Shown: positions 1 to 64,000 of the stretch, in pieces
Layout of the letters: the number at the start of each line of letters is the position of its first letter
Numbering within the stretch: position 1 is the stretch's first letter
Assembly: GCF_010726245.1 (NCBI RefSeq)
Contig: NZ_AP022561.1
Coordinates: forward strand, 2,790,001-2,854,000
DNA from: Mycolicibacterium aichiense
GTDB taxonomy: Bacteria; Actinomycetota; Actinomycetes; Mycobacteriales; Mycobacteriaceae
Direction: 5' to 3'
DNA length: 64,000 bases
Program-made: the position numbers and the translations under genes
The notes under the pieces: generated by a model
Seen by the model: the letters and a program-made list of their open reading frames with translations, nothing else
The model's database searches: none
Told to the model about the DNA's origin: nothing

Positions 1-234
1 TTGGACAGCCGTCACCGCGAAGAGCGGGATGAGAGAGCCGGCGATCAAGTTGCACAGAATCGCGACGCCGAGCACGCCCGTCGCGTTCTCGCGGAAGAAC
101 GCCGCGACGTCGTCGGGGGACAGCGTCGGGGACAGCGGCGGGGAGAAGACCGGAAACAGTACGTAGGCCAGGGCGAGCAGAGCCGCCGCCGGCGGCGCGG
201 TCCACAACAGAATGCGTTGACCTCGTGTCTTCAT
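1..234 (-). CDS. membrane protein, 3' end outside window
   Basis: The reading frame opens at an ATG at 234 and runs off the left edge, leaving 78 N-terminal residues. Two hydrophobic segments are visible, at about residues 8-30 and 52-75, separated by a Pro/Ser-rich loop, so it starts as a multi-pass membrane protein. The family is not recognisable from this fragment. It is transcribed away from the TetR-type regulator that starts at about 365, with roughly 130 bp between them, so it is the obvious candidate target of that regulator. I could not pick out a convincing operator palindrome in the gap. The reading is supported by good hydrophobic patterning and high-GC codon use. Confidence 0.6.
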   Translation of the reverse strand, partial: MKTRGQRILLWTAPPAAALLALAYVLFPVFSPPLSPTLSPDDVAAFFRENATGVLGVAILCNLIAGSLIPLFAVTAVQ

Positions 235-364
235 CGAACTTTTTGTAGCACGTTCGCTGACACATGACAACGAAACTGAAGCGGATTGGGGATGATCTGC
301 CGTTGTTTGTGGGTCTTTGAGTGACATCTGTCGGCGAACGGGACTTGTGCGGCACAATGGGCAT

Positions 365-961
365 GTGCGAGAGACCGCGACGAGCCGCGAAGCCCAGCGC
401 CGTCGGACGCGTGCGCGCGTACTCGACGCGGCCATCGTCGAGTTTCAGCGCGCCGGTACCAGCTCGGCCGACATCAATGCCATTGTCGAGGCTGCGGGAG
501 TCGCCCGAAGCACGTTCTACTTTCATTTCCCGACCAAAGAGCACGTTCTGCTCGAGCTGATCCGGCGCGACGAGGACTACCTCGGCGAGGAACTCAGTCG
601 GTTCCTGGAGACCCGACACGACTTGGAAGCCGTCCTCCAGGAGATCATCAGGCTTGTCGTCGAGCTCGAAAACCGTTGGGGTGCTGCGTTGTTCCGCGAT
701 GTCATCAGTCTGTACTTCTCGCCGGCGCTGGCTCAGGACGAGCAGTGGAGCAGACACCCGACATTCGTACTGCTCGCCGCGGAGATCGAGCGCGCCCGCA
801 TCCGCGGTGAACTCTACGATGATGTCGAAGCCTACGACGGGGCGGCGTTCTTCCTCATCGGGCTCCATGCCGTTCTCATCAGCGCCCGGGAAACCGGGGC
901 GGCCCGCGATGTGGTGCTGAAGAAGTTCGTAAAGAGCACGCTGCGTAGTCTTCGGCCCTAG
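365..961 (+). CDS. TetR/AcrR family transcriptional regulator
   Basis: About 198 residues. The N-terminal third is a TetR DNA-binding domain ending in the recognition-helix signature VARSTFYFHFPTKEHVL. The rest is helical ligand-binding domain with no recognisable subfamily. I chose the GTG at 365 because a typical Arg-rich TetR leader follows it directly. A TTG at 317 in the same frame would add 16 residues of poor quality. The gene is divergent from the membrane protein at the left edge, the usual arrangement for a TetR repressor and its regulated transporter. The ligand is unknown. Confidence 0.85.
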   Translation: MRETATSREAQRRRTRARVLDAAIVEFQRAGTSSADINAIVEAAGVARSTFYFHFPTKEHVLLELIRRDEDYLGEELSRFLETRHDLEAVLQEIIRLVVELENRWGAALFRDVISLYFSPALAQDEQWSRHPTFVLLAAEIERARIRGELYDDVEAYDGAAFFLIGLHAVLISARETGAARDVVLKKFVKSTLRSLRP

Positions 962-970
962 GTTCGCCTG

Positions 971-1654
971 TCAGTCACGTGCACTGGGCGGACAGACCGC
1001 AGGCTGAAGACCCAGCGAATTCGCCATGGCGTTTTGGTTCTGACACGCATTCACGCCGGAGTCAGGTGGGGTGTTGGGGCCTTGGCTGGCCCGGCAGGTG
1101 GTGGGTTGCAGTCCGATGGCGATGGGCATCGCGCTCTGGTTCTGGCAGGCGGTCACGCCGGAGTCAGGTGGGGTGTTGGGGCCTTGGCTGGCCCGGCAGG
1201 TGGTGGTTTGTAGGCCGACGGCAACGGGCATCGCGCTCTGGTTCTGGCAGGCCGTCATCCCGGAGTCAGGCGGAGAGTTCGGGCCCTGGCTCGCACGACA
1301 GGTGGCGGTCGGCAGTCCGAGCGAGGTCGTCATTGCGCCTTGGTTCTGGCAGGCGGTCAGCCCGGAATCTGCGGGCGTGGTCCCGGTCGGGCTGCTTTCG
1401 GACTGGTCCTTGTCCGGCGAGCCGGATCCGTCCTGGTCGGCATTCTGATCGTCGGGAGTGGGTGTGCTGCTGGTCGAGGACGTTTTCGACGCCCCGCCGC
1501 TTTTCGGAGCGGTGGTTGCGCAGGGGGCGGGGTTGTAACCGCCGCGTTGGAAGCAATCGGCCGCTGCCGTGCCGGTTGTCGCGAGGGCCCCGAGACCGGC
1601 CGCCGAGGCGGTGAGAACGACTGCCGTCAGGCATCGGCCCCACGCGTCTCGCAT
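971..1654 (-). CDS. secreted protein with four 34-residue Cys repeats
   Basis: 227 residues from the ATG at 1654. A Sec signal peptide (hydrophobic about 8-30, ending near ATGTAAAD) is followed by a short Cys pair and a Ser/Thr/Asp-rich linker. The C-terminal half is 3.9 tandem copies of a 34-residue unit, each with the pattern DSGxxACQNQxAM followed about ten residues later by TCRASQGPN. Each unit therefore carries two cysteines, probably one disulfide. A longer in-frame start at 1831 was rejected because it puts basic low-complexity sequence before the signal peptide and overlaps two palindromic operator sites. I recognise no family; the design suggests a small exported adhesin-like or cell-wall protein. 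Palindromes lie 27 and 63 bp upstream of the start. Confidence 0.7.
   Translation of the reverse strand: MRDAWGRCLTAVVLTASAAGLGALATTGTAAADCFQRGGYNPAPCATTAPKSGGASKTSSTSSTPTPDDQNADQDGSGSPDKDQSESSPTGTTPADSGLTACQNQGAMTTSLGLPTATCRASQGPNSPPDSGMTACQNQSAMPVAVGLQTTTCRASQGPNTPPDSGVTACQNQSAMPIAIGLQPTTCRASQGPNTPPDSGVNACQNQNAMANSLGLQPAVCPPSARD
974..1369 (-). repeat. 102-bp in-frame tandem repeat, 3.9 copies
   Basis: Copies read on the minus strand at 1369-1268, 1267-1166, 1165-1064 and 1063-974, the last one truncated. Period is exactly 102 bp, or 34 codons. The boundary regions of copies 2, 3 and 4 are nearly identical at DNA level (ggagtcaggtggggtgttgg), which suggests recent duplication and possible copy-number variation between strains. 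The repeat encodes the Cys-pair module of the secreted protein at 971-1654. Confidence 0.85.
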
Positions 1655-1680
1655 CAGCGCTGGCCCCCGAGGCGCAGATC

Positions 1681-1691
1681 TCACAGTGACG
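1681..1691. promoter_or_regulatory. palindromic site 1 (TCACAGTGACG)
   Basis: Reads TCACAGTGACG, centre at 1685: the TCAC-A-GTGA core of the four-copy palindrome family, missing the outer CG on the left. It lies 27 bp upstream of the secreted Cys-repeat protein's start codon and 38 bp from the centre of site 2, so it overlaps the likely promoter or 5' leader. Confidence 0.55.
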
Positions 1692-1716
1692 GATTCTAGC
1701 TTCAGTTGGGCATAAT

Positions 1717-1729
1717 CGTCACAGTGACG
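1717..1729. promoter_or_regulatory. palindromic site 2 (CGTCACAGTGACG)
   Basis: Perfect 13-bp palindrome CGTCAC-A-GTGACG, followed by AATTGC, an extension it shares with site 4. It is 63 bp upstream of the ATG at 1654. A binding site for a dimeric regulator is the simplest reading. The regulator is not identifiable from the window. Confidence 0.65.
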
Positions 1730-1898
1730 AATTGCCTTGGGGGCGTGAGTCTTTCGGTGCGGCACTCCGATCGAGCTTGCACGGGTGCCCGAGCCAGGGC
1801 TGCGCGGTCGACCGCGGAATCGACCGCTCATAGGTTCGAAGATGTTGCCGGGGAATGCGATTCGCGAATCACTGGGGTCGAGTCGGGTAGAGGCATTC

Positions 1899-1911
1899 CG
1901 TCACTGTGACG
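1899..1911. promoter_or_regulatory. palindromic site 3 (CGTCACTGTGACG)
   Basis: Perfect 13-bp palindrome CGTCAC-T-GTGACG followed by AAT, matching the flanks of sites 2 and 4. It is 182 bp from site 2 and 245 bp upstream of the secreted-protein start, too far for a classical operator but compatible with a looping or multi-site regulatory array. Confidence 0.6.
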
Positions 1912-2079
1912 AATCACTCTCAATCACTGGAGGGGCGGAGTGGGGGTGACCGGGAAAGCGCTTTGATCATCGGCCGTGAGAGATGCCTCGGGGCGATTGG
2001 CGGCGGCCTGCCGACCGGTGTCGGCGGTGACGTCGTGTCCGGCCGGGGGCCGACAGTGCCGTGCCCGCCGCCGCATAAA

Positions 2080-2092
2080 CGTCACGGTGACG
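2080..2092. promoter_or_regulatory. palindromic site 4 (CGTCACGGTGACG)
   Basis: Palindrome CGTCAC-G-GTGACG followed by AATTGC, as at site 2. It is 175 bp from site 3. All four sites lie in the same non-coding gap. Confidence 0.6.
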
Positions 2093-2493
2093 AATTGCGA
2101 ATGTTGGGCTGAGTCGGGTGCCACACGGAACCGGGCCCGCCTCAGAGCGTTTGGACGGACGTCAGGCATGGGCGGACGGATGGGTGTGTTTGTCGGGAAC
2201 CCGGTATCACCGGCGATATCAGATTCCCGACATGTACTGGGTACCGCGGGGCGAGGGTGCTGCATGCGCGGGAGACGGGATTGTCGGATCCAGGGATCCA
2301 GGGATCAGATCCCGAGTCCCGCCCAGGTCCAGGTTTTGCCGATAAGCCACATTATGTCAAGTTGTGCGTTGGTTGGTCGCATCCCCTCGTAACCGTGTGG
2401 CCAGATGTTTCACCACGCCTTCCGCCGCGTGACCGGCTGTCGTCAAGAGGTGTCCGCGGACCCGGCGTCGGAGGCGTTGCCTAGTGTGAGCAC

Positions 2494-3267
2494 ATGGTCG
2501 TCACGCGCGAAGTCACCTACGACGTCGACGGGCTGACGATGGTCGCCCACCTGTCGCTGCCAGACGGCCAGGGTCCATGGCCGGCAGTGCTCATCGGACA
2601 CGACGGCATCGGACTTGAGGACTATCAGCGCGGCCGCGCCGACGACCTCGCCAAGCACGGGTACGTCGCTCTTGCAATGGATTACCATGCCGGCCGAACG
2701 TATTTCGGCGAGCCGGATGCGATGCTGGAACGGGTCATGCCTCTGATGGCCGATCCCGCCCGTATGCGGGCCATTGGGCGCGCTGCGCTCGACATCCTGC
2801 TCGCGGTACCTGGCGCGGACCGCGAGCGGCTCGGAGCGCTGGGCTACGGTGCGGGCGGCCGAATCGTCCTCGAACTCGCCAGCTCTGGAGTGCCTTTCAC
2901 GGCACTCGCCGCCATCCATCCGGGCCTGCCGCCCGCCCGCACCGACGATTGGATGAACGCGCGCGGAGCGTTCTTGTTCTGCACAGGCTCTGACGACCCA
3001 CTCTGCACCCCCGACCAACTGTTGACGTTCACCGGCGCGCTCCAGGACGCCGGAATCGACTGGCGTGTCAACATTTACGGCGGGGCCAAGCACGCTTTCT
3101 GGGCCGCCCCGAGGCAACCTGACGGCTCATTGACCGGTGGCACAACCCACGCCATGGCCACCGTGCCCGGCGTGGAGCATCACCCCCTCCATGCGGCCCG
3201 GGCATGGCGGGCGGTGCTGGATCTGTTCAGCGAGACACTGCTACAACAGCCTCTAGGCCAGGGGTGA
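2494..3267 (+). CDS. dienelactone-hydrolase-family protein lacking the nucleophile
   Basis: 257 residues, the length and layout of the dienelactone hydrolase family (alpha/beta-hydrolase fold). The acid (GSDDP, D167/D168) and histidine (KHAFW, H200) of the catalytic triad are where expected. The nucleophile elbow reads G-Y-G-A-G-G at 117-122, where the family normally has G-x-C-x-G-G or G-x-S-x-G-G, so the nucleophile position (residue 119) is glycine. Fold assignment is secure, but hydrolase activity by the usual mechanism is doubtful. The ATG at 2494 is the first good start. It converges on the TetR gene at 3344. Confidence 0.8.
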   Translation: MVVTREVTYDVDGLTMVAHLSLPDGQGPWPAVLIGHDGIGLEDYQRGRADDLAKHGYVALAMDYHAGRTYFGEPDAMLERVMPLMADPARMRAIGRAALDILLAVPGADRERLGALGYGAGGRIVLELASSGVPFTALAAIHPGLPPARTDDWMNARGAFLFCTGSDDPLCTPDQLLTFTGALQDAGIDWRVNIYGGAKHAFWAAPRQPDGSLTGGTTHAMATVPGVEHHPLHAARAWRAVLDLFSETLLQQPLGQG

Positions 3268-3343
3268 GCTGATCACGACGCGGCACTCCCCCCTTGGCAA
3301 AGTCCTCGGGCGATCATCATGCCTAAGCCTCAGGATTGGCCAC

Positions 3344-3931
3344 CTACTGAGCGCGGCCCAGCGCTGACGCGATCGTCGTCAGTGCTTTCACCGCCAACGT
3401 GGCGTTGTGCTGATACTGCGCCGCCACGACGGCACCATCAACAGCCACACCCAGCGCTTGTGCGGCCCGGGATCGGTTCGCGCCCGGCGGAAGGGTCGCC
3501 TTGATCGCCGTGACCATGTCGGCCTTGTGCCGAGTCGTGATGGCGTGAACCTCGGGCAGTTCGGCGCCGATCTCGCTAACGCTGTTCAGGAAGGCGCAGC
3601 CACGGAACGAGTCCGCCGTCAGCCACTCCTCCACCGCAGCTACCACCGGGGACCGGCGACGATTGCCGGAGTGGCGATCGAGCGCATCGACGAACCAGTC
3701 CATCCAACGCTGATGTCGCAGTTCCAAGTACGCCAAGATCAGTGCGTCTTTGCTTGGAAAGTGCCGATAGAACGTCACCTTGGTGACCCCGGCTTCCGCT
3801 ATCACCTTGTCGATACCGGTAGCCCGAATTCCCTCGCGGTAGAACAGTCGATACGCGGTGGCGAGTATCCGCTCCCGGGCCGGGAGGGTCGGCACGTCGA
3901 TCTGCGGATCAAGAGTCTCGGCGATGCTCAC
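3344..3931 (-). CDS. TetR/AcrR family regulator of the divergent DUF1348 gene
   Basis: 195 residues from a GTG at 3931. The N-terminal TetR domain ends in GVTKVTFYRHFPSKDAL, and the C-terminal domain resembles the AcrR subgroup with a TetR_C-type helical bundle. The frame stays open to 4348, but an extension would run through three operators and into the divergent gene, so the start just downstream of the operators was chosen. Three copies of an 18-bp GTAGACA-N4-TGTCTAC-like palindrome lie between this gene and 4077, almost certainly the sites it binds to repress itself and the divergent gene. Confidence 0.85.
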   Translation of the reverse strand: MSIAETLDPQIDVPTLPARERILATAYRLFYREGIRATGIDKVIAEAGVTKVTFYRHFPSKDALILAYLELRHQRWMDWFVDALDRHSGNRRRSPVVAAVEEWLTADSFRGCAFLNSVSEIGAELPEVHAITTRHKADMVTAIKATLPPGANRSRAAQALGVAVDGAVVAAQYQHNATLAVKALTTIASALGRAQ

Positions 3932-3940
3932 CCCACCAGT

Positions 3941-4032
3941 GTAGACAGATCTGTCCACATATGCACGCGGTTCATGTAGACAAACCTGTCTACCTGGGTT
4001 ATTGTTCGGTTTATGTAGACAGGTTCGTCTAC
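3941..4032. promoter_or_regulatory. three TetR operators between divergent genes
   Basis: Three 18-bp inverted repeats sit at 3941-3958 (GTAGACAGATCTGTCCAC), 3976-3993 (GTAGACAAACCTGTCTAC) and 4015-4032 (GTAGACAGGTTCGTCTAC). Consensus is GTAGACA-N4-TGTCTAC, and centres are 35 and 39 bp apart. The first abuts the TetR start at 3931; the last is 45 bp before the DUF1348 gene. This is a textbook TetR autoregulation array with an unusually high number of sites. Confidence 0.9.
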
Positions 4033-4076
4033 ATAGGCATCCCCACTCGATCAACCTTCGAAAGTGAAAGACGACC

Positions 4077-4565
4077 ATGACTACGACCTCTGCAATCACG
4101 TCCAAGCCTCCAGTCCCACCGTTTACTGATGAATCGGCTGCACAGAAGGTCCGGCTGGCTGAAAATGCCTGGAATACCTGCGATCCGCAGGTCGTCTCGC
4201 AGGCATATTCGGTCGACAGCATCTGGCGTAACCGCTCCGTCTTCGTGACAGGCCGTGCACAGATCGTCGAATTCTTGAGCGGTAAGTGGGACCGCGAACA
4301 CGAATACCGACTCATCAAAGAGCTGTGGGCGCACAGCAACGACCGCATCGCGGCCCGCTTCGCCTACGAGTACCGCGACGACTCGGGTCAATGGTTCCGC
4401 GCCTACGGCAACGAGAACTGGCTATTCGATGAGCACGGCCTGATGACACATCGCCACGCCAGCATCAACGATGTGCCGATCGATGAAGGTGAGCGAAAGT
4501 TCTTCTGGGACCAGAACGCGCCACGACCGGCAGATCATCCGAGCCTGTCCGACCTCGGTCTCTGA
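4077..4565 (+). CDS. DUF1348 / NTF2-like protein
   Basis: 162 residues. The body (from about residue 20) is the DUF1348 branch of the NTF2/SnoaL-like fold, recognisable from the ENAWNTCDP opening, [25 protein letters not shown] and the [20 protein letters not shown] block near the middle. Family members are small alpha+beta-barrel proteins of unclear enzymatic role. The ATG at 4077 follows a purine-rich GAAAGTGAAAGACG stretch that can serve as ribosome binding site. Control by the divergent TetR through the three operators is strongly implied, so expression is probably induced by a small molecule. Confidence 0.85.
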
Positions 4566-4682
4566 CCACTCTACGGTGGCAAGCATCGATTGGGTCCGCG
4601 GCTTCGCCGTGATTCCCGCGGGGCTGCACTGCGCGTAGGCGGCCCGAAGTTCTGACGGGTGTGACCGTTTCGCCGGTCACGG

Positions 4683-5309
4683 CTACAACAACCAATCAGC
4701 CAGCGGGTGCACGACGTAGCGCAGCGAGAACGCCTCGTAGACCGCACCGACGACTAGCAGCACCAGCGCCGGCAGCGCCAGCCAGCCGAGTTCTTGCAGT
4801 CCTCGGACATAGCCCTGGCGCCGGTTATCGGCGTCGACGGTCCGCGGGGCGACCCATCCCCTGCCGAGCAGGAACGCGCCCAACAGCAGGAGCAGGTAGG
4901 CCTGCAACTCGACGATCACCGTCAGGGTGTGCGGTATCAATGCCACCCACCCGATGCCGCTCGCAGGAACGAGCGTCATCCCCGTCGTCACATCCCAATA
5001 GGCAAAGAACGCGACGCCGCCGAACGGGATGACCAACGACGGCGCCACGATGGTCAGCACACCCATCCGCAGTGTGTTCACGGCGAGGATCGTCAGTGCG
5101 AACAGCCAGGGATTGGTAATCAGCCCCTGGACCAGATCGGCTGTCCCGTCCTCCTGCAATCTCCTGTGCTGCGCCTGACTGAGTTGCGGGAAGGCCAGCC
5201 CGAGCCCGAAGCCGACGAGAAGCACTCCGTAGACAGCCACATTCGCCGCCATGTAGGCCGAGGCGTTGTCGGCGATGATCCGGAACGGGCGCCACTGTCG
5301 GATCGTCAT
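4683..5309 (-). CDS. SpoIIM-like multi-pass membrane protein
   Basis: 208 residues with about five predicted transmembrane helices. The arrangement of a first helix (22-40), a helix near 68-85 and the PHTLTVIVELQAYLLLLLGA segment at about 125-145 resembles the stage II sporulation protein M (DUF95) family, where a PHG/PHT-E motif precedes a conserved helix. These proteins are widespread in non-sporulating actinobacteria and have no firm biochemical role. It is divergent from the TetR gene at 5413, with a long palindrome between the two starts, so it is probably that regulator's target. The family call is from pattern only. Confidence 0.6.
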   Translation of the reverse strand: MTIRQWRPFRIIADNASAYMAANVAVYGVLLVGFGLGLAFPQLSQAQHRRLQEDGTADLVQGLITNPWLFALTILAVNTLRMGVLTIVAPSLVIPFGGVAFFAYWDVTTGMTLVPASGIGWVALIPHTLTVIVELQAYLLLLLGAFLLGRGWVAPRTVDADNRRQGYVRGLQELGWLALPALVLLVVGAVYEAFSLRYVVHPLADWLL

Positions 5310-5327
5310 ACGGTCCTTTCACTCTGA

Positions 5328-5367
5328 CTAGTACGCTGTGTTAGTCGAAGGTAACACAGTGTGCTAG
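5328..5367. promoter_or_regulatory. long palindromic operator between SpoIIM-like gene and TetR
   Basis: A 16-bp arm CTAGTACGCTGTGTTA (5328-5343) is matched by TAACACAGTGTGCTAG (5352-5367) with two mismatches around an 8-bp spacer. The element sits 19 bp from the membrane-protein start and 46 bp from the TetR start, exactly where an autorepressing divergent TetR operator should lie. Confidence 0.8.
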
Positions 5368-5412
5368 TACAGTGGTCTGAGCGCGGGATCTCCGCCGAAG
5401 AAGGGCTCCCCC

Positions 5413-6000
5413 ATGCACACCAGAGAGCGAATTCTCAAAGCGGCCGCGGAGATGATCGCTGAAGACGCGACCACCACGCTCAGCGTTCGGGCGGTCGCGG
5501 CGCGCGCCGGCGTGAGCACCGGGTCGCTGCGGTTCCACTTTCCCACCCAGCGCGCTCTCCGCGACGAAGTGCTGACCAGGATCTATCAGCACTTCATCCC
5601 GGACGATCCGATCCGCGACTCGTCTCGGCCGGCACGGGATCGGTTGGTGGACTGCCTGCGACAGGTGCTTGCCGCGGCCGGCGTCGGCGACGAAGCCCGA
5701 ACGGCTTGGAGTGCTGTGTATCAACAATTCATTGCACCTGAACCCAGCGCGAAAGTCCGGACGGCATATCGGGCCTACGAACGGGTGTCCGCGGATCGCG
5801 TCGAGTACTGGCTGGGCGTGCTGGCTGACGAAGGAGCCCTTCCCCGAGAGGATTTCGCCCCGAAGGTGCAGTTCCTGCTGACCGTTCTTAACGGCCTATC
5901 GGTGCAGCGCGCGCTACCGTCCGGGGAATCGGTCCTGCAGGCCGAAACCGAGACGCTCTACATTGCCGCCGACGCGGTGCTCGGGTCCGGCTCGCCCTGA
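5413..6000 (+). CDS. TetR/AcrR family regulator
   Basis: 195 residues. The N-terminal DNA-binding domain runs to about residue 50 with GVSTGSLRFHFPTQRAL as the recognition helix region; the remainder is a helical ligand domain. A GAAGAAGGG ribosome-binding-type stretch precedes the ATG at 5413. It is paired with the divergent SpoIIM-like membrane protein through the palindrome at 5328-5367. Its 3' end overlaps the convergent XRE regulator by 43 bp. Confidence 0.85.
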   Translation: MHTRERILKAAAEMIAEDATTTLSVRAVAARAGVSTGSLRFHFPTQRALRDEVLTRIYQHFIPDDPIRDSSRPARDRLVDCLRQVLAAAGVGDEARTAWSAVYQQFIAPEPSAKVRTAYRAYERVSADRVEYWLGVLADEGALPREDFAPKVQFLLTVLNGLSVQRALPSGESVLQAETETLYIAADAVLGSGSP

Positions 6001-6851
6001 GCGCTCGCCCACGACGCCAGCCTGGCCAGCCTGTCCGCGGACGGCCCTCCCTTTGCGGTGTAGACGTTCAATTGCATGCCCGGATCGGTCGGAAGCTCCA
6101 TGGACTCGAAATTGAGCTCGAGCCGGCCTACCACCGGATGGTTGACACTCTTGCTCCCATGCCCGTGCAGTCGCACGTCCTGAGCTGCCCATTGCTGCCG
6201 GAATAGCTCACTGCACGTTGATAGTTCGCCTACCAAGGCGATGAGTTCCTCGTCGTGGGGGCTGCGGCCAACTTCCATGCGCAACACGGCGGCCGCATTT
6301 CGCGTTGCCTGGTCGTAGTCGACGAAGAAGCTCCGCGCCTCGACGGGACGCAGATACAGGAACCGGATGGTGTTGGCCGGCCGCCGCGGGTCGGCGAGCA
6401 CCGGTGAATACAGCGCGCGGCCGAGCCGATTCATGGCGAGCACGTCGTGGCGCCCATTGCGAATCAATGCCGGCGCACCGGTAATGGCGTCGAGCACCTC
6501 GTGCAGTGCCGGACGCACTGTCATGGGAGGTACGGTGTGCCGTCGACGGTCGGGTGCGGCGGATTGCCGTGCGAGATGGAACAGGTGGTCGCGCTCCGCA
6601 TCGTCGAGTTGTAGCGCGGTGCCCAGCGCGTCGAGCACACCATCCGAGGTGCCTGCCAGGCTGCCGCGCTCAATGCGTACGTAGTACTCGACGGAGACCC
6701 CGGCCAGGAGCGCCACCTCCTCTCGACGCAAACCCTTGACCCGGCGTCTCCCCCCGTAGGCGGGCAGACCGGCCATCTCAGGTGCGATACGGGCGCGACG
6801 AGATCGCAGGAACTCCCGGATCTCGGTGCGCAGATCTAGCGTGACGTCCAT
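5958..6851 (-). CDS. XRE-family regulator with MmyB-type ligand domain
   Basis: 297 residues. Residues 1-90 are an XRE helix-turn-helix with the characteristic GLRREEVALLAGVSVEYYVRIERG block. The C-terminal two thirds is the MmyB-like ligand-binding domain (PALIRNGRHDVLAMN, then FHPVVG-like HPVVGRLELNFESMELP). This architecture often sits next to a short-chain dehydrogenase, and here it starts 38 bp downstream of the SDR at 6890-7684 on the same strand, so the two are probably co-transcribed. An upstream-extended frame to 7373 was rejected because it lies inside the SDR gene. Its end overlaps the convergent TetR gene. Confidence 0.85.
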   Translation of the reverse strand: MDVTLDLRTEIREFLRSRRARIAPEMAGLPAYGGRRRVKGLRREEVALLAGVSVEYYVRIERGSLAGTSDGVLDALGTALQLDDAERDHLFHLARQSAAPDRRRHTVPPMTVRPALHEVLDAITGAPALIRNGRHDVLAMNRLGRALYSPVLADPRRPANTIRFLYLRPVEARSFFVDYDQATRNAAAVLRMEVGRSPHDEELIALVGELSTCSELFRQQWAAQDVRLHGHGSKSVNHPVVGRLELNFESMELPTDPGMQLNVYTAKGGPSADRLARLASWASAQGEPDPSTASAAM

Positions 6852-6889
6852 GCGTCCACCGTAGGCCGCACGACGAAGGGCAGGCGGGC

Positions 6890-7684
6890 TCACGCGGTCG
6901 TGGCGATCCCTCCATCGACGGGTACGACCGCGCCCGTCAGATAGCCGCCCGCCCGGCTGGAGAGGAATACGGCGACACCTGCCATATCGTCGTCGCGGCC
7001 GATCCGGCGAAGTGGGGCCGACGCCGCGATCGCCTCGCCGAGCTCGTCGAGAGTTGCCGCCATCATCGTCGACGGGAACGGTCCCGGCGCCACCGCGTTC
7101 ACCGTGATGTGCTGCGGGCCCAGTTCCTTGGCGAGCACTCTGGTGAGTTGATGCAGTGCGGCCTTGCTGCTGGAGTACGAGTAATTGGGCCGTGCCGGAA
7201 TGTGGATGGCGGCGATGCTGCCGATGTTGATGATCCGCGCTGGATCGTCGGCGGTCCCAGCGCTGTGCAGCGCCGGCAGTAGCGCCTGCACCAACCAGAA
7301 TGGCGACTTCAGATTGAGGTCGAGGACCGTGTCCCAGGCGGCATCCGGGAACGTCTCCAATGGCTCGTCCCACATCGCGCCCGCATTGTTGACAAGGATG
7401 TCGAGATTCTCCGAGTCTGCCGTGACGAGCTCAGCGAGGCGCTCGCACTCCTCGTGCCGCGACAGATCAGCAGGGACCGCCATCACCTCACCGAATTCGG
7501 ACAGCTGGTCCCGGGCTTGCGCGCACGCAGCGGGGTCGCGTGAGCTGATCACCACGCGGGCGCCTGCTTGGAGAAGCCCCCGCGCGATCATCATGCCGAT
7601 GCCCCTGGTGCCCCCGGTCACCAGGGCGCGCTTCCCGCTCAGGTCGAAAAGTTCTGCATGCGTATGAAATTGGCGGTCGGCCAC
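6890..7684 (-). CDS. short-chain dehydrogenase/reductase (SDR)
   Basis: 264 residues, classical SDR. It has a Rossmann TGGTRGIG cofactor motif (about 22-29), the NNAG motif, a catalytic Ser in the IINIGSIAA strand, the YSSSK catalytic Tyr/Lys, and a C-terminal PVDGG. Substrate is unknown; the TGGxRGIG type with a basic residue fits NADP(H) or NAD(H). The GTG at 7684 follows GAGAAGGG, a good ribosome binding site. It leads a two-gene unit with the MmyB-type regulator just downstream. Confidence 0.85.
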   Translation of the reverse strand: MADRQFHTHAELFDLSGKRALVTGGTRGIGMMIARGLLQAGARVVISSRDPAACAQARDQLSEFGEVMAVPADLSRHEECERLAELVTADSENLDILVNNAGAMWDEPLETFPDAAWDTVLDLNLKSPFWLVQALLPALHSAGTADDPARIINIGSIAAIHIPARPNYSYSSSKAALHQLTRVLAKELGPQHITVNAVAPGPFPSTMMAATLDELGEAIAASAPLRRIGRDDDMAGVAVFLSSRAGGYLTGAVVPVDGGIATTA

Positions 7685-7858
7685 TTGTCACCCTTCTCAG
7701 TCGTCGGGCGGTCTACTGATCAGCCGATCGGCAGGAAGCCCGAGCGCCAGGCTAGGCGGTGGGGCGGACGTCAAGGAGTTCGCGGTGATACGGGTACTGA
7801 CAGACTCCCCCTTGACCAGTATCCCTTGCGTTCGAACAGACGTGCCTTCAGCGGAAGG

Positions 7859-8182
7859 TCAACTCGGCATAGCAGCTTTGATGACGTCAGCTTGTTTGCG
7901 GGCCAGGTCAAGGATGACATCGCGAGGAGTGGGATTGCCCGGCGCGCTGTCGATCTCCAGGTTGACCAGCACCCGGCCCTGATTGAAGACCACTTCCGAA
8001 ATTTCCGACGCGCCCAACTTCGACGTATCGGCGCGGGTGCCCTGGAACAGGAATCCGTTGGATCCGACATCAATGGGTTCTGCCGTACTGCCGGCGATCT
8101 GTTGGGCGATGGCCTGTTTCATCGGGTCTATCGTGCCGGCCGCTGCAGCTTCATCCGCCAGGACCGGCAGGCTCACCACCAC
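7859..8182 (-). pseudogene. C-terminal fragment of a secreted/lipoprotein-like protein
   Basis: 107 codons from a GTG at 8182 after an upstream in-frame stop. The protein part (about residues 15-107) looks genuine: it contains EPIDVGSNGFLFQGTRADTS and a helical end, like the extracytoplasmic domain of small mycobacterial exported proteins. The N-terminus VVSLPVLADEAAAAG looks like the tail of a signal peptide without its basic start. Only 22 bp separate it from the preceding gene's stop, and the Shine-Dalgarno is weak. I read it as a 5'-truncated remnant. A short intact gene is the alternative. Family not identified. Confidence 0.4.
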
Positions 8183-8204
8183 GCTTCACGGGCACGCGGT
8201 CCCC

Positions 8205-9104
8205 TCATTCAGTGCGGCACCAAGTCCTCAGCTCCGTGACGGCGAGGAACGCGGCCCGCCCGATCGCCGCATCGACGATGGGCAACGACAGATCCGAGCG
8301 TGCTGCGCGGGTGAAAATCGACACCGCTATCGGCACCTCCCCGGGGATCTCAACAACGGCTGCCTCGTTGCGGATCGGTCCGATGGTTCCGGTCTTACCC
8401 GCCACGATGACATCGGCGAACGGAAAGCCGGACCGGATTCGGTGGGGCCAAATCTGTTGCGCCAGAATCGTCCGCATCTCGTGACAGCTGCGCGGGGAGG
8501 CTGCGTCGTCGGTCCAGATCGCGCTCAGCACAGCGTTGATGTCGGCAGCGCTCGTCGCGGTCGTGTACGCAGGATCGAACGCAGCGCTGTCGTGAATACT
8601 GTTGTTGCTGGCCAACAGTCCCACCGCTTCGGTAAGCGTCAGCGCGCCGGCATCATGGATGATCTGTTGCTGTAGGGCTGCAGTTCCGCCGACCACGCGC
8701 GTCGATGCGAGCCCGAGGTCGGCAATCACGGCGTCGATCGGATCCAGCCCGAGGGCGCCGAGGATGATGTCCGCCGCGCCGTTGTCCGATAGCACCATCA
8801 TCATTCGGGCCAAGTCCAGCCACGACAGCGTGACGGGATCGCTGAACAGACTCAACCCGGTAGGCCCGGGCGTGCAATCTGCCGGCACGACGCGGACCGT
8901 GGCGTGCGCGTCGAGGATTCCAGAATCGAAGGCACGCGCCAGCGCAACAAGGACGATCAGCTTGTACACCGATGCGGCGACTACGGGTTCGTCGCCGCCG
9001 ATATCCACCAGGCTGTCCGGCCGGCCGATGGCCTCCGCTCGCAGCCAGCCTTGGCACCCGGCATCCACAAAGACATCGTTGATATTTCGGACTACGTTGC
9101 TCAT
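8205..9104 (-). CDS. BlaB-like cytosolic serine hydrolase of the beta-lactamase/PBP fold
   Basis: 299 residues. The three motifs of penicillin-recognising serine enzymes are present in order and spacing: S45-V-Y-K48, S106-D-N108 and K237-T-G. I see no Glu in an ExxLN omega-loop motif, which class A beta-lactamases use for deacylation, and no signal peptide or lipobox, so the product is probably cytosolic. It overlaps the upstream LysR gene by ATGA (start 9104, stop at 9101), implying translational coupling. In Streptomyces cacaoi, BlaA (LysR) and BlaB (an SxxK-type protein) are encoded together, opposite the beta-lactamase gene they control. This locus has the same layout. The role is therefore more likely regulatory than antibiotic hydrolysis. 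Confidence 0.75.
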   Translation of the reverse strand: MSNVVRNINDVFVDAGCQGWLRAEAIGRPDSLVDIGGDEPVVAASVYKLIVLVALARAFDSGILDAHATVRVVPADCTPGPTGLSLFSDPVTLSWLDLARMMMVLSDNGAADIILGALGLDPIDAVIADLGLASTRVVGGTAALQQQIIHDAGALTLTEAVGLLASNNSIHDSAAFDPAYTTATSAADINAVLSAIWTDDAASPRSCHEMRTILAQQIWPHRIRSGFPFADVIVAGKTGTIGPIRNEAAVVEIPGEVPIAVSIFTRAARSDLSLPIVDAAIGRAAFLAVTELRTWCRTE

Positions 9105-9982
9105 GTTCTGTTCCGCAACAGCTCTCGATCGAGCGCGTGGACGAGATCGCCCAGCTCGCGACCGGGTGCGGTCACTATCCGCACGCGCAATGCGACCTCC
9201 TCGACGAGCATTCGCAGATGGTTTGTTCCGGTGTGGACCGTCGCGGTTGGGGTCGCTAGCCCGAAGCACGTCCCTGTCGCGACCATGGCGCTCACGTCGC
9301 GGTGGGTAGTTGCCGGGTGAAGAGAACTGTCAAGCCCGTGCCGGCGCAGCCCGTCCATCAGCAGGTCGTGGGCAGGTGGGTTGTCCTCCCGTGGAGTGGT
9401 CGCCAGTGTCAGATCGCTCAGCATCTGGGCGCGCGGACTCCTGGTGCTCGCGACTCGATGCCCCGACGGCACAACGACATTGCGATTCACCGCGATAATC
9501 GGGCCGGCGTCCAGGTCCGCGAGAACTGCCGGGTGCGCCACCACAGCGATGTCGATGATCCCACGGCGGAGATCGGCGAGCAGGGCCGTGGTGCCCTTGG
9601 TGACGGTCGTGAGTGGAGCGTCGCTCTGAGTCATCGCAGCGCGCAACGCTACTGTGCAGCGGGACAGGATCTCGTCGTCGAGTTCCGGGATCGCGCCCCA
9701 GCGTAGCCCAGCGGCGGCGCCGAACAGCTGAGCGGCATCAGCGAGCAGACGCGTGGAGTCGTCAACGATCAGCCGCGCGCGTGGCAGCAGCGCTGCCCCG
9801 GCCTCGGTCAGCGTCGCACCGCTGGACGTCCGGTCGACCAACTGCAATCCAAGATGCCGTTCCAGGCGTCGCAGACCTTGCGAGACAGGCGGCTGAGTCA
9901 CGCCGAGGCTTGCGGCGGCCCGGCCGAAATGCCGGTGCTCGGCAACCGCCACGAAGTACCGCAAGTGTCGAATGAGGTCCAC
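9101..9982 (-). CDS. LysR-family regulator, BlaA/AmpR-like
   Basis: 293 residues from a GTG at 9982 that gives the usual LysR opening (VDLIRHLRYFVAVAEHRHFGRAA, first 20 residues characteristic). The winged HTH spans about 5-65 (SLGVTQPPVSQGLRRLERHLG), and the periplasmic-binding-type effector domain follows. A frame to 10069 was rejected: the added sequence is basic and would overlap the divergent promoter. It is divergent from a class A beta-lactamase at 10146 and coupled to the BlaB-like gene at 8205, so induction of the lactamase by beta-lactam or cell-wall stress is the likely job. Confidence 0.85.
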   Translation of the reverse strand: MDLIRHLRYFVAVAEHRHFGRAAASLGVTQPPVSQGLRRLERHLGLQLVDRTSSGATLTEAGAALLPRARLIVDDSTRLLADAAQLFGAAAGLRWGAIPELDDEILSRCTVALRAAMTQSDAPLTTVTKGTTALLADLRRGIIDIAVVAHPAVLADLDAGPIIAVNRNVVVPSGHRVASTRSPRAQMLSDLTLATTPREDNPPAHDLLMDGLRRHGLDSSLHPATTHRDVSAMVATGTCFGLATPTATVHTGTNHLRMLVEEVALRVRIVTAPGRELGDLVHALDRELLRNRT

Positions 9983-10145
9983 GCTTACCCATTCAACACG
10001 ACCACGACGCCGGGCCCAGATCGCCGGAGGTACCTTGTCGTCGGCCAAGATTGGCACTCCTAGATGCACTGATTCACAATCGCTATGGCTGTCGCCGGCC
10101 CGCAGACTTGGCTACGGCACCGCCGGCCGTGCTTCGGTATCGGCC
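9983..10145. promoter_or_regulatory. divergent LysR / beta-lactamase control region
   Basis: The 163-bp gap between the LysR and beta-lactamase starts must hold both promoters and the LysR box. LysR sites follow T-N11-A, but several weak candidates fit and none is compelling, so I do not mark one. Confidence 0.45.
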
Positions 10146-11045
10146 ATGACAGCACACCTGACCCGGCGCCAGGCCCTGGCGGGACTGGCCACAATCGCAG
10201 CGCTGACAGCGTGCCGCAGGGCCGCCGCGGATCCTGTCCCCCGACACACCGCTTCGCTTGACCTCACCCCGATCGAGGATCGCTATTCGGCACGCGTGGG
10301 CATGTATGCCCTCGACCTCGACACGGGCGGCTCTCTCGAGCACCGTGCGGACACCCCATTTTCGATGTGCTCGACCTTCAAGACCTATGCCGTGGCCCGG
10401 GTGTTGCAATTGGCCGAACTCGGTCGACGGGATCTGGCGATGACACAACAGATCGCAGCGTCCGACATCGTCGAGAACTCACCGGTCACCAGCGCCCATG
10501 TCGGTCGGTCGATGCGCCTAGACGAGTTGTGCTCGGCGGCATTGATCAACTCCGACAACGCCGCCGGCAATCTTCTGTTGCGATGCATCGGCGGGCCGCC
10601 AGAGATCACCACCTTCGCGCGCAGTGTCGGTGACGACCGGAGCCGGCTGGACCGTTGGGAAACCGAACTGAACGCTGCGGTGCCCGGGGATCCGCGCGAC
10701 ACGACGACTCCGCGCGCCCTTTCAGCGGGCTACCGAGAAGTGTTGACCGGCAAAGTGTTAAACGACGGACACCGCGAGCAGATGCTGGGCTGGATGAGCC
10801 GGAACGCCACGTCGGAGAAGCGTTTCCGAGCAGGTCTGCCCACGGGCTGGACCAGCGCCGACAAGACCGGCGCTGGAAGTTTTGGCTCCACCAACGATGC
10901 CGGATTGCTCAGCGGGCCCAACGGGCAACGGATCATCATGGCCGTCCTCACCCGCTCGCGCGACGACGAGCCCGATGCGCCACCCCTCAACAACGCCATC
11001 GCCGAGACGGTGCGACTCACTCTGGCAGCATTCGATCGTCAGTGA
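10146..11045 (+). CDS. class A beta-lactamase, Tat-exported
   Basis: 299 residues. All class A hallmarks are present: S76-T-F-K79 (SxxK), S136-D-N138, E172-x-x-x-N176 (the E166/N170 omega-loop pair) and K240-T-G. The leader starts MTAHLTRRQALAG, a twin-arginine motif, and continues to LTAC at 20-23, so it is a Tat substrate and possibly a lipoprotein. The start at 10146 places the RR motif near the N-terminus; the frame is open upstream to 9972 but that region is the divergent promoter. It hydrolyses penicillins and related drugs in the periplasm-like space. It is controlled presumably by the divergent LysR together with the BlaB-like protein. Confidence 0.92.
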   Translation: MTAHLTRRQALAGLATIAALTACRRAAADPVPRHTASLDLTPIEDRYSARVGMYALDLDTGGSLEHRADTPFSMCSTFKTYAVARVLQLAELGRRDLAMTQQIAASDIVENSPVTSAHVGRSMRLDELCSAALINSDNAAGNLLLRCIGGPPEITTFARSVGDDRSRLDRWETELNAAVPGDPRDTTTPRALSAGYREVLTGKVLNDGHREQMLGWMSRNATSEKRFRAGLPTGWTSADKTGAGSFGSTNDAGLLSGPNGQRIIMAVLTRSRDDEPDAPPLNNAIAETVRLTLAAFDRQ

Positions 11046-11129
11046 GGCACTGGAAGTCCATCGGCCGGTCGCCGGCCTGATCCCGCAGGCCCTGGTTGCC
11101 CGAGCGCCGCTTCAGGGACGCGCAACCAC

Positions 11130-12782
11130 TCAACCGGTGGCGGCGAAAGGAGTGGCTCTCGCGTCTGAGCGCGAGCGAGAGCTCTGCACAGAGGGAGTCC
11201 GGTAGAGGCGACGATGCACAGTGACGCGGGACGGCCTCGGCTCCTGCGGTGCTTGACATCTGCTGATCGGGCCTGTGTACGAGAGCTTTTCGCTGGGGCG
11301 CAACACTGCGGGGATGGTCATCAGCAGGATCTGCAGATCTAGCGCGAGCGACCAGTTCTCGATATAGAAGTTGTCCCACTCGACACGATCATCAATGGAC
11401 GTCTGGCCTCGCAGTCCGTGCACTTGCGCCCAGCCGGTCATCCCTGCCTTGACGCGGTGCCGTTCGCCGTACCGCCGGATCTGTGAGTCGAAACGCTCTA
11501 CGTACTCCGGGCGTTCTGGGCGGGGCCCGACAAGGCTCATGTCTCCCCTGATCACGTTGAGGAGTTGTGGGAGTTCGTCAAGGGAGCTCACGCGCATCAG
11601 TTTGCCGATTCTGGTGCGCCGGTCGGCACCCTCTACCCCACCCGGCGCCCTGCCGTCGTGGACGACGAACGCCGTGTCACGAGGCCGGGGCATGCGCATC
11701 GATCTGAACTTCAGGCAGTCGAACACAATTCCATCCCGGCCGACTCGGGGCTGACGGAAGAAGATCGGACCCGGTGAGGACAGTCGCACAGCAGCCATCA
11801 GGAACAGGAACAGTGGCGAGATGACGGTGAGGACGGCGGTCGCGATGACGCGATCACTGATGTGCTTGGTGGTGAATTGCCAGCTCCGCGGATTGGTGCT
11901 GGACAACGTCATCACGGGCAGACCACCGACATAATCCATGCGGCATCGCTGCCCGATCGTGTCGAACATCCGCGGAACGATCCATACCGTCAGCCCAGCG
12001 AGGCGCGCAGTCTTCATCGCCGAAACCAGATCCTTGTCCCTGGTCCTGGAGAAGGCCACCACCAGGGCCTCTGCCCCCGTGGCCCTGATCGCATCGGCGA
12101 TGGTGGCCGGTGTGCCAACCGCAGGAATGGGGCAGTCCCCCGCTGACGCGGCCCACGGCGCGTCCGCGTCGACCAGGCCGACCGGCCGGATGCCGTATCG
12201 AGGGTTGTCACGGAAGCGTTTCGCGAGATGACAGGCGATCTCGCCGTTGCCCATGATCAAAGTCGGTGACTGCAGGACCTGGTTGCGACGCAGTGCGCGC
12301 TGCACGACAACCGCGAACAACCTCCCGATCGGCAGACCCATTGCGGTCGTCAGCCACACCTGTGCAACAGTGTCGCCCAAGTCGCCGGCGATGTCGGCGA
12401 ACGCCATTCCCGCCAGCAGCAGCATGGCCGCCAGCGCCGCAGCTGCCTGAACAGACATGAACTCGCCGATGAGGGTGTCGTGCAACTTGGGTCGATACGA
12501 CGCGCGGGCAGCCAAGATGACAACGACCAACGGCGCATAACACGCCATCATCCAGAGCGGCGGCATCGGCAGTCCGGCGTTGTGCGCCAAGCTCAAACCG
12601 ATAGCGGAGGCGGCGGACGCCGAAGTCAGGTCCGCGGCAAATGTGATCGCCAGGCCCACAGTCCCTTTCGTCGGCCCAAGACGACCAGGTGCAGTGTGCG
12701 AGGTGCGGCCCGGCAGCCCCGGTGAAAGGCCGCTACTCGGGAGCGATCCACGGTCACTAGCGCTCTGCGCCATATCCGACAC
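11130..12782 (-). CDS. polyprenyl-phosphate sugar-1-phosphate transferase
   Basis: 550 residues, the size of the WbaP/CpsE group. Four or five N-terminal membrane helices (about 45-165) precede a Rossmann-like CoA-binding/flavodoxin-like domain (TLIMGNGEIACHLAKRF). A further helix (about 310-335) leads into the bacterial sugar-transferase catalytic domain, with FRQPRVGRDG, LKFRSM, RVSSLDELPQLLNV and the hallmark LVGPRPERP. It transfers a hexose-1-phosphate to decaprenyl or undecaprenyl phosphate, the first step of a surface polysaccharide. The C-terminus carries about 60 extra Arg/Ser-rich residues. No other polysaccharide genes are adjacent, which is unusual. Confidence 0.88.
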   Translation of the reverse strand: MSDMAQSASDRGSLPSSGLSPGLPGRTSHTAPGRLGPTKGTVGLAITFAADLTSASAASAIGLSLAHNAGLPMPPLWMMACYAPLVVVILAARASYRPKLHDTLIGEFMSVQAAAALAAMLLLAGMAFADIAGDLGDTVAQVWLTTAMGLPIGRLFAVVVQRALRRNQVLQSPTLIMGNGEIACHLAKRFRDNPRYGIRPVGLVDADAPWAASAGDCPIPAVGTPATIADAIRATGAEALVVAFSRTRDKDLVSAMKTARLAGLTVWIVPRMFDTIGQRCRMDYVGGLPVMTLSSTNPRSWQFTTKHISDRVIATAVLTVISPLFLFLMAAVRLSSPGPIFFRQPRVGRDGIVFDCLKFRSMRMPRPRDTAFVVHDGRAPGGVEGADRRTRIGKLMRVSSLDELPQLLNVIRGDMSLVGPRPERPEYVERFDSQIRRYGERHRVKAGMTGWAQVHGLRGQTSIDDRVEWDNFYIENWSLALDLQILLMTIPAVLRPSEKLSYTGPISRCQAPQEPRPSRVTVHRRLYRTPSVQSSRSRSDARATPFAATG

Positions 12783-13032
12783 CGTCCGCTCTCCCCCGTC
12801 ACGACCACAGCCAAACCAAGAAGAGCCGTCGCGATCCGTGATGTGACGGCTTCCGCAATTCGCGGTGTTAATAACCCATCAGAGGTTCGGCGAAACATTG
12901 GCGTGAACCGTTGCGGTACCCCGCGTCGCGATGACGTCCTCGCAATCGATTACGGCACAAATCAATTGTGCGTCGATCATTCTCGCCGTCGAAGACGCTG
13001 CAATGGTCCCCTCGCACCGTAGGCTTCACGGC

Positions 13033-13242
13033 GTGCACACCGTGATCCTGGCCAGTGCTGCGTCAACGGCGGCTCTGACAGTGGGACTGGCTGCCTATGC
13101 GGCATTGATCTTCGCCGGCATTGCGGTCGCGATCTACGACTTCCGTCGACACCGGCGGGGCCGGGCAATCGCAGCGACGGTGATGGTCGGGTTGCTGACC
13201 CTCCTCGGACTGGTGATCGCGATCGTCAGCAGTGTGGTGTGA
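13033..13242 (+). CDS. small two-helix membrane protein
   Basis: About 69 residues from a GTG at 13033, with ATGs at 13003 and 12931 as longer alternatives. Two clear transmembrane helices (about 12-34 and 48-68) flank a basic RRHRRGR loop, giving an inside-loop hairpin. No family is recognised. It sits alone between the divergent sugar transferase and the 13320 gene and has no strong ribosome binding site. Probably a real small protein on the strength of helix pattern and charge distribution. Confidence 0.45.
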   Translation: MHTVILASAASTAALTVGLAAYAALIFAGIAVAIYDFRRHRRGRAIAATVMVGLLTLLGLVIAIVSSVV

Positions 13243-13319
13243 ACGGGGCACGATCCAGGGTGACTGGGCGAGGCGCCGCCGATTTGGCAGGGTGAACCAT
13301 CCGCCACGAAGGAGACGTC

Positions 13320-13646
13320 ATGGGCCTGTTCAGAAAGACCGAGCGCCGTAATCCGGATCCAGCCGAAACCCATGTCTACTACTCGACGCCCTTTGGCGAC
13401 ACCGACGATGGGAATCAGAAGCTGTTCTTCCTCCAGCGGGAGGGCGTCTTGTTCATGCCGGTCTTTCTCAGCGTGGACTCGATGAAAGAGTTCTACAGAC
13501 AATCGAACCGCGCCGCCTACGCGGTTCTCCAGGGCGACGTCACAAGCGTCAGTGACCTGATCCGGTCCATCGACGTGTTGAAGGGTGCTGGGATCGTCAT
13601 CGAACCGTTGAGCGCAAACCCGATCGAAATCCCGCCCACCGCCTGA
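13320..13646 (+). CDS. small conserved hypothetical, SseB-like
   Basis: 108 residues with a strong ribosome binding site (GAAGGAGACGTC) right before the ATG. The pattern of beta strands FFLQREGVLFMPVFLSVDS followed by a helix and a VLKGAGIVIEPL end is reminiscent of the SseB N-terminal domain (a protein of uncertain role). The assignment is loose. It ends 6 bp from the convergent phospholipase D gene. Confidence 0.6.
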   Translation: MGLFRKTERRNPDPAETHVYYSTPFGDTDDGNQKLFFLQREGVLFMPVFLSVDSMKEFYRQSNRAAYAVLQGDVTSVSDLIRSIDVLKGAGIVIEPLSANPIEIPPTA

Positions 13647-13652
13647 CGTGCT

Positions 13653-15203
13653 CTACAGCCGATCGCGGATTCGGTCGCGATACGAGCGCCCGTCCGGGTC
13701 GTAGATCATGCGGTACAGGGGCTCCGCCCACACGCGGGTCCGCCAGCCGAGACGCTCTGGCTTGTGCCGCCGCAAGCGACCCGGTGGCCTCTCCCCCTGA
13801 CATCCCGACAGATACCACGCGTCAAGTGCCTCCGCCGCGGCGACGATCTCGCGTACCGCGGTGACCGGGTCGACCAGATCTCCGTCCGCGCTCCCATCAG
13901 CCGGCCGGTCCAGGTGCTCACGCAGGAGTCGCAGTCTCAGGTCGCGAGCGAAGATGCCCTCGGAATCGAGTACCGCACAGGATAGTTCGCTGTCGTGGGT
14001 CCAGGACCGCCGGTTCAGGTTGTCGCTACCGACGCAGGCCCAGATGTCGTCGATCACGCAGACCTTCGCATGCACGTATACCGGTGTGCCACGGTGATTC
14101 TCGACGTCGAAGATGTGGACACGCTCCGGACTCGCAGCCTGACATGTCGCAATCGCCTGCCAGCGGCCGACCTGGTTCGGCGGCAGTTGCAACCGACCGT
14201 CGACGTCGGGGTGGCGCGGGATCACCGCCACCAGGTGGAGATCGGGGTTGGTGCGCAGTGCGTGGGCGAACAAGGTGGCCACCCGTGCCGACCACAGATA
14301 TTGGTCCTCGACGTAGATCAGTCGGCGGGCGCGGGGTACGACTTTGTTGTACGCGCGGGCGATGCTGCGCTCCCCCCGGGGCGCAAAGGCGTACCGGAAG
14401 TGCGCATCCGGGTAAGTGCGCAACACCTGCACGGTGTGAGGTCCACACGCCGGCGGATCTGGTGGTTGTTCCGGTAGCCGGTCCGCCGAGAGGTCCGCGC
14501 CTCGCAACTTGTCCATCACCCAGGCGACGGGCGACAACGCGTCGAGCGGCGTCGGATCCTTCCAGCGTTCCCGGAAGGTGGTGTCGAGTACCCCGACGGC
14601 CGGCCCGCGGATCTGCAGCTGCACGTCATGCCATGGCGGAGTGCTCCCATAGCATTCGGCCATCTGCACCGCCTGCGGGTCACCCTCGTGCGATTCGTCA
14701 TCGCGGCGGGAATGGCACAGGTCGATGCCGCCGGCAAATGCGATATCGCGTTGGGGCGCTTCGGGATGCCGAATCACGACCAGTTTCTGGTGATGCGATC
14801 CGCCCACCCGCACGCGCTGATCCAACAGCACCTCGCCGCCGGCCGCTTCGATGGCCTCACCCAGATGCTGGTTCTCCTCTTCGCTGTACTGAAACTTGTC
14901 CAGATGCGATCGCCACACCAGGCCCTTGACCACCACGCCGCGTTTCGCGGCCTGGCAGAACAGGTCCCGGATCGTCGGGCCGCCGTCGCGCAGGAGTTCG
15001 TCGGGGTCGCCACGCCAGTCGGTGAAGAAGACGTAGTCGCCTGCACGTAGGGCCTCCACTTCGGCGACCAGCCGTTCGAAATAGGTGGCACCGTGAACGA
15101 GCGGTTCGGCGCGGTTGCCCTCCGACCATGCCGGTATCCGGGCGGCGGGGTTACCTCGCTCGTCACGGGTCAGGAACCAATCGGCCGGCGTCACCACGCC
15201 CAT
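13653..15203 (-). CDS. phospholipase D family protein
   Basis: 516 residues with two HKD-type motifs. The second, H378-A-K380-V-C-V-I-D385, is complete and followed by GSDNLNRRS. The first, H138-Q-K140, has Arg145 where the Asp normally stands, a variation seen in some cytosolic PLD relatives. No signal peptide is evident (starts MGVVTPADWF), so it acts inside the cell or at the inner leaflet. Likely substrates are phosphodiester lipids such as phosphatidylglycerol or cardiolipin. It is divergent from the SRPBCC gene at 15276. Confidence 0.85.
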   Translation of the reverse strand: MGVVTPADWFLTRDERGNPAARIPAWSEGNRAEPLVHGATYFERLVAEVEALRAGDYVFFTDWRGDPDELLRDGGPTIRDLFCQAAKRGVVVKGLVWRSHLDKFQYSEEENQHLGEAIEAAGGEVLLDQRVRVGGSHHQKLVVIRHPEAPQRDIAFAGGIDLCHSRRDDESHEGDPQAVQMAECYGSTPPWHDVQLQIRGPAVGVLDTTFRERWKDPTPLDALSPVAWVMDKLRGADLSADRLPEQPPDPPACGPHTVQVLRTYPDAHFRYAFAPRGERSIARAYNKVVPRARRLIYVEDQYLWSARVATLFAHALRTNPDLHLVAVIPRHPDVDGRLQLPPNQVGRWQAIATCQAASPERVHIFDVENHRGTPVYVHAKVCVIDDIWACVGSDNLNRRSWTHDSELSCAVLDSEGIFARDLRLRLLREHLDRPADGSADGDLVDPVTAVREIVAAAEALDAWYLSGCQGERPPGRLRRHKPERLGWRTRVWAEPLYRMIYDPDGRSYRDRIRDRL

Positions 15204-15275
15204 GAAGTGCCCGTTCGGCAGTCGGGCTACACCAGGCCACTACTGGGTGGGTACCGCACGTGACAGGATCCATTG

Positions 15276-15749
15276 GTGAGCGAACGCATCGAGGTTCAAC
15301 GATTCATCCCCGCGCCGGCCGCGGACATCTTCGCGGTCCTCTGCGATCCGCAGGGGCACGTCGCGATCGACGCCACCGGCATGTTGCAGGACGCCGACGG
15401 GTCGTCCGTCGGCGCGGTGGGCGACAGCTTCGTTGTGCACATGGACCGCGAATCGCTCAACGACTATCCGTTGGGCAAGTACGACGTCACCGTGTCGATC
15501 ACGCAATTCGAACGGGACAGTCTGATCGCCTGGACGATCTTCGGCCAGCTGAAGCCCGACATCGGGCATGTATACGGCTACCGCCTGGAGCCGGCGGACG
15601 GCGGTACCGCGGTCACTTCGTTCTACGACTGGTCCGACATCGATCAGCACTGGCGCGACGCCAAGATCTTCCCGATCGTCGGTGAGCCGGCATTGCGCGC
15701 GACACTCGGCATCCTCGAGCGGGCCGTGCGGCGAGGCTATCCGCGGTAG
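15276..15749 (+). CDS. SRPBCC-family (polyketide cyclase/START-like) protein
   Basis: 157 residues. The opening ERIEVQRFIPAPAADIFAVLCDP is the standard first strand and helix of the SRPBCC helix-grip fold, and the last long helix (LRATLGILERAVRRGY) closes the pocket. These proteins bind hydrophobic ligands; the exact role is not predictable. A GTG at 15276 is preferred to the TTG one codon earlier. Confidence 0.8.
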   Translation: MSERIEVQRFIPAPAADIFAVLCDPQGHVAIDATGMLQDADGSSVGAVGDSFVVHMDRESLNDYPLGKYDVTVSITQFERDSLIAWTIFGQLKPDIGHVYGYRLEPADGGTAVTSFYDWSDIDQHWRDAKIFPIVGEPALRATLGILERAVRRGYPR

Positions 15750-15817
15750 CCGCCGCGCACAGCTCACTCACGCGGGCGGTCAAGGTCAGTCCAAGTTCGG
15801 CGGCCGACTGTGGACGC

Positions 15818-16561
15818 ATGACTCTCACCATTCCGGAATCACCGACGCGGTGTCGGCGCGCGGTGCCGATCCTCATCGGCCTTATCGCCCTGTCGCTGGC
15901 GGCCTGCGGCTCCTCTCCCACCGCCGCGACCTCCTCGACACAAGCTGCGGGGTCGACGACTGCGACGGCGCCGGCGAAAGGCGCAGGCAAAGACCACGTG
16001 TCGGGACTGATCACGTCGGTCAACGGCGGCACGTTGGCCGTCAGCGACAAGAGCGTCACGTCCAACGTCGGCTTCACCTCGGCGACGAAGGTCTCCGAAC
16101 TGACCCCGGCTGCTGTCACCGACGTCACCGTCGGCAGCTGTGTGTCGGTGCGTCCGGCCCGCGGGAGCAGCCCTGCCCCGGACGGATCGGTTGCTGCAGC
16201 GGCGATATCGGTCAGCGCACCGAGAGACGGCCACTGCTTCGCGGGCGCTCGGCAACAGGCCGGCTCCACGGCGTCTACCCCGCCCGGCGGCCCCGCGGGT
16301 CACGGTGACTTACGCGGCACGGTTGCTTCGGTCAGTGGCGGCACGCTGGTCGTGACGGTCGCGGGTGGCACCACACCTACCAACGTCACCCTGTCCGCAA
16401 CTACCACGTACACCAAGCGTGCCGCCGCCGACGTCCAGGCGATTGCGCAAGGCATGTGCGTCACCGCGCGAGGCACCAAGGATGCCAGCGGCACGCTGCA
16501 GGCGAGCATGATCGGCCTGCGGCCGGCCAACAACGGCAGCTGTCCGGCCATGAACCGATGA
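15818..16561 (+). CDS. DUF5666-type lipoprotein
   Basis: 247 residues. A signal peptide (hydrophobic 15-30) ends in LAAC, a lipobox, so it should be lipidated at about Cys31. Two DUF5666-like beta-barrel (OB-like) repeats follow, at about 58-138 and 168-245, each starting with xGxVxSVxGGTLxV and carrying a conserved Cys near the end (SCVSVRPARG, MCVTARGTK). The second repeat follows a Pro/Gly linker. It is exported and held on the membrane. Function unknown. Confidence 0.8.
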   Translation: MTLTIPESPTRCRRAVPILIGLIALSLAACGSSPTAATSSTQAAGSTTATAPAKGAGKDHVSGLITSVNGGTLAVSDKSVTSNVGFTSATKVSELTPAAVTDVTVGSCVSVRPARGSSPAPDGSVAAAAISVSAPRDGHCFAGARQQAGSTASTPPGGPAGHGDLRGTVASVSGGTLVVTVAGGTTPTNVTLSATTTYTKRAAADVQAIAQGMCVTARGTKDASGTLQASMIGLRPANNGSCPAMNR

Positions 16562-16603
16562 GCTCTGCCTGCGCCGAGAGCACTGGCGTGGAACCGTGTC
16601 CGG

Positions 16604-17005
16604 ATGACAGTTTTCGTCGTCGACGCACAGGTGGCCATCGACCTCGCGACCGGTGGGCGGACCATCCCGCCGGGACACAGTCTCACCGCCCCAACGTTGC
16701 TCCGCTCCCAGGCGCTCGCACTCGTGTACGGCTCGGTGCGTCGGGGTGACTACGACGAACGAACCGGCCGGCGGCTTCTCGACGATATCCGTGGACTTCG
16801 CATCCGCCTGCTCGGCGATCGAGCCTTGCAGGACCGTGCGTGGCGGATCGCCGCCACGCTGAATTGGCCGGACACCTATCGATCCGAATACATCGCCTTG
16901 ACTCAGCTGCAAGCAGACGCGCTGGCCACCGTGGATGAGGAACTCGCGGTCGCGGCCGGCCAATTCGTCGAAACCGTCTCCTCCGCCGCGATTCTGCGGC
17001 CCTAG
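16604..17005 (+). CDS. PIN-like domain protein, acidic site partly degenerate
   Basis: 133 residues with the PIN layout. The N-terminal strand VFVVDAQVAIDLA carries the first acidic residue (D7), and the C-terminal DTYRSEYIALTQLQADALATVDEEL matches the usual DAxxxALA...LxTxDxxL block, keeping the final Asp. Two of the four usual acidic positions appear changed: the helix-2 Glu is Gln (LLRSQALAL) and the Asp in the YDA position is Arg-Ser. No antitoxin-like small gene lies directly upstream, since the preceding gene is a lipoprotein. It may be an orphan VapC-like protein or an inactive relative. Confidence 0.6.
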   Translation: MTVFVVDAQVAIDLATGGRTIPPGHSLTAPTLLRSQALALVYGSVRRGDYDERTGRRLLDDIRGLRIRLLGDRALQDRAWRIAATLNWPDTYRSEYIALTQLQADALATVDEELAVAAGQFVETVSSAAILRP

Positions 17006-17094
17006 GGTAACGATCGAAGCTCATCTTGAGCTGAAACGCACAACGATCAGCGTGGGAACACCCTTCACGGCTGTCACATCGTTAACATCGCGCG

Positions 17095-17883
17095 ATGCAC
17101 GATTTGCCCGCGGCCGCAGGCCGCCCGGTCACCCGGCGTGACGCGCTGCGCTTCGCGGGTGCCGTGGCGGGCCTGGGCGCCGCATCGCTGGGTTGGGGCA
17201 CGCCCGAAGCCGCCGCCGCGGCCCCCACGCTGATCGACTTCGCCGCCAAACAAATCCCCGCGCAGCACATCCGCGCCGCCGGGCATTCCGGGGTGGTCAA
17301 CTACGTCTCGACGTCGCGTCCGGGCTCGTCGTTCGGCGCCAAGCCGATCACGCTGCCCTACGCCCAGTCGCTGACCGCCGCGGGCCTGGTGATCGTCAGC
17401 AATTATCAGTACGGAAAGCCGGGCGGGACAGCGCCGTCGGACTTCCTGCGCGGGTACGCCGGTGGCGTCGCCGACGCACGCACCGCCTGGCAGCTGCACA
17501 CCGCGGCGGGCGGCGGCCAGAGCGCGCCGGTCTTCTTCACCATCGACGAGGACATCAATCGCGACACGTGGAATCGTGTTGCACTGCAATGGTTTCGGGG
17601 AATCAACTCGGTTCTCGGAGTGCAGCGCACCGGGGTTTACGGCGGTATCGACGTGTGCCAGTGGGCGTTGGCCGACGGCGTCATCGGTCGATCGAGCACG
17701 CCTGGCCGCGTGTGGGCCTGGCAGACCAAGGCGTGGTCCGGCAATCGGGTGCACCCCGCTGCCGTTCTCTACCAGCGGATCGTGAGCACGGCCTCGAACC
17801 CCGGACCCCTGGTGGGCGGGCTGGAAGTCGACGTCAACGACGTTCTGGCCTCCGATGTCGGCCAGTGGAACCTCCATCCCTGA
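17095..17883 (+). CDS. Tat-exported DUF1906 (glycoside-hydrolase-like) protein
   Basis: 262 residues. A twin-arginine leader (VTRRDALRFAGAVAGLG at about 13-28) is followed by an alanine-rich cleavage region and a DUF1906 domain (YVSTSRPGSSFGAKPIT, FFTIDEDI, VYGGIDVC, VWAWQTKAW). DUF1906 is a TIM-barrel glycoside-hydrolase-like domain. M. tuberculosis Rv2525c is a Tat-secreted member. It probably acts on a cell-wall sugar polymer. No operon partner is evident. Confidence 0.88.
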   Translation: MHDLPAAAGRPVTRRDALRFAGAVAGLGAASLGWGTPEAAAAAPTLIDFAAKQIPAQHIRAAGHSGVVNYVSTSRPGSSFGAKPITLPYAQSLTAAGLVIVSNYQYGKPGGTAPSDFLRGYAGGVADARTAWQLHTAAGGGQSAPVFFTIDEDINRDTWNRVALQWFRGINSVLGVQRTGVYGGIDVCQWALADGVIGRSSTPGRVWAWQTKAWSGNRVHPAAVLYQRIVSTASNPGPLVGGLEVDVNDVLASDVGQWNLHP

Positions 17884-17966
17884 CGGCACCCGCGCGCTCG
17901 CTGCGTCACGTAGCCGAAACACGACGCGGTTAGGTTTGTTCGGACGCCGTGCTAGAGGAGCTGACG

Positions 17967-18536
17967 ATGAGCGCGCCAACCCGAGCCACTTACCGCACCA
18001 TGGCCGAAGGCACCGCGCAGGACTATGCGCTGATCGAGCGTGCGGAGGCGGCCAACAATGCCGGGTTGGTCGACCGGGTGCTGGCATTGGTCGAAGCCCT
18101 TGCCGAGGGGCAGCAGGCGTACCCGGTCAGCCGGCTGGACCACTCCCTGCAATCGGCGACACGCGCATTCGATGACGGCCGCCCGGCCGAATACGTCGTG
18201 GCTGCCCTGCTGCACGACATCGGCGACACGTATGCACCGCATGCCCACGGTGCGTTCGCGGCCGCCGTGCTGGCGCCGTACGTCTCGGAACAGGTGGCCT
18301 GGATTGTTCGGGTGCACCCCGAATTTCAGCAGTACTACTACGCGCCCCATATGGGCGGCGTCCGCGACGCGCGGGAGCGGTATCGGGGGCACCTGTGGTT
18401 CGACGACGCGGTGGAATTCTGTGAGCGCTACGACCAGAATTGTTTCGACGCGCAGTTCGAGCACCGGCCGCTCGAGTTCTTCCGGCCGATGGTCTCCGAC
18501 GTCTTCGCCCGCGAACCGTGGCTCGCGGCACGCTGA
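17967..18536 (+). CDS. HD-domain phosphohydrolase-like protein
   Basis: 189 residues from the ATG at 17967, which follows GAGGAGCTGACG; the GTG at 17949 would absorb that ribosome binding site. His-Asp metal ligands appear as LDHSLQSATRA, LLHDIGDTYAPHAHG (HD pair about residue 80) and VRVHPEFQQYY. Metal-dependent phosphohydrolase or phosphodiesterase chemistry is expected. Substrate unknown. It converges on the 30-residue zinc-ribbon gene. Confidence 0.8.
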   Translation: MSAPTRATYRTMAEGTAQDYALIERAEAANNAGLVDRVLALVEALAEGQQAYPVSRLDHSLQSATRAFDDGRPAEYVVAALLHDIGDTYAPHAHGAFAAAVLAPYVSEQVAWIVRVHPEFQQYYYAPHMGGVRDARERYRGHLWFDDAVEFCERYDQNCFDAQFEHRPLEFFRPMVSDVFAREPWLAAR

Positions 18537-18564
18537 TTCCGGGTGCGTCCCCGCGGGTAAGGCC

Positions 18565-18657
18565 TCAGGCGGCGTCGTTGGTGGCGCTAGCGCAGGATGC
18601 GCAGTCGGGGCTGTCGATGTCGAGTTGCCCGCAAGCCGGGCAGATGAACGGAATCAT
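18565..18657 (-). CDS. 30-residue two-CxxC zinc-ribbon-like miniprotein
   Basis: Short ORF of 30 codons. Translation starts MIPFICPACGQ and has exactly two CxxC pairs, C6-P-A-C9 and C19-A-S-C22, nine residues apart, the layout of a minimal zinc knuckle. A strong ribosome binding site (GAAGGAAAC, about 6-8 nt before the ATG at 18657) supports translation. It lies 95 bp downstream of the SDR gene on the same strand and may be its operon partner. Below the length limit of most gene callers, so likely to be unannotated. I recognise no named family. Confidence 0.65.
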   Translation of the reverse strand: MIPFICPACGQLDIDSPDCASCASATNDAA

Positions 18658-18752
18658 CAGGTTTCCTTCGTCTCGCGGGCGACGCCGACGGTCTGCGACG
18701 TTGGCGACCTGTTACCCCGCGCCGTCACGCGCGAAACGTCGTCGCGGGCCCG

Positions 18753-19550
18753 CTACCGCAGGGTGCGTTGGTAGCGGCGCATACCGGCGATCCAGCGCTC
18801 GTAATCGGCGCCTTTCTGTCGGTACATGGCCAGCACCTCGGGGTGCGGCAGCACAAGGAACGTCCCGTCGACGATGGCCTGGACCACCAGGGCCGCAACG
18901 GTGTCGGGGCCGATCACCGCTCCCGCACTGGTGACGGCGGAACCGGCCACCCGGATCTCTTCCTCCGGTGAGTCGGACATGCCGCGCAACAACGGGGTAT
19001 CCACACCCATCGGGCACACGCAGCTCACACCAATCCCATTGTCGCCGTAGCGAATCGCCAACCACTCGGCGAATCCGACGGCGGCGTGCTTGGTCACGCT
19101 GTAGGGGGCGGCGCCGAGCTGGGTCAGCAGACCGGCGGCCGACGCGGTGACGACGAAGTGCCCACTGCCCCGCGCAACCCACTCCGGCATCACCGCCTTG
19201 GCGGCCCGGATGTGGGCGCGCAGGTTGATGTCGATGATCCGGTCCCAGGCGGCTTCGTCGTCACCGAGTCCGGGTTCGCCGGTGATCCCGGCGTTGGCCA
19301 CATAGATGTCGGTTCGCCCGAACGCCTCGCGTGCCGCATCGAGCAGGGCGGCGATTCCGTCCGGGCTCGAGGCGTCCGCCGCCACCCCGATGCCACCGAT
19401 CATCGCAGCGGTGTCGGCGGCCGACTTCGCGTCGATGTCGCCGGCGACCACAGATGCGCCGCCCGCTGCCAGGGCCGCCGCGACGGACCTGCCGATGCCT
19501 GAGCCCGCTCCGGTGACCACCGCCACCGCTCCGTCGATGTCCACGGCCAC
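18753..19550 (-). CDS. short-chain dehydrogenase/reductase (SDR)
   Basis: 265 residues. It has an N-terminal TGAGSGIG cofactor motif (about 14-21), an acidic residue after strand 2 (AGDID) that favours NAD(H), NAG (VANAGITGE), catalytic Ser in VVTASAAGL, and Y-S-V-T-K. The C-terminal segment (PEVLAMYRQKGADYERWIAGMRRYQ) is a mycobacterial subgroup feature. Substrate unknown. The small CxxC protein at 18565 may be transcribed with it. Confidence 0.85.
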   Translation of the reverse strand: MAVDIDGAVAVVTGAGSGIGRSVAAALAAGGASVVAGDIDAKSAADTAAMIGGIGVAADASSPDGIAALLDAAREAFGRTDIYVANAGITGEPGLGDDEAAWDRIIDINLRAHIRAAKAVMPEWVARGSGHFVVTASAAGLLTQLGAAPYSVTKHAAVGFAEWLAIRYGDNGIGVSCVCPMGVDTPLLRGMSDSPEEEIRVAGSAVTSAGAVIGPDTVAALVVQAIVDGTFLVLPHPEVLAMYRQKGADYERWIAGMRRYQRTLR

Positions 19551-19756
19551 ATGTCTAGCTCACCTGCCGCACGTTGTGCGTGAAGGCAGCCTGACCGCCG
19601 ACGACTGAAAAGTTGCTGCTGATGCACTAGCGGGCTTTTAATCCAGCATTCGTGCGGTGGTTCTCCTTTGTTCCACTTTGCACGTCCGCTATTCTGACTG
19701 CGGCTTTACGTTGTCCCGGAATGTTGTGCCACCGGGCGGTGCAGGAAGGGGCCGCG

Positions 19757-22111
19757 ATGCCCAAGACCGCCCGGGTCGCGATCGGTTTCTCGGTGATCTT
19801 CGCGGCCTTCGTGGTCTGGGTTCTCAGCGGGCGATCGCACGGCGATGCCGTCAAAGCCGTCGACGACATCGTGTTCGTGCTGCTGACGATTCCTGCAGCG
19901 GTCTTCACGGCCCTGGCGGCGCGAGCGCTGCACGGCAGGCTGCGGGCCGCGTGGGTTGCCATCACGATCGGGATGATCGGCTGGGCGCTCGGCGAGGTGC
20001 TGTGGACGTATTACGAGCTCGCGCTCGAGGAACCCCCGTTCCCCTCACTGGCCGACGCGGCCTATCTGATCATGCCGGTCGGCTTCTGCGTGGGCCTGCT
20101 GCTGTTCCCCGCCGACAGTGGACAGTCCCGGACGCGGACGTTGCTCGACGGGGTGATCGTGGCCGGGTCGCTCTTCCTGGTGAGCTGGGTGATGATCCTG
20201 AGTCCGATCTACTCGGCAGGCTCAGATGGAGCGCCCGCGGTGATCATCTCGCTCGCGTACCCACTGTCGGATGTGGTGGTGCTGACGATCGCGGCGATGG
20301 CGTGGCTGCGCGCCGCCGACGATCAGCGGGGCGTGTCGACTCTGTTGACGATCGCGATGGTGTTCATCGCCCTCTCCGACAGCGGCTTTGCCTATCTGTC
20401 GGCCAAGAACGACTACTCCAGCGGAAACCTGATCGACATCGGATGGGTCGCCGGCCTGATGCTCATCATGGTGGCCGCCACCGCCAGCCGTGACGAGGTC
20501 CGCCGGCCACGCACACACGCCAACCTGGCCGGATGGGCATCGGTCTGGTTCCCCTACGCGCCGCTTCTCCTGGCCGGCATCGTCGCCGCCGCCGAACCTG
20601 CAACGGTCTTTCAAACGCCCTTGGTGGGGACGATCGGGACGCTACTGATGCTGGCTGTTCTGGGCCGCCAATACCTGGCAGTGCGGGAGAACCGCCGCCT
20701 GCTCGCCACTGTGGCCGAGCAGGCGCTGCACGATCCGCTGACGGGCCTGGCCAACCGCGCGATGTTCTCCGACCGGCTGGAAGACGCGATGCAGCGCCGC
20801 GAGCGGGACAGCGGCGCGGTGGCGCTGATCATCCTGGACCTCAACGACTTCAAGCTCGTCAATGACACGCTGGGACACCCGGCCGGTGATGAACTGCTGA
20901 ACCGGGCCGGTGAACGAATCCTGGGCTGCGTCCGCAACAGCGACACCGTCGCGCGTCTGGGCGGCGACGAGTTCGTGGTACTCGTCGACGACGACCCCAT
21001 GCACAAGCACGCTGATCAGATCGCACAGCGTGTGGCGGAATCCTTCGACAAGCCGTTCGCCATCGATGGCCAGGAATTGTTCATCCGGCCCAGTGTCGGG
21101 CTGGCGGTGGCGGGCGCCGACGAACCCGGCGTATCGGCCGAAGAGCTGGTCAAACGCGCCGATACCGCCATGTATGCGGCCAAGAAGACCCGCACCGTCG
21201 GCGTGCACCGGTTCACCCCCGATCTACAGCAGGCCCAGTCCCCCGACGACGGCCTGATCCACCGGCTGCGCAGCGCGCCGTCCACCGAGGATGCGGCCGC
21301 GGTCCAGCTGCTCGGCGAACTGCGTCAAGCGATCGACTCCGTCGAGCTGACGCTGGCCTACCAGCCCAAGTTCAACCTCCTCACCGGCCGCATGGTGGGC
21401 GTCGAGGCCTTGGTGCGCTGGCCGCACCACCGGCGGGGCCTGCTCAGTCCCGACGAATTCCTGCCGCTCGTGCGCCATCACGGTCTGATGCGCCCGGTCA
21501 CCGATCTGGTGATCAATACCGCGCTCGACGCTGCGCAGGGATGGAACCGGGCCGCCGTGCATCTGCCGATCGCGGTCAACATGTCGGCACCGCTGCTTGC
21601 CGACCCGCATCTGCCCACCCGCATCCGCCGTGCGTTGGATGACCGAAACCTGCCCGCCAGTGCGCTGACCGTCGAGATCACCGAGGACCTGGTGCTCGGC
21701 AACATCGAAGGTACCCGCGACGTACTGAACCAGTTGCGCCGCAGTGGAATTCGCATCGCGATCGACGACTTTGGGACTGGCTACTCCACCCTGTCCTATC
21801 TGTGCGAGCTGCCAGTCGACGAAGTCAAGCTGGACCGGCGGCTCGTCGTGCAGATTGTGGACGATGCCCGGGTGTCGACCGTCGTCAACGCGGTGATCAC
21901 GCTCGCCCACGAACTGGGCTTGATCGTCGTCGCGGAGGGAGTCGAAGACGCCGACGTCGCCGCGCGTCTCGTCGAGTTCGGCTGTGATGTGGTGCAGGGC
22001 TTCTACTTCAGCGTGCCCTTGTCCGCCGACGACGTGCTGCGGATGGTCACCGAGGCCGCGGATCCCATCAGTACGGGATCCCCTGTGACATCAGGAACAG
22101 ACCGGACCTGA
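19757..22111 (+). CDS. membrane GGDEF-EAL c-di-GMP enzyme
   Basis: 784 residues. Eight to ten N-terminal membrane helices (about 5-310) form an integral sensor. A GGDEF domain follows (LGGDEF at 402-406, intact, so cyclase-competent), then an EAL domain (E550-A-L and downstream DDFGTGYSTLSYL, intact) for phosphodiesterase activity. Both signature motifs are complete, so it could make or break c-di-GMP. Start at 19757 follows GGAAGGG; the frame is open to 19652. A second GGDEF-EAL protein is encoded at 24375-26681. Confidence 0.9.
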   Translation: MPKTARVAIGFSVIFAAFVVWVLSGRSHGDAVKAVDDIVFVLLTIPAAVFTALAARALHGRLRAAWVAITIGMIGWALGEVLWTYYELALEEPPFPSLADAAYLIMPVGFCVGLLLFPADSGQSRTRTLLDGVIVAGSLFLVSWVMILSPIYSAGSDGAPAVIISLAYPLSDVVVLTIAAMAWLRAADDQRGVSTLLTIAMVFIALSDSGFAYLSAKNDYSSGNLIDIGWVAGLMLIMVAATASRDEVRRPRTHANLAGWASVWFPYAPLLLAGIVAAAEPATVFQTPLVGTIGTLLMLAVLGRQYLAVRENRRLLATVAEQALHDPLTGLANRAMFSDRLEDAMQRRERDSGAVALIILDLNDFKLVNDTLGHPAGDELLNRAGERILGCVRNSDTVARLGGDEFVVLVDDDPMHKHADQIAQRVAESFDKPFAIDGQELFIRPSVGLAVAGADEPGVSAEELVKRADTAMYAAKKTRTVGVHRFTPDLQQAQSPDDGLIHRLRSAPSTEDAAAVQLLGELRQAIDSVELTLAYQPKFNLLTGRMVGVEALVRWPHHRRGLLSPDEFLPLVRHHGLMRPVTDLVINTALDAAQGWNRAAVHLPIAVNMSAPLLADPHLPTRIRRALDDRNLPASALTVEITEDLVLGNIEGTRDVLNQLRRSGIRIAIDDFGTGYSTLSYLCELPVDEVKLDRRLVVQIVDDARVSTVVNAVITLAHELGLIVVAEGVEDADVAARLVEFGCDVVQGFYFSVPLSADDVLRMVTEAADPISTGSPVTSGTDRT

Positions 22112-22169
22112 GCCCGGCTCGATTTGGGATGATGGAGGCCGAATAACCGCGCCGGCGAGGGAGGTCGCG

Positions 22170-22613
22170 ATGACGCCATCAACCAACTCCGCTACTGCGC
22201 CTGTACTGCTGTACGACGGTGTGTGCGGGGTCTGCAACAGCGCGGTGCGCACCATTCTTCGGTACGACCAGCACGGGACTCTGCGCTTCGCCGCGTTGGA
22301 CAGCGACTTCGCCCGCGAGACGATCGCTCGGCATCCCGAGCTGGCGGGTGCGGACACCGCGGTGTTCGTACGCGACGCCGGACGACCCGGCGAGACCGTA
22401 TACCTTCGCTCGACGGCGTTGCTGCAGGTGGCGGCATATCTTGGCGGCTGGTGGCGGCTGGCATTGACGGCCTACGCGATCCCACCAGCCGCGCGTGACT
22501 GGCTCTACGAGCGGTTCGCCGCCGTGCGTTATCGCATCGGCGGCCGCCATGACACCTGCCCGATCCCGACCGCCGACGTGCGCAGCCGCTTCCTCGACTC
22601 GGCCTACGGCTGA
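22170..22613 (+). CDS. DCC-family thiol-disulfide oxidoreductase-like protein (DUF393)
   Basis: 147 residues. The N-terminal motif D16-G-V-C19-G-V-C22, sitting after the first strand, defines the DCC/DUF393 family. Other family marks are LRFAALDSDFAR, VYLRSTALL and the C-terminal PTADVRSRFLDS. A thioredoxin-like redox role is supposed for the family but not demonstrated. It follows the c-di-GMP gene by 58 bp, with a GAGGGAGGTCGCG ribosome binding region. Confidence 0.85.
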   Translation: MTPSTNSATAPVLLYDGVCGVCNSAVRTILRYDQHGTLRFAALDSDFARETIARHPELAGADTAVFVRDAGRPGETVYLRSTALLQVAAYLGGWWRLALTAYAIPPAARDWLYERFAAVRYRIGGRHDTCPIPTADVRSRFLDSAYG

Positions 22614-22688
22614 GCTCTCGGCACACCCGCCCTGTTGAGGCCTCCGGCCCTTCGCTAGCGTCACAAGGACCCACGAACGGAGGTCCGC

Positions 22689-23087
22689 ATGGCCGAGCGC
22701 ATACCGATGGTCGACTACCTCGTGCTCGACGACGGTGAACCCCATCTCGTGGCCCATGAGTGCACGGCGTGCGGTGCCCGATTCTTCGACCGGCGCAACG
22801 CCTGCGCCAACTGCTTCGCCACCGATTTCCGCACGGTCCCCGTCGCAACCGAAGGCACCGTGCGCACATTCACGATCGTCACTTTCGCCGCACCGGGCGT
22901 GCCTGTGCCCTTCGTCGCGTCGGTGATCGACTGCGACGGCACGCAGGTGCGTGCCAATCTCGTCAACGTCGAGCCCGATCCCGAGCACGTCCACGACGGC
23001 ATGAAGGTGCGTCTGAGCACCTATTCGCTCGGCGCCGACGCACAGGGCACCGAGGCCATCGGCTTCGGCTTCGAGCCCGTGGCCTGA
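22689..23087 (+). CDS. DUF35 OB-fold/zinc-ribbon partner of the thiolase
   Basis: 132 residues. A zinc ribbon with CTACGARFFDRRNACANC (two CxxC pairs, about 27-44) leads into an OB-fold (VRTFTIVTFAAPGVPVPFVASVID). DUF35 proteins act as acyl-CoA-binding partners of thiolase-like enzymes, for example in steroid side-chain cleavage. The thiolase at 23123 starts 36 bp downstream, so they should form a complex. Confidence 0.85.
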   Translation: MAERIPMVDYLVLDDGEPHLVAHECTACGARFFDRRNACANCFATDFRTVPVATEGTVRTFTIVTFAAPGVPVPFVASVIDCDGTQVRANLVNVEPDPEHVHDGMKVRLSTYSLGADAQGTEAIGFGFEPVA

Positions 23088-23122
23088 ACTCCCCCGCCGC
23101 CGAACTGTTCCAAGGAGATGCG

Positions 23123-24334
23123 ATGAGTGCCAGCGACGACATTTTCATCCTCGGTATCCGGATGACCAAATTCGGCAAGCACGCCGACAAAGACACCGTT
23201 GACCTGGCCGCTGAGGCCGCGATGGCCGCGCTCGCCGACGCCGGTGTGACCATGGCCGACATCGGCGTGCTGGCCGCGGGCAACCTGATGAACGCCAGCG
23301 CCGGCATCGGCCAGCAGCTGCAGAAGCAGATCGGCCAGACCGGGATCCCGGTGTACAACGTCGCCAACGCGTGCGCCACCGGGGCCACCGCGCTGCGCAC
23401 CGCGATCATGGCGGTCAAGGCCGGCGAGGTGCGCTACGGCATGGCAGTTGGTGTCGAAAAGCTCTCGGGTGCAGGACTTCTCGGTGCGGGTGGACGCAAA
23501 AAGGACGACTCCGATGTCTGGCAGCCGGCCGGGCGCTTCGGCGCCGTCGCGCCGATCGACGGCCGCATCGGCACCGAGGCCATGCCCGGCGTGTTCGCCC
23601 AGATCGGCACCGAATACGGCCACAAGTACGGCGGGACCAGCTTCGAGCTGTTCGCCAAGATCAGCGAAAAGAACCACGCGCACTCGACATTGAATCCGCT
23701 GGCGGCCTACCAGAAGCGCTTCACCCTCGAGCAGATCATGAACGACGTCATGATCGCCTACCCCAACACCCGCCCGATGTGCTCGGCCAACTGTGACGGT
23801 GCCGCGGCGGCGATCGTATGCAGCGGCGAGACTCTCAAAACGCTGTCGGCCGAACAACGTCGGCGCGCGGTGAAGGTGTCGGCGTCGGTGTTGACCTCCG
23901 ACCCGTACGAAGAGGGCTGCCAGGTGCTGCCGAACGTCAACACCCTGACGCGCAATGCCGCCGCCACCGCCTACGAGCAGGCCGGCATCGGACCCAAGGA
24001 CCTCGACCTGGTCGAATTGCACGACTGCTTCGCGACCGCCGAGCTGGTCCACTACGACAACCTGATGCTGTGCGAGCAAGGCGGCGCCGCCGACTTCTTC
24101 AACTCCGGCGCCACCTGGCGGGACGGCTCGACGCCGGTCAATGTGTCCGGTGGTCTGCAGTCCAAGGGCCATCCGATCGCGGCGACCGGCATCGCCAACA
24201 TCTGGGAGATCTGCCACCACCTGCGGGGCGAGGCCGGCGATCGGCAGATCGCCAACGCCAAGGTTGGGCTGGCCCACGTGATCGGGCTCGGGTCGGCGTG
24301 CGGTGTCCACATCCTGGAGAAGTCCGCCGCCTGA
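23123..24334 (+). CDS. thiolase-family (lipid-transfer-protein type) acyltransferase
   Basis: 403 residues, ATG at 23123 right after AAGGAGATGCG. Catalytic features are the nucleophile NACATG (C84), HDCFATAEL, and GHPIAATG with the second His, followed by a GLGSACGVHIL end. It resembles SCPx/Ltp-type thiolases paired with DUF35 proteins. Either a degradative thiolase or a retro-Claisen/aldol-type side-chain enzyme is possible; the retained Cys favours thiolysis. It is translationally close to the DUF35 gene. Confidence 0.87.
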   Translation: MSASDDIFILGIRMTKFGKHADKDTVDLAAEAAMAALADAGVTMADIGVLAAGNLMNASAGIGQQLQKQIGQTGIPVYNVANACATGATALRTAIMAVKAGEVRYGMAVGVEKLSGAGLLGAGGRKKDDSDVWQPAGRFGAVAPIDGRIGTEAMPGVFAQIGTEYGHKYGGTSFELFAKISEKNHAHSTLNPLAAYQKRFTLEQIMNDVMIAYPNTRPMCSANCDGAAAAIVCSGETLKTLSAEQRRRAVKVSASVLTSDPYEEGCQVLPNVNTLTRNAAATAYEQAGIGPKDLDLVELHDCFATAELVHYDNLMLCEQGGAADFFNSGATWRDGSTPVNVSGGLQSKGHPIAATGIANIWEICHHLRGEAGDRQIANAKVGLAHVIGLGSACGVHILEKSAA

Positions 24335-24374
24335 ATAACCTTGGTGTGCAACCAATTCGGAGGATCCGGCATTC

Positions 24375-26681
24375 TCACGGTGCGGTCAGCGACACCCCGA
24401 TGTCGGACAACCCCATCGCCCGCCCGAACAGGTGACCCTGGGCGAGTCCGCAACCGGCCAGGAATATGGTCTCCGCCTGGTCGGCACTTTCGATACCTTC
24501 GGCGATGACGTTGAGATTCAACGCTTTACACAATCCGATGACCGACCGGTAGAGGGTGAGATTGCGTCCCGGGTCGACGCCCAGAGCGAGCCCGCGGTCC
24601 AACTTCACGATCTGCACCGGCAATTCGTGCAGATAGGTCAGCGAGTTGTAACCGGCGCCGAAATCGTCCAGGGCGACTCTGATGCCGAGGTCGTTCAAGC
24701 GTGTGATGGCCGCCGCCCCCTCAACCAGGTCGACGATCGGAACGGTCTCGGTGATCTCCAGAACGAGGCGGGCTGCCGGCAGGCCGTGCCGGGCGAGCGT
24801 ACGGCTGATGATGCCTTCGAATTCCGCGCTGCCCAGGCGCGCGGCACCGATGTTGACGTGCACATCCAAGTCCAGGTCAGCGGCCGTGATCTCCGCGCAG
24901 GCCTGATCCAGCACCAGCGCATCCAGTTGCGCGCCCAGGCCGTTGGCTTCGGCCAGCGAGACGAACGTCTGCGGAGGGATCTGCATCCCGCTCGGCGTCG
25001 TCCACCGCGCCAGCGCCTCAACAGCCACCGGCGCGCCGTGCGGGAGCGTGACGATGGGCTGATACTTCAGGTGGAACCCCTGCGGCACTTTGCCTTTCGC
25101 CTGGCGAAGCGCCGTCGGAAAATCCTCTGAGACGCTGAACGCCGGCCGGTAGACCACCGCGGTGTCCTTGCCCATTCGCTTGCCGGTGTACATCGAGATA
25201 TCCGCCTGCCGGAGCAGATCGTCCGACGTCGGCGGCAGACCGTGATGCCCCGGGCTGACAAGGCCCATGCTCGCCCGCACCCGGACCGAGGTCCCGTGCA
25301 CCGAAAACGGACTCCGAAGAGCGACGCGCAGCTGGTCGGCGACGATCTCCGGTGCTCCGACCTCACCGGCGATCAGGATGGCGAACTCGTCTCCCCCGAT
25401 GCGGGCCAGTGTGTCGTCGCGCCCAAGGCAGCTGCGGAGGCGGGCGCTGATCGCGCACAGCAACTCGTCACCGGCTGCATGCCCGAACCGGTCGTTGACC
25501 TCCTTGAAGTCGTCGATGTCGACGAAGATCAACACGAACGGTCCATCGCGGATCGCGTCGTCCAGCCGCTGCCCCAGCAGCAACCGGTTGGGCAGCTTCG
25601 TCAACGCGTCGTGGTGTGCCTGATGGGCCAGGCGGCGCTTGGCGTCGACGAGCTGCGCGGTCAGCACCCGCTGGATCCGCATCGCGATCAGATAGCGGGT
25701 CGCGACCAGCAATGCCAAGCCGAGATAGGTGGACGCGAAGAACATGTCGATGCCGCGGCCGACGAGTACCTGGAATGCGAGCAGGGCCGTACTCCCCATG
25801 AAGCCGACGTAGGGCAGCGTCAGTTGCGCCCAGTTGGTCGGGAGTTCGTTCTGCGGCCGGGGCCGCGGTGGCAGTTCGAGCAGGCTCCACGCGATCAGCA
25901 GCGGCGCGAACACGAACCCGGTGCCGATCCATAGATCCAGGTTGGTCACGTCGACGCTGCGAAGGTAAGCCAACAGCCGATCGGAGGAGACGAGGGTGAT
26001 CACTGCCGCCGCGAGCAACATGTAGTTGGCCCGCCCCAGGCGGTACGGCGGGTACCACATCGCGAGGAGAACAGCGACCATGACCACGACGAGTTCCACG
26101 ATGGCGATGCTGAAGATGACCGCAGTGTTGGTCGATCGCGGCAATGCGCTGCTGTCCACAGCGTCGGGCCGGGCGAGGTAGATGAACTGGGCGAACGACA
26201 GTGCGCTGATCAGTCCGTCGAGCAGGGTGGTGAAGACCCGTGGCCGCGCCAGCGTCTGCCCGGGCACGTCGTGGTCGCGGCCCGCACGGATCAGCAGGAC
26301 CATCGCCACGGCGAAGAAGAAGGCCGCGACGAAATAGCCGACCACAGTCGGCCACGGCGCGGTCGCATGCCGGTCGGCGTGGCCGGTGAGCTTCCAGAGG
26401 AGTTCGGCTCCCAGGAAGATGGCCACCGCGGTGAGGAGGGTCGTCCGCCACCATCGCGACAGCCCGGTCACTCGCGGTACGACGGCCAGCCCGACAACCA
26501 ATGCAGCGACACACACGACGGCCTCGAGAGCGAATTGCACCCGCAGTGCCGTCGCCACGCCCCACAGGCCGAGCGCGTTGAACGCTGCCGCGGCGACCAC
26601 CGCAGCAGACAGCCCGCAACGCAGGCGGCGACTCAAAAGCGACAACGCGCTCCCCTCCAGCCCGCGGCGTCGACCCCCCAT
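24375..26681 (-). CDS. second membrane GGDEF-EAL c-di-GMP enzyme
   Basis: 768 residues from the ATG at 26681. The N-terminal part (to about residue 340) has eight to ten membrane helices. GGDEF motif at 429-433 (IGGDEF) and EAL at 555-557 (VEALARW) are both intact, as is the DDFGAGYNSLTYL loop of the EAL domain. Same architecture as 19757-22111, but sequence differs throughout, so they are paralogues of a family, not a recent duplication. The frame continues to 26732; the start after the first hydrophobic run was chosen by composition. Confidence 0.88.
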   Translation of the reverse strand: MGGRRRGLEGSALSLLSRRLRCGLSAAVVAAAAFNALGLWGVATALRVQFALEAVVCVAALVVGLAVVPRVTGLSRWWRTTLLTAVAIFLGAELLWKLTGHADRHATAPWPTVVGYFVAAFFFAVAMVLLIRAGRDHDVPGQTLARPRVFTTLLDGLISALSFAQFIYLARPDAVDSSALPRSTNTAVIFSIAIVELVVVMVAVLLAMWYPPYRLGRANYMLLAAAVITLVSSDRLLAYLRSVDVTNLDLWIGTGFVFAPLLIAWSLLELPPRPRPQNELPTNWAQLTLPYVGFMGSTALLAFQVLVGRGIDMFFASTYLGLALLVATRYLIAMRIQRVLTAQLVDAKRRLAHQAHHDALTKLPNRLLLGQRLDDAIRDGPFVLIFVDIDDFKEVNDRFGHAAGDELLCAISARLRSCLGRDDTLARIGGDEFAILIAGEVGAPEIVADQLRVALRSPFSVHGTSVRVRASMGLVSPGHHGLPPTSDDLLRQADISMYTGKRMGKDTAVVYRPAFSVSEDFPTALRQAKGKVPQGFHLKYQPIVTLPHGAPVAVEALARWTTPSGMQIPPQTFVSLAEANGLGAQLDALVLDQACAEITAADLDLDVHVNIGAARLGSAEFEGIISRTLARHGLPAARLVLEITETVPIVDLVEGAAAITRLNDLGIRVALDDFGAGYNSLTYLHELPVQIVKLDRGLALGVDPGRNLTLYRSVIGLCKALNLNVIAEGIESADQAETIFLAGCGLAQGHLFGRAMGLSDIGVSLTAP

Positions 26682-26820
26682 ATCGTGGCAGAATGGCACG
26701 ACGGCCGGGGCCGTTATCGCGCAACTGACCACGGTCGGCGTTCGACCGGCAAATCGATCGGGCAGCCCGTATTCATCACTTCCCGAACGGGTACTTCAAC
26801 GACAATGAGGTTGATTCGAC

Positions 26821-28194
26821 ATGGGTAGTGGACGCCCCAGGGTGCTCATCATCGGAGGCGGTTTCGGTGGCCTGTTCTGCGCCCGTCGGCTGGGGCGCGT
26901 CGACGTCGATGTGACGTTGCTCGACCGCGCCGCCTGCCATGTCTTCCAGCCGCTGTTGTATCAATGCGCCACGGGAACACTCAGCATCGGGCAGATCAGC
27001 CGGTCGCTGCGGGAAGAACTGGCGGACCGCCGCAACGTCACGACACTGCTGGGCGAAGCGATCCGGCTCGACGCCGGCGCGCGTCGTGTCACGGCCCGCC
27101 GTCCCGACGAGACGACGTTCGACATCGGCTACGACTACTTGGTGATCGCGGCCGGCATGCGGCAGTCCTACTTCGGGAAGGAGGAATTCGCCGCGTGGGC
27201 GCCAGGGATGAAGACCCTCGACGATGCGCTTAGCATCCGCCGCCGAGTTTTCGCGGCATTCGAGATCGCCGAGACCTTGCCGCCCGGCCCCGAACGCGAC
27301 GAGTGGCTCACCTTCGCTGTTGCCGGCGCCGGTCCCACCGGCGTCGAATTGGCTGGGCAGATCAGGGAACTCGCGACCCGGGCACTGGCCAACGAATTTC
27401 ACAGCATCGAACCGGAGGAAGCCCGGGTGCTGTTGTTCGACGGCGGGGATCGCGTACTCAAGAGCTTCGCTCCCGCGCTGACCGACCGCGCGATGCGCGA
27501 ACTCGAGAAGCTGGGCGTCGAGATGCATTTCGGTGTCCACGTCAGTGATGTGCGCCGCGGCGGGGTGACTGTCAGCTCGAAAGGCGGCGGGCCCGACAAG
27601 GATTACGCGGCGCGCACCGTGCTGTGGACGGCCGGCGTCGAGGCGGTGCCGTTCGCGCGCCACGCCGCGGAGGTGTTGGGCGCCGGCACCGACAGGTCGG
27701 GCCGCATCTCGGTCGAGGCCGACCTGTCGGTGGCGAGGCATCCGACGGTCTTCGTCATCGGGGACCTCGCCGGCCGCGACGGACTGCCCGGTGTGGCGGA
27801 GAACGCCATGCAGGGCGGTCTGCACGTCGCCGCGTGCATCAGGCGGGACCTCGGTGGACGTGGCCGCAGGAACTTCCGCTACCGCGACCTCGGGTCCGCC
27901 GCCTACATCAGTCGCGGCCACGCCCTGTTGCAGGCCGGGCCGATCAAGCTGAGCGGCATCGCGGGGTGGCTCGGGTGGGGCTTCATCCACATCGCATTCC
28001 TCACCGGCATCCGCAACCGATTCAGCACCGTCGCAACATGGATGGCGTCCATCGCGCGGGCCAACCGCAGCGACCGCACCTTCATCCTGGGTGGATCCGG
28101 GCATCCCGAGGAGCCGTATACGTGGCAGTCGCCGGTGCACCAGGGCCGCGAAGAGGCGACGCCGACCGACCGTCACGGTCAGAGCGCCGGGTGA
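26821..28194 (+). CDS. type II NADH:quinone oxidoreductase-like flavoprotein
   Basis: 457 residues. An FAD-binding GGGFGGLFCARRL (about 12-25), an NADH-binding VAGAGPTGVELAGQ (about 178-191) and a C-terminal amphipathic hydrophobic stretch (about 375-410) for membrane association are characteristic of NDH-2. It takes electrons from NADH to menaquinone without proton pumping. It could also be a closely related NAD(P)/FAD oxidoreductase of the NDH-2 superfamily. Confidence 0.88.
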   Translation: MGSGRPRVLIIGGGFGGLFCARRLGRVDVDVTLLDRAACHVFQPLLYQCATGTLSIGQISRSLREELADRRNVTTLLGEAIRLDAGARRVTARRPDETTFDIGYDYLVIAAGMRQSYFGKEEFAAWAPGMKTLDDALSIRRRVFAAFEIAETLPPGPERDEWLTFAVAGAGPTGVELAGQIRELATRALANEFHSIEPEEARVLLFDGGDRVLKSFAPALTDRAMRELEKLGVEMHFGVHVSDVRRGGVTVSSKGGGPDKDYAARTVLWTAGVEAVPFARHAAEVLGAGTDRSGRISVEADLSVARHPTVFVIGDLAGRDGLPGVAENAMQGGLHVAACIRRDLGGRGRRNFRYRDLGSAAYISRGHALLQAGPIKLSGIAGWLGWGFIHIAFLTGIRNRFSTVATWMASIARANRSDRTFILGGSGHPEEPYTWQSPVHQGREEATPTDRHGQSAG

Positions 28195-28207
28195 GCGTGG
28201 CGACAAG

Positions 28208-28252
28208 CCGACGGCCGGACACCGTCCTCTCGGACTGGCATCCGGCCGTCGG
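28208..28252. terminator. bidirectional hairpin between convergent genes
   Basis: Perfect 12-bp inverted repeat CCGACGGCCGGA (28208-28219) and TCCGGCCGTCGG (28241-28252) with a 21-nt loop, in the 68-bp gap between the NDH-2 gene and the convergent cutinase. No U tract. The position suggests a transcription-termination hairpin serving both strands. Confidence 0.6.
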
Positions 28253-28262
28253 ATAACGGGCG

Positions 28263-29036
28263 TCAGTTGGCCGCGTCGACCTGCGCTGCGGTCTGCACCA
28301 GCGTGGCCGAAGGCGCGGGGCCGCCGAGCTTGCCCACCACGAAGTCAGCGGCCTGATCGGCCATTCCGTTGGTCTTGTAGGAGCTATGGGCGCTGCGGTC
28401 CAGCCCGCCCGGGTAGCAGACCGGGTCGCCGGTGGCGCACAGCTGGACGGTCTTGCCTGCGTAGGCGCCGCCGATGGAGATCGGGGGCGCGTTGCGGTCG
28501 GCCAGGCCGAGGAACCAGTCGTCGGGTGTGCCGAACAACGCCACCGCGGCGACATGGGATGCAACGGACGCAGGCAGCGGTCCGGAGATGCTGGCGGGCA
28601 ACGTGATTCCGGCCGGAACCGTACTCGACGTCGTGTAGCCGGCGACCGCCGCGCCCTGCGAGTAGCCGCCCAGCACGATCTTGGTCGACGGGCATTCGGT
28701 CGCGATCGACTGAATCTTGTTGGCCGCGTCGGCGACACCGTCGACAGCCTGCCCGAAGTTCAGCGACGCCGGATAGTTCACGCCGTACGCCTCGACCGTC
28801 TTACCCGGCAGCCGCGCGCTGAGCGCGTCGACGAACGCCTGGCCGGTGGCACCCACGCCGGGTGCCTCGAACGTACCCCGTGCGAAGACGACCTCGACTG
28901 CGGCGCACGAATCCTCGGCGGCGCTGGCGGTGGCGGCGGGACCGGCGAACAGACCGGCGACGACGGCCAACGACGCGAATGCCGCCAGAGCACCTGTCTT
29001 CGTGGCGTTCTTCATGCGGGCCAGTGGTGTGTTCAT
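28263..29036 (-). CDS. cutinase-family secreted esterase
   Basis: 257 residues. Signal peptide (hydrophobic 12-38, cleavage near ASA-AED), then a cutinase domain with G-Y-S126-Q-G nucleophile elbow, Asp204 (GDPVC) and His217 (RSAHSSY) in the expected triad order, and two Cys pairs (C44/C115-like and C200/C207). Mycobacterial cutinases hydrolyse lipid esters outside the cell. It has the ASAS-type signal of culture-filtrate proteins. Confidence 0.9.
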   Translation of the reverse strand: MNTPLARMKNATKTGALAAFASLAVVAGLFAGPAATASAAEDSCAAVEVVFARGTFEAPGVGATGQAFVDALSARLPGKTVEAYGVNYPASLNFGQAVDGVADAANKIQSIATECPSTKIVLGGYSQGAAVAGYTTSSTVPAGITLPASISGPLPASVASHVAAVALFGTPDDWFLGLADRNAPPISIGGAYAGKTVQLCATGDPVCYPGGLDRSAHSSYKTNGMADQAADFVVGKLGGPAPSATLVQTAAQVDAAN

Positions 29037-29214
29037 CGGTTCGTCCCCATCCTCGAGCGGCTTCTGCCTGCTACAAGCGGGGATGCCCTACCTGCGATTC
29101 CGCCGGTGTCAAGTGATCTATCTCACCGGGACAAAACCGGGACGGCGGGATGGCCGGCGCCGTGCTCGGCGTTGGCTATGCGGCTCACCGCCGTCCGCGG
29201 AATCGGCGCGGCGC

Positions 29215-30138
29215 CTACGCGTCGTAGGCGCGCAGCAGGGCGCGGGTCCGCGCCCGGCCCTCCGGTGAGGCATCGAACGTCGCTGCGACGTACTCGTCGA
29301 CACCGGCGGCCGCCAGTTCGTCGAGGCGCCCGCGCACCGTGTCCTCGTCACCGATGATGGCGGCGTCCTGGGGACCGGCGTAGCCCTCCCGATCGAGCAT
29401 CGCGCGGTACGACGGCAGGTGACCGTAGACGGCGAACTGTTCGGCCGCCTGCTTGCGGGCCTCGTCCACGTTGTCGGTGACGCTGATCGGAAGCGAGGCG
29501 GCGACGCGAACCGCGTCGGTGCGTCCGGCGCCCGCGGCGGCCTCACGCAATGCCGGCCCGACATGCTCGGCCAGTGTCTTCGGTCCGGTCATCCACGTGC
29601 AGGTTCCCGAGGTCCGCCGACCGGCGATCTTCAACAGCTGCGGACCGAGGGCGGCGATGTAGACCTCGGGCCGGGGCGCGCCGGAGATCATCAGCGCCCC
29701 GCGGGTGGTCACCGTCTCCCCTGCCGCGTCGGCGGGTTCACCGGCCAGCAGGGGTAACAGCCCGTCGAGATATTCGTTGAGCCGGCGTACCGGCCTGTCC
29801 CACGGGATTCCCCACATCCCTTCGGTGACCGCCTGATGGGTCATCCCCAACCCCAGCGTGAACCGGCCGCCCGAGGCGAGACTCAGGGTGAGGGCGCGTT
29901 GCGCCATCAGCATCGGATGCAGGTTCTGGATCGGCACCACTCCGCTGGCGACCTCGATGGTGTCGACCTCATGCAGGGCGATCGCGAGAACCTCGAAAAG
30001 ATCTGGCTCGTAAGGCAATTGACTCATCCAGACCCGCTTGAAGCCCTCGTCGCGAAGCAGTGCCAGGTTGGCGATCGTCGCATCGATCGGTGAGTCGCTG
30101 CCCGATCCGCTGAGTTGGGAGAACATGCTTATCTGCAT
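29215..30138 (-). CDS. LLM-class F420-dependent oxidoreductase
   Basis: 307 residues from the ATG at 30138, which is 10 nt downstream of GAGGAG; upstream GTG and TTG codons are too close to that site. Luciferase-like TIM barrel: it begins MQISMFSQLSG, followed by VASGVVPIQNLHPMLMAQRALTLS and LGLGMTHQAV blocks typical of F420-linked family members. Electron donor is probably reduced F420; substrate unknown. Confidence 0.82.
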   Translation of the reverse strand: MQISMFSQLSGSGSDSPIDATIANLALLRDEGFKRVWMSQLPYEPDLFEVLAIALHEVDTIEVASGVVPIQNLHPMLMAQRALTLSLASGGRFTLGLGMTHQAVTEGMWGIPWDRPVRRLNEYLDGLLPLLAGEPADAAGETVTTRGALMISGAPRPEVYIAALGPQLLKIAGRRTSGTCTWMTGPKTLAEHVGPALREAAAGAGRTDAVRVAASLPISVTDNVDEARKQAAEQFAVYGHLPSYRAMLDREGYAGPQDAAIIGDEDTVRGRLDELAAAGVDEYVAATFDASPEGRARTRALLRAYDA

Positions 30139-30382
30139 CACCAACACGCTCCTCTCACGTCACTGTCCGTCATCGTGCCGGCCCGCTGATCGACCCGATC
30201 CGCACCTCACTCTGCTGCACCGGGGCGGCCCACATCAAGCACGCCTGAGCAGGCTCGGCCAACCGTGACATCTCAGTGACGAACGCGTCAGTTCGGTTCC
30301 CAGGGTTGTCGATCTTCCACAAGCTGGTCGGTACATGGTCGCCTTCGGTCGGGAAGCGAGGTACTCCGCTGTGCTGCACCGG

Positions 30383-32617
30383 ATGACCGTGCTGGCTCTG
30401 GCAGCACCAGGTCGGATCGTGGCGTGCGCGGTGTTCGTCATGATCGCGGCGGGTCTCTTCGGAGCTTCGGCGGCAGGCAATCTCAAGGCGGGTGGCTTCG
30501 TGGATCCCGATGCCGAATCCGCTCAGGCCACGCGCGTTCTGACCGACACGTTCGGTCAGGGTGACATGCAGTTGGTCTTCACCGTCACCGACCCGCAGGA
30601 CGCCCAGAGCGGGGCTGCTCGCGCCGTCGGGACAGCCATCGCCGATCGTGCAGGCAAAGACCCTTCCGTGACGGCGGTGGCCTCGCCATGGACGACGCCG
30701 TCGGCGGTATCCGCATCGCTGATCAGCACGGACGGCCGCTCCGGGCTGGTCGTGGTGGGTCTTCGCGGCGGCGAGGACGCCGCACCAAGGCACGCGCAGC
30801 GCCTGGCCGACGCCGTCGCGGCCAGCCTGGACGGCAAGTACCCGCAGATCGACGTGATGGCGGGCGGCTCGGCGATGGTCTTCGCGCAGATCAACTCTCA
30901 GACCCAGCGCGACGTGGTGGTCATGGAGTCGATCGCCATACCCCTGACGTTTGTGGTGCTGATCTGGGTCTTCCGGGGTGTGTGGGCCGCACTGTTACCG
31001 ATCTCGGTCGGCACGTTCTCGATCGTGGGCTCGCTGGCATTGCTCCGCGTCATCGCCTCGATCACCGACGTGTCGGTCTTCGCTCTGAGTCTCAGCGCGG
31101 CGCTGGGGCTCGCCCTGGCAGTGGACTACACCCTGCTGATCCTCAGCCGCTACCGCGACGAGATCGGCGCCGGGGCGCAACCGGACGCCGCCCTGCTCGC
31201 CACGATGGCGACGGCCGGGCGAACGGTGCTGTTCTCCGCGCTCACCGTGGCGATGTCGATGGCCGCGCTGGCGGTGTTTCCGCTGTACTTCCTCAAGTCG
31301 TTCGCCTATGCCGGTGTGGCGACCGTGGCGCTGTGTTCCCTTGCCGCCATGGTGATCACGCCGGCGGCGATCGTCCTGCTGGGCAGCCGGCTGACCGCAC
31401 GGGACGCCGGCGGCAGACACCGGCGGGCCGACGACCGATTCTGGTATCGGACAACGCTGGTGATGACGCGGCGCGCCGGGATCGTCGCAGTGCTGGGCTC
31501 GGCCGCCTTGGTGACCCTGTGCCTGCCCTTCCTGGACGTCCGGTGGGGTCTGCCCGACGAACGGGTGCTGCCGAATTCGGCGTCGGCTCATCGGGTGGGC
31601 GACATGCTGCGGACCGATTTCACCGAGAACGCCGAAGGCGCGATCAAGGTCGTGGTGCCCGACGCCGCGGGGTTGTCGAGCCAGGACATCGACACCTACG
31701 CGATGGCCGTATCGCAGGTGCCCGGTGTCGCCGAGGTGAGCACGCCGACGGGTGTCTTCGCTGCCGGAGTGCGCGCGGGTCCGCCGGCGGGCATGGCCGC
31801 AGTACGTGACGGCTCGGCCTTCCTGACGGTCAGCACCACCGAGCCTGCGTTCTCCCCCGCCGCGGTCGACACCCTCCGCGGCGTCGAGGCGCTGCCGGGC
31901 CCCGGCGGCCGAGACATCTGGCTGACCGGCGCGACGCAAGTCGGACTGGACAGCGTGGCCGCGATCACCTCGAGGCTGCCGGTGGTGCTCGGCATCATCG
32001 CGGTGGTGATGTTCGCGGTGATGTTCGTCTTGACCGGAAGTGTGGTGCTGCCGGTCAAGTCACTGATCCTGACGCTGCTGTCGCTGACCGCGTCGTTCGG
32101 GGCGCTGGTCTGGGTGTTCCAGGAAGGCCATCTCGGCGCGCTGGGCACCACGGTCACCGGAACGCTGGTCGCCAATATGCCGATCCTGCTGTTCTGCATC
32201 GCGTTCGGGCTGTCGATGGACTACGAGGTCTTCATCGTCGCGCGCATCCGCGAATTCTGGCTGGCCAGCGATCGAACTCGACTCGCCAACGACGAGGCGG
32301 TGGCACAGGGTCTAGCCCACACCGGCCGGGTGGTCACTGCCGCCGCGGCGATCATGACGATTTCGTTCGGCGCGCTGTTCGCGGCGAAGGTGTCCTTCAT
32401 GCGCATGTTCGGGGTGGGTCTGACCTTGGCGATCGTCCTCGATGCGACGGTCGTACGGATGATGCTTCTGCCCGCGTTCATGCACTTGCTGGGCCGGCAC
32501 AACTGGTGGGCACCGGCCCCGATCGCCCGCTGGCATGCCCGTCTGACCGGTCATCCGACGTCGCCGGCCGCCCCGGTGAAAAAAGAACCCATCCATGGCG
32601 GCGTCGACTCCGAATGA
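30383..32617 (+). CDS. MMPL/RND-family transporter
   Basis: 744 residues from the ATG at 30383. Two blocks of membrane helices, each ending the fourth helix of its bundle with an Asp-Tyr pair (D248-Y and D613-Y), the residues proposed for proton coupling in MmpL3. Overall layout is one N-terminal helix, an extracytoplasmic domain, five helices, a second domain and a C-terminal bundle. The gene is immediately upstream of a prenyl synthase, phytoene synthase and glycosyltransferase on the same strand, so it may export their product. Confidence 0.88.
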   Translation: MTVLALAAPGRIVACAVFVMIAAGLFGASAAGNLKAGGFVDPDAESAQATRVLTDTFGQGDMQLVFTVTDPQDAQSGAARAVGTAIADRAGKDPSVTAVASPWTTPSAVSASLISTDGRSGLVVVGLRGGEDAAPRHAQRLADAVAASLDGKYPQIDVMAGGSAMVFAQINSQTQRDVVVMESIAIPLTFVVLIWVFRGVWAALLPISVGTFSIVGSLALLRVIASITDVSVFALSLSAALGLALAVDYTLLILSRYRDEIGAGAQPDAALLATMATAGRTVLFSALTVAMSMAALAVFPLYFLKSFAYAGVATVALCSLAAMVITPAAIVLLGSRLTARDAGGRHRRADDRFWYRTTLVMTRRAGIVAVLGSAALVTLCLPFLDVRWGLPDERVLPNSASAHRVGDMLRTDFTENAEGAIKVVVPDAAGLSSQDIDTYAMAVSQVPGVAEVSTPTGVFAAGVRAGPPAGMAAVRDGSAFLTVSTTEPAFSPAAVDTLRGVEALPGPGGRDIWLTGATQVGLDSVAAITSRLPVVLGIIAVVMFAVMFVLTGSVVLPVKSLILTLLSLTASFGALVWVFQEGHLGALGTTVTGTLVANMPILLFCIAFGLSMDYEVFIVARIREFWLASDRTRLANDEAVAQGLAHTGRVVTAAAAIMTISFGALFAAKVSFMRMFGVGLTLAIVLDATVVRMMLLPAFMHLLGRHNWWAPAPIARWHARLTGHPTSPAAPVKKEPIHGGVDSE

Positions 32618-32623
32618 TGGATG

Positions 32624-32688
32624 CCATCGTTTGTCCCAGGAAGGACCATCGTTGCCCCAGCAAAGGCCATCGTTGCCCCAGGAAAGGA
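32624..32688 (+). repeat. three 21-22-bp tandem repeats before the prenyl-synthase start
   Basis: Copies at 32624-32645, 32646-32666 and 32667-32688, each CCATCGTT(T)GYCCCAGSAAAGG-like and ending in an AAGG/AAAGG purine run. They fill the space between the MMPL stop and the next gene. The purine run of the last copy is well placed as ribosome binding site for the TTG at 32697. Copy number might tune translation. Confidence 0.75.
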
Positions 32689-32696
32689 TTGGGCCG

Positions 32697-33845
32697 TTGA
32701 CCAGCGGTGACAGAGCCGGCACGCCACTCATGACGCACGTCGCCGGGCAATCGGGTGAGCACCGGGCACCGGGCAGCCCGTTGTCGGCCGAGTCGACCCG
32801 CCTGCTCGACGACGTGCGCGCCTCGGCCCGCGCCTACGTGGGCGACTTCGTGCGGACCGAGTGTGTGCCCCGCTTGGCGCACTCGGGGGTCGATATCGCC
32901 GGTGAGGTGCTGGCCGACTTCGTGGACGGCGGCAAGTATCTGCGCTCGACGTTCATGTATCTGGGCTGGTTGTCGGGTGCCGGGGCCAGCGAGGCCGCAC
33001 TGCGCGCATCGGCCAGCCTGGAGTTGCTCCACGCATTCGCGCTCATCCAGGATGACGTGATGGACGGTTCGGTGATGCGCCGTGCCAAGCCGTCGGTCCA
33101 CGTGCGATTGCGGCAATGGCATCGCGACCGCTCCCTGGGCGGGCCCGCGGACCGTTTCGGCGAGTCGGCGGCGACACTGCTGGCCGACCTGTGCCTGGTG
33201 TGGGCCGAGCAGATGCTGCGCCGCAGCGGGGTCGATGCCGATGCCCTGGCCAGGGTCTGGCCGCGCTACGACGACATGCGGGTTGAGCTGGCCGTCGGGC
33301 AGTTCGCAGACCTGGTGGGTGGTTCCGGGGGCCTGCCGACGTTGGATGCCGTGCTCGACATGCTGTGCCGCAAATCGGGGAACTACACCGTGCGGCGACC
33401 TCTGGAGCTCGGCGCGGAGATGGCCGGGTGCGATGCCACGGTCCTCGATGCGCTGTCGGGATACGGCGCGACCATCGGCGAGGCCTTCCAGCTGCGCGAC
33501 GACGTGCTGGGTGTCTTCGGCTCCCCCGCGGTGACCGGGAAATCGGCGTGCACCGACATGGAGTCGCACAAGGCAACCAGTGTGCTGGTGGCGGCCCACG
33601 AGCTGGCTGACCCGCAGGTGCGATCGCAGCTCGACGAGTTGCGAGCTCTCCCCGAACTGGATGATGACGCTGTCGAGCGCTGGCGTTCCTTGGTGCGTGC
33701 CAGCGGTGCAGTGCACTGGGTCGAGGACCGGATTGTCCAATTACGTACCCGGGCGCTGAATCTGCTTGACAGCGTCCAGATTCCGGAGCAGCCGCGCAGC
33801 GCGCTGACCGGCATGGCGCATGCGTGCACGGTGCGGGTGGCCTGA
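32697..33845 (+). CDS. polyprenyl synthase (GGPP synthase type)
   Basis: 382 residues if the TTG at 32697 is used (ribosome binding site GGAAAGGA from the third tandem repeat, 8-nt spacing); ATG at 32730 is the alternative. The first Asp-rich motif D119-D-V-M-D123 is complete. The second reads D268-D-V-L-G, a common form in CrtE/IdsB-type enzymes. It condenses IPP with an allylic diphosphate, probably giving C20. Its direct neighbour, a phytoene/squalene synthase, supports that product length. Confidence 0.85.
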   Translation: MTSGDRAGTPLMTHVAGQSGEHRAPGSPLSAESTRLLDDVRASARAYVGDFVRTECVPRLAHSGVDIAGEVLADFVDGGKYLRSTFMYLGWLSGAGASEAALRASASLELLHAFALIQDDVMDGSVMRRAKPSVHVRLRQWHRDRSLGGPADRFGESAATLLADLCLVWAEQMLRRSGVDADALARVWPRYDDMRVELAVGQFADLVGGSGGLPTLDAVLDMLCRKSGNYTVRRPLELGAEMAGCDATVLDALSGYGATIGEAFQLRDDVLGVFGSPAVTGKSACTDMESHKATSVLVAAHELADPQVRSQLDELRALPELDDDAVERWRSLVRASGAVHWVEDRIVQLRTRALNLLDSVQIPEQPRSALTGMAHACTVRVA

Positions 33846-33881
33846 TGTGCGACGACCGACCGAAGCCGCGGTGAGACGCCC

Positions 33882-34829
33882 ATGATCGGCTCCGAACTCG
33901 ACGCCGCCGGTGTGCACCAGCCCGCACTGCGGGAGGCCTATCGGCAGTGCCGCGTGCTCAACGCCCGCCACGGCAAGACCTTTTTCCTGGCCACCCGGCT
34001 GCTTGCCCCCTACCAACGTCCTGCGGTGCACGCGCTGTACGCCTTCGCTCGTCGCGCCGACGACATCCTCGACGATCGCGACACCGGCCTGAGTCCGGAC
34101 CAGCGCACCTCGGAGCTCACCGCGCTGTCGAACAAACTGTTCACCGGTCTGGTCGACCACGAACCGTGCGACGACGACCCGATCCTGGCGGCAGTGGTCG
34201 ACACGGCACGGCGATACGAGATCGGCTGGGAGTTGTTCGACGACTTCTTGGCCTCCATGCGGATGGACCTCACCGTCACCGACTATCCGGATCGCAGCGC
34301 GCTGGAGCGCTACATGTACGGCTCAGCCGAGGTCATCGGCTTCCAGACCTTGCCGATCCTGGGAACCGTCGCGCCACGCGAGGAGGCCGCGCCCTACGCC
34401 GCGGCTCTGGGAAAAGCCTTTCAGCTGACCAACTTCCTGCGTGATGTCGACGAGGACCTTGCTCGTGGCCGGGTATATCTGCCCGCCGACGAGCTGGCCG
34501 CGCATGGCGTCGACCGCGACCTGCTGTCGTGGTGTCAAGCGCACCGGCGAACCGATGCGCGGGTACGTTCGGCGCTGATGGAACAACATGCGCTCACCCG
34601 CGCCGTGTACGCGCAAGCCCAGCCGGGAATCGCAATGCTGGCACCGATTTCGCGTCCCTGTGTCGAAACCGCGCTGACCCTGTACGCCAAAATCCTGTCC
34701 CGCATCGAAGCGCTGGACTTCGAGATCTTCACGCAGCGGGCCACTGTGGGCACCCCACAGCGTGTCGTTGTCGCCGCCGGCGGCCTCGGACGGGCCTGGG
34801 CCGCCCGCATCCGAGACAGGAGCCGTTGA
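33882..34829 (+). CDS. phytoene/squalene synthase family protein (CrtB-like)
   Basis: 315 residues. Head-to-head prenyl condensation motifs are present: YAFARRADDILDD (about 55-67) and RDVDEDLARGRVYLP (about 188-202), both with the Asp clusters. Likely substrate is two GGPP from the upstream synthase, giving phytoene. There is no phytoene desaturase or lycopene cyclase in the window. ATG at 33882 follows the prenyl synthase by 36 bp. Confidence 0.87.
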   Translation: MIGSELDAAGVHQPALREAYRQCRVLNARHGKTFFLATRLLAPYQRPAVHALYAFARRADDILDDRDTGLSPDQRTSELTALSNKLFTGLVDHEPCDDDPILAAVVDTARRYEIGWELFDDFLASMRMDLTVTDYPDRSALERYMYGSAEVIGFQTLPILGTVAPREEAAPYAAALGKAFQLTNFLRDVDEDLARGRVYLPADELAAHGVDRDLLSWCQAHRRTDARVRSALMEQHALTRAVYAQAQPGIAMLAPISRPCVETALTLYAKILSRIEALDFEIFTQRATVGTPQRVVVAAGGLGRAWAARIRDRSR

Positions 34830-34867
34830 GTGGGCTGCCGTTTCGCCCCAACCCGCCCCGAGCCGCG

Positions 34868-36112
34868 ATGGCGGTAGTACTGGCCTACACCGCACCCGCG
34901 CTGGGCCACCTCTTCCCGTTCTGCGCGCTGCTGACCGAGCTCGCGTCGCGCGGTCACCGGGTGCACGTGCGCACCCTCGCCGCGGGAGTGGAGCTGTGCC
35001 GCGAGTTGGGCTTCGCGGCCGAGGCCGTCGATCCGCGCATCGAGGCGCTTCAGAGCGCGGGCCCGCCCGCCGGCGGCGTGCTGCGTTCGGCAGGCAACAC
35101 CGTGCGCGTGTTGGGCCAGTGCGCACAATACGAAGTCGACGACTTCCGAGATGCCGTCACCGAGGTCGGGCCCGATATCTGCGTGATCGACGCCAACAGC
35201 TGGGGAGCCCAGTCAGCCGCCGAAACGATGCCGGGACCATGGGTGGTGCTCAGTCCGTTCATCCCTTACCTGAGGTCCCCCGGCTCCGCTCCGTTCGGCG
35301 CCGGCGTCGCTCCCCGCCCCGGCCCGATCGGCCTCGTGCGCGACTGGGGCATACAGCTGGTCACCAGCGTCGTGTTCGATCTGCCGTTCAGGTCCGAAAT
35401 ATCGCCGGTGCGAAAGCGTTTGGGGCTGCCGAAAGTACGTAGCGCCGGCCAGCTCCTGCGACGGGCCCCGGCGCTGCTGATTGCGACCGGGAAGCCGTTC
35501 GAGTACCGGCACACCGACTGGGGCCCGAACGTGGAGCTCATGGGTCCGGCCGCGTTCGACCCACCACGCACCGGCGACGAATCGTGGCTCGACGAGATCG
35601 AGGCCCCCATCGTGCTGGTGACAACGTCGTCGTTGGCCCAAGCCGACAACGAACTCGTCGGCACCGCCATCGACGCACTCGAAGGGCTGCCGGTGCACGT
35701 GGTGGCAACACTGCCCGGCGGGGGCAACGTCGATGTGCGGCAACGTCCCGGAGCCACCCTGTCCCGCTTCACCTCGCACTCGGCGATCCTGGATCGCACG
35801 GTGTGCGTCATCACCCACGGCGGGATGGGCATCACGCAAAAGGCGTTGGCCCGTGGAATCCCGGTCTGTGTGGTGCCTTTCGGGCGCGACCAGTTCGAAG
35901 TGGCGCGCCGGGTCGAAATCGCGCGATGCGGGACGCGCTTACCGGCCCGCCGGCTCACCAGAGCGCGCCTGCGCGCCGCGGTCGAAGAGGCGATGACGAT
36001 GGCTGAGGGTGCGGCCGCGGTGGCAGCCGGGTTCGAGGCCACCGGCGGGGTGCGTCGCGGCGCCGACCGCGTGGAGGGCCTGCTGCAGAAATGGCCGCTG
36101 CGAACGCCGTGA
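34868..36112 (+). CDS. MGT-type UDP-glycosyltransferase
   Basis: 414 residues. GT-B fold, GT1-like: N-terminal TAPALGHLFPFCALLTELASRGHRV and C-terminal THGGMGITQKALARGIPVCVVPFGRDQFEVARRV, where the HGG and DQ motifs bind the nucleotide sugar. Such proteins glycosylate small hydrophobic acceptors. Position after crtE- and crtB-like genes makes a carotenoid or terpenoid acceptor plausible. It ends 2 bp from the convergent hydrolase gene. Confidence 0.85.
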   Translation: MAVVLAYTAPALGHLFPFCALLTELASRGHRVHVRTLAAGVELCRELGFAAEAVDPRIEALQSAGPPAGGVLRSAGNTVRVLGQCAQYEVDDFRDAVTEVGPDICVIDANSWGAQSAAETMPGPWVVLSPFIPYLRSPGSAPFGAGVAPRPGPIGLVRDWGIQLVTSVVFDLPFRSEISPVRKRLGLPKVRSAGQLLRRAPALLIATGKPFEYRHTDWGPNVELMGPAAFDPPRTGDESWLDEIEAPIVLVTTSSLAQADNELVGTAIDALEGLPVHVVATLPGGGNVDVRQRPGATLSRFTSHSAILDRTVCVITHGGMGITQKALARGIPVCVVPFGRDQFEVARRVEIARCGTRLPARRLTRARLRAAVEEAMTMAEGAAAVAAGFEATGGVRRGADRVEGLLQKWPLRTP

Positions 36113-36114
36113 CG

Positions 36115-37155
36115 CTAGACCAGCCCGAGGCGGGCTGCCTGCGCGACCGCGGCCGTCCGGGACGTCGCCCCCAGCTTGCGGCGAATGTTCGCGACGTGCC
36201 GGTGCACGGTATGCGGGCTCAGCTGGAGCTGCTCGGCGATCTCGCGATCCCCGAGACCGTGTGCGACACAACCGAGAACCTCGCGTTCCCGCTCGGACAG
36301 CAGCACAGACTCGCGGTCGGCAACGGGTTGCGCCGTCTGGTCGGAGAGCAGACCCTGACGGCAGGCGCGGATGACGGACTCGATGTCACCGTGCCAGGGA
36401 AAGTGCGATTGCCCTTGCAGCGGAATGAATTTCGCGCCACGGATGGCGGCTGCGACCTCTCGTCCGAGCCGGTACGGGACCGCGCGGTCATCACGCCGAT
36501 GCACCACCGTCGTCGGCTGACGCACCAGCGGAAGGTGTTCGCGGATATCGAATCGGTAGACCAGGCTCAGCAGTTCGGCGGCGGTGTCCGCGGACGCCGA
36601 CTCACGTTGCAGCCGCGCGAAACGCTCATGCTCGGCCGCCTCGGCACTGCCGAGAAAGATGTCGCTCAGCATCCGCGACCCGAGCCCCCAGTGGGCGCGC
36701 ACCGCCGCCACGATCGCGTCGCCAACCCCCGGGGCCGTCAGCTCTTCCCCGTGCGGGTACGACCCGTACAACACCAGCCGCTCCACGCGATCCGGGAACG
36801 CGGCGGCGAAGGCCGTGGCGGTACAGCTGCCCGACGAACCGCCGATCAGCGACACCCGATCGAGCCCGAGCTCATCGAGCAACGCACGCAACGCCGTGAC
36901 CTCGCCGTCGAGACTGAGATCGGCCCGGCGCACCGCGCGGTCCGACATTCCGACCCCGAGCCGGTCATAGCGAATCAGGGTGTACCCGTCCGCGACGCCC
37001 TCCCAGAACCGCCGGACACCGGGGTTCTGCCAATCCAGTTCGAGGTGGCTCACCCACCACGCGGGCGCCACCAGCGGCGGACCGTCGCCGCGCACCTCGT
37101 ACGCCAGACGCCGCTCGCCGACCGGCAGGAAGCGAATCTCGGATTTCTCGAGCAT
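36115..37155 (-). CDS. alpha/beta-hydrolase - LuxR HTH fusion
   Basis: 346 residues in two parts. Residues 1-265 are an alpha/beta hydrolase with nucleophile elbow G105-G-S107-S-G109, acid D222/D223 and H251. Residues about 286-331 are a LuxR/GerE HTH (SEREREVLGCVAHGLGDREI, SPHTVHRHVANIRRKLG). This gives a one-component regulator whose sensor is an intact-looking hydrolase, as seen in some mycobacterial regulators. It converges on the glycosyltransferase, so there is no obvious target gene in the window. Confidence 0.85.
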   Translation of the reverse strand: MLEKSEIRFLPVGERRLAYEVRGDGPPLVAPAWWVSHLELDWQNPGVRRFWEGVADGYTLIRYDRLGVGMSDRAVRRADLSLDGEVTALRALLDELGLDRVSLIGGSSGSCTATAFAAAFPDRVERLVLYGSYPHGEELTAPGVGDAIVAAVRAHWGLGSRMLSDIFLGSAEAAEHERFARLQRESASADTAAELLSLVYRFDIREHLPLVRQPTTVVHRRDDRAVPYRLGREVAAAIRGAKFIPLQGQSHFPWHGDIESVIRACRQGLLSDQTAQPVADRESVLLSEREREVLGCVAHGLGDREIAEQLQLSPHTVHRHVANIRRKLGATSRTAAVAQAARLGLV

Positions 37156-37176
37156 CGCCGGTGAGCTTACGACGCC

Positions 37177-37917
37177 TTATCGGGGCGGATCACCCTTCCA
37201 CAAGAAGCTGTTGACGTACTTGCCGAGATCCTGCGCCAGTTCCAGATTCGCGCCCGACGGCACGCCGGGCCCGTTGCCCGGTGCGAACTTACGGTAGGGC
37301 CCGATGGCGGCACCGACCAGCGCGAGATCGTTCTTCACCGCCGCCATCACGACGATCCTCGTGCGGGACCCCGCTGCGCCGCCCTGCGGATAGACGTCGA
37401 GCACTTCACCGAAACCGAGCTGGTAACCGACCGTCGAGTTGGGCAGGACATAGGCCACCGTTGCGTCGGGCTGCTTGTCCTTGAGGAGATCGTCGATCAC
37501 CTCCTCGGCGGAACGGCCCTGGGCCGGGACCCCGAACAGCTCCATCGCCCCGCCGTCGCCGCCGGTGTACGTCGCCGAGACGCCGTCGTCCTGCATCGTG
37601 ACCTTGTACGCCGTGCCCTCCGCCGGATAGGACACCGAGAACTCGCCGTCGGAAGACACGAAACGCGGACTCGCCTGAACCGGCACACCCGTCGGCGGCC
37701 GCCCGCAATCGGGTGGACACGCGTAACGCACAGACGGGCCACCGGCTACCGCCCAGGCCGCCGTCGAGGCCCCGACCAGTACCCCCAGCGTGACGACCAG
37801 TGGCACGAGCATCCGTCGCAACGGGGTGAACCGTTGCGGCCCAGCGGTATACGCACCCGGCTCCACGGCGTAACCGGGATAGAGTTCCGATGTCTGTGGC
37901 GCGGTCGGCGCACTCAT
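37177..37917 (-). CDS. single-TM exported protein, third gene of S53 operon
   Basis: 246 residues. One transmembrane helix (about 36-58) follows a Pro/Tyr-rich cytosolic segment, then an extracytoplasmic beta-rich domain (about 90-235) with RFVSSDGEFSVSYPAEGTAY at its start. That pattern resembles PsbP-like/LpqN-like exported domains, though I cannot name the family. Start overlaps the stop of the zinc-ribbon gene by ATGA, so it is translationally coupled to it. Confidence 0.7.
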   Translation of the reverse strand: MSAPTAPQTSELYPGYAVEPGAYTAGPQRFTPLRRMLVPLVVTLGVLVGASTAAWAVAGGPSVRYACPPDCGRPPTGVPVQASPRFVSSDGEFSVSYPAEGTAYKVTMQDDGVSATYTGGDGGAMELFGVPAQGRSAEEVIDDLLKDKQPDATVAYVLPNSTVGYQLGFGEVLDVYPQGGAAGSRTRIVVMAAVKNDLALVGAAIGPYRKFAPGNGPGVPSGANLELAQDLGKYVNSFLWKGDPPR

Positions 37918-39095
37918 GATTCTGCCGTCGCAATCTGGCGCTGCGGGCGGTCTTGTCGACGCTGCGCCCGGGAGGTCTGCGAAGCCGCCTGTGCGGCGAC
38001 GCCGCAGGCTGGGCAGAACGTGGTGTCGGGTACCACGTGCTGACACCACACACAGAGAATCGGAAGCGCCGGATAGGTCTCGACGTCCTCGTCCCGCAAC
38101 ATGGTGACCTGCAGCGCCAGTCGCAAAGCGATCACCGCTGCGACCGCGAACACGATGTGCACGCAGAATTGCAGGTAGGGCGGCAGCCGGTAGGCCTGGG
38201 CCAGGCCGACGCAGGCGTAGGCCGCCGCGCCGATGATCAACCCGACACCGCCGACCGCCACCGTGCGCAGATTGCGGCGGTTGACGTACCACAGCCATGC
38301 TCCGATGAGGGCGCTGAGCGACAGGCCCGTCAACGGCTCCCCGATTCCTCGCACCCCGGCTTGGAGCAGGAGGTCCTCGACGGGCAGATCGCCGGTCACC
38401 GCGCTGTCCCCGAACTGCGGGATCATTCTGATCACGTTGGTGGCGAGCAGGAACATCGCGCCGCCCAGCAGGCCGATTACGGCGCCGTGCAACGACTCTC
38501 GCACCGGAGGCCGCAGCAACCGGACGACGATCACCGGTAATTGCATCGCCAGCAAGCCGCCGAAGGGAATGATCACCGCGTCGCGCAGCAGACGTGCGGT
38601 GGGGACCTGCGCGCCCAGCCCGAGACTGTAGGACTCGGCCACGATGGCGCCGGTCAAGGTCGCCCACGCCACCCCAACCGCAGCCCCCAGGACGGCGGTC
38701 AGAACCCATACCCAGGCAGGCAGGTCGGTCAACAGCCGGGACTCGATCAGATAGATCGCGATCAGCGTGGGCGGCGCGAAAATGGCCAGCGCCAGCATCG
38801 GGACGTACCACTGCAGCACGCAGAACGCGACGAGCACGGCCAGCAGAAGCCCGAGTGCGAACCGGAACGCGACCCGGGAGCGACTCGGCAGGTGCGGGAA
38901 CATCGAGCTCACGATCGCCGGCTGGAGCACGTTCTCGCCCGGCGCGGCGGCGAAGTCGCTCACCCGCAGCCGGCTGGGACGCTTGTCCGAAGCCACCGAG
39001 AGGTGTGCGCCGCAACGCACACAGAACCGGCCCGCGGGGACGTCATGGGCGCAGCCCGGGCACGGCATCGTCGCGATGTCTGGATGATCGGTCAT
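37914..39095 (-). CDS. multi-pass membrane protein with zinc ribbons at both ends
   Basis: 393 residues. N-terminal ribbon CPGC (12-15) with CVRC (26-29), then about eight membrane helices, then a C-terminal ribbon CVWC with CPAC near residue 360. Two cytosolic zinc ribbons flanking a membrane core is an uncommon layout. It overlaps both neighbours by ATGA. I see no protease or transporter signature in the membrane part. Confidence 0.75.
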   Translation of the reverse strand: MTDHPDIATMPCPGCAHDVPAGRFCVRCGAHLSVASDKRPSRLRVSDFAAAPGENVLQPAIVSSMFPHLPSRSRVAFRFALGLLLAVLVAFCVLQWYVPMLALAIFAPPTLIAIYLIESRLLTDLPAWVWVLTAVLGAAVGVAWATLTGAIVAESYSLGLGAQVPTARLLRDAVIIPFGGLLAMQLPVIVVRLLRPPVRESLHGAVIGLLGGAMFLLATNVIRMIPQFGDSAVTGDLPVEDLLLQAGVRGIGEPLTGLSLSALIGAWLWYVNRRNLRTVAVGGVGLIIGAAAYACVGLAQAYRLPPYLQFCVHIVFAVAAVIALRLALQVTMLRDEDVETYPALPILCVWCQHVVPDTTFCPACGVAAQAASQTSRAQRRQDRPQRQIATAES

Positions 39096-40705
39096 CGCGG
39101 GGACCGTTGCACGTCGAGGATGTCGCGCACCATGTTGTCGACGTCGGGACTGCCCAGGCCGGTGACCATGTCGTAGCCCGGCTGTGAAATCGCGACAGCG
39201 TTGGTGCCCAACGTGATGTCGTGGAATGCCGGCCGGGCAGCGCCGGCTTTCAGCCGGTAGAGCATCGGATTGAGCTCACCGACCGGCCGCCCGCCGTTGG
39301 CGACCAGGAACTGATTCATCACCGCGGCGATACCGGCCCAGATCGGTGCGGATTGCGACGTGCCACCCCCGACCACCAGCTGCTGGTTCTGCACGATGAC
39401 CGCACCGGTCGAGTTGTCGGCCACCGCCGAGACATCGGGTGTCAGCCGGCGAACGGTGTTGGTCGTCGTGGTCACAGCGGCCTGCCACGGCGGCCGGTCG
39501 AAGAGGTTGGACACCCCACCACCACTCCCCTGCGTCAACGGACCGTCGCTCCAGGCTTGTTCACCCAGCCACCGGTAGTTCTCGTCGGTGGACAGCGTGG
39601 TCCCACCTACGCTGGTCACCTCGGGTAGCGACGCGACGGCATCGAGCCCCACGTCGGCGGGTCCGGGTGGCGCCGACCAGTCATGGCCGCGTTTGCATTC
39701 CAGGCCGGCCAGATCTCCGCTCGCGTCGAACACCGTGGTGCCGTGGGCAAGTGCGGTCGAGATCGCACCACGGATCGGGGCCAGGTCGGCCGCGGTGATC
39801 AGCCTGTCGCAGCCCCAGCCGATGGACAGACTCCACACCGCCCCGGGGAACTGCCGGTCCACCGACTGCATCAGCTCGGCGATCTTGACGTAGGTGCTAC
39901 CACCGGCGACCGTCGTCCTGGCGTTCACCAGCACTTTGCGTGCATCGGGTGCGATCGCGTGGGCGACTTGCAGATCCATCGTCGATTCGCCGCTGCGTTG
40001 CTCGGGCACGCCGCCGACGACCTCGGGAACCAGCCGGGGCAAACCGTAGGTGGCGGTGAACATGTCCAGGTCGGCCTGGTCGAATCCGTCGAATCCGAAG
40101 ACCGCGATGGTGCCACCCCTGCCGGTGTAGCCGGCCTCGGTCAGCGGGCGCACGTTGTAGGTCGTCCGCAGGGAGTCGGGCGGCAGGCTGTGGTCGGGCA
40201 CGTCCAGCGGCCGGAACGACGGGCTGTTGGAGTGGTAGGGCGAGTAGCTGAGGATCCGCCCGAGACCAGTCACCTTGTCACGCAACGATGCCGGGACCGC
40301 GGGCTGCTGAGGCGAGGCGTAGAACACCTGGCCGGCCTTCGCGCGGAAGTCGTGGACGACCACGTGGAACGCGGCCGCGACACGAGCGGGTGGGCCGCTG
40401 ATCACCGCCCAGCGCGCTCCGGGCTGCCACCGGACCGACAGGCCGTTGGCCGTGGCCCACGCGTCGAGCCGGTCGGGGCGTTGCGCGTCAGGCAGCTCCG
40501 CGGTCAGCTCGACGCTGCGCGCCTGCGAGTCGCCCAGATTCGTCGCCCCCGCGAGCAGCAACGCGAACGGGCCCGAAATCAGCTGCGGGAGCCCGGAGTC
40601 CGAATGCGGTCGGAACGCGATCGCCGCGACGACCACTGCACCGGCGACCAACAGGACGAGTGGCACCCGCAGTGCGCGCACAGCGACCTGTGCTCCCCTC
40701 GACAC
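39092..40705 (-). CDS. membrane-anchored S53 (sedolisin/kumamolisin) peptidase
   Basis: 537 residues. A signal-anchor helix (about 12-31) is followed by a pro-kumamolisin-type prodomain (about 60-165) and an S53 catalytic domain. The Ser-Glu-Asp triad is complete: E240-x-x-x-D244 (GESTMDLQVAHA), D327 as the oxyanion Asp (VFDASGD) and S450 (GGTSQSAPIWAG). Acid serine protease located outside the membrane. First gene of a three-gene operon coupled by ATGA overlaps. Confidence 0.9.
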   Translation of the reverse strand: MSRGAQVAVRALRVPLVLLVAGAVVVAAIAFRPHSDSGLPQLISGPFALLLAGATNLGDSQARSVELTAELPDAQRPDRLDAWATANGLSVRWQPGARWAVISGPPARVAAAFHVVVHDFRAKAGQVFYASPQQPAVPASLRDKVTGLGRILSYSPYHSNSPSFRPLDVPDHSLPPDSLRTTYNVRPLTEAGYTGRGGTIAVFGFDGFDQADLDMFTATYGLPRLVPEVVGGVPEQRSGESTMDLQVAHAIAPDARKVLVNARTTVAGGSTYVKIAELMQSVDRQFPGAVWSLSIGWGCDRLITAADLAPIRGAISTALAHGTTVFDASGDLAGLECKRGHDWSAPPGPADVGLDAVASLPEVTSVGGTTLSTDENYRWLGEQAWSDGPLTQGSGGGVSNLFDRPPWQAAVTTTTNTVRRLTPDVSAVADNSTGAVIVQNQQLVVGGGTSQSAPIWAGIAAVMNQFLVANGGRPVGELNPMLYRLKAGAARPAFHDITLGTNAVAISQPGYDMVTGLGSPDVDNMVRDILDVQRSPR

Positions 40706-40742
40706 CCCGCCAAGTTAGCGCATGGGGCAAATAAATGGCGAG

Positions 40743-41183
40743 CTATCCGGTCAGGCAGCCGAGCTGGTACAGCGCAGCGGGGATCGTCGCGTCCGCGGGA
40801 GCGGGCGTGGTCGAGGCGTTGGTGCCGCAGACCTTCTGCTTGTCCTGGCTGACCCACTGGCCGCCGTGCTGCGCGAACACCAGCGTGCTCGGGGCACCCA
40901 TGTCCGGATTGGCCGTGCTGGACCAGAGCCCGCTGGTGACCGCCCAACCGTCGGCGCATGCCACGTTGTCGATCCGGTAGATGTTGTCCTTGCTCACGGC
41001 ATGGACGGCCGCGGTGGCCGCGTCGGCGAACGCTGCCTTGTCGCAACCGGCCGCAGCGGCAGTACGTGTACTCGTGGTGCCCGACGGTGCGGGCGAACCC
41101 GACGACGAGCATCCGGACAGACCGATGATCGTCAGCCCAACCAGCGCGACGACGCCCAGTCGACGGGCGGTGTGGTTCATCAT
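40743..41183 (-). CDS. small lipoprotein
   Basis: 146 residues. Signal peptide to LSGC (lipobox, Cys at about 25), then a Ser/Thr-rich linker and a compact domain with four cysteines (GCDKAAF, VACADGW, KVCGTN, LGCLTG). No family recognised. It lies just upstream of the S53 operon on the same strand, but 38 bp and no overlap separate them. Confidence 0.75.
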   Translation of the reverse strand: MMNHTARRLGVVALVGLTIIGLSGCSSSGSPAPSGTTSTRTAAAAGCDKAAFADAATAAVHAVSKDNIYRIDNVACADGWAVTSGLWSSTANPDMGAPSTLVFAQHGGQWVSQDKQKVCGTNASTTPAPADATIPAALYQLGCLTG

Positions 41184-41215
41184 CGGTCTCCCCCAGTGCC
41201 GAAATGGACTGCCAA

Positions 41216-41255
41216 AAATGGACGGTGGCCATCAGACAATAGCCACCGTCCATTT
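41216..41255 (-). terminator. intrinsic terminator after the HtrA gene
   Basis: Perfect 14-bp arms (AAATGGACGGTGGC at 41216-41229, GCCACCGTCCATTT at 41242-41255) with a 12-nt loop. On the minus strand the stem is followed by a TTTTT run from 41218 down. It sits 18 bp beyond the HtrA stop codon. Confidence 0.85.
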
Positions 41256-41272
41256 CGAGATGGGTTGTGCTG

Positions 41273-42685
41273 CTAGGACTGAATCTGTCCGAGGGTGACC
41301 TGCACGGTGCGTGACGCGCCCGACGGGTCGTTGTAGGTCAGCGTGACGTTGTCGCCAGGCGCCTTGGAATGGATGGCCGCGACGAGCGCCTCCGGGCCGT
41401 CGATCACCTTGTTGTCGACCTTGGTGATCACCGCACCCTTCGACATGCCTGCCGCTGCGGCCGGGCTTCCGTCGGCGACACCGGCGACCAGTGCACCGCG
41501 TGCGCTGTCGTCGGAGCTGAGCTGAACACCGAGCGAGGCTCGCTGCACCGTTCCGGTCGAAATCAGTTCGTCAGCAATGCGTTTCGCTTGGTCAACCGGA
41601 ATCGCGAAGCCAAGCCCGATTGATCCGCTCTGCGCCGCCTGCGAATCCTGGCCGCTGCCAAGGGAAGCGATCGCAGAGTTGACGCCGATCAGTTCGCCGT
41701 TCATGTTCACCAGCGCGCCACCGGAGTTACCGGGGTTGATCGCCGCATCGGTCTGGATGGCGCTCATGACCGAATGCTGGCCGGACTGCTCGTCGCCGGT
41801 GGCGACGGGACGGTCCAGCGCGCTGATGATGCCCGTCGTCACGGTGCCCTGCAGACCCAGCGGCGAGCCGATCGCGACAACGTTCTGGCCGACCTTCAGA
41901 TCCTTCGAGGATCCGATCGTGATCGGGGTCAGGCCCGAAACGTTCTGAGCCCGAACCACCGCGATGTCGTCGGCGGGGTCAGCGCCCACGACCGTGAACG
42001 GCACGGTCCGGCCGTCGGAGAACGTGACCGTCGCCGCAATCCCTCCGCCGCTCTGGCCGAACGGCCGGCCGCCGCGTCCGCCGGGGAACTGACCGTCCGG
42101 CCCGTCCTCGACTGCCATCGGCCCGCTACCCGCGCCCTGGGCAGCGGCAGCCACGACGTGATTGTTGGTCAAGATCAGCCCGTCGGAGCTCAGGATGATT
42201 CCGGACCCCTCCTCACTGCCTTGACCAGTGGAGATCTGCAGCTTCACGACACTGGGCAGCACCTTGTCCGAGACCTGCTCGACCGACCCGACGGGTGCCG
42301 CGCTGGCCGGCTGGCCGGCGACGGCGGGGTTCTTCGGCGCCCCGGGTACGAGTTGCCCCTGTGCGGTAGCCGTCGGGCGCCCGGCATGGTCGACCACGGC
42401 GACCGCCCCGGCGGCGCCGGCAATCATCGCGACCACGGCCGTACCGCCGACCAACACACCCACCCGCGACCTCATCCGTTGCCGGGGATTTTGCTGTGAT
42501 GCAGATCTCCCATCCCGGGGCCGGGCCACGTACGGTGGCGGATACATCTGCGTGGTGTCGGCGTCGCCGTAACCATATTGATATCCACCGGGGCGCCACT
42601 GCCCTGAATTAGAATGTTCCACAGAATCTTTCGGCTGCCACCGGTAGTGGCTTTCCTGGGGCGACTGTTGTGACCTGTAGTCCAT
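41273..42685 (-). CDS. HtrA/DegP-type serine protease (PepD-like)
   Basis: 470 residues. Proline-rich cytosolic N-terminus, one transmembrane helix (about 74-98), then a trypsin-like domain with H176 (NNHVV), D240 (DDIAVV) and S321 (NPGNSGGAL), and a PDZ domain (about 380-465). Periplasmic quality-control protease like mycobacterial PepD/HtrA2. Divergent from an FKBP lipoprotein, itself a folding factor, suggesting shared envelope-stress control. Confidence 0.92.
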   Translation of the reverse strand: MDYRSQQSPQESHYRWQPKDSVEHSNSGQWRPGGYQYGYGDADTTQMYPPPYVARPRDGRSASQQNPRQRMRSRVGVLVGGTAVVAMIAGAAGAVAVVDHAGRPTATAQGQLVPGAPKNPAVAGQPASAAPVGSVEQVSDKVLPSVVKLQISTGQGSEEGSGIILSSDGLILTNNHVVAAAAQGAGSGPMAVEDGPDGQFPGGRGGRPFGQSGGGIAATVTFSDGRTVPFTVVGADPADDIAVVRAQNVSGLTPITIGSSKDLKVGQNVVAIGSPLGLQGTVTTGIISALDRPVATGDEQSGQHSVMSAIQTDAAINPGNSGGALVNMNGELIGVNSAIASLGSGQDSQAAQSGSIGLGFAIPVDQAKRIADELISTGTVQRASLGVQLSSDDSARGALVAGVADGSPAAAAGMSKGAVITKVDNKVIDGPEALVAAIHSKAPGDNVTLTYNDPSGASRTVQVTLGQIQS

Positions 42686-42825
42686 TGCGTTGCGTTTCGC
42701 TTTCTCGTGACAAGAACCATCTGCGCCTCAAGGCGCCTGAAAGCAGTTTGCCTACGCCATCTGAGGCTTTGCTGAGAAAGAGTTCGGTGTGAGCCAAGAC
42801 TTTCGCCGAGTCAATCCGCTGTAGC

Positions 42826-43455
42826 GTGACGAGCGTGAACTTCTCCCGCCTGCCCTCTGTTGTTGCGTTCGGTGCCTGCACTGCCGCGTTTGCCGTGACC
42901 CTTGCGGCCTGCGGCTCGGACACCACCCCGTCGGCGAGCAAGTCGTCTACCGCCCCTGCGGTCTCGGCCACCGTCACCCAGGCGGCAGGCCCGGATACGA
43001 CATGCCCGACTACACCCCCGGCAGGCGCGGGCACTCCGGAGTGGACGTTGTCCGGCGCGACCGGCAGTGTCGCTGTCACCGGCTCGACGGACACCGCGGC
43101 CCCGGTCGTCACGGTGACCGCTCCCTTCAGCGTGAACGCGACCGAGGTGCACACGCTGCAAGCAGGTACCGGACCCGTCGTCGCACCGACGGCCACCGTC
43201 TCGGTCTGCTACGAGGGTGTCAACGGCCGCGACGGCAGCGTCTTCGACAGCAGCTACCAACGGGGCGAGCCGGCCGAATTCTCGCTCGACGGCGTGGTTC
43301 CCGGCTTCCAGAAGGCGATCGCGGGCCAGAAGGTCGGATCGACCGTCGCGGTCGCGATGGTGAGCGCCGACGGCTACCCGCAGGGCCAGCCGCGGGCCGG
43401 CATCCTGCCGGGCGACACGCTGGTCTTCGCCATCAAGATCCTCAGCGCCTCGTAG
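42826..43455 (+). CDS. FKBP-type peptidyl-prolyl isomerase lipoprotein
   Basis: 209 residues from a GTG at 42826, with GTG at 42835 as alternative. A lipobox LAAC ends the signal peptide (Cys about 29). The C-terminal domain is FKBP-like: VCYEGVNGRDGSVFDSSYQRGEPAEFSLDGVVPGFQKAI and DTLVFAIKILSAS at the end, the first with blocks typical of FKBPs. A membrane-attached folding factor outside the cell. It is divergent from the HtrA gene. Confidence 0.85.
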   Translation: MTSVNFSRLPSVVAFGACTAAFAVTLAACGSDTTPSASKSSTAPAVSATVTQAAGPDTTCPTTPPAGAGTPEWTLSGATGSVAVTGSTDTAAPVVTVTAPFSVNATEVHTLQAGTGPVVAPTATVSVCYEGVNGRDGSVFDSSYQRGEPAEFSLDGVVPGFQKAIAGQKVGSTVAVAMVSADGYPQGQPRAGILPGDTLVFAIKILSAS

Positions 43456-43459
43456 TCCA

Positions 43460-43987
43460 CTACGGCGTACAGGTGCTCTGTAGGCCGTTCACGAGGGCGT
43501 AGATGTCGTCCTTCTTCTGGTCGGCGTAGTCGATCGCGGTCCAGGTCGAGGGCTGTGGCCAGGCGTTGGACACCGTCGGGCCGTAGTTTCCGTAGCCATC
43601 CCCGTACCCGTACCCCGGGGACACCACGAACAGCGCGCCCACGGCGTCTCGCACGTCGTCGCTGGCCCGGCGCAGGTCGACCAGGGCGGGAGCCAGGCCC
43701 GGCACAATGCCTGGGCCGTTGACGTCTTCCATGTAGTGCACGCCGTGGCTGATCATCGCGAGCTTGACGTTGGTGTCGCGCTGTTGCGCGGCTCCGCTGG
43801 CATAGGGCGAGCTGATCACGATCCGCACTCCGCCGATACCGGCGTTGATGTCGTTGTCGAGGCTCTCGCGGACCTGGTCGAGCACCCTGCAGGGCACCCG
43901 GGCGGGATCGGCGGCGACCGGGGGCGACGCGATGGTCGAGGTGCAGGTAACGAGCGCCACGACCGCAATAAGTTGGGTTTGCTTCAT
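43460..43987 (-). CDS. secreted hypothetical protein
   Basis: 175 residues. Signal peptide (to about residue 26), then a soluble domain with a Cys near each end (PCRVL and STCTP) and a Tyr/Gly-rich loop (GYGYGDGYGNYG) near residue 125. No family recognised. It is the downstream member of a run of small exported proteins (43460-45647). Confidence 0.65.
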   Translation of the reverse strand: MKQTQLIAVVALVTCTSTIASPPVAADPARVPCRVLDQVRESLDNDINAGIGGVRIVISSPYASGAAQQRDTNVKLAMISHGVHYMEDVNGPGIVPGLAPALVDLRRASDDVRDAVGALFVVSPGYGYGDGYGNYGPTVSNAWPQPSTWTAIDYADQKKDDIYALVNGLQSTCTP

Positions 43988-44041
43988 AGTCCACCTACAT
44001 ACTGGGGCATCACCGTTGATGCCTGTACATAGCTGGAATTG

Positions 44042-44060
44042 ACGGCGGTGTTACCGCCGT
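44042..44060 (-). terminator. short GC-rich hairpin after the DUF5078 gene
   Basis: Eight-bp perfect arms (ACGGCGGT at 44042-44049 and ACCGCCGT at 44053-44060) with a 3-nt loop, 17 bp after the stop at 44078. No U tract; such stem-only hairpins are common at mycobacterial gene ends. Confidence 0.45.
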
Positions 44061-44077
44061 TCAGGAATTAGCCGAGG

Positions 44078-44548
44078 CTACCTGGCGACGGGCCAGTCCC
44101 AGACCGACATGTCGCCGGGCGGGTAATTCATGCAGACGTCGGTGGCCTTGGCGACGACGCCCTTGTTGTTGAAGAACAGCTTGGCCCAGTTGCCCCAGCG
44201 GGTCGCGACGAACTCGTAGTAGACGTTGGTCGCGGTGTCCTCGGAGTACTGCCGGCGCGCGACGGGGTCGAGCGAGAAGAACCAGTGAATGCGGTCGAAC
44301 GCGATCTGCTGCACATCGGCGGGCCGGTTGCTGCGGTCGATCATGTAGCGCTCGAAGTACACCGGACTGGTGTCACGGGCCGCAGCCATGTACTGCTCGA
44401 CGTCGCACTGGGTGATGATGATGCGGTGCGGGATCGGGAAGTCGTCACTGGCATCGGCGGCGGCGGGGCCGGCGGTGATGACACCTGCAGCGGCCATCGC
44501 ACTCAGCGCGAGACTTGCCAGCTTCGCGCGACTCATCAAACCAGCCAT
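44078..44548 (-). CDS. secreted DUF5078 protein
   Basis: 156 residues. Signal peptide (about 10-32, AAADASDD cleavage region) followed by a mature domain with the DUF5078 pattern: [52 protein letters not shown] and [13 protein letters not shown]. Two cysteines (in ITQCD and DVCMN) are probably disulfide-linked. Found in mycobacteria; role unknown. Confidence 0.8.
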
Positions 44549-44675
44549 CGTTCTCCTGCCCCAATCCCTAAAACCTTAAGCGGACTAACTATATAGCGGT
44601 CCACATCGCAGTATCCACCCCAGCCCGCGATTGGACGGCGAATGTGACGAGTGAGACTCGCCGCCGGAAACGGAC

Positions 44676-44942
44676 TCAGCCGCCGTTGGTCACCGGGTTG
44701 GACGACAACGTGATGAATTGGTCGTTGATCCACACACCCCAGCGGCCGCCCCACATGTGCGTCCACACCACTGGATGGCCGGCCCATACCTCAGCCGGTT
44801 TGCGGGGCGCCCAGTCCGGAACCGGCTCCCCCACGTTCTGATCCGGCGGCGGCGGGTCCGCGATCGCGATCGCCGGCGCGGCGCCCATCGTCAGCCCGAT
44901 CGCGAGTGCCGCAACGCTCAGCGCAGTTTTGATCCCAGCCAT
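44676..44942 (-). CDS. small secreted protein
   Basis: 88 residues from the ATG at 44942. Signal peptide (to about residue 28, IAIADPPPP), then a short Trp-rich mature part (DWAPRKPAEVWAGHPVVWTH, WGVWINDQFITL). Upstream frame to 44984 lacks a plausible start. Mycobacterial-type exported miniprotein of unknown role. Confidence 0.65.
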   Translation of the reverse strand: MAGIKTALSVAALAIGLTMGAAPAIAIADPPPPDQNVGEPVPDWAPRKPAEVWAGHPVVWTHMWGGRWGVWINDQFITLSSNPVTNGG

Positions 44943-45041
44943 GTGCAGACTCCAACGTTCAGACGATGTGCGAATACTTAGCAAATATAACCAGCAGACG
45001 GCGCGGGTAATCCCCTACCCCGCACCTTCGCTGATCGCGGG

Positions 45042-45647
45042 CTAGGGCGTCGGCGCGGGCGTCGCAGTGATCGGTGCCTGCTGACCGGGGGCGTTGAACT
45101 CATACCCCGGCGGCGGCGGACCGCTCAGCGAGTAATAGCCCGGCGGCAGCGCCGGCGTTCCGGGTGGCGGCGGCTTACCCGGGCCGTACTCACTCGGGGG
45201 CGCCTCCGAACCAGGGGCGGTATACGACTTGTATCCGGGGGGCAGCGGCGGCGGCGCTCCGGCACCCGGGGGCGGCGCGACCGAGCCGCTGGCCGACGCG
45301 GACTCATCGGGCCCGTAGTACGGGTCGCGGACGTTGTGCCACATGTCTTTGAGTGACCCGAGGACACCCGGGGTGTTCTGCGAACCGTAGGTCGGGTTGG
45401 CGATCTCCGGCACCGAGGGCGGTGCCCCGGGCGGCGGAGGTGCGGGTGCCGGTGGAGCCGCCGGGTCGACCGGCATCGCCACAGGTTGACCCGGCGGGAC
45501 GGCGGCAGGATCCGACGGGACCGGAATGGGCGTCGGAGTCATCGGGTCGGCGGCGGCCGTCGCGGCTCCGGCGAGGGCGGCGCCCACGGTGACGCTCGCG
45601 ATGGCGACTGCGTGGACAAGTGCCGCGGTGCGGTGCCGTTCACTCAT
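45042..45647 (-). CDS. proline-rich secreted protein
   Basis: 201 residues from the ATG at 45647. Signal peptide (about 8-33), then a Pro/Ala-rich region and a central Ser-Leu-Lys-Asp-Met segment (GVLGSLKDMWHNVRDPYYGPD), then repeated PPG-Y units such as PPPPGYEF and PPGYYSL. Low-complexity wall-spanning design. Composition suggests a structural exported protein, not an enzyme. Confidence 0.65.
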   Translation of the reverse strand: MSERHRTAALVHAVAIASVTVGAALAGAATAAADPMTPTPIPVPSDPAAVPPGQPVAMPVDPAAPPAPAPPPPGAPPSVPEIANPTYGSQNTPGVLGSLKDMWHNVRDPYYGPDESASASGSVAPPPGAGAPPPLPPGYKSYTAPGSEAPPSEYGPGKPPPPGTPALPPGYYSLSGPPPPGYEFNAPGQQAPITATPAPTP

Positions 45648-45861
45648 GAATCCGGCGGTCCTCTCGATCTCCCTGCGAAGGGTTGCCCCTTGGCGTAGAG
45701 GCATCGTCGCACACATTGGCCGTCGGCGTGCCGACGGCAGAACCGGTGTGCTTTCCGTCCTATCGCACGGCCGACGCATCCCGTTTCAGGATGCGTATCA
45801 GCACGCCCCGGTGCCCGCGCCGCGGCGCAGGCACCGGAAGCGGGCACACGTGGGGGCCGGG

Positions 45862-46146
45862 TCAGACCTGATTGGTTTCGGTGCTGCCGGTCGCCGATCC
45901 CTTGAGGTAGCGGGTGGCAAAACCGATCGACGCGACTGCCGCGACCACACCGATGACGGCCCACAGGATGATCGGGAACACCAGCGAGCCGAAGATGAAG
46001 TCGTAGGTGACCGCCAGGTAGATCGACCAGAGCACCCGGTAGATCGACCAGAAGGCCAGCAGGCCGGTGCTGATGGCGATGTAGAGACTGTGCTGGCGCT
46101 CGACGCGGTCGATGTGCTGCGCGATGGGAGTCGGCACGATCTTCAT
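45862..46146 (-). CDS. small membrane protein
   Basis: 94 residues from the ATG at 46146, with GAGAGGAACAA as ribosome binding site. Two transmembrane segments (about 23-43 and 48-82), a YRVLWSIYLAVTYDFIF linker, and a short hydrophilic C-terminus. No family recognised. Confidence 0.7.
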   Translation of the reverse strand: MKIVPTPIAQHIDRVERQHSLYIAISTGLLAFWSIYRVLWSIYLAVTYDFIFGSLVFPIILWAVIGVVAAVASIGFATRYLKGSATGSTETNQV

Positions 46147-46228
46147 GGGGTTGTTCCTCTCGTTGTCCGCCGCCTCGGTGGCGTCGATGCGAGAAGTGAA
46201 GAACTGCCGGACGGCTACCGATCCCAAC

Positions 46229-47002
46229 TCAGACCCACGTCCCGCCGTCGACCCGCAGTATCGCGCCGGTGACGTAGGAGGCCCGGTCGCTCAACAGCCA
46301 CGCGGCGGCCTCGGCGACCTCAGCGGGGTCGGCGGCCCGCCGCAGCGGGTTGTCGGCCACCAGTCGCTCGATCACCCCCGGGGTCGCGTCCTCCCACTCC
46401 TGAATCATCTCGGTCAGCGTGGTGCCCGGCGTGATCGCATTCACGCGGATGTTCTCGGGGCCGTAGGTGACCGCAGCGGATTCGGTGAGGCTGTTCACCG
46501 CACGCTTCATCGCGCCGTACGCCGGCAACTCCGGATTACCTTTCAAGCTGCCGACACTCGACGTGTTCACGATCGCACCGCATTTGGCGGTGGCCCGGAT
46601 GGCCGCGATCTCGGCCTTCATGGCCAGGAACACACCCTTGAGATTGACGGTGTAGACCCGGTCGAAGTCGTCGTCGAGCGCTTGATCGAGCGGCCCCGGG
46701 GGCGCGATCGTCGCGCCGTTGTTGAAGGCGACGTCCAGGCGGCCCCACGTTTGCACCGCCGAATCCACCGCGCGCCGCACACTGTCGCCGTCGGCGAGAT
46801 CGCATACCGCGTACGCCGCCGAACCGCCGCTGCGGGTGATGTCCTCGGTGACATCGCGTAGCTGAGCCTCGGTTCTGGCCGCCAGCAGTACGGCGGCGCC
46901 TTCCCGCGCGAACAGCCGCGCGGCGGCAGCGCCGATGCCGCGCCCGGCTCCGCTGACGAAGGCGACCTTGCCGGCCAAGAGTCCGTTGTGGTGATGATCC
47001 AT
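46229..47002 (-). CDS. SDR divergent from XRE regulator
   Basis: 257 residues from the ATG at 47002. Classical SDR with SGAGRGIG cofactor motif (about 17-24), NNGA in place of NNAG (FNNGATIAP), catalytic Ser (IVNTSSVGS) and Y-G-A-M-K. The frame extends to 47164 but that covers the divergent promoter. Divergent from the MmyB-type XRE gene at 47087, with a 25-bp palindrome centred between them. Confidence 0.85.
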   Translation of the reverse strand: MDHHHNGLLAGKVAFVSGAGRGIGAAAARLFAREGAAVLLAARTEAQLRDVTEDITRSGGSAAYAVCDLADGDSVRRAVDSAVQTWGRLDVAFNNGATIAPPGPLDQALDDDFDRVYTVNLKGVFLAMKAEIAAIRATAKCGAIVNTSSVGSLKGNPELPAYGAMKRAVNSLTESAAVTYGPENIRVNAITPGTTLTEMIQEWEDATPGVIERLVADNPLRRAADPAEVAEAAAWLLSDRASYVTGAILRVDGGTWV

Positions 47003-47032
47003 GCTTCGAGCGTGTCCGGTGGCGCGTGTGAC

Positions 47033-47057
47033 AGCCAGGTACCGGCGGTACCTGGCT
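47033..47057. promoter_or_regulatory. perfect 25-bp palindrome between SDR and XRE genes
   Basis: Arms AGCCAGGTACC (47033-47043) and GGTACCTGGCT (47047-47057) with spacer GGC. It lies 30 bp from each start codon, exactly mid-way in the divergent gap, so one dimeric regulator could control both genes. Most likely it is the binding site of the XRE protein encoded at 47087. Confidence 0.88.
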
Positions 47058-47086
47058 GGCGTCGCCGACGTGCGCACAATGGAGCT

Positions 47087-47938
47087 GTGGACAAGCGCGA
47101 ATTCGGTGCGTTCCTGCGCAGCAGACGCGAACGGATCACACCGGCCGACATCGGTGTGGCCCACGGGAGACGGCGGCGGACCCCCGGTCTACGCCGCGAC
47201 GAGGTGGCGCAATTGGCCTTCATCTCCACCGAGTACTACACCCGGCTGGAACAGGCCCGGGCACCCCACCCGTCGCGCGAAGTTTTGCAAGGTCTTTCGC
47301 GCGCGCTGCGGCTCTCCGATGCGGAGACGACGTACCTGCACCGGCTGGCCGGTGTGGAACCGGCCGCCGCACCGGGACCGCCGCGTGTCGTGCGCCCAAG
47401 CATCACCGATCTGATCACCCGGCTGCCACAGGCCGCCGCGATCGTGGTGTCGGCGACCTACGAGGTGCTGGCGTGGAACGACCTCGCGTGTGCGTTGATG
47501 GAGGACTTCTCGGCCCTGTCGCCCCGCGAACGCAATCTTGCCCGGCGGGTTTTCCTGGGTCCTGGGGCACAGGGCCGGCGCTTGTATGGGGTCTCGGATT
47601 CCGACGAATTCGCACGCACGTGCGCCCTTCATCTCCGGGCCGCGTCGGCGCGCTACCCAGACGACCCCGAGACGACCGCACTGATCGACGAACTATGCAG
47701 CGGCAGCGCGGAATTCGCCGAGCTCTGGAACTCCCGTGACGTCGTGACACGTCCCATGCTGTGCAAGACCTTCCACCACCCGGTCGTCGGACCGATCACG
47801 GTCAACTGCGATCCGCTCGATGTGGCCGACCGCGATCAGCGTGTGGTCATCTACACCGCCGAGCCCGGCTCGCCCTCCGAGGAGGCCCTGCGCCTGCTGA
47901 ACGTGGTCGGGACGCAACGCCTTGACGTTCCCGGCTGA
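47087..47938 (+). CDS. XRE-family regulator with MmyB-type ligand domain
   Basis: 283 residues from the GTG at 47087. XRE HTH (GLRRDEVAQLAFISTEYYTRLEQ) followed by an MmyB-like ligand domain (PQAAAIVVSATYEVLAWND, FHHPVVGPITVNCDPLDV). Same architecture as the regulator at 5958-6851, which also neighbours an SDR. Its cognate operator is probably the palindrome at 47033-47057. Confidence 0.87.
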   Translation: MDKREFGAFLRSRRERITPADIGVAHGRRRRTPGLRRDEVAQLAFISTEYYTRLEQARAPHPSREVLQGLSRALRLSDAETTYLHRLAGVEPAAAPGPPRVVRPSITDLITRLPQAAAIVVSATYEVLAWNDLACALMEDFSALSPRERNLARRVFLGPGAQGRRLYGVSDSDEFARTCALHLRAASARYPDDPETTALIDELCSGSAEFAELWNSRDVVTRPMLCKTFHHPVVGPITVNCDPLDVADRDQRVVIYTAEPGSPSEEALRLLNVVGTQRLDVPG

Positions 47939-47941
47939 GGT

Positions 47942-48373
47942 TTACAACTCGTCGGAGAAGTCGGCCGTCAGCCATCGGTCCGGCCGGAAGGTGAACAACA
48001 CGTTGGCGTGTCCCTCCATCGAGCGGAGGAACTGGCGCGCACCCTCCTCACCGAGATAGCGCACCGCGGTTTCTTCCAAGACTTCCGGCGGCGTGGGTTC
48101 GGTGGTGTCCACCAAAGTTCCCTCGACGACGACGTAGCGATACGGCGGCTCCTCGTCCTGCACTACCAGCGTCGCCGCACCGGCCTGCCTGATCAGCCGG
48201 GCCTTGCGCGACGAGGGGCCGGTGGAGATCAGAATGTTGCCGCCGGGGGCGTACTGGTACCAGATCGGGATGCTGGCCGGCGGCCGGCCGTCGGTGGTGG
48301 CGACGGACAGGACCGCCACGTGCTTGGCGGCAAGGTATTCCTGCCGCTCGGACTCGGTCATTTCTCTGGGCAT
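47942..48373 (-). CDS. pyridoxamine-5'-phosphate-oxidase-like (F420/FMN split-barrel) protein
   Basis: 143 residues from the ATG at 48373. Split-barrel fold: the VAVLSVATTDGRPPASIPIWYQ and GNILISTGPSSRKARLI strands resemble FMN/F420-binding PPOX proteins, with a helical end. Probably a flavin- or F420-dependent reductase or a degradation-linked oxidoreductase. It converges on the XRE gene, 3 bp apart. Confidence 0.82.
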   Translation of the reverse strand: MPREMTESERQEYLAAKHVAVLSVATTDGRPPASIPIWYQYAPGGNILISTGPSSRKARLIRQAGAATLVVQDEEPPYRYVVVEGTLVDTTEPTPPEVLEETAVRYLGEEGARQFLRSMEGHANVLFTFRPDRWLTADFSDEL

Positions 48374-48569
48374 ATAGCGCCAAACCCTTCGATGTTGGTG
48401 GCTATTCCTCCCGGCCGCCTCGTACTGAGGTACGCCGGCGTACTCGGGGGCACCGATGAAGCCGTCGATGACGGCGGCGCCCAGTCGTGTGGTGAAGGCA
48501 GCCTCGAACTCTATGCAACACCCGCGACGGGTTCGCAGGATTGTCGGCGCGGTTCGGTAGGGTCTGCGC

Positions 48570-50918
<2,349 letters not shown>

Positions 50919-51021
50919 CACTGCCCTTCCGTTCGGTTCAGCCTCCGGGGGAGGCTGGCCAAATGGGGCAATACTTTTCATGATCACATCCGTGCACGAA
51001 ATACCCGGAAAGAAAGTTCAA

Positions 51022-51035
51022 CGATATTTCGGGTT
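51022..51035 (+). promoter_or_regulatory. GATATTTCGGGTT element, copy A
   Basis: CGATATTTCGGGTT on the plus strand, 220 bp before the PKS start. Together with CGAAATA at 50998-51004 it makes an imperfect inverted repeat. One of three occurrences of the 12-mer GATATTTCGGGT noticed in the window. Confidence 0.5.
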
Positions 51036-51171
51036 ATCAGCAGTCCCCCAGCCCCAGCACAATTAATTGTCAGAAGAGGCCGCTTTCCTGGGAATTCTCA
51101 GCCTTCATTTATGTTGTGCCTCTTAGTTTTTCATAAATTCCGCACCGATCGGGACTTATACAGAAGGTCGA

Positions 51172-51186
51172 CGGATATTTCGGGTT
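51172..51186 (+). promoter_or_regulatory. GGATATTTCGGGTT element, copy B
   Basis: CGGATATTTCGGGTT, 69 bp before the PKS ATG, well placed for a promoter or activator site. Matches copy C at 54966 over 13 bp including CGG on the left. Confidence 0.55.
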
Positions 51187-51254
51187 CGTGTGCGATATTT
51201 CACGACCGGGCTAAACGGGAATGGTTTTAGCGCATTGCCGGTGTTGCATCGCGC

Positions 51255-52361
51255 ATGACAGATATTGCTTTCTCCCACTCGCTGAACCCGATCGGCACAC
51301 CCCGCTGCGGCGATCCCCGCGTCACCGGTACCGCGGTCGCGTTCACGACACATCGCTACGACCAGGACGAGGTGGCCAGGGCGCTCACCGAGTTCGCCGA
51401 ACCCGGGTTCGCCCGGTTCGCCCGAACCAGCGGCGTCGAATACCGCAACCTCGCGCTGCCGGTGGAGCGCTACCCGAAACTGGCCGGTTTCACCGAAGCC
51501 AACGAGGCATATCTCGAGGTCGCCGTCGAACTCGGCGAGCAGGCGGTGCGCCGGGCCCTCGACGAGGCCCACCTACGCCCTGACGAGGTCGACGCCATCC
51601 TGACTGTGTCGAGCACCGGAGTGGCCGTGCCCACCATCGATGCCCGCATCGCGTCGAAGCTGGGGCTCCGGTCCGACGTCAAGCGCATCCCGCTGTTCGG
51701 GCTCGGCTGTGTGGCCGGCGCAGCCGGGATGGCGCGCATGCACGACTACCTGCGCGGCTTTCCCGACCACGTCGCCGTGTTGCTCTCCGTCGAGCTGTGC
51801 TCTCTGACGCTGCAACGCGACGACACCTCGATCCCCGCGCTGATCGGCGTCTGCCTGTTCGGCGACGGCGCTGCAGCGGTGGTCGGCACGGGCGCCGATC
51901 GGGTCCCCGCCGGACTCCCCCTGCAGCAGGGACCGCAGATCCTGGCGACCCACAGTGCGCTGTTGCCCGACACGGTCGAGGTGATGGGCTGGAATGTGAG
52001 CTCCAGCGGATTCCAGCTCGTGATGTCACGAGACGTTCCCAAGATGGCCGATGACCACCTCCGCGCGGAGGTCGACCGGTTCCTCGCCGAGCATCAGCTG
52101 ACGACCGCCGACATCACCACCTGGGTGTGTCACCCGGGCGGACCCAAGGTGCTCGAATCGATCACCAACGCGGTCGGCATGCCGGCCGAAGCCTTGCGGC
52201 ACAGCTGGGAATCGATGCGCGACAACGGAAACATGTCGTCGGCGTCGGTGCTCGACGTCTTCAACCGAACTCTCGCGGAGGCGCCGGCGGCCGGCTCGCT
52301 GGGAATCATGCTGGCAATGGGGCCCGGCTTCAGCTTCGAACTGTTGCTTCTGAGTTGGTGA
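51255..52361 (+). CDS. type III polyketide synthase
   Basis: 368 residues with the chalcone-synthase triad: C152 (FGLGCVAGAAG), H293 (CHPGGPKVLE) and N326 (DNGNMSSASVL). Thiolase-fold homodimer that elongates acyl-CoA with malonyl-CoA. The next gene is an ICMT-family membrane methyltransferase. In bacteria, such pairs make O-methylated alkylpyrones or alkylresorcinols, and pairs of this type are known in mycobacteria. Confidence 0.92.
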   Translation: MTDIAFSHSLNPIGTPRCGDPRVTGTAVAFTTHRYDQDEVARALTEFAEPGFARFARTSGVEYRNLALPVERYPKLAGFTEANEAYLEVAVELGEQAVRRALDEAHLRPDEVDAILTVSSTGVAVPTIDARIASKLGLRSDVKRIPLFGLGCVAGAAGMARMHDYLRGFPDHVAVLLSVELCSLTLQRDDTSIPALIGVCLFGDGAAAVVGTGADRVPAGLPLQQGPQILATHSALLPDTVEVMGWNVSSSGFQLVMSRDVPKMADDHLRAEVDRFLAEHQLTTADITTWVCHPGGPKVLESITNAVGMPAEALRHSWESMRDNGNMSSASVLDVFNRTLAEAPAAGSLGIMLAMGPGFSFELLLLSW

Positions 52362-52371
52362 AGGGGTCCCG

Positions 52372-52890
52372 ATGATCTACACATCGATGTTCTATTACGG
52401 GTTCATCCTCGCGATCGGCGCTGAACGCCTTGTCGAGCTGGTGGTGTCGCGGCGCAATGCCCGATGGTCCTTCGCCCAGGGCGGCCGGGAGTTCGGCCGC
52501 GGGCACTATCCGGTGATGGTCGGCATGCACACCTTGCTGCTGGTGTCCTGCATCGTTGAAGTGGCGACCCTGCACCGGCCGTTCCTGCCCTGGCTCGGCT
52601 GGCCGATGGTGGCGGTGGTGGCAGCCAGCACCGGGCTGCGGTGGTGGTGTGTGTCCACGCTGGGTAAGCGCTGGAATCCGCGGCTGATCGTGATCAAGGG
52701 TGCGCCCTTGATCGACCGTGGCCCCTATCGCTGGATGCACCACCCCAACTACACCGCGGTGGTCGCCGAAGTGGCGGCGCTGCCACTGGTGCACTCAGCC
52801 TGGACGACAGCGATCGTGTTCAGCATCGCCAACGCCCTGGTGCTCACCGTGCGGATCCGCGCCGAGAACGCGGCGCTGGGCTACGCCTGA
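52372..52890 (+). CDS. ICMT-family membrane methyltransferase
   Basis: 172 residues. Several membrane helices and the isoprenylcysteine-carboxyl-methyltransferase signature region (RGPYRWMHHPNYTAVVAE at about 117-134). SAM-dependent. It starts 10 bp after the PKS stop, so it is part of the same operon and probably methylates the polyketide product. Confidence 0.87.
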   Translation: MIYTSMFYYGFILAIGAERLVELVVSRRNARWSFAQGGREFGRGHYPVMVGMHTLLLVSCIVEVATLHRPFLPWLGWPMVAVVAASTGLRWWCVSTLGKRWNPRLIVIKGAPLIDRGPYRWMHHPNYTAVVAEVAALPLVHSAWTTAIVFSIANALVLTVRIRAENAALGYA

Positions 52891-53005
52891 GAAGTTCCCG
52901 CAATTGTCCGGCGGGTAAGAGTCCATGGATTGCAACCACTTTCGGGCATAGTCGGTGTTACGTTGGCTCTCGTTGGACCTGTGCACGGTCACAAGGGGGC
53001 TTTCG

Positions 53006-53842
53006 ATGAGCACTGCCGCAGAACGCGCCGATCAGTTGGCTCTGGTGGCCCGGCTCAAGTCCGCCTATCCGGAACTGCCGGATGCTCCCACCCCGGATCT
53101 GCTCGACCACGCCAGGTTCGTCGCCTACATGAAGCCGGTGCACGATGTCGGCGGCGAGCCGGACGCTCCGATGAAGTACGAGAACAAGGACTACGAGTAC
53201 TGGGAGCACATGACCTACGTCATCTGCGAGGTGCTGGCGTGGCGCGGAATCTGGCTCTCCGAGGAACGGCGCCGGATCGGCAACGTCGACGTCCAACGCG
53301 CCGTCTACCTCGGCTTCCCCTACTACGGCCGCTGGCTGCTGTCGGTGGCCCGAGTGTTGATCGAAAAGCACCACATCGGTCTGACCGAGCTGACCGAGCG
53401 GATGGCCGAGGTCAAGGAACGCTATGCCGGCGGACTGGCGGGCAAGACCCTGGCGGCCAAGCCCAAGTTCGAAGGTGACGGATCGCAGGTCAAGCGCAAC
53501 AGTCACATTGTGCATGCCCAGGGCAAGGGCGACCCGCAGGTCTACGCGGGCAGGGCCGGCGAACCGAGGTTCACGGTCGGCGACCCCGTGGTCGTGCGTG
53601 AATTGCCGGTGTTGTTCTACACCCGCACGCCGGAGTACGTCCGCGGTGCCACGGGTGTCATCGACGCGGTGGCCTATGAAAGCCCGGCCGCCGAGGACGA
53701 GACCTGGGACATCCCCGACGCCAAGCCCGAATGGTTCTACGTCGTCAAATTCCGCATGTCCGAGCTGTGGGACGACTTCAACGGCCCGGACAGCGACAGC
53801 TTGCGCACCGAGATCCCCGAGCACTGGCTTGCACCCGCATAG
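53006..53842 (+). CDS. nitrile hydratase / thiocyanate hydrolase beta-type subunit
   Basis: 278 residues from the ATG at 53006, after AAGGGGGC. N-terminal HDVGG and DYEYWEHMTYVICEVLAWRGIW blocks and a C-terminal SH3-like RFTVGDPVVVRELPVLFYTRTPEYVRGATGVI match the beta subunit, here as one chain. The C-terminal barrel contacts the metal-bearing subunit. Followed 12 bp later by the alpha-type subunit. Confidence 0.87.
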   Translation: MSTAAERADQLALVARLKSAYPELPDAPTPDLLDHARFVAYMKPVHDVGGEPDAPMKYENKDYEYWEHMTYVICEVLAWRGIWLSEERRRIGNVDVQRAVYLGFPYYGRWLLSVARVLIEKHHIGLTELTERMAEVKERYAGGLAGKTLAAKPKFEGDGSQVKRNSHIVHAQGKGDPQVYAGRAGEPRFTVGDPVVVRELPVLFYTRTPEYVRGATGVIDAVAYESPAAEDETWDIPDAKPEWFYVVKFRMSELWDDFNGPDSDSLRTEIPEHWLAPA

Positions 53843-53854
53843 GAACGGACCGAC

Positions 53855-54571
53855 ATGACCGACCACGATCACGATCACGATCACGATCACGACCGCACCG
53901 TCAAGCCGATGGTCGACGAGATCACCGACTTCGAAGTGCTCGAGATCGCGCTGCGCGAATTGTGCATCGAGAAGGGCATTTTCACTGCCGAGGAGCACCG
54001 CCGTTTCACCGAGTTCGCCGAGCAGATCGGCCCAATGCCGGCGGCTCGCCTGGTGGCCCGCGCCTGGCTGGATCCCGCCTTCAAAGCTCTTGCCCTCGCC
54101 GAACCGATGACCGCCAGCAAGGAGGTCGGTGTCGACTGGCTCGAGCCGACCGGGTTCGGCACCCCCAGCGACTTCACCGCGTTCCAGATTCTCGAAGACA
54201 CCCCGGCCGTGCACAACGTGATCGTGTGCGCGCTGTGCTCCTGCTACCCGCGGCCCATCCTCGGCAACTCCCCCGAGTGGTACCGCACACCGAACTACCG
54301 GCGGCGGCTGGTGCGCTGGCCCCGGCAGGTTCTCGCCGAGTTCGGCCTCTACCTGTCCGACGACATCGAAGTCCGTGTGCAGGACTCCAACCAAAAACAC
54401 CGCTTCATGGTCATGCCGATGCGACCAGAGGGCACCGACGGCTGGACCGAGGACCAGCTGACCGAGATCATCACCCGCGACTGCCTGATCGGCGTCGCGC
54501 TGCCGAAACCCGGGGTGACCACCAATGTCATCACCGACACCCGCCCTGCCATGCATCCGGTCGGCGAATGA
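53855..54571 (+). CDS. nitrile hydratase / thiocyanate hydrolase alpha-type subunit with His-Asp leader
   Basis: 238 residues. The metal claw is V-C125-A-L-C128-S-C130-Y-P, with Ala at the position that is usually Thr (cobalt) or Ser (iron) in nitrile hydratases. Residues 4-12 are alternating His-Asp (five His), encoded by a 6-bp repeat at 53864-53893. Thiocyanate-hydrolase-like PEWYRTPNYRRRLVRWPRQV follows the claw. It hydrates a nitrile or thiocyanate. Overlaps the following gene by ATGA. Confidence 0.87.
   Translation: MTDHDHDHDHDHDRTVKPMVDEITDFEVLEIALRELCIEKGIFTAEEHRRFTEFAEQIGPMPAARLVARAWLDPAFKALALAEPMTASKEVGVDWLEPTGFGTPSDFTAFQILEDTPAVHNVIVCALCSCYPRPILGNSPEWYRTPNYRRRLVRWPRQVLAEFGLYLSDDIEVRVQDSNQKHRFMVMPMRPEGTDGWTEDQLTEIITRDCLIGVALPKPGVTTNVITDTRPAMHPVGE
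53864..53893 (+). repeat. five CACGAT hexamer repeats encoding His-Asp
   Basis: CACGAT at 53864, 53870, 53876 and 53882, then CACGAC at 53888. In-frame, giving HDHDHDHDHD in the leader of the alpha-type subunit. Slippage would change length in steps of two residues without a frameshift. Confidence 0.9.
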
Positions 54572-54903
54572 AACCCGAGCCGTTACAACAGATTGTCGAC
54601 CGTAATCAGGTCTGGCCGGTCATGGCGGCCAAATACGGGGTGGAGAACCCGGTGCCGCCATGGAAGACCAGCCTCGACGGGCTGTGTGACGCACTCGATC
54701 ACGCGGCATGTGACGCCGACGTCCCGACCTTCACAGAACGGCGCGACGAGGAGGACGAGCTGTCGGCCAGCGTGTACGCCGGCCTCCCCTACCCCGAGAG
54801 CCAGCTGGTCTCGCTGGCACACTCGCTGCTGTCCCGAGGTGTCATCACCGAAGATGAACTGCAGCAACGACTTTCCGCTGTCCGCGCCCGGTTGGAGGCC
54901 TGA
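54568..54903 (+). CDS. nitrile hydratase accessory/third-subunit protein
   Basis: 111 residues. The start overlaps the alpha-type stop (ATGA), so it is translationally coupled. It has PWKTSLDGLCDALDHAA and a helical tail (YPESQLVSLAHSLLSRGVIT, then EDELQQRLSAVRARLEA) resembling the small accessory or N-terminal part of beta-like subunits. A metallochaperone-like activator or a separate small subunit are both possible. Confidence 0.65.
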   Translation: MKPEPLQQIVDRNQVWPVMAAKYGVENPVPPWKTSLDGLCDALDHAACDADVPTFTERRDEEDELSASVYAGLPYPESQLVSLAHSLLSRGVITEDELQQRLSAVRARLEA

Positions 54904-54965
54904 CACCAGCGGGTGTGTCCCCCGATCGGTGGACACCGCATTCATCCGGCGTTACGGCCGATCGG

Positions 54966-54979
54966 CGGATATTTCGGGT
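54966..54979 (+). promoter_or_regulatory. GGATATTTCGGGT element, copy C
   Basis: CGGATATTTCGGGT, 74 bp before the thioesterase start at 55053. Matches copy B (51172) at nearly the same distance from its gene. It suggests that the PKS and thioesterase operons share one activator or sigma factor. Confidence 0.55.
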
Positions 54980-55052
54980 GGCCACGGCGCGTCATAGTTG
55001 CCTGGTGAGCCGTCAAGCAAGCGGCGGCTCCCCGACTCAGAGGATGGCAACG

Positions 55053-55895
55053 ATGAACAGCGGCATGGTCTTGCCCAAGCGCACAGCAGCGGCGTCGAGC
55101 GCAATCGGTATCCGCCCTGCGTATTTCGTTCAGCACGGAAACGGCATCTTCCGCCCCACCCCCTCTGCGGCGGCATCCTGGAGCGAGGGTCTGCTCAGCG
55201 GTCAGGCGATCGCCGGGCTCGCGGCATCGACGCTGGAACGCAAGTACGGCAGCGCCGGCTACCTGCCCACCCGGCTGACGCTGGATCTGCTCAAACCTGC
55301 CCGTGCCGTCCCCACCCATACTCAGACGCGGCTGATCCGGCACGGAAACCGCATGCGCACCGCCGAATGCGACATCATCCAGGACGACTGGATCGTGGCA
55401 CGCGCAACTCTGTTGCAATACCGCCTGACTCGCACACCGGACAGCCCGGTCGCGGCGCAGACACAGCCCGCCGGCGCACCGCCCGACACCGAGAACCAGG
55501 CCCTCTACATCGACGGCGACGGAACCGGTTGGAGCCCGATGGGCGAACAGGCCGCGGCCGGACGCAAACGCGCGTACTACGGCGGCCTGGACGCGGTGGC
55601 CGGTCTGCGGGCCACGCCCTTCGTCCGTGCCGCAGTGGTCGCCGAGGCAGCCGCTAACCTGGTGACCAATCTGGGCGACGGCGAAGTCGGTTACATCAAC
55701 GGGGACCTGACGGTGGCATTGTCGCGGCTGCCCCACGGCGTGTTCATCGGTGTGCAAGCCGACACCCATTTCGCCGAGAACGGGGTGTCGGTGGGCAGTG
55801 CCACCCTGTTCGACGATGCGGGCGCCTTCGGCACCAGCATGGTCACCGCGGTGGCGAATCCCGCGGGCCGCGGCGTCAGCCGTCGGCGAGACTGA
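55053..55895 (+). CDS. acyl-CoA thioesterase (double hotdog)
   Basis: 280 residues from the ATG at 55053 (AGAGG nine nt upstream; ATG at 55044 is alternative). Hotdog domains of the 4HBT_3 type: GIFRPTPSAAASWSEGLLSG in the first half, and a second domain with ADTHFAENGVSVGSATLFDDAG. Probably cleaves an acyl- or polyketidyl-CoA. Copy C of the GATATTTCGGGT element lies upstream. Confidence 0.75.
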   Translation: MNSGMVLPKRTAAASSAIGIRPAYFVQHGNGIFRPTPSAAASWSEGLLSGQAIAGLAASTLERKYGSAGYLPTRLTLDLLKPARAVPTHTQTRLIRHGNRMRTAECDIIQDDWIVARATLLQYRLTRTPDSPVAAQTQPAGAPPDTENQALYIDGDGTGWSPMGEQAAAGRKRAYYGGLDAVAGLRATPFVRAAVVAEAAANLVTNLGDGEVGYINGDLTVALSRLPHGVFIGVQADTHFAENGVSVGSATLFDDAGAFGTSMVTAVANPAGRGVSRRRD

Positions 55896-55931
55896 GCGTC
55901 GGGCAGCCTCGCCCGAAACTAGAGTGCAGCA

Positions 55932-56705
55932 ATGAGCCTCGTCACCTACCAACTGGAAGACCACGTCGCGACGATCACCCTCAACCGGCCCGAAGCGCGC
56001 AACGCCATCAACGGCCCGCTCCGCCAGGGCATCAACGCCGCATGGGATCGGTTCCGTGACGAGGAGGACGCCTGGGTGGGGATTCTGACCGCCACCGGCG
56101 ACGTCTTCTGCGCAGGCGGTGACCTCAAAGACGGCGAGGGCTCGGTGGGCACCTTCGGCGGGACGTTCTGGGAGAAGCCGACGATCAATTCGTTCGAGTC
56201 CGGCATGGAACTGTTCAAACCCACGATCGCCGCCGTGCACGGTCCCTGCGTCGGATACGGCGTCACCGGAGTCCTGTTCTGCGACTTTGTGATCGCGTCG
56301 ACCGAAGCCACGTTCAGCTTCCCCGAAGTGACCCTCGGCTTACCGACCATCGTCGGCGCCATTCGGTTGCCGCACCGTGTCGGCTGGGCCAACGCCATGG
56401 AGCTGCTGCTGACCGGCAAACCGATCAGCGCCGAGCGGGCCAAGGAGATCGGGCTGGTGTGGAAGCTCGTCGAACCCGCGGATCTGCAAGCCGAGGCCCA
56501 GGCCTGGGCCAGAACCCTGACCGAAGCCGCGCCGCTGGCGCAGCGTGCCACCAAAGAAGTGGCCTGGCGGACCGCCGACATGGGCTGGATCGAGTCGGTG
56601 CGTTTCGGCGAGGTGATGCGCAAGGTCGCCGGCGCCACCGAGGATGTCGGCGAAGGCCTGCAGGCATGGCGGGAGAAGCGCAGGCCGCAGTGGAAGGGCC
56701 GCTGA
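55932..56705 (+). CDS. enoyl-CoA hydratase/isomerase family protein
   Basis: 257 residues. Crotonase fold: it begins MSLVTYQLEDHVATITLNRPEARNAI, has CAGGDLKD for CoA/oxyanion binding and GPCVGYGVTGVLFCDFVIAS. The usual catalytic Glu positions are not certain. It starts 37 bp after the thioesterase and ends 6 bp from the convergent solute-binding gene. Confidence 0.87.
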   Translation: MSLVTYQLEDHVATITLNRPEARNAINGPLRQGINAAWDRFRDEEDAWVGILTATGDVFCAGGDLKDGEGSVGTFGGTFWEKPTINSFESGMELFKPTIAAVHGPCVGYGVTGVLFCDFVIASTEATFSFPEVTLGLPTIVGAIRLPHRVGWANAMELLLTGKPISAERAKEIGLVWKLVEPADLQAEAQAWARTLTEAAPLAQRATKEVAWRTADMGWIESVRFGEVMRKVAGATEDVGEGLQAWREKRRPQWKGR

Positions 56706-56710
56706 GGCGC

Positions 56711-57499
56711 CTAGCCGGGCGGCTCGGGCGCCGGCGCGTGCAGCCACCGTTGGTAGCTGTCGGCATAGGTTCCGTCGTGCAGCGCGCCGGCCAGCCAGGC
56801 GTCGGTGGCGGCGGCGATGGGACTGCCCTTGGGCAGCAGGTAGGCCTTGACCTCGGAGGTGAACGGGTCCGCGGGGTGCTGGGCCACCAACCCGGGGTGC
56901 AGCGACGACTGGTAGATCGCTTCGATGGCGTCGGTGACCATGACGTCGGCGCCACCGGCCGCGAGCTGATCGAAGATGGTGGTGTTGTCCGGCCAGATCG
57001 TGAGCTCCGCGTCGGGCAAGTGCGTGCGGGCGAAACGTTCGTTGGTGCCGCCGCTGTTCTCGATGACCCGCACACCCGGCTGGTTGATCTGCTCGATGGT
57101 CACCAGCCGCTCGGCGTCGGCCGCCGGGACCAGCGCGGTCTTGCCGCCGGCCAGGTAGGCCCGGGTCACGTCGACGACGCGGCGGCGCTCCGGGGTGTCG
57201 GTGATGCCGCCCATCGCGATATCGCATCGTTGGTGTGAGGTGAGGTCCGCGACCAGCGTCGACCAGGTGGTGGGCACGAACACCGCGGTGCGCCCGAGAT
57301 GTGCGGCCAGATCGGCGGCCATGTCGATGTCGACCCCGCTGTACTGTCCCGTCGCCGGGTCGCGGTAGGTCAGGGGCCGGTAGTCGCCGGTGGTGCAGAC
57401 CTTCAGGACGGCCGGGCCGCCTGCCCGGGCGACCGGCGGCGCGACGTACGCGGTGAGCGCCGCGGCAATGGCAAGCGCGCCAAAGGTCAACGGCCGCAT
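56711..57499 (-). CDS. extracellular solute-binding (SBP_bac_3) protein
   Basis: 262 residues from the ATG at 57499. Signal peptide (about 5-27), then a two-lobed substrate-binding domain (LKVCTTGDYRPLTYRDP, GVDIDMAADLAAHLG, CDIAMGGITDTPERR) like amino-acid-binding or cyclohexadienyl-dehydratase-type proteins. No ABC permease follows. It begins 5 bp after the FAAL stop, hence same operon. Confidence 0.82.
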   Translation of the reverse strand: MRPLTFGALAIAAALTAYVAPPVARAGGPAVLKVCTTGDYRPLTYRDPATGQYSGVDIDMAADLAAHLGRTAVFVPTTWSTLVADLTSHQRCDIAMGGITDTPERRRVVDVTRAYLAGGKTALVPAADAERLVTIEQINQPGVRVIENSGGTNERFARTHLPDAELTIWPDNTTIFDQLAAGGADVMVTDAIEAIYQSSLHPGLVAQHPADPFTSEVKAYLLPKGSPIAAATDAWLAGALHDGTYADSYQRWLHAPAPEPPG

Positions 57500-57503
57500 A
57501 CGA

Positions 57504-59357
57504 TCACCGCACCCGCAGCGCATCGGAGAGGTATTCGGCGCGGCAGGCTCGCCGGGCCAGTTTGCCGCTGGTGGTGCGCGGGATGGCGCCGGCGGGTAGC
57601 AGCCGCACATCGGCGGCCTCGATACCGTGACGATCGAACACCGCCGACCGGATCGCCGCGATCGCGGCTGCCGGATCGCTGCGACTGGTGCCGGCCGCGC
57701 GTTCGGCGATGATCACCAGCTGTTCTGTGGTGTCATGTGTTGTCGCACCAGGCATGTGGTTCTTCGGAAGCGTGAACGCCGCCACGTACCCGTGCCGGAC
57801 GAGTGCTGAGGAATCCGCGGCGGTCTTCTCGATATCGTGCGGATACAGTGTCCGACCGTCGAGCACCACGATGTCGGCGAGGCGGCCGGCGACGTAGAGC
57901 TCGCCGCCGAGATAGAAGCCGAGGTCGCCGGTGCGCAACCAGGCGCCGTCGGCGGGCACGCTGCCGGCGTGGCCGTCCTCGGATCGCCGGCGGACCAGCC
58001 TGGCCCCGAAGACCCGCCTGCTCTCCTGCGGCTGGCCCCAGTAGCCGCGGCCGACATTGTTACCGTGCAACCAGATTTCACCGACCCTGCCGTCGGGCAG
58101 CTCTTCGCCGGTCGCCGGGTCGACGATCGCCGCCCACAGACTGCGGGCCACCTGGCCGCACGAAACCTGGGTGATCGCGTCCGCGTCCTCGTCGGCCTCC
58201 TGCGCCACTCCCTCGGCCAACCGCTCACGGTCCAGCCGAATCACTGTGGGCTGCGCGGTCGGTGCGATCGTCGCGACGAACAGGGTGGCCTCGGCGATGC
58301 CGTAGGACGGCTTGAAGGCCGTCGGCGGCAGACCATGCGGTGCGAACGCCTCGGAGAAGGTGGCGATCGCGTCGGCGCTCACCGGTTCGGACCCGATGAT
58401 CATCACCACGTTGCTCAGGTCGATGTCATCCCCGGCGTCGGGCAGGCCGCGCGCAGCGGTCCACTCGTACGCGAAATTCGGTGCGGCGGTGATGACATGG
58501 CCGTACCGGGACGCATCGGAGAGCGCCCGGATCCAGCGTTGCGGCCTACGGATGAAGGCGGTCGGTGACAGCAGTGTGGAATGTCCGCCGTACACGGTCG
58601 GGAAGCCGATCATCGACAAGCCCATATCGTGGTAGAGCGGTAACCAGCTGACGCCGTGGGTATTTCGATCGAGCAGATCGATGGCCAGGATCATCTGGAT
58701 CAGGTTGGTACCGACGGCCCGGTGGGTGATCTCCACTCCGGCGGGGGGTCGGGTCGAGCCCGAGGTGTACTGCAGATGCGACACGTCGTCGACGTCGACA
58801 ACGGTCTCGACGAAGTCGGCGGCCGAGGAATCGGGAATCTCGTCGATGATCATCAGCTGCGGCTGCCGAGCCGGCGGTAGCTTGGCCAAAAACCCGCGCA
58901 CACTGTCGGCGGCGGCTGCGGTGGTGAGCACCAGAGTGGGCCGCGAATCACCGAGAGCGGTGTCGAGACGTTCGGCGTGGCCGGGCAATTCGGGAGCGAA
59001 CAACGGCACAGCGATGGTGCCCGCCTTGATCGCGGCGAAGAAACCGGCGATGTAGTCCAGCCCCTGCGGCGCCAATATCGCGACCCGGTCACCGCGTTCA
59101 GCGCTGCGCTGTATGTGCGCGGCGATCGCGTGCAGGCGCACGCCGAGCTGAGTCCAGGTCAGCTCGAACACCACCGGTTCGGCCGAGCGGCTGTAGTCGA
59201 GGTAGCGGTAGGCGATGGTGTCGCCGACGTTGGCGATGTTGCGGTCGATCAACGAGATCAGCGTCACGCCCGCCGGTAAGACGACGTTTCCGTCGGCGTC
59301 CAAGCAGTCTTCGATCCGAAGCAGGCCCTCTGGTGCGTCGACGTGGCCGCGGTCCAT
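57504..59357 (-). CDS. fatty-acyl-AMP ligase (FadD/FAAL type)
   Basis: 617 residues. The adenylation motif LQYTSGSTRPPAGVEITHRA (P-loop about residue 195) and the PSYGIAEATLFVA block identify the FAAL branch of acyl-AMP ligases, which hand acyl-AMP to polyketide synthases. The FAAL-specific insertion region is present by length. No modular PKS lies in the window; the downstream gene is a solute-binding protein. Confidence 0.87.
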   Translation of the reverse strand: MDRGHVDAPEGLLRIEDCLDADGNVVLPAGVTLISLIDRNIANVGDTIAYRYLDYSRSAEPVVFELTWTQLGVRLHAIAAHIQRSAERGDRVAILAPQGLDYIAGFFAAIKAGTIAVPLFAPELPGHAERLDTALGDSRPTLVLTTAAAADSVRGFLAKLPPARQPQLMIIDEIPDSSAADFVETVVDVDDVSHLQYTSGSTRPPAGVEITHRAVGTNLIQMILAIDLLDRNTHGVSWLPLYHDMGLSMIGFPTVYGGHSTLLSPTAFIRRPQRWIRALSDASRYGHVITAAPNFAYEWTAARGLPDAGDDIDLSNVVMIIGSEPVSADAIATFSEAFAPHGLPPTAFKPSYGIAEATLFVATIAPTAQPTVIRLDRERLAEGVAQEADEDADAITQVSCGQVARSLWAAIVDPATGEELPDGRVGEIWLHGNNVGRGYWGQPQESRRVFGARLVRRRSEDGHAGSVPADGAWLRTGDLGFYLGGELYVAGRLADIVVLDGRTLYPHDIEKTAADSSALVRHGYVAAFTLPKNHMPGATTHDTTEQLVIIAERAAGTSRSDPAAAIAAIRSAVFDRHGIEAADVRLLPAGAIPRTTSGKLARRACRAEYLSDALRVR

Positions 59358-59416
59358 GCCAGGAGTCTAAGACGCTATCGTGAGTGCGATTTTCACCGAC
59401 GACCCGACAGGAGATC

Positions 59417-60202
59417 ATGTCGAGCTGGATCGCCGAGCTGGTCCAACTCGACCGCAGCGGGCCCACCTTTCGCGCATCGGCGGCCCATGGTGCGGGTCCC
59501 CGGCTCTTCGGCGGGTTGATCGCCGCACAGGCGCTGGCGGCCGCGGGCTCCACCGTAGATCCCGGCCGGCTGCCGCAGTCGTTGCACGCCTACTTCATCA
59601 AAGGCGGCCGGATCGGCGTCGACATCCACTTCGCCGTCGAGATCACCCGGGACGGCCGCTCTTTCAACACCCGCCGCGTCACCGCGACGCAGGACGGTGT
59701 CGCGATATTCGAAATGCTGGCGTCGTTTCATCAACCCGAGACGACCACCGACTGGCAGCTACCGCAGGAGCCGCGGGTGCCGCTGACGGAGGCGACGATT
59801 CTCACACGACTGCCGGTCGAGTGGGCCGATCACTTCGACATCCGGCTCGCACCGGGTCCGCAGAGCCGCGTCGAGTGGCCCACCCAGCCGTTCTGGTTCC
59901 GCACCCGCGAACCGGTCGAGGACGATCCCCTGCTGCGAGCCTGCGCACTGACCTTCATCTCGGACCTGGGCATGGTGTCCTCGGCACGTCCGCCGGGCCC
60001 GGAATTCCCCGGTCCGGGCGGAGCCGCCAGCCTCGACCACGCGCTGTGGCTGCACCGGCCGTCCGACCCCCACCGGTGGCACCTCTACGACGCCACCGCG
60101 GTGAGTCACAGCGACGCGCGGGGGTTGGCGCACGGCTCATTTCAGCGTGATGACGGTACCCTGATCGCCAGCGTCGCCCAGGAATCTCTCTGGCGAACCT
60201 GA
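59417..60202 (+). CDS. TesB-like acyl-CoA thioesterase II
   Basis: 261 residues from the ATG at 59417, with CAGGAGATC as ribosome binding site. Two tandem hotdog domains; FGGLIAAQALAAAGSTV and LHAYFIKGG in the first, LDHALWLHRP and YDATAVSHSDARGLAHG in the second, ending SVAQESLWR, all typical of TesB. Divergent from the FAAL gene. Confidence 0.87.
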   Translation: MSSWIAELVQLDRSGPTFRASAAHGAGPRLFGGLIAAQALAAAGSTVDPGRLPQSLHAYFIKGGRIGVDIHFAVEITRDGRSFNTRRVTATQDGVAIFEMLASFHQPETTTDWQLPQEPRVPLTEATILTRLPVEWADHFDIRLAPGPQSRVEWPTQPFWFRTREPVEDDPLLRACALTFISDLGMVSSARPPGPEFPGPGGAASLDHALWLHRPSDPHRWHLYDATAVSHSDARGLAHGSFQRDDGTLIASVAQESLWRT

Positions 60203-60372
60203 GCCCAGCTTTTTACGTGCCTACGGCAGGCGAATCCGCAGGCCACAGCCAGGCAGGACCCAGCGCAGACACAGCCGGAAACAACGGTGTTTAGCAGAGA
60301 CCGGCTACGGGAACAAACTCGCATTCGACCGCGTTGACGCGACGTCGAATGCGGAAACGAAAGGCACGGATC

Positions 60373-60663
60373 ATGACGGTTGATTACGACGCCCCCCGCC
60401 GCACCCAGGCCGAGCCTGAGGAAGAGTCTCTCGAAGACTTGGCGGGACGGCGCAAGGACACGGCTACAGCCGTAATAGATATCGATGAAGCGGAAGCGGC
60501 GGATTCCTTCGAGCTGCCCGGTGCCGACCTGTCAGACGAAGAGCTCACGGTGCGGGTCGTGCCCAAGCAGGCTGACGAGTTCACCTGCAGCAGCTGCTTT
60601 CTGGTGCACCACCGCAGCCGGCTGGCAGACGCCACCAGCCTGGTCTGCACCGACTGCGCCTAG
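60373..60663 (+). CDS. DUF4193 zinc-ribbon protein
   Basis: 96 residues from the ATG at 60373, which follows GAAAGGCACGGATC. Acidic N-terminal half (PEEESLEDLAGRRKDTATAV), then SFELPGADLSDEELTVRV and KQADEFTCSSCFLVHHRSRL ending in CTDCA. CSSC and CTDC form a zinc ribbon. Conserved short actinobacterial protein near 95-100 residues; function unknown. Confidence 0.92.
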   Translation: MTVDYDAPRRTQAEPEEESLEDLAGRRKDTATAVIDIDEAEAADSFELPGADLSDEELTVRVVPKQADEFTCSSCFLVHHRSRLADATSLVCTDCA

Positions 60664-60759
60664 CCGGCAGGCCTGCCCGGTCTCGCCCGACGGTGGGCGT
60701 GTCCGTCGTCGCGCCGTGAATCTGCACGGCGGGTCAACGGCACGCCCCCGGCGTGACGC

Positions 60760-61254
60760 TCAGGCGATGACGCGGACCAGGTAGGGCGCCATGTCTTTGG
60801 CCCGCACCGCTGATACCGCGACGACCGTGTCGGTGACTTCCAGCATCTGGTTGTTGCCCAGAAACATCGCGACGCTCTGGGTGCCGTCCGGCCCGTAGAA
60901 GATCAGATCGCCCGGCAACGCCTGGTCAGCGGTGACGTGCTGGCCGACCTTGTACATATCTCCCGAGGAACGCGGCAGCTTGGCTCCCACGCCGGCGTAG
61001 ATGTACTGGATCAGACCCGAGGAGTCGAAGCCGACGACGGCCGCGCTCGGCCCTTTGCCCAGGGTGGGTCCGTTGATGTCGCCGCCGGCCCAGGCGTAGG
61101 GCACGCCCCGCTGGGCGAGCCCGCGCTGGATCACCAGGTTGACGTACTGATCCCGGCCCACCGGAGCGGCGGTCGCCGTCGGGGCCAGCAGGCCGGGAAT
61201 GGCGAACAGCATCACCAGGCTGATCGCCAGGGCATACACGCGCTTCTTCATCAT
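60760..61254 (-). CDS. RipD-like NlpC/P60 protein lacking catalytic Cys and His
   Basis: 165 residues from the ATG at 61254. Signal peptide (about 5-30) then an NlpC/P60 domain with WAGGDINGPT. The catalytic Cys of the usual D-C-S-G is Ser78 (GFD77-S-S-G80), and the His of the H-V-G motif is Ser127 (TQSVAMFLG). A catalytically inactive, peptidoglycan-binding paralogue as described for M. tuberculosis RipD. Divergent longer frame to 61458 rejected. Confidence 0.87.
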   Translation of the reverse strand: MMKKRVYALAISLVMLFAIPGLLAPTATAAPVGRDQYVNLVIQRGLAQRGVPYAWAGGDINGPTLGKGPSAAVVGFDSSGLIQYIYAGVGAKLPRSSGDMYKVGQHVTADQALPGDLIFYGPDGTQSVAMFLGNNQMLEVTDTVVAVSAVRAKDMAPYLVRVIA

Positions 61255-61473
61255 GATTTCCACCTTCCGGGCGCCTCTGAGCAAAGCTCCGTCCTCTTCA
61301 CAGAGGTCACTTCTGTCACTTTCTACCGCAATCAGCTGACAGCCGCTTACCACGCTCACGGCCTGACCAGGGCTTTTAGCCGATCCGTGACGCAAAGGTG
61401 TCCAAAGCGGTGTGCATCCTTGCCCGATCGGTTGCGATCGTCCCGCCGCCGTCAGCAACGGCGCCGGGACCGC

Positions 61474-62253
61474 TCAGCGGCGACGGTCGCGCACCCGGTA
61501 GGTCGACGGCCACGACTTGCGGGACTCGTCGCCGGTCAGGGTCATCCCCATCCCGCCGACTTTGACGTCGTAGGCTTCCTTTCCCGCGCCGACCTCGCGG
61601 TTGGCGTGCTCCTGAGCCAGGTAGTACAGCTCGTCGATCGCGGCTTCGCTGTACGCGACAAAGGACGTCTCGCGCACCACGTCGTCGCTGAGCACCATGG
61701 TGTCGGGCAGGATGCGCGCGGCGACCGCGGCCAGGCCCAGCAGCGCGAACGGGATGACCCAGTAACACAACACGGACAGCGCGTTCGCGGTGTCGAGAAT
61801 CGTTGCCTCGCTCGCGGCGATGGGTGGGATCGCCGAGGACACGGTCATCCCCGCGAAAGCGGCGATCCAGATCCAGGTCAGCAGCGACGTGATCTTCCTG
61901 AACGGCTCGCTGGTGACGATCTCCTCAGACCGGCCTGCCGCGGCGAATTCCCGCACGAAGGGCGTGCCGGCCAGCGTCCCGACCAGTGTGATGAGCAGGA
62001 TGCCCGCAGTGCTCAGCGGCAGTATCCACTGCTCCAAGAACGCTTGGCTCGCCACGAAGGTCAGCACTGTCAGAACGAAGAATGCTGCGACAGAACCGAT
62101 TTCGAAGGTCAGGCCGGCCGCCTTGCGGGTGCGGCTCATCACCAGCCCGAGTATCGCGACGATTAGGGCGACCAGGACGGCCGTCGTGAATGGCGCGTTG
62201 CCCACCAGTACCCAATAGACGATCCACGGCGCAAAGCCAACGAGAATGCCCAC
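61474..62253 (-). CDS. membrane protein, unknown function
   Basis: 259 residues from a GTG at 62253. About seven transmembrane helices in the first 180 residues, then a soluble C-terminal part with FVAYSEAAIDELYYLAQEHAN and a KVGGMGMTLTGDESRKSW end. The upstream frame to 62415 is antisense to the divergent transporter. Family not recognised. Confidence 0.65.
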   Translation of the reverse strand: MGILVGFAPWIVYWVLVGNAPFTTAVLVALIVAILGLVMSRTRKAAGLTFEIGSVAAFFVLTVLTFVASQAFLEQWILPLSTAGILLITLVGTLAGTPFVREFAAAGRSEEIVTSEPFRKITSLLTWIWIAAFAGMTVSSAIPPIAASEATILDTANALSVLCYWVIPFALLGLAAVAARILPDTMVLSDDVVRETSFVAYSEAAIDELYYLAQEHANREVGAGKEAYDVKVGGMGMTLTGDESRKSWPSTYRVRDRRR

Positions 62254-62335
62254 GGCGGCCAGTCTATGGGCGGACGTTGAGCGACTGCTCAGCGGCGTCC
62301 GGTGTCGGGTTGGCCGCCGATGGGTATACGGAATC

Positions 62336-63163
62336 GTGAGTTCAACGAGCCAGCGCCAGCTGGGCGATTCAGACAGCCCGATCGAGGATGAACTCGAGGC
62401 CGCCTTCAACCGCATGGTCGACGAGGGCGGTCAGCGGCTGCACCGCAGCTGGCGCGAAGTCCTGGTCACCGGATTCTTCGGCGGCACCGAGGTCGCGGTG
62501 GGGGTGCTGGCCTACCTGTCCGTGCTGCATGAGACCCATAACCAACTGCTCGCCGGAGTGGCGTTCTCCATCGGGTTCCTGGCACTGCTGCTCGGCCGAA
62601 GCGAGCTGTTCACCGAAGGATTCCTGGTTCCCGTCACGACGGTGGCCGCCAAGCGTGCCAGCGTGGGTCAGCTGGCCAAGCTGTGGAGCGGCACGCTGGT
62701 GTCCAACCTGGTCGGCGGGTGGGTGATCATGGCGCTGATCATCGCGGCGTTCCCCAAACTCAGGAGCCAAACCATCACCTCCGCCGAGCATTTCGTCGGC
62801 GAACCGCTGTCGGTGCAGACGATGTCGCTGGCCGTGCTGGGCGGCATGGTGATCACGTTGATGACCCGGATGCAGCACGGCACCGACTCGGTACCCGGCA
62901 AGATCGCGGCCGCCGTGGCCGGTGCGTTCGTCCTGGCCGGACTGCAGCTGTTTCACTCGATCCTGGACTCGCTGTTGATCTTTGGTGCCCTGTCGACCGG
63001 TGAGGCGCCCTTCGGCTACCTCGATTGGCTGGGGTGGTTCTGGTACACGCTGGTCGGCAACATCGTCGGCGGCTTGGTGCTGGTGACGCTGCTGCGACTC
63101 CTGCGGAGCAAGGAGCGGCTCAAGGACGAGCGTCGCGACGCCGACGATCCCGCGACGGACTAG
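62336..63163 (+). CDS. formate/nitrite-transporter-family membrane channel
   Basis: 275 residues from a GTG at 62336. Six helices with the FNT-type repeats (LGRSELFTEGFLVPVTTVA, and GNIVGGLVLVTLLRLL as the last helix). Cytosolic N-terminus with SDSPIEDELEAAFNRMVDEG resembles the YfdC branch. Transports small monovalent acids. It overlaps the convergent PucR-type gene by 4 bp. Confidence 0.82.
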   Translation: MSSTSQRQLGDSDSPIEDELEAAFNRMVDEGGQRLHRSWREVLVTGFFGGTEVAVGVLAYLSVLHETHNQLLAGVAFSIGFLALLLGRSELFTEGFLVPVTTVAAKRASVGQLAKLWSGTLVSNLVGGWVIMALIIAAFPKLRSQTITSAEHFVGEPLSVQTMSLAVLGGMVITLMTRMQHGTDSVPGKIAAAVAGAFVLAGLQLFHSILDSLLIFGALSTGEAPFGYLDWLGWFWYTLVGNIVGGLVLVTLLRLLRSKERLKDERRDADDPATD

Positions 63164-64000
63164 ACGTTCAGGATCAACATCGCCACGTGCAAGGACGTCC
63201 GGGACTCGGCGTCGTCGAGGTCGAGTCCGACGATCCGCTGCAGGGCCTCCAACCGGGCGTACAGCGTGGGTCGCGACATGTGCAGCGTCCTGGCGAGCTC
63301 GGCTTTGTTGCCGCCGGCCGACAGGTAGTGCCATAGCAGGTCGAACGCCTCGTCACCGTGCTTGGCCCGATCCGCCAGCAGCCCGGCCAGCTCGGTCTCG
63401 GCGAACGCCTGTACGCGAGGATCACTACGGATCAGCGACAGCAGACCGCGCAAGCGGACATCAGCAGCCCGATGAAACGGCTTGTCCTGCAAGGGCATCG
63501 ACATCGCCACCTCGGCGACGTGCCCCGCTTCACGCAGGCCGCCCACCGCGTCGACCAGCCGGCTGTTCTCGGGCCCCACGCCGATGGCGCATCCGCTCAC
63601 CCCGTCCAAGTGGGCGACCGCCCGCCGGGTGGCCGAACACACCTCGCCCAGCACGGTATCGAGGGAACCGGGGGCCCGGCTGGTGCGCTGCGGCGCCAAC
63701 ACCACGTCGATCTGCCCGTCGTCACGGGTGGCGGCCAAACCGGTATGGCCGGCCGCACGCACGGTGTGCATGATCGCGTCCAGGGTGCGGACCCGCCGTT
63801 GGGCGATCGCGACCTGATCGGCCCCCGGACTTTCCCGCAGCCGGACCGCCATCGGCACATACGTCAGCGCAGGCCGCAACCCCAGCGCGTGCGCGCGGGC
63901 GGTGGCCTCGGCCTCGTCGGTGATGCGACCGCGGCGCAGGTCGTCGACAAGTCCGCTCTGCGCGCGCAGCTCCAGCGAGCTGCGGTTCTGCTCGACCATC
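63160..64000 (-). CDS. PucR-type regulator, 5' end beyond window
   Basis: At least 279 codons; the N-terminus probably lies beyond 64000, because PucR proteins usually have a further N-terminal domain. C-terminal HTH_30 (SAGGNKAELARTLHMSRPTL, YARLEALQRIVGLDL) is preceded by a GGDEF-like middle domain. PucR-type regulators usually respond to a metabolite (purine, proline). Overlaps the channel gene by 4 bp. Confidence 0.82.
   Translation of the reverse strand, partial: MVEQNRSSLELRAQSGLVDDLRRGRITDEAEATARAHALGLRPALTYVPMAVRLRESPGADQVAIAQRRVRTLDAIMHTVRAAGHTGLAATRDDGQIDVVLAPQRTSRAPGSLDTVLGEVCSATRRAVAHLDGVSGCAIGVGPENSRLVDAVGGLREAGHVAEVAMSMPLQDKPFHRAADVRLRGLLSLIRSDPRVQAFAETELAGLLADRAKHGDEAFDLLWHYLSAGGNKAELARTLHMSRPTLYARLEALQRIVGLDLDDAESRTSLHVAMLILNV

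Follow-up and report, generated by a model that had tools for sequence, protein, structure and literature searches.

The locus at positions 8205 to 11045 of the window (the whole stretch of 64,000 nucleotides that was analysed, C1:2790001-2854000 in a single-contig genome of 5.93 Mb) raises the question of whether a mycobacterial class A beta-lactamase is controlled by a circuit of the kind found in Streptomyces cacaoi. In that species, one system is said, by the title of a paper, to control both blaL and blaU. BlaB of S. cacaoi is a cytosolic protein that a paper's title names a penicillin-binding protein. According to a passage in PMC3610667, S. cacaoi BlaL is under the control of a LysR-type activator together with the penicillin-binding protein BlaB. 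The sequence-only reading had proposed a counterpart of this arrangement in the window, and the sequence and its translations bear out the three genes, their coordinates, their strands and their divergent layout. On the minus strand lie a gene for a 299-residue, predicted cytosolic protein of the penicillin-recognising fold (8205..9104; hereafter the blaB-like gene) and lysR (9101..9982), which starts with GTG and encodes a BlaA-like LysR-type regulator of 293 residues (Pfam HTH_1, 2.6e-23). The stop codon of lysR and the start codon of the blaB-like gene share an ATGA that can be read, as had been claimed, at 9101..9104 on the minus strand. A regulatory region of 163 bp (9983..10145, assigned to neither strand) separates lysR from the beta-lactamase gene on the plus strand (10146..11045).

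The locus encodes two proteins that match Pfam Beta-lactamase2, and they differ in the features that define a class A beta-lactamase. The product of 10146..11045 matches Pfam Beta-lactamase2 (6e-44) and Beta-lactamase (3.5e-26), and it passes the NCBIfam class A equivalog NF033103 with 272.6 bits against a cut-off of 200. It contains S-x-x-K, SDN, RWETELN and KTG, and direct reading of its N-terminus, MTAHLTRRQALAGLATIAALTAC, reveals a twin-arginine-like motif and a lipobox. Judged by these features, it is a class A beta-lactamase with Glu166 (in RWETELN) and an export signal, predicted to be a Tat-exported lipoprotein. The only Pfam match of the middle protein, on the other hand, is Beta-lactamase2 (4.1e-44), and it fails NF033103 with 64 bits. 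All three motifs attributed to it earlier were located in its translation (SVYK at residues 45-48, SDN at 106-108 and KTG at 237-239); S45, K48, SDN and KTG are invariant among 22 relatives, and the Y of SVYK is variable. The absence of an omega-loop glutamate also held: when the protein was aligned profile to profile with class A enzymes (98.9%), Thr141 fell at the position of the catalytic Glu, which is E172 in the lactamase of the window. The E..LN motif was found in 1 of 184 BlaB proteins versus 120 of 130 neighbouring class A proteins. The prediction that the middle protein lacks an export signal agrees with its N-terminus, which has no hydrophobic segment: the peak 12-residue Kyte-Doolittle mean within the first 40 residues is 0.62, compared with 1.93 for the lactamase, and a hydrophobic N-terminal stretch is present in 4 of the 184 BlaB proteins. 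Without Glu166 and below the NF033103 cut-off, the middle protein does not appear to be a class A beta-lactamase. Neither of the two sequence features that would have spoken against the sequence-only reading, an omega-loop glutamate or an export signal, was seen in it.

Its kinship with S. cacaoi BlaB could be established directly. The structure of that protein, PDB 2wuq, is the best profile match of the middle protein (E 1.5e-44, over the full length of 2wuq) and the top fold match of its predicted structure (Foldseek, VIA-align), so that the alignment called for by the earlier reading shows direct homology in both profile and predicted fold. As in S. cacaoi, a LysR gene and a gene for an SxxK protein adjoin a class A beta-lactamase gene. 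The relationship is nevertheless a distant one: the window's protein shares about 24% identity with S. cacaoi BlaB and has SDN where 2wuq has SDG. In the BlaB tree, the 2wuq clade (100/98) is separate from the clade of the window (100/100); the two are joined, with moderate support (87/83), apart from five long mycobacterial paralogues, and the BlaB proteins are set apart from 13 class A lactamases (100/99). In the LysR tree, where relatives stand in for S. cacaoi BlaA itself, 40 BlaB-linked LysRs, including 14 of the S. cacaoi type, group together against 11 other LysRs of the genome (96/85), and here too the S. cacaoi type and the window type form separate clades. A first version, which had placed other LysRs between the groups, contained fewer outgroups as well as an erroneous row, and this 11-outgroup tree replaced it. 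Separate BlaB clades together with jointly grouped LysRs indicate that the pair in the window and BlaA-BlaB are distantly related, the former being no close copy of the latter. The divergent trio is also found beside BlaB proteins that are 72-78% identical to 2wuq, in four loci presumed to be from Streptomyces (L129, L287, L288 and L290); the S. cacaoi genome lay outside the searched set, and the closest BlaB among 392 genomes was 78% identical.

The trio is not peculiar to the window. When the query was an alignment of just the middle protein, at least 478 relatives were retrieved, the best of which gave 80 named loci, and the proposed synteny proved to be widespread: LysR, BlaB and class A bla genes occur together in 72 of these 80 loci, a recurrence that exceeds chance. 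The bla gene is divergent from lysR-blaB, as in the window, in 61 of the 80 and collinear (lysR-blaB-bla) in 11; seven have lysR-blaB without a class A bla gene, and in one (L067) no lysR was recognised. Of 102 lysR-blaB loci, among which some contigs are counted twice, 95 have an in-frame ATGA or GTGA overlap with the lysR stop codon, and some of these overlap starts need not be true ones, because BlaB homology begins far downstream in some loci. The loci are non-independent samples; the duplicate contigs among them (L139/L005, L145/L009, L148/L008 and L137/L072) enter the counts of synteny and overlap as well as the whole-locus operator and co-evolution counts given below. Among named relatives, Mycolicibacterium rhodesiae DSM 44223 is the nearest, with 91% identity in the BlaB-like protein. 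Of the 297 genomes sampled from the genus, 15, that of the window included, encode full-length BlaB (E < 1e-100), and all 15 have the trio; in L143 both lysR and bla are broken into two frames. With a looser cut-off, 292 of the 297 genomes match, the others among the matches listed being mostly partial and in frames of about 450-550 residues. Across the order, BlaB matches at 1e-40 or better were present in 141 of 397 genomes and 33 of 85 genera, numbers that refer to protein matches, adjacency having been examined at the fetched loci. The pair adjoins class A lactamases in many records of Nocardia and Rhodococcus, including N. cyriacigeorgica (L063, L066 and L078).

A candidate operator was found between the divergent genes. 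Two invariant blocks, GATTC and CTAT, separated by a gap of seven bases, are common to seven mycobacterial intergenic regions. Of 93 regions upstream of bla, 16 (11 divergent and five collinear) contain the exact form GATTC-N7-CTAT, which was absent from all 20 shuffled sets, and the strict form YGATTC-N7-CTATSG occurs a single time in the genome, at window positions 10070-10088. The predicted LysR operator at these positions (no strand), TGATTCACAATCGCTATGG, belongs to the T-N11-A palindrome class. A motif search that started from the window without constraints strayed into the coding part of lysR, and a palindromic search confined to intergenic DNA took its place. Applied de novo to 78 dereplicated regions, the latter recovered CGATA-N9-TATCG-like sites with a log-likelihood of 417 versus 56-75 in four shuffles, for which fewer starting seeds were used than for the real regions. 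A posterior above 0.5 was reached in 71 of 78 regions, a count that was rejected as evidence because shuffles gave 67-72, and scores relative to shuffles were used instead. Sites of at least 10 bits are present in 67 of the 78 regions (shuffled mean 1.35, maximum 4): 59 of the 67 divergent regions have one, as do 8 of the 11 collinear ones. The 11 regions in which no 10-bit site was found include three S. cacaoi-type loci and the mycobacterial L140, L144 and L152. Under a model built from 59 non-mycobacterial regions, 13 of the 16 mycobacterial regions that had been held out contain a site of at least 10 bits (shuffled mean 0.10). When this held-out model was used to scan 20 whole mycobacterial loci, duplicates included, the expected site ranked first in 13 and second in four, and its ranks in the remaining three were 4, 17 and 21. 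The window is one of the four loci with second rank: in a scan of all its 64 kb the expected operator, with 13.4 bits, came after another site with 14.0 bits. Between the operator and the start of bla lies a partly conserved ACTTGGC (10106..10112, plus strand), which could be part of a -35 region. A consensus promoter scan of 9900-10200 returned one match, to which no weight was given. The S. cacaoi-type loci have a different predicted operator, ATGCCG-N3-CGGCAT-like instead of CGATA-N9-TATCG-like, with the T-N11-A spacing common to both; such sites were found in 20 of 22 S. cacaoi-type loci, a count that is based on the posterior and stands without a shuffle control.

A second line of evidence comes from the way in which the three genes have evolved. 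Over 124 three-gene loci (duplicates included), patristic distances of LysR and BlaB correlate at 0.988, whereas the correlations of the two with the lactamase are 0.466 and 0.474; in resampling of loci the first difference stays at 0.48-0.57. Within the 98 window-type loci (BlaB score > 330) the corresponding values are 0.926 for LysR-BlaB and 0.628 and 0.649 with the lactamase. These distances indicate that LysR and BlaB are one evolving unit and that the lactamase is swapped more freely.

Taken as a whole, the locus is likely to be an induction module of the BlaA-BlaB-BlaL type, in which BlaB acylated by a beta-lactam would act through LysR on the lactamase, by analogy with S. cacaoi. The homology of BlaB, the joint evolution of LysR and BlaB and the shared predicted operator support this reading in silico, and the latter two also favour a regulatory role, as had been suggested for the cytosolic SxxK protein. 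The lysR and blaB-like products would be made together from one coupled transcript, as the ATGA overlap suggests, and LysR would bind the predicted operator at 10070-10088 between the divergent genes. Beta-lactams, which are assumed to enter the mycobacterial cytosol, would then acylate the SVYK serine of BlaB, and the adduct may be long-lived because the deacylating Glu is absent, to judge from the chemistry of class A enzymes and PBP-A. Finally, acylated BlaB would act on LysR, and the exported class A beta-lactamase would be transcribed, as the S. cacaoi system leads us to suppose. Joint control of the lactamase by LysR and BlaB, with BlaB as the likely penicillin-acylated sensor, is the best-supported of the explanations that we considered.

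AmpR couples a LysR-type regulator to a muropeptide signal, and the LysR of the window could work in a similar manner by sensing a cell-wall fragment that cytosolic BlaB, as a DD-peptidase or similar enzyme, makes or removes, beta-lactams having an indirect effect. We consider this unlikely, as the title of a paper speaks of S. cacaoi BlaB as a penicillin-binding protein, even though the persistence of the active site (SxxK in 184, SDN in 164 and KTG in 180 of 184 BlaB loci) would suit an enzyme. Also in its favour, the BlaB fold is close to that of PBP-A (Tll2115) of Thermosynechococcus, which is likewise class A-like in fold and has no glutamate in the omega loop (a fold match; PMC11189452); the title of that paper describes PBP-A as a DD-peptidase. 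The enzyme-like fold and motifs of BlaB might equally mean that it is an accessory enzyme, merely co-transcribed and non-regulatory, and that LysR alone governs bla. That would be hard to reconcile with the finding that the LysR and BlaB trees agree far better with each other than either does with that of bla, or with the retention of the pair where the output gene differs (see below), and we regard it as quite improbable.

It is more improbable still that the lactamase is constitutive or is regulated by a distant BlaI-like protein while the LysR-BlaB pair acts on something else. No match to BlaI (PF03965) was found at the locus, and the sole match in the genome is at C1:3006454, about 0.2 Mb away. 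An M56 peptidase ORF adjoins this BlaI-like gene, and BlaI control may act on the window's lactamase from a distance; the LysR-BlaB circuit may replace BlaI control or add to it. Against an independent lactamase, lysR and bla have the predicted operator between them, it precedes bla in the other gene order as well, and the genome contains no further copy of its strict form. A second class A gene elsewhere in the genome has no site of the predicted LysR operator. An AmpR model was not among the matches listed for the locus (25 of 55 NCBIfam rows).

Other output genes are seen in the seven named loci without a class A gene, all of which have another beta-lactam-type gene adjoining the pair: a penicillin-binding protein (PBP) gene in six and a class D-like gene in one. 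The former are class B PBPs (PF00905) in Williamsia (L046, L052 and L060), Speluncibacter (L055), Tsukamurella (L073) and Pseudonocardia xinjiangensis (L069), with a MecA_N domain in L046, L052, L060 and L069; the latter is a class D-like lactamase in Pseudonocardia sp. (L053) that scores 233 bits with NF012161, below its cut-off of 250. PBPs also occur in L228 and L232, which belong to one genus near Tsukamurella in the LysR tree, and in L226. An operator model made from class A promoters only placed its best whole-locus site directly before the PBP gene in eight of nine loci. These sites score 15.5-20.8 bits; as background, 15 bits are reached anywhere in 10% of 132 loci, with bla upstream regions excluded. 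No operator was found in L226 (PBP) or L053 (class D-like). In L133, L293 and L294, of another subclade and presumed to be from Streptomyces, a MecA_N PBP gene is divergent from lysR without a window-type operator.

The operator, the co-evolution and the exchange of outputs together suggest that LysR-BlaB is a portable actinobacterial module for sensing beta-lactams. In our judgement it is fairly likely that its output has been exchanged more than once (class A, class D-like and class B PBP, often with MecA_N), with the operator kept before most PBP outputs, and that it is an independent cytosolic counterpart of BlaR1-BlaI/MecR1-MecI that is present in a minority of mycobacteria. In staphylococci, BlaR1-BlaI and MecR1-MecI are one sensor-regulator family serving either a beta-lactamase or a MecA-type PBP. 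The neighbour of the LysR-BlaB pair can likewise be a class A, a class D-like or a PBP gene, but a LysR regulator and a cytosolic SxxK protein take the place of the repressor and the membrane metalloprotease sensor. We know of no LysR partner of PBP-A. To the sequence-only reading the present analysis adds the predicted operator, the joint evolution of the pair and the exchanged outputs. In a partial literature search, in which most subscription papers were outside the covered set, we found no published description of the circuit in mycobacteria or of its PBP-linked form. As the pair lies beside lactamases in Nocardia and Rhodococcus and beside PBPs in Williamsia and Tsukamurella, inducible beta-lactam tolerance may have been overlooked in these genera. 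With the 124 LysR-BlaB-lactamase sets, the predicted operator and the natural output swaps, the question of how a cytosolic penicillin-binding protein signals to a LysR regulator, as in S. cacaoi, becomes testable.

Because BlaB-like proteins are not always tied to beta-lactam genes, any claim of function should be confined to the clade with a linked LysR and an operator. In 80 further loci, chosen by hand over the order and presumed Streptomyces and with outputs tallied by eye, the neighbour was a class A bla gene in 36, a PBP gene in five and an MBL-fold gene in 20, and 19 had no recognised output. In view of the MBL-neighbour and output-less loci, we rejected the idea that every BlaB-like protein is a beta-lactam sensor. 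The 20 MBL-fold loci belong to families f88 and f2, and lysR is divergent from blaB-mbl in 12 of them; 16 of the 19 output-less loci also have no lysR within 3.5 kb. One locus, L296, has a strong operator-like site, yet the adjoining ORF encodes an alpha/beta-hydrolase.

The trio formed by blaB, lysR and the class A beta-lactamase gene bla is flanked in the window by TetR, SDR and PLD genes (5413-7684 and 13653-15203), which also adjoin the trio in Mycolicibacterium rhodesiae (locus L005), at 88-92% identity. Next to bla lies a sugar-transferase gene (11130-12782), for which comparison with 19 mycobacterial loci revealed no equivalent. On the other side, a 107-aa ORF (7859-8182) lies 22 bases beyond the 3' end of blaB, shares its strand (minus) and may be co-transcribed with it. 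This ORF was assigned to no Pfam family, and no counterpart matched it in the 19 mycobacterial loci compared.

Elsewhere in the M. aichiense genome, a second class A beta-lactamase gene, 53% identical, is located at C1:2043711-2044511 (L004, L153), and no site of the trio's predicted operator scoring above 5.9 bits was found in the surrounding 9.5 kb. The sole BlaI-like (PF03965) match of the genome (C1:3006454-3006795; L115, L154) is followed by an M56 peptidase ORF and is unlinked to either class A lactamase.

Copies that may be broken were observed in relatives. Genome G075, of the same genus and 3.3 Mb in size, contains a short BlaB-like fragment (C1:2397458-2397700; L100) that is interrupted by three in-frame stops and looks like a decayed remnant. 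At locus L143 the lysR and class A bla ORFs are both split, each into two frames, possibly by decay or sequencing error.

BlaB-like and LysR genes are also found beside other neighbours. An MBL-fold gene adjoins them in L237, L246-L251, L253-L259, L261-L265 and L271; blaB-mbl is divergent from lysR in 12 of these 20 loci, which apparently represent a different system. Finally, a strong operator-like palindrome is present in L296 (6511-6529) between lysR and an alpha/beta-hydrolase ORF; the hydrolase could be another output.
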